NCBI GenBank assembly: GCA_024644805.1
Contig: JAHEHC010000011.1
Location: 1-32,044 of the forward strand
Length of the DNA stretch: 32,044 bases
Source: Flavobacterium sp.
Lineage (GTDB): Bacteria > Bacteroidota > Bacteroidia > Flavobacteriales > Flavobacteriaceae
Direction: 5' to 3'
Position numbers and translations under genes: made by a program. Shown in pieces: positions 1-32,044 of this stretch. The notes beneath the pieces were generated by a model. The model was not told the DNA's origin. It saw only the letters and a program-made list of their open reading frames with translations, and searched no databases. Position 1 is the first letter of the stretch. Each line of letters begins with the position of its first letter.

Positions 1-82
1 CCATCAAATTTCGTAGTTTTCTATAAACAATAGTCGTTGGAAAATCACTCACCTTACAAGAATTCAGGGAATCATTCGATTT

Positions 83-481
83 TTAATTGTAGTTTGATCT
101 GAATATTTGAATCAATTCAGCTGTTGGGATAACCTTGTCATCATAGTCATTCATCCGATCCAGAATTTGATTGATCACATCGCTCCTAATTCCCATCTTC
201 AATCCGAAGTTCTTTACCGAGATAATTTCTTTTTTATGGGCCTCTCGATCCACATTCATCAGCAATACCAATTTGTGAAAATGAGTGATCCGTTCCAACT
301 CAGAATATTTTGTCTTGGATTGTATTGGGTTTTTAAACAGTTCAGCAACTTCTTCCTCAGTCACATCCATTCTCTTGGCCAATCGCAAGATAAAATCGTA
401 TTCGGAATGAGTCAACTTTCCATCTGCTTCCGCCAAACGGATCAGATCAGATATCAATGAATGATTATCTAATTTATTCAT
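83..481 (-). CDS. TerB-like / uncharacterised small acidic helical protein
   Basis: 132-aa ORF with ATG start. 'LIRLAEADGKLTHSEYDFILRLAKRMDVTEEEVAELF' resembles TerB-like helical domains. Confidence 0.6.
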   Translation of the reverse strand: MNKLDNHSLISDLIRLAEADGKLTHSEYDFILRLAKRMDVTEEEVAELFKNPIQSKTKYSELERITHFHKLVLLMNVDREAHKKEIISVKNFGLKMGIRSDVINQILDRMNDYDDKVIPTAELIQIFRSNYN

Positions 482-493
482 AGTGTAAAAATA

Positions 494-533
494 AAAAATC
501 TCGTTTTTATATTGCTATAAAGACGAGATTTAA
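494..533 (-). terminator. Long stem-loop, probable terminator of the 553-888 minus-strand gene
   Basis: AAATCTCGT (496-504) pairs with ACGAGATTT (523-531). The stem extends inward through TTTTAT/ATAAAG. A T-rich tract follows on the minus strand. Confidence 0.55.
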
Positions 534-552
534 TTGCTTTTGGTTCGAATTG

Positions 553-888
553 TTATTGTTCTGATACAATTCTTACGGGAACTTTGTATTCTTTCCCTTT
601 TTGCATTTTAGCTTTGATCTTGTAGTAGCTCAATCGCTCTTTGATCAATTGCTTGACCAATTGGTTATCCGTATCAACATCCAATAAGACTAGTTCACCT
701 TCCGTGTTAACCACAAAGGTGATCGTGGCGAATACATCTACACCAAGAAGCAGATTATTATCATCAAGAAGATTTTCAATCTCTGCGGAAAATGGTGTTT
801 TTAATTCATTTGTTGTAGTTGCTGCTGTGGTAAATAGAGTTCCTAACATAAGGGTCAAGGCGACTAAAATTACTTTTACTTTTTTCAT
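553..888 (-). CDS. Small secreted hypothetical protein
   Basis: 111-aa ORF with an N-terminal signal peptide (MKKVKVILVALTLMLGTLFTTAA). Confidence 0.6.
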   Translation of the reverse strand: MKKVKVILVALTLMLGTLFTTAATTTNELKTPFSAEIENLLDDNNLLLGVDVFATITFVVNTEGELVLLDVDTDNQLVKQLIKERLSYYKIKAKMQKGKEYKVPVRIVSEQ

Positions 889-1000
889 GATTGTTCGTTT
901 AAAGATTGATATACTAAGAAGACGACGCAGCTGTCTTAATTGTTACACCAATCGTTAATTTTTAACTAATCATTAACGCAACCACGATTGAAAACAAAAA

Positions 1001-1026
1001 AAAGCCTTAAATAAATTAAGGCCTTT
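1001..1026 (-). terminator. Intrinsic terminator downstream of sucC
   Basis: GCCTTAA-ATAAA-TTAAGGC (1004-1022), with a poly-A run on + giving a U-run on minus, immediately after the sucC stop. Confidence 0.75.
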
Positions 1027-1048
1027 AAATAAAAGTTTTTGAATTTTT

Positions 1049-2239
1049 CTAAGATAGGACTTTATGGACTTTATCGGCTGCCTCCTGGAATTCGATGGCA
1101 CTATGGACGTCCAAACCGCTTTTGTCAATGATCTCCTTTGCAATATCGGCATTGGTGCCTTGCAATCTTACAATGATCGGTATCGTTATGTTTCCCATAT
1201 TCTTATAAGCATCAACAATACCTTGTGCTACCCTATCGCAACGAACTATTCCCCCAAAAATATTGACCAGGATCGCTTTTACACTAGGATCCTTTAATAT
1301 GATTCTGAATGCTGACTCAACCCGTTCAGCATCAGCGGTACCTCCAACATCCAAAAAATTAGCCGGTTCACCTCCTGCCTGCTTGATCAGATCCATGGTA
1401 GCCATTGCCAATCCAGCACCATTTACCATACAACCAACATTTCCATCCAGATCAACATAATTCAAACCAGCAGCATTTGCTTCTACTTCAATTGGATTCT
1501 CCTCTCTTAGATCACGCATGGCTAAATAGTCCTTATGACGGAACAATGCATTATTATCCAGGGTCACTTTTGCATCAACTGCTATGATTCGATCGTCACT
1601 TGTTTTAAGAACCGGATTGATCTCGAATAATGAAGAGTCCGATTTTATGTAAGCTGTGTAAAGTGCTGAAACGAATTTGGTCATTTGCTTAAATGCCTTT
1701 CCACTAAGTCCCAAATTGAAAGCGATTCTTCGGCATTGAAATGGAAGAATTCCCATTGCAGGATCGATCTCCTCATTGAATATCAAATCGGGAGTCTCCT
1801 CAGCTACTTTTTCAATATTCATACCTCCTTCGGTCGAATACATGATCATGTTCTTTCCATTCTCACGGTTCAAGAGTACACTCATATAGAATTCACTGGG
1901 CTCACTGTCACCTGGATAATAAACATCCTCAGCAACCAATACCTGATGTACTTTTTTACCTTCAGCACTGGTTTATGGTGTGATCAGGTTCATCCCTATG
2001 ATCTGAGAAGCTATCTGTTCCACCTCATCAATGTTCTTGGCTAGTTTTACTCCGCCACCTTTCCCTCGACCTCCGGCATGAACTTGAGCCTTGATAACAT
2101 GCCAACCCGTGCCGGTTTCTTCTGTAAGTTTTTTTGCTGCCGCTACTGCTTCAGAAGGAGTGTGTGCCACTATACCACGTTGTATTTCAACACCAAAACT
2201 ATTCAATATCTCTTTACCTTGATACTCGTGTAAATTCAT
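1049..2239 (-). pseudogene. sucC: Succinyl-CoA ligase (ADP-forming) beta subunit, interrupted by one in-frame TAA
   Basis: ORFs 1973-2239 (N-terminal 88 aa, [17 protein letters not shown]...IIGMNLITP) and 1049-1939 (C-terminal 296 aa, ...[16 protein letters not shown]...) are in the same frame. Reading through TAA at 1975-1973 gives ...NLITP*TSAEGKKVHQVLVAEDVYYPG..., a full-length protein of about 396 aa. Confidence 0.9.
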
Positions 2240-2262
2240 TTAATGTAGATTTTTCAGATTAG

Positions 2263-2270
2263 CAAAAGTA
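2263..2270 (-). promoter_or_regulatory. Candidate -7 box (TACTTTTG) upstream of sucC
   Basis: Matches the Bacteroidota TAnnTTTG -7 consensus on the minus strand. No convincing -33 TTG at standard spacing. Confidence 0.3.
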
Positions 2271-2437
2271 ACAAATGTTCGAAGATTCCACTAATTTTTT
2301 AGGTCATTAAAAACTATAATTTAAGACATTGAAAAGAGCTTTATCAAAATATCTATCCATCTCCTAAAAAGAGCTTTTAAAGTTAATTTATCTATAATAG
2401 ATCCATTAAAGAAGGCACCTATTACGATCAGTCATAA

Positions 2438-3130
2438 CTAAACCCTTCCGGCAATTCTGTCTTTTGCCAGTTGAAGAATAATATGAAATTGATCTTCTAA
2501 ATTCATCTCTGAATTATCGACCTCAATGGCATCTTCAGCCTTCTTTAAGGGAGAATCTTTGCGTGTTGAATCTATATGATCCCGTTCCTTTACATTATCA
2601 AATACCTCTTTGTACGTGATCTCATCCCCTCTCCTACTGAGCTCATTAAATCGCCTTGAAGCTCTTGTTTCTGGTTTTGCAGTCATAAAGATCTTCAATT
2701 CAGCATCGGGAAATACCACCGTTCCAATATCCCGTCCATCCATAACGACGCCTTTCTCCTTGCCGATCTCATGCTGTAGCATCACTAATTTCCTCCTGAC
2801 CTCCGGAAGGGTGGCAATGGGACTGACAAACTCTGATACATTCATGGTTCTAATCTCTTTCTCTACATTGATCCCATTCAGGTGTATCTCAGCCCTATCC
2901 TTTTCGTTCTCCTTTATGAATTCCAATCGAATCTTCGGTAAAGAATCGATCAATTGTTTTTTATCAAAATGATGTTCTGAGATCAGATCATGCTTTAAAG
3001 CATATAGGGTAACTCCGCGATACATGGCTCCTGAGTCAACATAGATATAACCCAGATGGTCGGCCAATTGTTTAGCAACTGTGCTTTTCCCTGTTGAGGA
3101 ATGCCCATCTATGGCTATGGTGATCTTCAT
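2438..3130 (-). CDS. cmk: Cytidylate kinase
   Basis: 230 aa. 'ITIAIDGHSSTGKSTVAKQLA' P-loop and 'YVDSGAMYRGVT', 'VVMDGRDIGTVVFPDAELKIFMTA' are classic CMK motifs. Confidence 0.95.
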   Translation of the reverse strand: MKITIAIDGHSSTGKSTVAKQLADHLGYIYVDSGAMYRGVTLYALKHDLISEHHFDKKQLIDSLPKIRLEFIKENEKDRAEIHLNGINVEKEIRTMNVSEFVSPIATLPEVRRKLVMLQHEIGKEKGVVMDGRDIGTVVFPDAELKIFMTAKPETRASRRFNELSRRGDEITYKEVFDNVKERDHIDSTRKDSPLKKAEDAIEVDNSEMNLEDQFHIILQLAKDRIAGRV

Positions 3131-3181
3131 TTAAAAAGAAATACAATTAGATTAGAAATTTAAGACTTTTTTCTTGAATAC

Positions 3182-4204
3182 CTATTTAGTGAGATCAATA
3201 TTAAGTCCAAAGAAACTGGTATTTGCAGCGGTACTGTATTTGGAATAGGTATAACTCAATCTTAGCTTGTTCAATTTAATTGAAAAGCCAGCACTTAATC
3301 CTGCAAAGGCCCTTTTTTCTATAATTCTGAGTTCTTCCCCTCTCCTGAGATTATACCCCAATCGAATATTGAATCCGCTTTCAGGAAAGATCTCAAGACC
3401 AATGATCATATGTCTGAAGGCATTATCGATAAAATTGATCTTCTCCTCAATCACATTTCCTTCAAGATCGATCTCTTCCCGATCTGGATTTGAAAATGCA
3501 ATGTTCCAAACCTGCATATTCTCCAAAGTGAAATGCCATCGTATGGGAACATTCTGAAGCGTTTGTGAAACCCCAAATATCAATTCAAAGGGAAGTGGTT
3601 CATACACATCATCATAGGGTGTGATCTGAGTTCCAACATTCCTGGCAACTCCCGTAATATGAAGATCCCAGTCCTCATAAACATACATTACACCAATATC
3701 TACAGCAGCACCAAATGATGAGTATTGCTCCAATTTCGAGGAGATGAATTTCAAATTAACCCCCACGTGGAAATCGGTGAAAGCTATATTTCTGGCGTGT
3801 CCAAATGATAGCGCGACTTCTCCACCGCTAAAGCTATTGGTGGGATTTCCTAGCTCATCATAACCATCAAATGTTCCATAATTGATATAGGTTGCTCCGG
3901 CGTGGATAACCTGTGTTCTTCTATCCCATAAGTAGGCATAAGAGGCTGATCCATAATTGACATCCCCCAGGTAATTATTATAATTCAATGACAACTGATT
4001 GTCCATCTCAGGATTGATACTGGCAGGATTATACAAGGCCTGTGTTGGGTCGTAATCATAATTAGTCACAACCTTGCCTCCTAAAGCAGCTTCTCTTGGA
4101 GAATTCACCAAGCCTAAAAATTGATAGGTATATTTACCTCCCACCTGCGATAAAGCCATTGAAGACGTCAGAAATACTATTAAGAATAATAGTTTTTGAT
4201 TCAT
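3182..4204 (-). CDS. porQ: Type IX secretion system protein PorQ (start likely at the internal Met, MNQKLLFLIV...)
   Basis: 'GGKYTYQFLGLVNSPREAALGGKVVTNYDYDPTQALYNPASI' is typical of PorQ. The cmk-porQ-lon neighbourhood also fits. The ORF track starts at 4243, but the signal peptide begins at 4204. Confidence 0.85.
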   Translation of the reverse strand: MNQKLLFLIVFLTSSMALSQVGGKYTYQFLGLVNSPREAALGGKVVTNYDYDPTQALYNPASINPEMDNQLSLNYNNYLGDVNYGSASYAYLWDRRTQVIHAGATYINYGTFDGYDELGNPTNSFSGGEVALSFGHARNIAFTDFHVGVNLKFISSKLEQYSSFGAAVDIGVMYVYEDWDLHITGVARNVGTQITPYDDVYEPLPFELIFGVSQTLQNVPIRWHFTLENMQVWNIAFSNPDREEIDLEGNVIEEKINFIDNAFRHMIIGLEIFPESGFNIRLGYNLRRGEELRIIEKRAFAGLSAGFSIKLNKLRLSYTYSKYSTAANTSFFGLNIDLTK

Positions 4205-4289
4205 GGAGCACAATACGTTTCCTGAAAGTTTAAACGAATGCAAGTATAATTTATTTTCAGCGTATTAAAAAACCAAAGAGAATCATTCT

Positions 4290-6740
4290 CTAAAGAACTT
4301 TTGCCTCTTTAACTTTATACTTGGTTAATGCGATATCGATGACATCACTCATGTTCTTGACATAATGAAAAGTCAATCCTTTCAGATATTCCGGTTTGAT
4401 CTCCTCAATATCCTTTCGATTGCCCTCACATAATAGTATTTCTTTGATATGAGCCCGCTTAGCAGCCAATATCTTTTCCTTGATCCCACCAACAGGAAGC
4501 ACTTTACCTCTTAAGGTGATCTCACCAGTCATAGCAAGGCTTCTTTTTACTTTACGCTGTGTGAATAAGGAAACCAAAGAGGTTAACATGGTAATGCCGG
4601 CACTCGGGCCATCTTTAGGAGTTGCTCCCTCTGGAACGTGAATGTGAACATTATACTTTTCAAAGACATCCGGAGAAACACCCAATTTAGTAGAATTTGA
4701 TTTAATATACTCCATGGCGATTGTAGCAGACTCTTTCATGACCTTTCCAAGATTCCCAGTCAGTGTAAGAGCGCCCTTTCCCTTAGAAAATATTGATTCG
4801 ATGAATAAAATATCTCCTCCAAATCGTGTCCAGGCGAGCCCTGTTACCACTCCGGCCACATTGTTGTTCTCATATTTATCCCGTTCAAGTTTTGGGTGAC
4901 CCAAGACTTCCAAGATCAACGCATTGGTCACTTTCTTGTCGTAGTCTTCTTCCATAGCTATTTTCATCGCAGCATATCGCACCATCTTTGCGATCTTCTT
5001 CTCCAAACCTCTGACACCACTTTCACGCGTATAGCCTTCTACGATCCTTTCCAGTTGTGGTTTTCCGATTCTCAGATCACTCTTGGTCAAACCGTGATCT
5101 TTCAATTGTTTTGGAAGCAGATGGCGTTTTGCGATCTCTACTTTCTCCTCGATGGTATATCCGGTCATCTCGATGATCTCCATTCGATCTCTCAATGCTG
5201 GTTGAATGGTGTTCAAGCTGTTTGCAGTAGCGATGAACATGACCTTGGAAAGATCGTATCCAACCTCAAGGAAATTATCATAGAACGAAATATTTTGTTC
5301 AGGGTCCAATACTTCCAGCATAGCTGAAGAAGGATCACCTTGACTTCCAACGGCCAGTTTATCGATCTCATCCAATACGAACACCGGATTGCTGGTGCCT
5401 GCTTTTTTAATATTCTTAATGATCCTTCCAGGCATGGCTCCAATATAGGTCTTTCGATGGCCTCTTATCTCTGATTCATCTCGCATGCCACCCAATGACA
5501 TCCGTATGTATTTTCTACCCAAGGCTTCTGCCACCGATTTTCCCAAGGATGTTTTCCCGACTCCTGGGGGTCCATACAAACAGAGTATGGGAGATTTCAT
5601 ATCATTCCTCAACTTTAAAACGGCTAAGTGCTCGATGATCCTCTTTTTAACATCGTCCAACCCAAAATGATCCCGATCCAGTATTCTCCTTGCTTTTTTG
5701 AGGTCAAATTTATCTTTGCTGAAATCATTCCAAGGCAGATCGAGAAACAATTCAAGATAATTTCTCTGAATCCCATGTTCTGCAACCTGAGGATTCATAC
5801 GCTGGAGTTTATTCAATTCCTTTTCAAAATGCTTTCCAACCTCTTTACTCCATTTTTTTGCCTTAGCTTGTAGACGCATCTCTTCGATCTCCTCTTCTGA
5901 AGAAGACCCACCCAATTCTTCCTGAATGGTCTTCATTTGCTGATGAAGGAAATACTCTCGTTGTTGCTGACTGATATCGCTTTCGACCTTGGATTGAATA
6001 TCGATACGCAACGATAATTTTTGCAGTTCTATATTCATATAACGCAAGGTCTCCAAGGCACGTTCTTTAAGATCATTGATCTCCAACAATTTTTGCTTGT
6101 CTGAAACTGCAATGTTCAGGTTAGATGACACAAAATTGATCAGGAATGAGTTGCTCTTAATATTCTGAATGGCAAAAGCGGCTTCAGATGGTATGTTCGG
6201 GCTGTTCTTGATGATCTCCAATGCCTTTTCCTTGATGGAATCAATTATGGCCGTAAACTCTTCGTTATTCTTTGCCGGATGTGCTTCAGGAACTTCTCGT
6301 ATCGAGGCCGTCATATAGGGATCTTCCGTGATCATATTGGTCAACTCAAATCGTTTCTTTCCCTGTAGGATCACCGTTGTATTACCATCAGGCATTTTCA
6401 ACACCCTCAATATCATCGCAACGGTACCAAATGAATTGATATCAGAAAGGATCGGGTCCTCTACCATTTCGTCCTTTTGAGAGACCACTCCAATAACCTT
6501 ATTTCCATTATTAGCCTCATTAATCAATTTGATCGATTTATCCCTTCCTGCGGTAATGGGTATGACCACTCCAGGAAAAAGAACGGTATTCCTTAAAGGT
6601 AAAATGGGTAGAATCTCAGGTAATTCCTCTTTATTGATCGCATCCTCATCTTCAGGGGTCATTAAAGGGATCAGATCTGCATCTTCATTCAGATCTTGAA
6701 ATGACAAACTGTCGATGGACTTTAATTTTGCTCTTGCCAT
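4290..6740 (-). CDS. lon: ATP-dependent endopeptidase La (Lon)
   Basis: 816 aa. Lon N-domain ([19 protein letters not shown]), Walker [14 protein letters not shown], Walker [10 protein letters not shown], Ser-Lys catalytic region [11 protein letters not shown]. Confidence 0.98.
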
Positions 6741-6814
6741 AGTTGTTTGTAGGACATATTGTCACGCATTATTGCGATCGGTATGCATCTATACATTAAA
6801 TTTCAATAAAAAAT

Positions 6815-6838
6815 ACTTGTAAACCTTATATTACAAGT
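6815..6838. promoter_or_regulatory. Perfect 8-bp dyad (ACTTGTAA-N8-TTACAAGT) in the lon/sigma intergenic region
   Basis: Direct reading of 6815-6822 and 6831-6838. Followed on the minus strand by A-TTTTTT. Confidence 0.5.
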
Positions 6839-6846
6839 TGTTTTGG

Positions 6847-6877
6847 CAAATATAATTCAATTGTTATGCCATTTCAA
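6847..6877 (-). promoter_or_regulatory. Predicted Bacteroidota-type promoter for lon
   Basis: Minus strand TTG (6877-6875)-N20-TATATTTG (6854-6847), an exact match to the TTG/TAnnTTTG consensus. About 107 bp upstream of the lon ATG. Confidence 0.65.
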
Positions 6878-6969
6878 CCCTTCGTAATAAGAATCGAATA
6901 AAATTTCTTTTCACAAAGTGTAACATTTTTAACTTCCTAGTATCTTTATAACAAACAAACGTTTTTTAA

Positions 6970-7521
6970 TTGTCACTCAACCATCAAAACATAGAATCAC
7001 TAATCGTTCTTTGTAAAAAAGGGAATCAATTAGCCCAACTTGAACTGTATAACCGATATCATCATGCCATGTTCAATGTAGCTATGCGAATTGTTAAGAA
7101 AACAGATGAAGCCGAAGATGTGATGCAGGAATCCATGATAACTGCATTCAACAAACTGGATACTTTTAAAGGGGATGCTTCATTTGGATCCTGGTTGAAA
7201 CGGATCGTCATCAATAATAGTATCGTTCAGTATAAGAGATCCAAGCGGTTTGTGACCACTGACGAAGAGATATTTAAAGATGATTATGATGAATCATTTG
7301 AGGAAAACAATGATGATTATAGCAAGATCAAAGCCAATAAGGTTATTCGTTGTATGGATCATTTAAATGATAAATACCAACAAATACTCAGTCTTCACTT
7401 CATCGAAGGATTCGATTATGAAGAAATATGCGAGATCATGCAGATCAGTTATGCGAATTGCAGGACCCTAATTTCAAGAGCGAAAGAAAGTTTAAGAACC
7501 AAATTATTAGTTGAATCATGA
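6970..7521 (+). CDS. RNA polymerase sigma factor, ECF/sigma-70 family (TTG start)
   Basis: 183 aa. Region 2 'ELYNRYHHAMFNVAMRIVKKTDEAEDVMQESMITAFNKLDTFKGDASFGSWLKRIVINNSI' and region 4 'LSLHFIEGFDYEEICEIMQISYANCRTLISRAKESLR'. TAA directly precedes the TTG. Confidence 0.92.
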   Translation: MSLNHQNIESLIVLCKKGNQLAQLELYNRYHHAMFNVAMRIVKKTDEAEDVMQESMITAFNKLDTFKGDASFGSWLKRIVINNSIVQYKRSKRFVTTDEEIFKDDYDESFEENNDDYSKIKANKVIRCMDHLNDKYQQILSLHFIEGFDYEEICEIMQISYANCRTLISRAKESLRTKLLVES

Positions 7522-8063
7522 AAAAAGACACAATAGACACACTTTTTGAAAGACTACAAGGAGATTTCGACGTTTATGAAACACCCAATGGTCATCAAAA
7601 AAGGTTTATGGATCGATTGCAAAAACAGGAACAAAGGGCAACGCCATTGGTAACCTGGAAAAAAGTGATCTCAATAGCTGCCGTGTTTGCTGTTATTGTA
7701 ACCATTGGATCGTTTATGTTCAATACTGAAGTAAAAGCGGCCGACCTTGCCAGTGTTTCTCCAGAAATGGAACAGACCCAGTCTTTTTTTACAACTGCAA
7801 TTAATAATGAGATCCAAAACTTAAAAAGCTTTGATAGTCCAGAGACCGAAGCGCTTATTAATGACGCCCTTAAGCAAATTAATATTCTCGAGGAAAAATA
7901 TAAAATACTAATGATCGATCTGGTGGATAGCGGTTACGACCAACGTGTGATCTATGCCATGATCAACAATTTTCAAAAAAGGATCGATCTGCTTGAAAAT
8001 GTAATTAATACTGTAAAAGAAATAAAGAACCTAAATAATCAAAACAATGAGAACACAATCTAA
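7518..8063 (+). CDS. Putative membrane anti-sigma factor (single TM)
   Basis: 181 aa, 4-bp ATGA overlap with the sigma gene. Short N-terminal domain, TM helix 'VISIAAVFAVIVTIGSFMF', helical C-terminal domain. Confidence 0.65.
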   Translation: MKKDTIDTLFERLQGDFDVYETPNGHQKRFMDRLQKQEQRATPLVTWKKVISIAAVFAVIVTIGSFMFNTEVKAADLASVSPEMEQTQSFFTTAINNEIQNLKSFDSPETEALINDALKQINILEEKYKILMIDLVDSGYDQRVIYAMINNFQKRIDLLENVINTVKEIKNLNNQNNENTI

Positions 8064-9132
8064 ATTCATATACTTCCTATTGCTCATTCCAACCATGCTG
8101 TTTGCAACCCATGGAACGTTCGACGGAAAATATACCAAAGAGAAAAAGATCAATAAAGAATATAATGTCAATGCAGATGCAGGTCTGAAGGTGATCAATA
8201 GTTATGGAAACATCGATATTGTAACTTGGAACGAGAACAGAACCGTCATTGAGGTGGTCATCAGAACCAATGGAAACAATGAGGAAAATGTACAAAAACG
8301 CCTGGATGAGATCACAGTTGATTTTACGGCTAACGGTTCATTAGTAACCGCCAAGACCCAATTCAAGAATAAGAATAAATCGTGGAGCTGGTGGGGTAAT
8401 AAAAAGAATAATGTTTCTGTTGAAGTGAATTATACGATCAAACTTCCCATTACAAATTCAGTAGATCTCAATAATAATTATGGTGCGATCAGCCTGAACA
8501 AATTGCAAGGAAATGCAAAGATAAATTGTGATTACGGGCAGATCATCATTGGCGAACTTCTGGCTGATAATAACTATCTAAACTTCGACTATACCACAAA
8601 ATCAACTATCGGGTTCATGAAAAGCGGAAAGATCAATGCCGATTACTCCGGATTTACCATAGATAAGGCCGAACGTATTGAACTTAACGCAGATTATACC
8701 AACTCTGAGATATTGGATGTGGGACATCTTAATTATAATTGTGACTATGGAAAAGTGATCATTGGCAAGGTCAACTCATTAATTGGTAATGGTGATTATT
8801 TGAATAACAGGATCGATGAAGTTACTGGAGATCTTGACCTCAATACAGACTATGGATCGATAAAAGTGAATAAGCTCAGTTCGACCTTTAAAAGTGCCAA
8901 GATCAATGGTTCTTATACCGGTATAAAGTTAGGATTTGACAGCAGTCTTAGTTTTGACTTTGATTTCAAAATGAGCTATGCTAGCTTTAATGGAGACGAT
9001 CTGGTAACAGTTAAACATTCTGCAAATGATTACAAGGATAAATCCTATACTGGATTTCACGGAACTGAAAAATCCGGAAATACAATAAATATCCGAACCA
9101 GTTATGGTGGAATAACATTAATTAAAAACTAA
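8047..9132 (+). CDS. Secreted DUF4097-like beta-helical protein
   Basis: 361 aa with signal peptide. Recurrent 'NADYGxI/NxDYGKVIIGK' beta repeats. Overlaps the upstream ORF by 17 bp. Confidence 0.6.
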   Translation: MRTQSKFIYFLLLIPTMLFATHGTFDGKYTKEKKINKEYNVNADAGLKVINSYGNIDIVTWNENRTVIEVVIRTNGNNEENVQKRLDEITVDFTANGSLVTAKTQFKNKNKSWSWWGNKKNNVSVEVNYTIKLPITNSVDLNNNYGAISLNKLQGNAKINCDYGQIIIGELLADNNYLNFDYTTKSTIGFMKSGKINADYSGFTIDKAERIELNADYTNSEILDVGHLNYNCDYGKVIIGKVNSLIGNGDYLNNRIDEVTGDLDLNTDYGSIKVNKLSSTFKSAKINGSYTGIKLGFDSSLSFDFDFKMSYASFNGDDLVTVKHSANDYKDKSYTGFHGTEKSGNTINIRTSYGGITLIKN

Positions 9133-9143
9133 ATCGATTAAAG

Positions 9144-9878
9144 ATGAATACTACAATAAAACTATCATTGGCTTTCACGTTCCTGTTTATCAATATAAGC
9201 CTTGTAAACGCTCAGGTTTTTGGAAATAAAAAAATAACCGGAAATAATAATATCGTAACAAAAACGGTAAATACTTCTGAGTATAATGCCATAGATGTTA
9301 CGGGATCCATGAATGTTGAGCTGGTGAGCGGAAAAGAAGGAGATATCAAAGTGACCACTGACGAAAACCTTCATGAGTATCTAGTGATCGAATCAAAAAA
9401 CGGGACACTTGAGATAACAACTAAAAAGAATGTTTCCCTGAGAACTAAAAAAGGGATCCATGTCACCGTTCCATTTGAGGACATCGATGATCTTACTTTA
9501 ACAGGATCTGGAGATATAAAAACAAAAAACACCATTAAAACGTCTTCCTTTGATGTTGAACTAACAGGATCTGGAGATATTCTTCTCGATATTGAAGCAG
9601 GCGAAATTGATGCCAAGGTCACAGGAAGCGGAGATCTTATACTAGCAGGTAGCGTAACAGACTTTGAGGTTAAGGTGACTGGCAGTGGAGATTTCAAAGG
9701 AAGTGAACTCTCTTCTACGAACACCCAGGTTTATGTTTCCGGTTCAGGTAGTGCTAAGGTTAATGCTTCAAGTAGTATCAAAGCTCGTGTAAATGGTTCA
9801 GGAGATGTCCGTTATTCAGGGAATCCAGAGTACAGTGATACCAAGGTCATGGGATCCGGAACGATAAAATCTAACTAA
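9144..9878 (+). CDS. Head GIN domain-containing (DUF2807) putative auto-transporter adhesin
   Basis: 244 aa with signal peptide. 'YNAIDVTGSMNVELVSGKEGDIKVTTDENL...' followed by serial 'LTGSGDI..' repeats. Confidence 0.85.
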   Translation: MNTTIKLSLAFTFLFINISLVNAQVFGNKKITGNNNIVTKTVNTSEYNAIDVTGSMNVELVSGKEGDIKVTTDENLHEYLVIESKNGTLEITTKKNVSLRTKKGIHVTVPFEDIDDLTLTGSGDIKTKNTIKTSSFDVELTGSGDILLDIEAGEIDAKVTGSGDLILAGSVTDFEVKVTGSGDFKGSELSSTNTQVYVSGSGSAKVNASSSIKARVNGSGDVRYSGNPEYSDTKVMGSGTIKSN

Positions 9879-9894
9879 AACTAAACTGATCAAT

Positions 9895-9929
9895 AAAAAA
9901 AGCCATTCGAATTATCGAATGGCTTTTTT
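9895..9929. terminator. Bidirectional intrinsic terminator between convergent genes
   Basis: AAAAAA-AGCCATTCGA-ATTA-TCGAATGGCT-TTTTT: perfect 10-bp stem with A/T flanks on both sides. Confidence 0.92.
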
Positions 9930-9953
9930 ATTTTTATATTTTTTTTTAAAAAA

Positions 9954-11342
9954 TTATTGAACTACTACTAGAAAGGCTCCGTTAGTTATCGTATAAGTTG
10001 TCTGATCTTCATTGGCAGGGTCGGTTGCAATAAACTGGAATACTCCTTCAAAGACCCCGGTATCTGGATCAATTGTGTTTATGGTCAGCGATCCTGGATC
10101 TGAACTATAAGCAATTGAATTTCCTATATCGGGTGTGAAATAACCTATCTTTTCATCTCCAACAACGATCTCTGAACTCATCAAATGAGTTCCTTCAGTA
10201 ATATCAGCAGGGAAGACTAAGGTCATTCTTTGATTGTTTTCAGTATCTATCGCCTGAATGATTATTACCGGGATATCATTGATCACGTTTTGTATCGCTG
10301 TGATCTGATCCGGTATATAGGCTTCACTATCGATATCGGCCGAAAATGTATTGGTTATTATTGAAAGATTCAGATTCAGTAAGGTAAAGCTTCCTTCTGT
10401 AACCTCGACAATTGAAGGATCTTGCCCCAGTGGATCGGTTCCGGTGAATTCAAAGGTGCCGACAACCGTTCCGGTATTTCCGTCCATCTCTGTAATGGTC
10501 AATGTTCCTGGATTAGAAGTAAGATTCTCAGCTCCCATGTTGGCGTTATAAGAACCAATTATTTCAGTTCCATTGGAAATGGATTGCATATCAAAGGTAC
10601 CAACACCAATAGTTTCTGGGAAATCGATCCTGATCCGTTCTCCACTGCTTTCTTTTGTGGCAATGACACTGATCATGGATACTCCAGCCACCATAGGTTG
10701 CGTTACAACGATAGTATCAGGTGTAAAAAAAACATCATCCACCTTAGCAAAAAATTGATCTGTAGGCTCGGCAACTTCGATGGTATATTCTATTGAATTG
10801 AACGAGCCTTGGGTAATTTCTATAGTTTCGATCGTAGGATTTCCACTTTCATCTAAAATTGGATTTCCATCCGAGTCCAATTCCAATCGAGCTCCGGTAA
10901 AGTTGAATGTTCCTGAAAGAGTCAACAGTTCAGGATCCATCTCGGTCAAGGTCAGTTCTCCTGTTCCTTCAAGAGCTGCATCAGTCGTATATGGATTTAA
11001 CAGTTCGACTCCATCGATATAGATCCCGCTATTTAGTGTCCCCAAACCGGCAGTGATATCAAAAGTTCCCACTCCTGGATTTTCAATGGTGAAAATGATA
11101 CTTTCTCCGGTATCTGTAATGGTTCCGGTTATGATCAGGATATCCTCAAGAGTTAGAATACCACTGGCTTCAATTGCTATAACAGCCGTTTCTCCAATTG
11201 TGGCAACAAATTGCCCCTCCTCTGCTGTAATGACATCCTCATCCTGTACAAAATCACCTTCAAGAGGTTCATTGTCACAAGAACTGAAACTAAAAGCTAT
11301 AACAAGGAATAGAATCCAATGGAATAGTTGAATCTTTTTCAT
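9954..11342 (-). CDS. Lipoprotein with about three tandem beta-rich modules (DUF6252-like)
   Basis: Signal peptide with lipobox 'MKKIQLFHWILFLVIAFSFSSC|DNEP' from 11342. Repeated pattern '..GxL(T/S)ITEMD..TGxVxGxFxFTGTDP...TxGSF'. The ORF track's longer start at 11435 is unlikely. Confidence 0.65.
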   Translation of the reverse strand: MKKIQLFHWILFLVIAFSFSSCDNEPLEGDFVQDEDVITAEEGQFVATIGETAVIAIEASGILTLEDILIITGTITDTGESIIFTIENPGVGTFDITAGLGTLNSGIYIDGVELLNPYTTDAALEGTGELTLTEMDPELLTLSGTFNFTGARLELDSDGNPILDESGNPTIETIEITQGSFNSIEYTIEVAEPTDQFFAKVDDVFFTPDTIVVTQPMVAGVSMISVIATKESSGERIRIDFPETIGVGTFDMQSISNGTEIIGSYNANMGAENLTSNPGTLTITEMDGNTGTVVGTFEFTGTDPLGQDPSIVEVTEGSFTLLNLNLSIITNTFSADIDSEAYIPDQITAIQNVINDIPVIIIQAIDTENNQRMTLVFPADITEGTHLMSSEIVVGDEKIGYFTPDIGNSIAYSSDPGSLTINTIDPDTGVFEGVFQFIATDPANEDQTTYTITNGAFLVVVQ

Positions 11343-11400
11343 AAGTAAGTAGTTTTCTTTGGTAATAACAGCAAACATAACTAAAAATTGTGAGTATTGA

Positions 11401-12711
11401 TTATTTCTTTTTAACCCTAAACAATAAAATTCCACCGATAATGAAGAATAAGAGAAGGAAAAGAATTGAATTTCGCATGTTACCGGTCACTTGGTCTATT
11501 AAGCCATAGATCAGCATTCCGATCACGATACCAATTTTTTCAGTAACATCGTAAAAACTGAAATAGGAGGTCGTATCTCTAGTTTCCGGCAGAAACTTGG
11601 AATAGGTCGATCGTGATAAGGCCTGAATACCACCCATGACCATTCCCACGATTCCTGCAGTCACATAGAATTGAAATGGCGTTTCGATAAAGAAGGCAAT
11701 GATACAGATCATGGCCCAAATTCCATTGATGACGATCAGTGTTGGAATATTCCCAAACCTTTCAGATGATCTTGATGTCAATATAGCACCCATAATAGCT
11801 ACCAATTGAATGATCAGTATACTGGATATGAGCCCGATGGTCTTTTCTTCTATTCCTCCCCATGCGATCTCCTGTTCTCCAAAATAAGCTGCGACCAGCA
11901 TCACGGTCTGAACAGCCATACTATATACAAAGAATGCCGACAAATACCTCTTTAAGATCCTATTATCAGATAATGAACGGTATACACCCTGAAGTTCCCG
12001 GAATCCATCAAAGATAATTTTTCGGGTAACCTTATTGTTTGATTTATTTCCCTTGGGAAGATGATAAAAAGTATATTGACTGAACAACACCCACCAAATC
12101 CCAACAGAAATAAATGAATATTGCATGGCCTTCATCTTTGCAGTCCCCCCTTCACCCAATCCAAATTTTTCAGGGAGCATGATCATAGCCAGATTGAAGA
12201 GCAATAAGATCACACTTCCAATATATCCAAACGAAAATCCTCTGGCACTTACCCAGTCTTGTTGTTCTGGATAGGCAACATCTGGCAAATAGGAATTATA
12301 GAATACCCAGCTGCTCCAGAATCCAACTACTGCTAAGAAATAGAATAGCAAACTTAGGTAGATGTGTTCAAGATCAAAGAAATAGAGTCCCATACATGAT
12401 AGTGCACCCAGGTAACAGAAAAACTTCATAAAGATCTTCTTATTACCAACAAAATCAGCAATCCCAGATAATAATGGAATTAATAATGAAACAACAATAA
12501 AAGCTGCAGCAGTCGTGTAGCTTATCAGCGGAGTACTTCGTATATTTCCTCCGAAAACGACTACTGTCTCTATTTCGGCGGCATTAAAAAGTGCCTGATA
12601 GTATATGGGAAAAACAGCTGAAGCTATAACCAGATTATAAACTGAGTTTGCCCAATCGTAGAACGCCCAAGCATTGAGTAATTTTTTACTTCCCTTTTTT
12701 AATTCGGCCAT
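11401..12711 (-). CDS. MFS transporter, UMF1-like family
   Basis: 436 aa, about 12 TM segments. 'LLNAWAFYDWANSVYNLVI', 'GIQALSRSTYSKFLPE'. Confidence 0.85.
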   Translation of the reverse strand: MAELKKGSKKLLNAWAFYDWANSVYNLVIASAVFPIYYQALFNAAEIETVVVFGGNIRSTPLISYTTAAAFIVVSLLIPLLSGIADFVGNKKIFMKFFCYLGALSCMGLYFFDLEHIYLSLLFYFLAVVGFWSSWVFYNSYLPDVAYPEQQDWVSARGFSFGYIGSVILLLFNLAMIMLPEKFGLGEGGTAKMKAMQYSFISVGIWWVLFSQYTFYHLPKGNKSNNKVTRKIIFDGFRELQGVYRSLSDNRILKRYLSAFFVYSMAVQTVMLVAAYFGEQEIAWGGIEEKTIGLISSILIIQLVAIMGAILTSRSSERFGNIPTLIVINGIWAMICIIAFFIETPFQFYVTAGIVGMVMGGIQALSRSTYSKFLPETRDTTSYFSFYDVTEKIGIVIGMLIYGLIDQVTGNMRNSILFLLLFFIIGGILLFRVKKK

Positions 12712-12795
12712 AGGTAAAAGAAACTGCCTTTAATAAGACAGCTTCTAAAATAGTAAAATATATTTACTGTTATCGAATTGATCTCTATAGATAAT

Positions 12796-13617
12796 TTATT
12801 GTCGTTTAAACGAAGTTACCCCAAACTTTCTGGCTTCCGCTTTTGCTCCTTGAACCCAGGATTTTATTTCATTGATCCTCCTGTCATTAGATGGGTGGGT
12901 ACTTAAAAATTCAGGTGGTGCATCCCCTCCATTTGCTTTCATCCTTACCCAAAGATTGGCTGCTTCCATGGGTTCATAACCGGCTATTGCCATTAAAGTA
13001 AGTCCAATCCTATCGGCTTCACTTTCATGTGATCTGCTGAACGGTAACATGACACCCACTGTCGATCCAATTCCATAGGCATCATTAAAGATTTGTTGGT
13101 TTTCGGGATCATTACTCAATGCCACATTTCCAGCTACAGCACCTAACATTTGTAATTGACCGGCGCTCATCCTTTGTTGCCCGTGATTGGCCAGAGCGTG
13201 GGCTACCTCATGTCCCATAACAGCCGCAATCCCTACCTCTCCTTGAGTGATAGGAAGTATTCCGGTATAAAAAACGATTTTACCACCGGGCATGCACCAG
13301 GCGTTCACAGCCTTATCCTCAACCAAGTTATATTCCCAACGATAATCCTTTAAATAACCTGCATAGCCATTTGCGGTCAAATAGCGTTCTGCGGCTACAG
13401 CGATCTTTTGACCAACATTTTGAATCATTCTTGAATCTGGAGTGTCTTTGATGACTTTATGCTCAGCTAAAAATTGTTCATATTGTTGAAATGCCATTGG
13501 CAAGATCTGAGAGTTTGGAACCAATGCCAACGTTTGTTTTCCCGTAAATGGGTTGGTGCTACATGCTAAAAAAAGAGCGAAAACAAATAGCAAAGAGAGC
13601 GTTTTTTTAAGTTTCAT
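12796..13617 (-). CDS. M48 family metallopeptidase (lipoprotein)
   Basis: Lipobox 'LFALFLAC|STNPFTGKQTL', HExxH 'MGHEVAHALANHGQQRMS', downstream 'ESEADRIGLTLMAIAGYEP', 'STHPSNDRRINEI'. Confidence 0.92.
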   Translation of the reverse strand: MKLKKTLSLLFVFALFLACSTNPFTGKQTLALVPNSQILPMAFQQYEQFLAEHKVIKDTPDSRMIQNVGQKIAVAAERYLTANGYAGYLKDYRWEYNLVEDKAVNAWCMPGGKIVFYTGILPITQGEVGIAAVMGHEVAHALANHGQQRMSAGQLQMLGAVAGNVALSNDPENQQIFNDAYGIGSTVGVMLPFSRSHESEADRIGLTLMAIAGYEPMEAANLWVRMKANGGDAPPEFLSTHPSNDRRINEIKSWVQGAKAEARKFGVTSFKRQ

Positions 13618-13776
13618 AATGGTTTGGATTTTGTATTTTAAAGATACAATTTTATTTAACTAATTATGCAATGAAACAATTTCCATACCATTCTAAATTT
13701 ACCTTACATTTACGTTTTCTATTTATTGAATTATTTTGGAACGACTTTTGTAAACACCTAAACTAAATATTTTATT

Positions 13777-14289
13777 ATGAAAAATCTTATACTAATTATT
13801 GCAGTTTCTTCGACATTATTATTCTCATCCTGCGAAGGGCCACAGGGCCCTCCCGGTGCAAATGGGGTCAACATTCTCGGGCAAGTCTTTGAGGTAACCA
13901 TCAATTTCACACCAAATAATGGTTACAGCAGGTTGATCACTTTTCCCAACAATATAGAAGTTTATGAATCGGATGTAGTATTGGTCTATCTTTTAGAGGA
14001 ATCAATACCCGGTAATGGAGGTCCTATAGATGTCTGGAGTCAATTACCACAAACCTATTTTCTAAATCAGGGAACCTTATTATACACATTCGATCATACT
14101 TTCCTGGATGTGAATATTTTCCTTGACGGAGATTTTGATCTTGGAACGTTAGGTCCAGCTTATACCGACGACCAAGTCTTTAGAATTGCTGTCGTTCCTT
14201 CTGAATTTGGAACCACAGAACTTTCTATGGATGAACTATTGGATCATCTTGAGATCGAAACAACAGATATAATCAATTTAGAGTTCTAA
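13777..14289 (+). CDS. Hypothetical lipoprotein with a short collagen-like G-x-y tract after the lipobox Cys
   Basis: 170 aa. 'MKNLILIIAVSSTLLFSSC|EGPQGPPGANG'. Confidence 0.65.
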   Translation: MKNLILIIAVSSTLLFSSCEGPQGPPGANGVNILGQVFEVTINFTPNNGYSRLITFPNNIEVYESDVVLVYLLEESIPGNGGPIDVWSQLPQTYFLNQGTLLYTFDHTFLDVNIFLDGDFDLGTLGPAYTDDQVFRIAVVPSEFGTTELSMDELLDHLEIETTDIINLEF

Positions 14290-14290
14290 T

Positions 14291-14773
14291 ATGCGAAAAC
14301 TTCTCTTAATACTGATTTGTAGCATCGTATTTGGATGTAATTCAAAGGCACAGGAGACCCGGTCAAAGAAACAATTTCCACTTACCAAAACGGAAGCTGA
14401 ATGGAAGGCACAGCTTACTGAGCTAGAATATCATGTATTGCGAAACGGAGGCACCGAAAGAGCTTTTACCAGCGAATTCAATGAAAATAAAAGGGCTGGA
14501 GTATATGCTTGCAAAGCTTGTGGCACAGCACTATTCAAAAGTGACTATAAATATGACAGCAAGAGTGGATGGCCAAGCTTCGACCGGGCAATTGCAGGCA
14601 ATGTAGCTTATTCGGTAGATTATGAAATTGGATATGCACGGACTGAAGAGCATTGTGCTAATTGTGGTGGACATTTAGGTCATGTTTTTGATGATGGCCC
14701 ACCAGAAACTACTGGTAAAAGGCATTGTGTGAATGGTGTTTCTCTAATCTTTATTCCAAAGACCATTGATTAA
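14291..14773 (+). CDS. msrB: Peptide-methionine (R)-S-oxide reductase MsrB, predicted exported lipoprotein
   Basis: Lipobox 'LILICSIVFGC|NSKAQ'. CxxC pairs 'CKAC' and 'CANC', 'SGWPSF', 'GHLGHVFDDGP', catalytic 'RHCVNG'. Confidence 0.92.
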   Translation: MRKLLLILICSIVFGCNSKAQETRSKKQFPLTKTEAEWKAQLTELEYHVLRNGGTERAFTSEFNENKRAGVYACKACGTALFKSDYKYDSKSGWPSFDRAIAGNVAYSVDYEIGYARTEEHCANCGGHLGHVFDDGPPETTGKRHCVNGVSLIFIPKTID

Positions 14774-15164
14774 AAAAGATTTCCCCTTCAAAAAATCCGA
14801 ATCCGATTGGAAAAGGGATTTGGATGAAACCCGATTTCATATTCTTCGTGAAAAAGGAACAGAACGTCCCTTTTCAGGAGAATATAATTTGCATTTTGAT
14901 AAAGGCACCTATACCTGTGGTGCCTGTCATATTCCCTTGTTCAATAGCGATCAAAAATTTGAAAGTGGATGCGGTTGGCCCTCCTTTGATGATGCTATTG
15001 AGGAAGCTGTAACCTATCTACTCGATAAAAGTCATGGCATGATGAGGACTGAGATCGTTTGCAGCAATTGTGGCAGTCATTTGGGCCATGTCTTCAATGA
15101 CGGACCAACTAAAACTGGTCAACGCTATTGCGTGAACTCCCTTTCCATAGATTTTAAAAAATAA
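14766..15164 (+). CDS. msrB: Second MsrB, no signal peptide, predicted cytoplasmic (TTG start overlapping upstream msrB)
   Basis: 132 aa. 'CGAC', 'GCGWPSFDDAI', 'CSNCGSHLGHVFNDGP', 'QRYCVNSLSI'. Confidence 0.88.
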   Translation: MIKKDFPFKKSESDWKRDLDETRFHILREKGTERPFSGEYNLHFDKGTYTCGACHIPLFNSDQKFESGCGWPSFDDAIEEAVTYLLDKSHGMMRTEIVCSNCGSHLGHVFNDGPTKTGQRYCVNSLSIDFKK

Positions 15165-15265
15165 TCAAACCCCTGATCAAGTCTTTGATTTTTAATTCTT
15201 TTTTACTTCGTTACATATACATTTTGTAATTTCGTTTTCTGTTAAAAGGATATAATAAATTGGAT

Positions 15266-16642
15266 ATGAATAAATACGATATCATAGTTTTAGGTAGTGG
15301 CCCGGGTGGGTATGTAACAGCAATTCGAGCTTCACAACTTGGATTCAAGACTGCTGTTATCGAAAAAGAGAATTTGGGTGGAGTTTGTTTGAATTGGGGA
15401 TGTATTCCTACCAAAGCCCTATTGAAAAGCGCTCAGGTATTCGATTATCTTAAGCATGCTGAAGACTATGGATTGATCAATAAAGGAGCCGACAAAGACT
15501 TTAGTAAGGTCATTGAACGCAGTCGTGGTGTAGCTGATGGGATGAGCAAAGGAGTTCAGTTTCTCATGAAGAAGAACAAGATCGATGTTATCGAGGGGTT
15601 TGGCAAATTGAAACCCGGAAAGAAAGTAGATGTGGATGGAAAGGAATACAGTGCCGATCATATAATTATAGCAACCGGAGCCAGGTCCAGAGAATTACCC
15701 AATTTAAAGCAAGATGGAAAAAAAGTGATCGGATATCGTGAGGCCATGACCCTTAAGAAACAACCAAAGAGCATGATCGTTGTGGGTAGTGGTGCGATTG
15801 GAGTTGAATTTGCCCATTTTTATAATGCCATGGGAACTGAAGTTACCATTGTTGAGTTCTTACCAACCTTGGTACCATTGGAAGATGAGGAAGTGTCCAA
15901 ACAATTCGCTCGTTCCTTTAAAAAGGCCGGTATCAAGGTAATGACCAGCTCATCGGTTGAGAAAGTTGATAGCAGTGGCAAGATTGTAAAAGCAACTGTG
16001 AAGACCAGTAAAGGTGAGGAAGTTCTTGAAGCAGAGATCGTTCTATCGGCAATTGGCATCAAATCGAATATCGAGAACATCGGATTGGAAGATGTTGGTA
16101 TCGTAACCGATAAGGATAAGATTTTGGTAAATGATTGGTATCAGACCAATATTCCGGGTTATTATGCAATAGGAGATGTAATACCTGGACCTGCATTGGC
16201 TCATGTTGCCTCAGCTGAAGGAATTACCTGTGTTGAAAAGATCAAAGGGTTGGTGGTCGAAGCCATAGACTACGGAAACATACCGGGATGTACCTATGCA
16301 ACGCCAGAGATTGCATCGGTAGGAATGACCGAGGCACAAGCAATAGAGGCCGGTTATGAATTGAAGATCGGTAAGTTCCCTTTCTCTGCCAGTGGAAAGG
16401 CCAGCGCAGCAGGAACCAAAGATGGTTTTGTTAAGGTGATCTTCGATGCTAAATACGGAGAATGGCTTGGTTGCCATATGATCGGTGCCGGAGTTACTGA
16501 TATGATCGCTGAGGCTGTGGTAGCCCGTAAATTGGAAACTACCGGGCATGAAGTATTAAAATCGATACACCCCCATCCAACTATGAGTGAAGCTGTTATG
16601 GAAGCGGTTGCAGACGCCTACGGAGAAGTGATCCATCTGTAA
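15266..16642 (+). CDS. lpdA: Dihydrolipoyl dehydrogenase (E3)
   Basis: 'YDIIVLGSGPGGYVTAIRASQLG', redox-active 'GGVCLNWGCIPTKALL', C-terminal 'SIHPHPTMSEAVMEA'. ATG at 15266 preferred over the TTG at 15260. Confidence 0.97.
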   Translation: MNKYDIIVLGSGPGGYVTAIRASQLGFKTAVIEKENLGGVCLNWGCIPTKALLKSAQVFDYLKHAEDYGLINKGADKDFSKVIERSRGVADGMSKGVQFLMKKNKIDVIEGFGKLKPGKKVDVDGKEYSADHIIIATGARSRELPNLKQDGKKVIGYREAMTLKKQPKSMIVVGSGAIGVEFAHFYNAMGTEVTIVEFLPTLVPLEDEEVSKQFARSFKKAGIKVMTSSSVEKVDSSGKIVKATVKTSKGEEVLEAEIVLSAIGIKSNIENIGLEDVGIVTDKDKILVNDWYQTNIPGYYAIGDVIPGPALAHVASAEGITCVEKIKGLVVEAIDYGNIPGCTYATPEIASVGMTEAQAIEAGYELKIGKFPFSASGKASAAGTKDGFVKVIFDAKYGEWLGCHMIGAGVTDMIAEAVVARKLETTGHEVLKSIHPHPTMSEAVMEAVADAYGEVIHL

Positions 16643-16680
16643 TTAATCTGACTTACTAATCTCAGTTCAAATTTTTATTG

Positions 16681-16780
16681 TCAGGACTAGCGTAGTTTAA
16701 TGTTGTCAGGTCGAGCGCAGTTTATTATTTTCAGGTCGAGCGCAGTTTATTATTGTCAGGTCGAGCGCAGTCGAGACCTT
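16681..16780. repeat. Four head-to-tail copies of a 25-bp repeat
   Basis: TCAGGACTAGCGTAGTTTAATGTTG / TCAGGTCGAGCGCAGTTTATTATTT / TCAGGTCGAGCGCAGTTTATTATTG / TCAGGTCGAGCGCAGTCGAGACCTT. Confidence 0.92.
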
Positions 16781-16842
16781 ATCGTTTTTTGAATTTTAGA
16801 GCATCCTCTCTCCGCACTAGAAGAGCCAATTCGGTTTAACTT

Positions 16843-17256
16843 TTACAAGAAGCTTTGAAGAGCCAATTCATAACTCTGGAGTCCAAATCCAAGTATGATC
16901 CCATTTGCATTTGGGGAGATATAGGAGTGATGCCTGAATTCCTCTCTTGAAAACGTATTTGAAATATGCACTTCTATTACCGGGGTCGTCACGGCCTTCA
17001 CTGCATCACCAATTCCAACCGAGGTGTGGGTGTAAGCAGCAGCATTTAAAATGATCCCATCGAAAGAATAACCTACTTCCTGGATCTTATCGATGATCTC
17101 CCCTTCAATATTGGATTGAAAATGATGCATTTCAACTTCAGAATATTTTTCTTTTAACTGAGAAAAGAATTCATTAAAAGTCTTATCACCATAGATATCG
17201 GTTTCCCGTTTTCCAAGGAGATTGATGTTGGGTCCATTGATGATGATGAGCTTCAT
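16843..17256 (-). CDS. aroQ: Type II 3-dehydroquinate dehydratase
   Basis: 'MKLIIINGPNINLLGKRETDIYG', 'QSNIEGEIIDKIQEVG', 'GIILNAAAYTHTSVGIGDAV', 'EVHISNTFSREEFRHHSYIS'. Start set to the internal Met. Confidence 0.95.
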   Translation of the reverse strand: MKLIIINGPNINLLGKRETDIYGDKTFNEFFSQLKEKYSEVEMHHFQSNIEGEIIDKIQEVGYSFDGIILNAAAYTHTSVGIGDAVKAVTTPVIEVHISNTFSREEFRHHSYISPNANGIILGFGLQSYELALQSFL

Positions 17257-17286
17257 AGGTATAAATGTATCAAATTTTAAGGGCAT

Positions 17287-17313
17287 AAAAAAAGCGAAGA
17301 TACACTTCGCTTT
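17287..17313 (-). terminator. Intrinsic terminator of the 17335-17850 gene
   Basis: AAAGCGAAG-ATACA-CTTCGCTTT perfect 9-bp stem. U-run on the minus strand. Confidence 0.8.
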
Positions 17314-17334
17314 ATATTTCTTGTAATTATATCT

Positions 17335-17850
17335 TTATTTTCCGCCAATGCCAAATTCGACACCTAAAGTAATGATATCCCAGCTTCCTCCATCAATTGC
17401 TACACCCCTGAAAGCTGCTACAATATCGACATCTTCACTGGCGCTATACGACAATCTGGGAGCATAGTAAAAACCACCATCATTACCATCATTCAATCCG
17501 ATTGCGTAACCCAGATCTGCTCCAATATTAAAATTTGGCGCTACAACAAAACGTCCACCTGCTCCAATTGGAATAAAACTCACATCTGGATTGCCATCTT
17601 CTAATATTGTTCCTGGCAACGTTGCCCCGTCATCTCCAAATGAATGAGAGTAGCCTGAGATAGGTCCCACCTGAATACTTTCAGTGATCTCAAATAAATA
17701 TCCCAGATCTACTGCTAATGAGAATACGGAAAAGTCACCAGCATCACCTATTGGGAGACCTGCAGCAATTCCTATCTTAAATTCACCCTGTGCATTCATA
17801 ACAGATAAGCAGAACAATGCACAAAGTGTTAATAAGGTAAATTTTTTCAT
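17335..17850 (-). CDS. Outer-membrane beta-barrel protein
   Basis: Signal peptide; Gly/aromatic-rich alternating strands; ends 'GVEFGIGGK'. Confidence 0.65.
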   Translation of the reverse strand: MKKFTLLTLCALFCLSVMNAQGEFKIGIAAGLPIGDAGDFSVFSLAVDLGYLFEITESIQVGPISGYSHSFGDDGATLPGTILEDGNPDVSFIPIGAGGRFVVAPNFNIGADLGYAIGLNDGNDGGFYYAPRLSYSASEDVDIVAAFRGVAIDGGSWDIITLGVEFGIGGK

Positions 17851-17940
17851 TGTTGTTCGGTTTTTGGTTATTGATAAAAGTATAAAAAATATAGAGAATT
17901 CAATAGTGACAAATATATTTTCATTTCAAACTTGGGTAAA

Positions 17941-17964
17941 AAAAAAAGCGGAGATAAACTCCGC
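17941..17964 (-). terminator. Intrinsic terminator of the 17991-18533 gene
   Basis: GCGGAG-ATAAA-CTCCGC with A-run on + (U-run on minus). Confidence 0.75.
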
Positions 17965-17990
17965 CATTAAAAATCATTTTTTTTGACTTC

Positions 17991-18533
17991 TTAGTTTAGG
18001 TAGAAGTTAAATCCTATGTTAACTCCAAAAACGTTGAAGTCACCGTCACCTGCATCTTCATTCAAACCAAGACCGTAACGAAGTCCCGGTTCAATACTGA
18101 CATCATCTGACAAGAACCAAGCATAGGCTGCTTGAAATCCTAACCACAATGGAGACCTGTCATTTCCAGAAGCTCCACTTACATCAATACCAACAGGAAA
18201 TTGACCTACAACATAATACTTACCTCCAAATTTCCAGTTGAACATACCATCTACACCTTCGGCACCAGAATCTGAATAGCCAAGACCTCCTTTAAGAGCC
18301 AGATCGTCAAGGACAAAATATCCAACCTCTCCACCTACTCCCCAAGATGTGTTACCATCTACAGATCTAAGAAAAAATCCAGTATTGGAAGTTGATGATT
18401 CTCCAAAACCAGTGTTGATTTCAATGACCCAAGCACCCATAGATGTTGGATCTCCTCCACCGTCTTCATCTTGTGCAAAAGATGCCGTGAAAGCGAAAAC
18501 TGTGAATACAGCAAAAAATAGTACTTTTTTCAT
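17991..18533 (-). CDS. Outer-membrane beta-barrel protein
   Basis: Signal peptide 'MKKVLFFAVFTVFAFTASFAQ'; barrel-like strands; C-terminal 'FGVNIGFNFYLN'. Confidence 0.7.
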   Translation of the reverse strand: MKKVLFFAVFTVFAFTASFAQDEDGGGDPTSMGAWVIEINTGFGESSTSNTGFFLRSVDGNTSWGVGGEVGYFVLDDLALKGGLGYSDSGAEGVDGMFNWKFGGKYYVVGQFPVGIDVSGASGNDRSPLWLGFQAAYAWFLSDDVSIEPGLRYGLGLNEDAGDGDFNVFGVNIGFNFYLN

Positions 18534-18856
18534 AATATAAATGTTTAGTTATTACGCTCAAAAGTAACAAAATTTATCAGTTACGAAGTAGGTCAAATGC
18601 CGTATTTTAATAAAAATCGCACAACTTTTAACATTTAATCCTAATATTTAAGCAGTTAATCTATGAAAACAAATAATCTTTAAAACATTGAATTTACAGT
18701 GTTCCTGAGGGATTTTGAGTGCGTGTAAAATAAATCGAGAAAATTAAACAGCTAATTCTACACGAAAAAGACAATTTCCTCATTTTATGATAAATATTTA
18801 TTCTTTTTTGTAAGTATTTTCTGATTGAAGGTCAATTCATCATCTATTAATGTACT

Positions 18857-18885
18857 AAAAAAACCGTCTAAAAGACGGTTTTTTA
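18857..18885 (-). terminator. Intrinsic terminator of the 18907-19440 gene
   Basis: AAAAAAACCGTCT-AAA-AGACGGTTTTTT, long perfect stem. Confidence 0.85.
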
Positions 18886-18906
18886 ACTCATATAGGTCTT
18901 TTATAA

Positions 18907-19440
18907 TTATAAGAATGAGTAGCCTAAAGATAATGAGACCACCGAGTTCTTACCATCAACCCCATCGAATATATCGGTCAGACCAAAATTATAACGAGCA
19001 TCTGCTCGTATGCCTAAAGGAAAGTCATATCCCAAACCAATTACCCCGGTTAGATCAAACGATTCTGCTTTAGCAATATTTCCAAAGACTTCTCCAATAT
19101 TATCATCTACTATAAATCCAAATTGTGGTCCGGCTTGAATATTAAGTCCTTTAACAACAAAGTATTTGATAACTACAGGAACATTCACATAATTCAGGTC
19201 AATTTTCTCGGGATCAAAATCCGCTCCTTGTTGAGAATAGAGAAGATCTCCTTGAATTCCAACCTTGTCACTAAATTTAATTCCAGCGAATACACCGACT
19301 AAGAAGCCTGTTTTATTAGAAACTTCAGAGGCATCTTTAATGCTTGAAAAATTAGCTCCAGCTTTAATTCCAAAATCCAATCCCTGTGCAAAAGAAGAGA
19401 TTGAAATAAATGCAAATGCGATAATCAGTATTTTTTTCAT
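18907..19440 (-). CDS. Porin-family / OMP_b-brl outer-membrane beta-barrel protein
   Basis: 'LDFGIKAGANFSSIKDASEVSNKTGFLVGVFAGIKFSDKVGIQGDLLYSQQGA...LSLGYSFL'. Confidence 0.85.
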   Translation of the reverse strand: MKKILIIAFAFISISSFAQGLDFGIKAGANFSSIKDASEVSNKTGFLVGVFAGIKFSDKVGIQGDLLYSQQGADFDPEKIDLNYVNVPVVIKYFVVKGLNIQAGPQFGFIVDDNIGEVFGNIAKAESFDLTGVIGLGYDFPLGIRADARYNFGLTDIFDGVDGKNSVVSLSLGYSFL

Positions 19441-19532
19441 GTGTTTGGTTTTAATTATTATCCTGCGAATTTATGATAATTAGGAACTATTCATTAATAT
19501 AATTTTAATTAAATGATCGAAAAAAATCTCTT

Positions 19533-20078
19533 TTATAAAAATGAGTATCCGATAGAGAAAGAAGCAACAGAATTCTTACCATCATCTCCATCAATTATTT
19601 CAGTAAATCCTAAATTATAACGAGCTTCAATTTTTATTCTAGTCAGAAGGTCATAGCCAATTCCTACAACTCCGGTAAGATCAAATTTCTCAGCTTCAAC
19701 TATATCTCCATACACATCTTCAAAATTGTCATTCATTAAAAAACCGAATTGAGGTCCTGCTTGAATATTCAATCCTCTGATAAAATAGTATTTAAATAGA
19801 ACAGGAATATTGATATAGTTCAACTCGATCTTTTCAGGATCGAAGTCGGCTCCCTGCATAGAATAAAGCAGATCGGCTTGAATTCCAATAAAATCATTAA
19901 ATTTTACTCCGGCAAAAAAACCAACCTGAAACCCTGTCCTATTTGAGAGCTCAGTTGCATCAGTAATACTTGAAAAATTAGCACCTACTTTAATTCCAAT
20001 ACTACAATTACATTCCTTTGATTGGGAAAAGGACGATATGCTTAAAAACACAATAGCAATAAAAATAATTTTTTTCAT
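19533..20078 (-). CDS. Porin-family outer-membrane beta-barrel protein, close tandem paralog of 18907-19440
   Basis: Shares 'GADFDPEKI(D/E)LNY(V/I)N(V/I)PV', 'GLNIQAGPQFGF', 'DGKNSV(V/A)S' with its neighbour. Confidence 0.85.
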   Translation of the reverse strand: MKKIIFIAIVFLSISSFSQSKECNCSIGIKVGANFSSITDATELSNRTGFQVGFFAGVKFNDFIGIQADLLYSMQGADFDPEKIELNYINIPVLFKYYFIRGLNIQAGPQFGFLMNDNFEDVYGDIVEAEKFDLTGVVGIGYDLLTRIKIEARYNLGFTEIIDGDDGKNSVASFSIGYSFL

Positions 20079-20184
20079 AGCAACGTATTTAGTTATTTAA
20101 CCTCAAATTTACATTAAAACGCAATGATTCGATCTTTATTTCGGGTATTATTGAATATTGACATTTATTGATTAATATAGTGGT

Positions 20185-21081
20185 ATGAAATGGAATCAAA
20201 CCATTAAACATTATCAGAACTACTTGAGGATCGAACGAGGCCTTTCTGAGAATTCCATCTCTAATTATTCATTCGACATCAAAAAGCTGGTTCGATGGTT
20301 GGAAGAAAATGAAATTGTAGTTTCTCCTATAAATATGGGCGAGGATATTGCTCAAAAATTCATTTATGATATTGCCAAAGAGGTCAACCCAAGAACCCAG
20401 AGCAGGATCATATCAGGAATAAAAGGATTTTTTAATTACCTGATCTTTGAAGATTATCGATCCACCAATCCTTTGGAATTGATTGAAAGCCCTAAGATCG
20501 GCAGAAAGCTACCCGACACATTATCGTTAGAGGAAATCGATCAACTCATCAAATCGATCGACCTTAGTACTCCTCAGGGTGAACGTAACAGAGCGATCAT
20601 CGAAACATTATATGGCTGCGGTTTGCGGGTTTCAGAATTGATCGATCTGAGGATATCCGACCTATTCTTTGATGAAGGTTTTATAAAAGTGACCGGGAAA
20701 GGCAACAAGCAACGATTTGTGCCTATTGGAGGTGCTACAATTAAATATATAGAGATCTATAGGAACCAAATTCGAATCCATCAAGAAATACAACCGGAAT
20801 TCAAGGATACTTTGTTTCTAAATAGACGTGGCGCTTCACTCACCAGAGCGATGATCTTTCACGTTGTAAAACAACTAAAGGAGAAAGCCGGTATCAGGAA
20901 GAAGATAAGTCCGCATACTTTCCGTCACTCATTTGCAACTCACCTGTTGGAAAATGGGGCCGATCTCAGAGCCATTCAACAAATGCTGGGTCATGAAAGT
21001 ATTACCACCACCGAGATCTATACTCATATAGATAAAAGTCATCTGTCTCAAATTATTAATAAATATCATCCAAGGAGATAA
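20185..21081 (+). CDS. xerD: Site-specific tyrosine recombinase XerD (XerC/D family)
   Basis: 298 aa. 'LYGCGLRVSELIDL', 'VTGKGNKQRFVPI', 'SPHTFRHSFATHLLENGADLRAIQQMLGHESITTTEIYTHID'. Confidence 0.9.
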   Translation: MKWNQTIKHYQNYLRIERGLSENSISNYSFDIKKLVRWLEENEIVVSPINMGEDIAQKFIYDIAKEVNPRTQSRIISGIKGFFNYLIFEDYRSTNPLELIESPKIGRKLPDTLSLEEIDQLIKSIDLSTPQGERNRAIIETLYGCGLRVSELIDLRISDLFFDEGFIKVTGKGNKQRFVPIGGATIKYIEIYRNQIRIHQEIQPEFKDTLFLNRRGASLTRAMIFHVVKQLKEKAGIRKKISPHTFRHSFATHLLENGADLRAIQQMLGHESITTTEIYTHIDKSHLSQIINKYHPRR

Positions 21082-21118
21082 AAAATATTTTGTAATTTAA
21101 TTGGTCAAATAATTTGCT

Positions 21119-22066
21119 ATGAGAACCATACAATTCACCAATAAAGACACGATACAGTGCGTCGGTCTGGGAACTTGGAAAGCGACAGGAAACGAGGTTA
21201 AAAAAGCGATCAAAAAAGCGGTCAAAGCAGGAATAAGACATATAGATACTGCAGCTATATATGGAAACGAAGCTGAAATTGGAGAGGTTCTTGCCGAATT
21301 GTTCATGAAAGGTGATTTTAAAAGAGAAGACCTCTTTATCACCTCCAAATTATGGAATGATGCTCATCATGAGGCCTCAGTGATCCCGGCCTTAAAAGAA
21401 TCTTTGGAGAAACTTCAATTGAAATATCTGGATCTGTATTTGATTCATTGGCCTGTTGCTATTAAACAGGGAGTGCCATTTCCAAGTGATCCTTCAGATT
21501 ATATCCCTCTAGATCAACTTCCGATAATGGAGACCTGGAAACAAATGGAGAGCGCTAAGGAAATGGGATTGGCGCGTCATATTGGAGTATCTAACTTCAG
21601 CAAGAAGAAACTGATGGATCTGGTATCCAAAGCCAGGATAAAACCTGAAATGAACCAAATTGAATTGCATCCATTATTGCAGCAAAATGAATTACTGAAC
21701 TACTGCCACAGCGAGAACATTTTGGTCACGGCTTATTCCCCTTTGGGCTCAAGAGATCGCAATCCTACCATGAAAGCAGCTGATGAACCGGATCTCTTTG
21801 AAATTGAGGTTATCAAGGATATTGCTTTAAAACATCATTGTACCCCGGCACAGGTATTACTCGCCTGGCATTGTGAAAGAAAAACAACTGTTATTCCTAA
21901 ATCGACCAGTAAGAAGAATATCATATTAAATTTCATTGCCGGATCAATTTCTCTGGATCAAGACGACATGAGGCAGATTGCCGATCTGGACAGGCACTAT
22001 CGATTCATCAATGGAAAATTCTTTGAAATGCCTGAAAGAGGATATACCAATATCTTTGATGATTGA
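21119..22066 (+). CDS. Aldo/keto reductase
   Basis: 'GLGTWKATGNEVKKAIKKAVKAGIRHIDTAAIYGNE', 'LDLYLIHWPVA', 'VIPKSTSKKNI'. Confidence 0.95.
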   Translation: MRTIQFTNKDTIQCVGLGTWKATGNEVKKAIKKAVKAGIRHIDTAAIYGNEAEIGEVLAELFMKGDFKREDLFITSKLWNDAHHEASVIPALKESLEKLQLKYLDLYLIHWPVAIKQGVPFPSDPSDYIPLDQLPIMETWKQMESAKEMGLARHIGVSNFSKKKLMDLVSKARIKPEMNQIELHPLLQQNELLNYCHSENILVTAYSPLGSRDRNPTMKAADEPDLFEIEVIKDIALKHHCTPAQVLLAWHCERKTTVIPKSTSKKNIILNFIAGSISLDQDDMRQIADLDRHYRFINGKFFEMPERGYTNIFDD

Positions 22067-22137
22067 TACCATCCAGAAAAGTTTAAAAAACTACCCAACT
22101 ACAAAACTAACAGACTACCAAACTACCAAACTCAAAT

Positions 22138-23703
22138 CTACTTAGCAATATTTACTGCTCTGGTCTCTCTTATCACTGTAACTTTCACTTGACCCGGATA
22201 GGTCATATCGGTTTGGATCTTATTGGAGATACTGAATGAAAGTTCGGCTGCTTTTTCATCACTTACCTTGTCACTCTCTACCATGACTCTAAGTTCCCGT
22301 CCTGCCTGTATAGCAAAGGCCTTATTGACTCCTTTGAATCCGAAAGCCACATCTTCCAGATCCTTCAAACGTTGTATGTAAGAATCCAGTACCTGCCTCC
22401 TTGCACCAGGTCTTGCTCCACTTATCGCGTCACAAACCTGTACGATCGGTGATAATAATGTGTTCATTTCGATCTCATCATGATGGGCGCCTATCGCATT
22501 ACAGACATCCGGTTTCTCACCGTGTTTTTCAGCCCATTGCATACCCAGAATTGCGTGAGGAAGCTCTGTTTCGGTATCCGGCACTTTACCAATGTCATGC
22601 AAAAGGCCAGCTCTTTTGGCCAGTTTGGGGTTCAATCCCAATTCGGCTGCCATCACACCACATAGTTTTGCTACCTCTCTGGAATGCTGTAATAGATTTT
22701 GTCCATAAGAAGATCTGAATTTCATCCTTCCCACAGCTGTGATCAGTTGAGGATGCAGTCCATGAATTCCAAGATCGATCACGGTTCTTTTTCCAACCTC
22801 TTTGATCTCTTCCTCGATCTGCTTTTCGGTCTTTTTAACGATCTCTTCAATTCGAGCCGGGTGAATGCGTCCATCGGTCACTAATTTGTGAAGTGACAAT
22901 CTGGCGATCTCTCGTCTCACTGAATCAAAACAGGAAAGAATGATGGCTTCCGGCGTGTCATCAACAATGATCTCTACACCAGTTGCTGCTTCAAGAGCAC
23001 GAATATTCCTTCCTTCTCTACCTATGATCCTACCCTTCACATCATCACTTTCTAAGTTGAACACCGACACACAGTTCTCGATGGCCTCTTCGGTACCGAT
23101 TCTCTGAATGGTATTAATGACCACTTTCTTAGCTTCCTGTTGTGCAGTCAGCTTTGCCTCTTCCATAGAATTCTGAATATAGGCCATGGCATCGGTCTTC
23201 GCTTCATCTTTAATGCTTTCCAGGAGTTGCGATTTTGCTTCTTCCTCGGAGAGGCTTGAAATCACTTCCAATTGCTCTACCTGTCTTCTATGCAATTTAT
23301 CGACTTCGGTCTGCCTCTTTTTCAGATATTTTACACGGTCGTCGTAATCTTTTTTCTTTTCTTCGATCTCATCATTTAGTTTTTTCGACTTAGATAATTC
23401 ATTGGAGATCTGAGATTCTTTATCCCTAATTCTTTTTTCTGCATCGGAGATCTTCTTATCGCGTTGCAAGATCACTTTTTCGTGCTCTGCTTTTAATTCT
23501 ATGAATTTCTCCTTGGCTTGAAGGATCTTATCTTTTTTAAGGGTTTCAGCCTCTTTGGCAGCTTCCTTAGTAATAGATGCTGCTCTTTTCCTGGCCGATT
23601 TTATCATAAGTGAGGAATTGTTCCTCTCTATGATCTTGGCAATAATGAAACCGATGATGATCCCAACTATTGCAGCTATTGTTATTGTTACTATGTTATC
23701 CAT
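22138..23703 (-). CDS. rny: Ribonuclease Y
   Basis: 521 aa. N-terminal TM, long coiled coil, KH domain '[34 protein letters not shown]', HD 'LLHDIGK', C-terminal '[14 protein letters not shown]'. Confidence 0.97.
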
Positions 23704-23721
23704 AAGTTAAATTTATTATAT

Positions 23722-23888
23722 AAAAAAAGCCTACATTAATAAAGGGATTTGTATAAACTCCTTAAAAACAAGTTTAGGGCTAACAAGCTGATCAAGTATC
23801 CGTTCAAGACGGCTCGCTTTTACAACTTTAACTCACCCTTTTTAAAGAATTCGTGTTGAGTTTACCAAAAAATAGTATTAATGTAGGC
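23722..23888 (-). ncRNA. ssrS: Probable 6S RNA (6S-Flavo type)
   Basis: Intergenic between zapA and rny. 13-bp closing stem GCCTACATTAATA/TATTAATGTAGGC (minus 5' end 23888-23876, 3' end 23741-23729) followed by a U7 tract. Internal pairings TAAACTC/GAGTTTA and CCGT-CTTGA-ACGG. About 160 nt, rod-like 6S geometry. Confidence 0.72.
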
Positions 23889-23913
23889 AGAAACCTTTGT
23901 ATTTTAAAGAACG

Positions 23914-24204
23914 TTAAGATAATTGCTCTTGCAACAATTGATTCATAGCCTTAAGCTTTTCTTCAATATGTTGCTTATCTTCTATCGTATCAATTTTACG
24001 CTGTTCAACCTGTGTTGCAAATTGCAATGCACACATGGCCAAAACATCTTGTTTATCCCTTACGGCATAACTTTTTTCAAACCGTTTGATCATTTCATCT
24101 ATCTTCTTAGACGCCTTCCTCAATCCCTCTTCCTGTTCCGGACTTATTGTTAGTGGATAGACTCTGTCTGCAATTGATAGTTTTATTTTCAGATGGTTTG
24201 CCAT
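23914..24204 (-). CDS. zapA: Cell division protein ZapA
   Basis: 96 aa. 'LKIKLSIADRVYPLTISPEQEEGLRKASKKIDEMIKRF' and coiled-coil C-terminus. Confidence 0.88.
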   Translation of the reverse strand: MANHLKIKLSIADRVYPLTISPEQEEGLRKASKKIDEMIKRFEKSYAVRDKQDVLAMCALQFATQVEQRKIDTIEDKQHIEEKLKAMNQLLQEQLS

Positions 24205-24213
24205 TATTTAAAT

Positions 24214-24504
24214 TTACTCGGAAAGTTGAGTGATACATTTATCAATTTCCCGAACTAAAGCATTTATTTTGAGCTTTGTATCTCGTTTATATTCGTCACT
24301 GCCCAGCATTGAATTTGCATATTTTAATGAGTCACAAGCGGTCCGCCATTCGTCGATCTCTTCTTTTAATCGATCCTGTTGCGATCTTAAGCTTGAGAGT
24401 TCATTCTCCAACTGTTCATTCTGGTTCTTTAGATCTTCATAATTCAGAAGAACTTTAGAAATTCTTTTTTCCAATGAATCAACAATTTCTGAAAGATCGC
24501 TCAT
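24214..24504 (-). CDS. Small coiled-coil protein (ZapB-like candidate)
   Basis: 96 aa, heptad-rich 'NQNEQLENELSSLRSQQDRLKEEIDEW'. 9 bp upstream of zapA on the same strand. Confidence 0.6.
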   Translation of the reverse strand: MSDLSEIVDSLEKRISKVLLNYEDLKNQNEQLENELSSLRSQQDRLKEEIDEWRTACDSLKYANSMLGSDEYKRDTKLKINALVREIDKCITQLSE

Positions 24505-24530
24505 TAAAATAATTTACAATACTACTGATA

Positions 24531-24538
24531 CAAAGTTA
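24531..24538 (-). promoter_or_regulatory. Candidate -7 box (TAACTTTG) for the coiled-coil/zapA operon
   Basis: Exact TAnnTTTG on the minus strand 27 bp upstream of the ATG. No good -33 TTG. Confidence 0.35.
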
Positions 24539-24654
24539 ACAATCAAGGTGAAATATGCCTATAAAAAATTCTAAATTTTGTAATATTGAATAACTTTTGA
24601 ATAAAATAAATCTTCCAGTTCCCTTTTATATAAGGCCTTTAATAATTTTATTGC

Positions 24655-26340
24655 ATGAATAAAATTCTTATACTTTTTGTATTCGTTTTTGGGCAAGTCG
24701 TTGCCCAGAAGGATCTACCACAAGATTATTTCAGCAATCCTATGGAAATCCCATTGATCCTATCGGGAAGCTATGGAGAATTACGCAGCAATCATTTTCA
24801 TAGCGGATTGGATATTAAAACACAACAAAGAGAAGGAATTCCGATCTATGCTCCTGCCGATGGATATGTTCATAGGATCAAGGTCTCCCATTACGGCTAC
24901 GGAAAAGCACTTTACATCACACACCCTAATGGGTATCGAACTGTTTACGCACATCTTAAGAATTACGCTGGACCGATACAGGACTATGTGAAGAACAAAC
25001 AATATGCTAAGGAGAGTTATACTATTGAGCTTTTCCCTGAGAAAGAGGTGTTGCCAGTTAAAAAAGGAGATCTTATCGCTTATTCGGGAAATAGTGGAAG
25101 TAGCGGCGGACCTCATCTCCATTTTGAGATCAGGGACTCGTCATCCAGACCGATGAATCCTATGCTTTTTGGTATTGAAATTCCGGACACCAAAAAACCC
25201 ATCATAAATACCATTATGGCCTACCCATTAAGCAGGGATGCACAAGTGAATAATTCACAAAACCCCGTTAAGTTAAGACTGATCCTACAAAATGATGGAT
25301 CCTATAAAACAGAAAACCTACAAGCATTTGGGTCTATCGGATTTGGAATTTCCACATACGATCAGCAAAATGGAGCCTCGAATAAGAATGGGGTCTATGA
25401 AATTAAAGCAGTCAATAATGGAGAAGAAGTATTTAAGGTTGAATTTAAAAAGTTTTCCTTCGCAGAGACCAGGTACTTGAATCGATTTATAGATTACGGT
25501 CATTTTAAGACCAATAAAAGCAAGGTTCAAAAGTTGTTCAGAGAGTCCAATAATCCGTTGAGTATCATATCTGATGGTGCGGATAATGGAATTTTAATTA
25601 TTGAAGAAGGGCTGTCCTATATCTACACGATCGAGGTCCTGGATTTCAAAGGAAACACCATCAAGGTGCATATTCCTATCTCTGGAATCATGAGTCAGGA
25701 TGTAATTCCGAGAACTGACACTAAAACAGATGATTTCATATTTGCAGATCAAGCAACTGCAATAACAAAAGAGAAATTCAGCGTGTACATTCCTCCAAAC
25801 AGTCTGTATGAGAACAGCTACCTCGACATCAAGGTGAATGGAGATACCTTGCATCTTCATAAAGATATTATTCCCATTCATAAAAATATTACCATCACCG
25901 CGGATGCTTCCAATTATGATCCAACGGATATTGATAAGCTATTTATAGGAAGACTCAATTATAAAGGAGAACCCTATTATAATACCACATCAAGAAAAGG
26001 ATCGAAATTGTCTATCAGTACCAGGACATTTGGCTCATATACCTTAGTGATCGATCTATATCCGCCAACCATCAAGCCGATTAATTTTTCAGAAGGACAG
26101 TGGATCAGTAAAAACAAGACACTGAAATTGAAAATTGAAGATGACCTTAGTGGCATAAGCTCTTACAGAGCTACCATTAACGATAAGTTCATACTTATGG
26201 AATACAATTATAAAAAGGACCTTATCACCTATTATTTTGATGATGAAATTATTTCAGAAACCGAAAACAAATTGAAAGTAATTGTTATTGATAATGTTGG
26301 AAATAATACTACATTTGAAGCAACATTTTTCAGAAAATAA
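24655..26340 (+). CDS. M23 family metallopeptidase (LytM domain)
   Basis: 561 aa. 'SNHFHSGLDIKTQQREGIPIYAPADGYVHRI', 'GYRTVYAHL', 'GPHLHFEIRD'. Confidence 0.95.
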   Translation: MNKILILFVFVFGQVVAQKDLPQDYFSNPMEIPLILSGSYGELRSNHFHSGLDIKTQQREGIPIYAPADGYVHRIKVSHYGYGKALYITHPNGYRTVYAHLKNYAGPIQDYVKNKQYAKESYTIELFPEKEVLPVKKGDLIAYSGNSGSSGGPHLHFEIRDSSSRPMNPMLFGIEIPDTKKPIINTIMAYPLSRDAQVNNSQNPVKLRLILQNDGSYKTENLQAFGSIGFGISTYDQQNGASNKNGVYEIKAVNNGEEVFKVEFKKFSFAETRYLNRFIDYGHFKTNKSKVQKLFRESNNPLSIISDGADNGILIIEEGLSYIYTIEVLDFKGNTIKVHIPISGIMSQDVIPRTDTKTDDFIFADQATAITKEKFSVYIPPNSLYENSYLDIKVNGDTLHLHKDIIPIHKNITITADASNYDPTDIDKLFIGRLNYKGEPYYNTTSRKGSKLSISTRTFGSYTLVIDLYPPTIKPINFSEGQWISKNKTLKLKIEDDLSGISSYRATINDKFILMEYNYKKDLITYYFDDEIISETENKLKVIVIDNVGNNTTFEATFFRK

Positions 26341-26355
26341 ATTTAAAACATACTT

Positions 26356-28818
26356 TTGAAAACATCAGCTTTATCATTTTTCCTCATTCTTTTTCTGGCA
26401 TCATCTTCACTCTTAGCTCAAAATGCTACGGTGAAAGGTGTGATATTAGATGAATCCAATATACCTGTTTCAGGTGCAGCGATCTCCTACGGCGACCAGG
26501 GTACCTTGTCCGATTTCAATGGATTCTATTTCATTGAGATTCCTGCAAATCAGGATGTGACCATCACTTTTTCACACATTAGCAATAAGAATGTACAAAT
26601 AACGGTTAACCTTGATCCCAATGAGGATTATGAGTTCAATCCTGTCATGAAGATCAATATCGAACAGATCGGGACCGTGATCATTTCGGGAAGGGAAAAT
26701 AAAAAGGTGGAAGGGATCACTTCGATCACTCCGGAAAGTATCAGACGAATTCCTGGAGCAAATGCCGGTGTTGAAAACCTTTTAAAATCACTTCCGGGTG
26801 TTAGTGGTAACAATGAACTCAGTACACAATATGCCGTGCGGGGCGGAAATTATGATGAGAACTTGGTCTATGTCAATGAAGTAGAAGTGTACCGACCATT
26901 TCTGATCCGAAGTGGTCAGCAAGAAGGGTTGAGTTTTGTGAATAGCGACCTTACTTCAAGTGTGGATTTCTCCGCTGGAGGATTTCAGGCAAAATATGGT
27001 GATAAGCTTTCTTCCGTTTTGGATATTACCTATAGAAAACCGGTGAGATTTGAGGCTTCGGCTGATCTTAGTCTATTGGGAGCCAGTGTTTCAGCAGGAT
27101 CTATCTCAAAGAATGGTCGATTTTCAGGGATCGCTGGATTGCGATACCGTGATAACAGCCTTTTTGTTGATGCCAAACAGACCGAGACCAATTTTAAACC
27201 AAAATTTGCAGATGCACAGACCTATCTTACCTATAAATTCTCCAATAAATTTGAGTTGGGCTTCTTGGGTAACATTTCGATCAACGATTATAGCTATGAG
27301 CCCTTAACACGACAGACCAATTTTGGAACTCTGGCCGATCCAATAGCACTTCTTGTCTTTTACGAGGGTCAGGAGGAAGATCGTTATGATACCTATTTTG
27401 GCGCATTGAAGGGAACATATGTTGTTTCTGATAATTATACGGCTAAATTGATCGGGTCGGTATATCATACCAAAGAACAGGAATACTTCGATATCCTGGC
27501 ACAATATAGGTTGGGAGAGGTGAATACCGATATTGGCAGTGAAGACCTTGGAGAGGTTGAGTTTAGTGAAGGGATCGGTTCTCAGCTTACTCATGCAAGA
27601 AACGACCTGGATGCATTGATCATCAATTTTGAACATAAAGGAAATATAGTTCTTGATGATAATAGTATCGAATATGGTGTTAAATACACGCATGAGGATA
27701 TCAGGGATAGAATACAAGAGTATGAGATCATCGATTCTGCAGGTTTCTCCATTCGCCCAGTTATAAGTGATTTCGTAAATAATCAGCCCTATGATCCATT
27801 TGAGTCACCATTGGTTCCCTTCTCTTCGATACGAGCTACCAACGATGTACAGATCGACAGGATCTCGGGATATGCCCAATGGAGCCGAAGAACATCCTTA
27901 GGCTCGAATGATGTCTGGTTAAATGCCGGTGTAAGAGCTCATAATTGGACCGTAAGTGGTGAAGGAATTACCAGCACAACACAGACCGTTTTCAGTCCGC
28001 GTGCACAAGTCGCCCTAAAGCCGGATTGGGATATGGACATGATCTTCCGTTTATCAGGAGGATTGTATCACCAACCACCATTCTACCGAGAATTACGCGA
28101 CTCGGAGGGTACAGTTATACCCGATGTTAAAGCACAACAATCCATTCATGTGGTATTGGGAAATGAATACAGTTTTGAACTATGGGATAGACCTTTTACC
28201 TTAAATTCTGAACTCTATTATAAATCCTTAAGCGATGTCAATCCTTATACTTTGGAAAATGTTCGTATCCGATATGCTGCGAATAACAACGCAAAGGCCT
28301 ATGCATTTGGTATTGATACTCGATTGGCAGGTGAGTTTGTTCCAGGAACTGAAAGCTGGGTGAGTATAGGATATTTAAGAACTGAAGAGAATATAGATGA
28401 CCGTGGTTATATTTTCAGGCCTACCGATCAACGCTTAAAGGTCAGTTTACTTTTCCAGGATTACGTGAAAGTGATTCCCGATCTGAAAATGTATTTGAAC
28501 CTGACATATAATACTGGTCTGCCAGGCGGATCCCCAAGTTATGCCGACCCATATGATTTCCAAACTAGACTTCCTGATTATAAACGGGCTGATGTTGGGG
28601 TATCCTATATGATCGTTAGTGAGGATAAACTCAGGGATCGAGGTTGGCTGAAACCCTTCAAGGAACTTACTATAGGAGCTGAGATCTTCAATATATTTGA
28701 TGTTCGAAATTCAATTACAAATACTTTTGTCAGGGATGTTTATACTAAAGTGCAGTATTCCATTCCAAACTTCCTAACCCCAAGAGTTTTCAATGTACGG
28801 ATGACCATGAAATTTTAG
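26356..28818 (+). CDS. TonB-dependent receptor with N-terminal carboxypeptidase-like regulatory domain (TTG start)
   Basis: 820 aa. Signal peptide; 'VKGVILDESNIPVSGAAISYGDQGTLSDFNGFYFIEIP'; plug 'GVENLLKSLPGVSGNNELSTQYAVRGGNYDENLVYVNEVEVYRP'; beta-barrel C-terminus ending in F. Confidence 0.93.
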   Translation: MKTSALSFFLILFLASSSLLAQNATVKGVILDESNIPVSGAAISYGDQGTLSDFNGFYFIEIPANQDVTITFSHISNKNVQITVNLDPNEDYEFNPVMKINIEQIGTVIISGRENKKVEGITSITPESIRRIPGANAGVENLLKSLPGVSGNNELSTQYAVRGGNYDENLVYVNEVEVYRPFLIRSGQQEGLSFVNSDLTSSVDFSAGGFQAKYGDKLSSVLDITYRKPVRFEASADLSLLGASVSAGSISKNGRFSGIAGLRYRDNSLFVDAKQTETNFKPKFADAQTYLTYKFSNKFELGFLGNISINDYSYEPLTRQTNFGTLADPIALLVFYEGQEEDRYDTYFGALKGTYVVSDNYTAKLIGSVYHTKEQEYFDILAQYRLGEVNTDIGSEDLGEVEFSEGIGSQLTHARNDLDALIINFEHKGNIVLDDNSIEYGVKYTHEDIRDRIQEYEIIDSAGFSIRPVISDFVNNQPYDPFESPLVPFSSIRATNDVQIDRISGYAQWSRRTSLGSNDVWLNAGVRAHNWTVSGEGITSTTQTVFSPRAQVALKPDWDMDMIFRLSGGLYHQPPFYRELRDSEGTVIPDVKAQQSIHVVLGNEYSFELWDRPFTLNSELYYKSLSDVNPYTLENVRIRYAANNNAKAYAFGIDTRLAGEFVPGTESWVSIGYLRTEENIDDRGYIFRPTDQRLKVSLLFQDYVKVIPDLKMYLNLTYNTGLPGGSPSYADPYDFQTRLPDYKRADVGVSYMIVSEDKLRDRGWLKPFKELTIGAEIFNIFDVRNSITNTFVRDVYTKVQYSIPNFLTPRVFNVRMTMKF

Positions 28819-28825
28819 ATAAGTT

Positions 28826-29161
28826 TTATTCGATCTCGATAATGCTAATAATTTCATTTTCAGACCAACATACCTGCACATTGCTTTCAATAAATCCGTG
28901 CTTGACATTGAGATCATAGCAGATGACCCCGTTTTCTTCTGAAGAAGCAGTAATTGTGGGATTCTTAACTTCAAAATAGCCCAAAGGCATTTCATCAGCA
29001 GTATAACCAAAGGGCTTTGCCGCATCATCCATTGAATGCGTCGCATCGATCAAAGCTAGAAATCCATTCATTTCATCAGTGACTTTAATATTATTTCCAC
29101 AAGAAGCAGTAGTGAGAATTGTTAGTGAGATTAAAATAAAAACAATCCTTCTCAACTTCAT
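28826..29161 (-). CDS. Small hypothetical lipoprotein
   Basis: 111 aa. 'MKLRRIVFILISLTILTTASC|GNNIKV' lipobox. Confidence 0.6.
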   Translation of the reverse strand: MKLRRIVFILISLTILTTASCGNNIKVTDEMNGFLALIDATHSMDDAAKPFGYTADEMPLGYFEVKNPTITASSEENGVICYDLNVKHGFIESNVQVCWSENEIISIIEIE

Positions 29162-29164
29162 ATT

Positions 29165-30322
29165 TCAGCTATTTATAAAATCCTTAAGTACCTGAATCGT
29201 ATGATCGATATCCTTTCGAGTGGTATATTTCGAAAAAGAAAAACGAATTGATGGTTTCTGCAGGTCCTCATCAGAAAGAATTTCCTGGAGCACATGAGAG
29301 GTTCCCGTGCTCCCACTCTGACAGGCACTCCCCTTCGAACAGGCAATATTTTTCAGATCCAGTTGAAACAATAGCATGGATGACCGATCAGGTGATATGG
29401 GTAAACAAACATTTAAAATAGTATAGGTGCTTTGTTCCAGATCATTTGATGCCCCGTTAAACTTAACTTCGCTGAAATGAGACTCCAATTGTTCGATACA
29501 ATAACTCTTGATAGATTGTATATACGTGGTTTCATCCTCTAAATTTTCATACGCCATTTCCAGGGCCTTTGTTAGGCCAACGATCTGATGTACTGGTTCT
29601 GTGCCTGCTCGCAATCCTCGTTCCTGTTCCCCTCCATGGATCAGTGGCTTTATACTGGAACTTTTACGAATAAAAGCGAATCCAATTCCTTTCGGACCGT
29701 GAAACTTATGCGCAGAAGCAGCAGCAAAATCGATTGGGATATCATTGAAATCCAAATGAAAATGCCCCACCGATTGAACGGTGTCACTGTGGAATAGAGC
29801 ACCATGTTCCTTGCAAAGCTGTGCTACACGCTTTAGATCCAATTTGTTACCGATCTCATTGTTCACATGCATTAATGTGACCAGGGTCTTGTCCGATGAA
29901 TTTTTTAATAGATCTTTTAAATGATTCTGATCTATTACACCATTTTTATGAACATTCACATAATCAATCTCTAAGGAATAATGCTTTTGCAGTTCATCAA
30001 TCGAATGCAGTACCGCATGGTGTTCAATACGACTTGTAATAATTCTTGTAACCCCAAGATCTCGAACACAACTCTTGATGATCATGTTATCGGCCTCAGT
30101 TCCACCAGATGTAAATATGATCTCCGATGCTTCAACATTGAAAAGTCCTGCTATCTTCTTTCTGGAGCTTTCGATCAGTGCTTTTGAAGACCGGCCATAA
30201 GAGTGAGTAGAAGAAGGATTGCCAAATTCATTCCTTAATACATTGGCCATGGCATCGGCAACCTCTTTTCTAAGAGGAGTAGTTGCTGCGTTATCCAAAT
30301 AGACTTGTTCCATCGACCTCAA
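29165..30322 (-). CDS. Cysteine desulfurase (NifS/IscS-like aminotransferase class V)
   Basis: 'VYLDNAATTPLRKEVADAM', 'IIFTSGGTEADNMII', PLP-Lys 'SAHKFHGPKGIGF', active-site Cys 'CSKGSACQSG'. Confidence 0.95.
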   Translation of the reverse strand: MRSMEQVYLDNAATTPLRKEVADAMANVLRNEFGNPSSTHSYGRSSKALIESSRKKIAGLFNVEASEIIFTSGGTEADNMIIKSCVRDLGVTRIITSRIEHHAVLHSIDELQKHYSLEIDYVNVHKNGVIDQNHLKDLLKNSSDKTLVTLMHVNNEIGNKLDLKRVAQLCKEHGALFHSDTVQSVGHFHLDFNDIPIDFAAASAHKFHGPKGIGFAFIRKSSSIKPLIHGGEQERGLRAGTEPVHQIVGLTKALEMAYENLEDETTYIQSIKSYCIEQLESHFSEVKFNGASNDLEQSTYTILNVCLPISPDRSSMLLFQLDLKNIACSKGSACQSGSTGTSHVLQEILSDEDLQKPSIRFSFSKYTTRKDIDHTIQVLKDFINS

Positions 30323-30340
30323 AAATACGTTTTATTATAG

Positions 30341-30368
30341 TTTGATTATAAAGAAATGTGTTACTTTG
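30341..30368 (+). promoter_or_regulatory. Candidate promoter for 30408-31292
   Basis: TTTG (30341-30344)-N17-TACTTTG (30362-30368), close to but one base short of TAnnTTTG. Confidence 0.35.
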
Positions 30369-30407
30369 TAAATATTCTTAATTTTATTTTCTTATCGAAG
30401 GAAATTG

Positions 30408-31292
30408 ATGAAAAAACGGATCCTACATTTTATAATCCCCTTTTTATTTCTTGCATGTGACGATGGAGATATAATTGTAACCTCTTTTGATTTTAACAAT
30501 GCGGTATTGGTACAATGCGGAGGTCCCGGAGGGTATGTATTCTTTAAGATCAACAATGAGTCGGCTGAAAGCATCTCTCTACTATTGGGTACAACCGATG
30601 AACTATTTTTGAATTCAGGAACACAGTTATTTGAGCTAAATGCATCATCCAACAAAGTAAACTACAGGAAGTATAATGATGCTGTGACAAGCGACTATTT
30701 CTGTAGTGAGATCCCTCCCATTGAACCTCAGGTGACCAATGAATATATTGCCGAATCGGGGGAAGCCAAATTGGTGACAACTGTGATCTTTGACGATCAG
30801 GACGAACTGGATGAGGATCCTACAAGCGAACTTGATTCTGATAATGATTCTTTATTGAATTACTATGATGATGATGATGATGGTGACAATGTTCCAACGA
30901 TCATAGAATTGGGGACCGATTATATAAATGGAACCTCAGAAACACCTAAAGATACGGATGGTGACGAAATATTTGACTATCTGGATGAGGATGATGATAA
31001 TGATGGGGTATTGACACGATATGAGGATCTCAATGAAGATCTTGACCCTACAAATGATATCTCAGACGGGGCGATAGGCCCAGATTATTTGAATCCAAAC
31101 GTATCAGTTGAGACCGTAATAGATTCTTTTAGAGAGCATAGCTATAACTTGTATAGCAGCATCTCACTGAGTTTGTCGAATTTGGTTTTGATCAGTGGAG
31201 AAGAACAGATTACTCAGCAGACAATAAATATGGGAGTGATTGATGGCATTGAAAATCTGGATATTTTGATAACTCCTAACTTTCCGGACTAA
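30408..31292 (+). CDS. Putative surface lipoprotein with Asp-rich, thrombospondin-type-3-like Ca2+-binding repeats
   Basis: 'MKKRILHFIIPFLFLAC|DDGD'. 'DSDNDSLLNYYDDDDDGDNVPTIIELGTD...DTDGDEIFDYLDEDDDNDGVLTRYEDLNEDLDPTND'. Confidence 0.7.
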   Translation: MKKRILHFIIPFLFLACDDGDIIVTSFDFNNAVLVQCGGPGGYVFFKINNESAESISLLLGTTDELFLNSGTQLFELNASSNKVNYRKYNDAVTSDYFCSEIPPIEPQVTNEYIAESGEAKLVTTVIFDDQDELDEDPTSELDSDNDSLLNYYDDDDDGDNVPTIIELGTDYINGTSETPKDTDGDEIFDYLDEDDDNDGVLTRYEDLNEDLDPTNDISDGAIGPDYLNPNVSVETVIDSFREHSYNLYSSISLSLSNLVLISGEEQITQQTINMGVIDGIENLDILITPNFPD

Positions 31293-31831
31293 GGATTTTT
31301 GTTTTGATAGATATGGATTTCGGTTGCACCAACACCGTACTTTTGAAAATCGGCATCATAGAAATCCAAATTGTCATATCTCTTTAATAGATACTTTAAT
31401 TCCTCTCTTAGCACACCCTCTCCCACCCCATGGATAAAGACGATACGTTGTATTTTCTTTTTAAATGCGAAATCCAATCTGTTTTTTACAGTATCTAACT
31501 GAATGGTCAATTTCTCATGATTAGCCAATTGATTGCAATTAGGAGTTAATTGATGAATATGAAGGTCAACCTCCATTGGAGGAATTTGTTTCTTTTTCTT
31601 ACTGATTCTTGGTGATTTCTTTACGAATTCTTCTTTGTTTCTGATCTCATCATCGGGAACATGAATCAGATCATCCAATTGCTGGCTTTCTGATGTCACA
31701 ATAAGCTCTTTTTCAGTAAATTGCAATTCGAAGCCCTCTTCAGCCAAGATCGTAATGGAATCATTACTTATTTTAATCACTGTTCCGTCGATATTTTCAT
31801 CGACAACGGACACTTTATCACCAATTTTCAT
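31289..31831 (-). CDS. Smr/MutS2-like domain protein (DUF2027-type N-terminus)
   Basis: 180 aa. 'MEVDLHIHQL...IQRIVFIHGVGEGVLREELKYLLKRY' Smr motif; N-terminal 'MKIGDKVSVVDENIDGTVIKIS'. Confidence 0.85.
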   Translation of the reverse strand: MKIGDKVSVVDENIDGTVIKISNDSITILAEEGFELQFTEKELIVTSESQQLDDLIHVPDDEIRNKEEFVKKSPRISKKKKQIPPMEVDLHIHQLTPNCNQLANHEKLTIQLDTVKNRLDFAFKKKIQRIVFIHGVGEGVLREELKYLLKRYDNLDFYDADFQKYGVGATEIHIYQNKNP

Positions 31832-32010
31832 GCATTTTATCTAATTATTTGGTCAAAATTACTCTTTCCATGTAAATATATATAACTTGCTAACAATTAA
31901 ATTTTTAGGATTTTTCAATTAAATTGTAGGAAAATTCAAATTTATTATTAATTTTATCAGTTAAATAGAAGCTAATTAGCCCAAATTTAGCTTTGCTAAA
32001 TATTTTGATT

Positions 32011-32044
32011 ATGAAAAACCTACTACTTATAACAGTCATGTTCT
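32011..32044 (+). CDS. Start of a truncated CDS (signal peptide MKNLLLITVMF...), runs off the window
   Basis: ATGAAAAACCTACTACTTATAACAGTCATGTTCT is open to the end and has signal-peptide character. Confidence 0.45.
   Translation, partial: MKNLLLITVMF

Follow-up and report, generated by a model that had tools for sequence, protein, structure and literature searches.

6S RNA is a known brake on RNA polymerase. In beta- and gammaproteobacteria it is encoded in a zapB-zapA-ssrS-(fau) unit (PMC7641849), and studies cited in that paper report that E. coli 6S RNA is cut from precursors and that a dicistronic ssrS-fau transcript is processed. For the Bacteroidota, the 6S-Flavo family (Rfam RF01685) was described by Weinberg et al. 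in 2010 (PMC2864571), a study of Flavobacterium psychrophilum detected 6S RNA there (PMC9723704), and the 6S RNA of B. thetaiotaomicron was found to be expressed together with pRNAs (PMC7366714). Antitermination by Nus factors that depends on a boxA element has been described for rRNA, suhB and gammaproteobacterial genes, in a survey of Nus targets that states non-coding RNAs to be outside its consideration (PMC5725501).

We analysed a stretch of 32,044 nt from Flavobacterium sp. (contig JAHEHC010000011.1; the window), in which a 6S-like RNA had been predicted on the minus strand, between zapA and rny. This locus is like the proteobacterial unit in that 6S RNA lies directly 3' of zapA and is followed by a co-oriented gene (as we checked in E. 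coli K-12), but the downstream gene is rny here and fau/EVE there, and no boxA was seen when one was sought in the E. coli zapA-ssrS gap. It is also like the rRNA and suhB systems, in that a GTTCTTT-type, boxA-like element opens a long untranslated stretch, but the known cases are rRNA and gammaproteobacterial genes, whereas the stretch here is 6S RNA. An earlier report of the zapA-6S-rny gene order is possible. The boxA-led operonic biogenesis of 6S RNA that we propose below appears to be new, with no earlier description found; a partial literature search, which the main survey of 6S dissemination (Wehner 2014) lay outside, yielded no paper linking 6S RNA with boxA and NusB.

Judged by its sequence and predicted fold, the feature is the 6S RNA of this organism and a member of a known family. 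The Rfam 6S-Flavo model matched positions 23755-23861 (minus strand) over 108 of its 108 positions, with a score of 115.3 bits against a gathering score of 85 (E = 3.9e-20). This was the single match in the whole assembly, a fragmentary genome of 182 contigs, and a search for plasmid copies of 6S RNA returned none. The complete RNA as predicted, which runs from the closing stem to the U tract (23722-23888, minus strand), scored 174.5 bits with our own covariance model R1, which counts the window sequence itself among its members. The model of the Bacteroides 6S RNAs, which belong to the same phylum (Bacteroidales-1, RF01693), was rejected as a better family, as it scored only 21.5 bits here (cut-off 60). 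The original prediction had named a search with the 6S-Flavo covariance model as a check, and the result of that search, together with the covariation of the closing stem described below, confirmed the 6S identity. The closest named relatives by RNase Y were marine Flavobacteriaceae.

The RNA of 167 nt is predicted to form a rod with a closing stem, an internal bubble and an apical stem, at a fold energy of -46.5 kcal/mol compared with -29.5 kcal/mol for shuffled sequences (z = -4.9; 0 of 200 shuffles were as good). Each structural element that had been described for it was found on the minus strand: a perfectly paired closing stem of 13 bp formed by GCCTACATTAATA (23876-23888) and TATTAATGTAGGC (23729-23741), an interrupted rod, the apical hairpin CCGT-CTTGA-ACGG (23800-23812), and a terminator-like U7 tract directly 3' of the closing stem (23722-23728). 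The fold also contains a second stem, with arms TTTGGTAAACTC (23858-23869) and GAGTTTATACAAA (23748-23760). We scored the window's own fold (42 pairs in 7 helices) in 40 sequences, mutually less than 80% identical, taken from the intergenic regions of relatives. Standard pairs made up 93.0%, both sides had changed at 32 of the 42 pairs, and the covariation score was 0.42, compared with 0.20 in shuffled alignments. Covariation was seen in all helices, including the closing stem, for which such a comparison had been suggested along with the prediction: its 12 scored pairs were 97.3% paired and 9 of them had changed on both sides (for example GCCTACATT/AATGTAGGC, GCCTGTATT/AATACAGGC and TCCCGCATC/GGTGCGGG). 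The second stem was paired in 93.4% of cells and the apical hairpin (helix 7) in 91.9%. Sliding the structure along the alignment lowered pairing from 93% to 31-44% in every version, a comparison that is biased, chiefly in the percentage paired, by the derivation of the structure from one of the 40 sequences; the double changes (208 cells, compared with 59 in shuffles) are the stronger evidence.

In sequence and core structure this RNA is like 6S-Flavo, but the Rfam model stops short of the U tract and of both the closing and the second stem, parts that are conserved here, the two stems with covariation. A run of 5-10 U followed the closing stem in 143 of 144 loci, and the comparison among relatives indicates that the closing stem is conserved and real, though outside the Rfam model. 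The full-length structure supplied here for the family is thus an extension of it. To our knowledge, the Rfam entry for 6S-Flavo describes neither a boxA nor an operon. The 3' end has the form of an intrinsic terminator, a stable stem directly followed by a U tract, with a stem that encloses about 135 nt.

The genes around the RNA are likewise on the minus strand. The first of two cell-division genes is a zapB-like coiled-coil gene (24214-24504), which scored 27.6 bits with Pfam ZapB, below the cut-off of 31.5, and which has a homologue in the corresponding position at 153 of 155 loci. It is followed by zapA (23914-24204; PF05164, 71.5 bits, E = 7.7e-20) and, after the 6S RNA, by rny, encoding the RNA-decay enzyme RNase Y (22138-23703; RNase_Y_N, PF12072, 126.6 bits, with HD and KH_1). 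These Pfam matches bear out the predicted position between zapA and rny. The close spacing noted there was also found, with the U tract ending at 23722 and the ATG of rny at 23703, so that the start codon lies 18 nt past the U tract. Both zapA and zapB were directly upstream of 6S RNA in 153 of 155 loci, the remaining two ending at a contig edge, and the order zapB-zapA-6S-rny was kept in every checkable relative.

At the level of the class, where 6S RNAs were called by covariance model (an earlier motif-based detector had missed divergent ones), zapA was directly 5' of rny at 99 of 105 readable rny genes and zapB was present at 97, mostly without 6S RNA. The zapA-rny gaps were of three kinds: empty ones of less than 80 nt (35 loci), longer ones without 6S RNA, and gaps of about 220-400 nt that contained it (26 loci). 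By these three kinds of gap and the 99 of 105 adjacencies, zapB-zapA-rny is the constant arrangement and 6S RNA an occupant of the zapA-rny gap. Directly before rny, 22 of 33 longer gaps without 6S RNA had a terminator-like hairpin and U run in a folding-based search (0-4 in shuffles), and a strict search for perfect hairpins found terminators in only 3 of 34. The 22 hairpin loci were L199, L200, L204, L205, L207, L208, L212, L215-L217, L222, L227, L236, L239, L241, L261, L265, L267, L268, L285, L296 and L299; their hairpins are either degenerate 6S RNAs or independent attenuators of rny.

Two elements go beyond the original prediction, a boxA-like sequence ahead of the 6S RNA and a single promoter before zapB. 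The first, ACGTTCTTTAAAAT (23901-23914, minus strand; an exact match), shares its first A with the zapA stop codon, which ends on that base, and leader alignments placed their strongest conserved block, ACGTTCTTTAAAATA, at this codon. In complete relatives, the rrn boxA AMGTTCATTGACATATTG is found before 23S, with a similar sequence before most 16S genes. When a weight matrix built only from these rrn boxA sequences was scanned across the last 60 nt of zapA, the intergenic region and the start of rny, the site at the zapA stop was the best match in 116 of 144 loci, compared with about 10% expected by chance. A strict GTTCWTT match was absent in 28 of 144 loci, several of which had one-base variants. 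At the class level, a GTTCTT accompanied the zapA stop in 24 of the 26 gaps where the covariance model detected 6S RNA and in 2 of the 70 where it did not (Fisher p = 4e-18, ignoring kinship; the loci span many families), and one of these two, L211, resembles by eye a 6S RNA that went undetected. 6S RNA occurs with no recognisable boxA in family f5 (L202 and kin) and in L235. The match to rrn boxA of the same lineage, the position at the start of an untranslated stretch with flexible spacing (14-117 nt from boxA to 6S RNA at the class level), and the presence of genes for both NusB and Rho in this organism suggest that ACGTTCTTTAAAAT is a boxA-like, putative NusB/S10 antitermination site. A second conserved stretch of the leader, GTTACTGCC in most relatives and GTTTCTGCC here (23886-23894, minus strand), abuts the closing stem and may mark a 5' processing site. 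A copy of the boxA-like motif with one mismatch, ACGTTCTTTAAGAT, is present elsewhere in the window, at 6060-6073 on the plus strand.

The covariance model also located 6S RNA away from zapA-rny, in six cases among 118 genomes (L320, L324, L327, L328, L332 and L333) that belong to several lineages of the class. A boxA preceded three of these, L327, L328 and L324 (in L324 as the rrn-like sequence ACGTTCATCGACATATCATTGGG), and in all three a promoter was found ahead of the relocated gene as well. The boxA-less three (L320, L332 and L333) had a promoter near the 5' end or none that was recognised; in L332 and L333 a TAnnTTTG box was found close to where 6S RNA begins. The L333 copy, which is Bacteroidales-like, has its own promoter and no boxA, and lies 3' of a ribosomal-protein gene that, by eye, we take to be rplT. 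Outside the context of 6S RNA, the boxA-like sequence GTTCTTTAAAATA was found in this organism's own genome between tRNA-Thr and tRNA-Tyr, in a tRNA cluster that precedes an EF-Tu-like gene (L339, ~1469-1482; G000:C121:14268-14281, minus strand), and the motif preceded tRNA-Tyr of the tRNA/tuf operon in most relatives tested (L350-L371). The relocated 6S genes, the tRNA cluster and the absence of the motif from gaps that lack 6S RNA argue that boxA goes with an untranslated stable RNA and not with rny; we therefore rejected it as a signal for rny, as half of the relocated 6S genes kept it.

Of 143 loci, 93% have a promoter-like sequence of the Bacteroidota type, TTG-N18-21-TAnnTTTG, ahead of zapB, compared with 2.8% of shuffled sequences, and it clusters 31-37 nt 5' of the start codon. 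In the window, the presumed operon promoter has the -7 element TAACTTTG (24531-24538, minus strand) and a -33 box that is degenerate in this genome. 6S RNA might instead have a promoter to itself where zapA ends, with GTTCTTT as part of it and two or more separate transcripts as the result. E. coli ssrS does have its own promoters, and a TAnnTTTG box lies directly 5' of relocated Bacteroidota 6S genes such as L332 and L333. We consider such a promoter here quite unlikely, since the same pattern occurred across the end of zapA and the 6S leader in 2.1% of 143 loci against 1.4% of shuffled sequences, where the signal before zapB was obvious, and a strict TAnnTTTG preceded 6S RNA in only 1 of 144 loci, within a scan that is blind to promoters of alternative sigma factors. 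The distance of 14-117 nt between the motif and 6S RNA would also be intolerable for part of a promoter, and the motif fits rrn boxA and is found again in the tRNA/tuf operon; for its unfixed spacing and its fit to rrn boxA we rejected GTTCTTT as a -7 element. A promoter of rny inside or just after 6S RNA, with the U tract as a full terminator that permits no readthrough, would have room in the 41 of 143 relatives whose 6S-rny gap is 46-165 nt, and would accord with the terminator-like hairpins found before rny in many relatives that lack 6S RNA. It is nevertheless rather improbable, as the scan found 0% inside 6S RNA (143 loci) and nothing above shuffles in the 6S-rny interval, in short or long gaps (the 41 relatives with more than 31 nt included), and in 102 of 143 relatives 10-31 nt separate the U tract from the rny ATG, too little for an intervening promoter. 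In addition, the 35 class-level loci with neither 6S RNA nor a terminator in a zapA-rny gap of less than 80 nt indicate operon transcription of rny. The simplest reading of these scans is a single transcription unit, zapB-zapA-6S-rny, with one promoter before zapB, in which rny would need readthrough past the 3' end of 6S RNA, and its expression would probably depend on transcription passing 6S RNA. Such a dependence on readthrough had been proposed for this locus, and our support for it is comparative, in that no promoter rose above background in or after 6S RNA, the U tract is close to the ATG in most relatives, and zapA and rny are paired as in an operon throughout the class, also where 6S RNA is missing.

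The nature of the conserved motif and of the RNA itself could also be read otherwise. GTTCTTT may not be a boxA and may serve the 6S precursor alone, as a site of processing or of protein binding, a view to which the second conserved stretch, GTTACTGCC, lends some weight, in that a leader with such a stretch against the closing stem may carry processing signals; the motif of the 6S leader, GTTCTTTAAAATA, is also somewhat unlike the 23S boxA, GTTCATTGACATATTG. We nonetheless regard this as doubtful, as a matrix derived from rrn sequences only picked out the site, and the identical sequence is found in the tRNA/tuf operon, where there is no 6S RNA. The whole feature might also bear no more than a likeness to 6S RNA and be some structured RNA or an attenuator of rny. 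This would suit its location directly 5' of rny, where other lineages carry terminator-like hairpins, but we judge it extremely improbable given 115 bits with 6S-Flavo, full-length covariation and at least six genomes in which the same RNA has moved to a place apart from rny.

We therefore favor a reading in which 6S RNA is part of a zapB-zapA-6S-rny unit with boxA antitermination, a partial terminator and readthrough to rny, and assign it as a whole a probability of about two-thirds. What the analysis shows is the family identity, the covarying full-length structure, the conserved operon order, the position of the promoter-like sequence, and the conservation of the boxA-like element and its association with 6S RNA; co-transcription, Nus recruitment, partial termination, 5' processing and RNA polymerase binding are steps that we infer. 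RNA polymerase would start at the housekeeping promoter 5' of zapB and run past the stop codon of zapA, where boxA in the transcript would recruit NusB/S10, with NusA/NusG, as the ribosome leaves zapA. The Nus complex would then shield the untranslated 6S segment from Rho while the 6S rod folds, and the GC-capped closing stem and U tract would act as a partial terminator that forms the 3' end of 6S RNA, with polymerases that read through this end expressing rny. The 5' end of mature 6S RNA would be cut from the precursor, and the mature RNA would mimic an open promoter and hold the housekeeping RNA polymerase.

6S RNA, rRNA antitermination and mRNA decay are global controls that are usually handled separately, and one transcript would, if this reading is true, couple all three, with boxA guarding 6S RNA and the 6S 3' end gating rny. 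6S RNA would thereby become one of the few targets of the Nus complex besides rRNA. A broader proposal, to which we give about even odds, is that Bacteroidota 6S RNA is produced in the manner of rRNA, with boxA/NusB antitermination acting on a polycistronic zapB-zapA-6S-rny precursor. The machinery of rRNA antitermination would then determine how much 6S RNA is supplied, and the efficiency with which the 6S rod acts as a terminator would balance that supply against RNase Y. The class-wide association, with boxA present where 6S RNA is in the gap, makes the coupling of the three controls testable directly in genetically tractable Flavobacterium species.

Elsewhere in the window, two outer-membrane beta-barrel-like proteins that resemble each other (177 and 181 aa), recognised by eye, are encoded in tandem on the minus strand (18907-19440 and 19533-20078), apparently as the result of a recent duplication.
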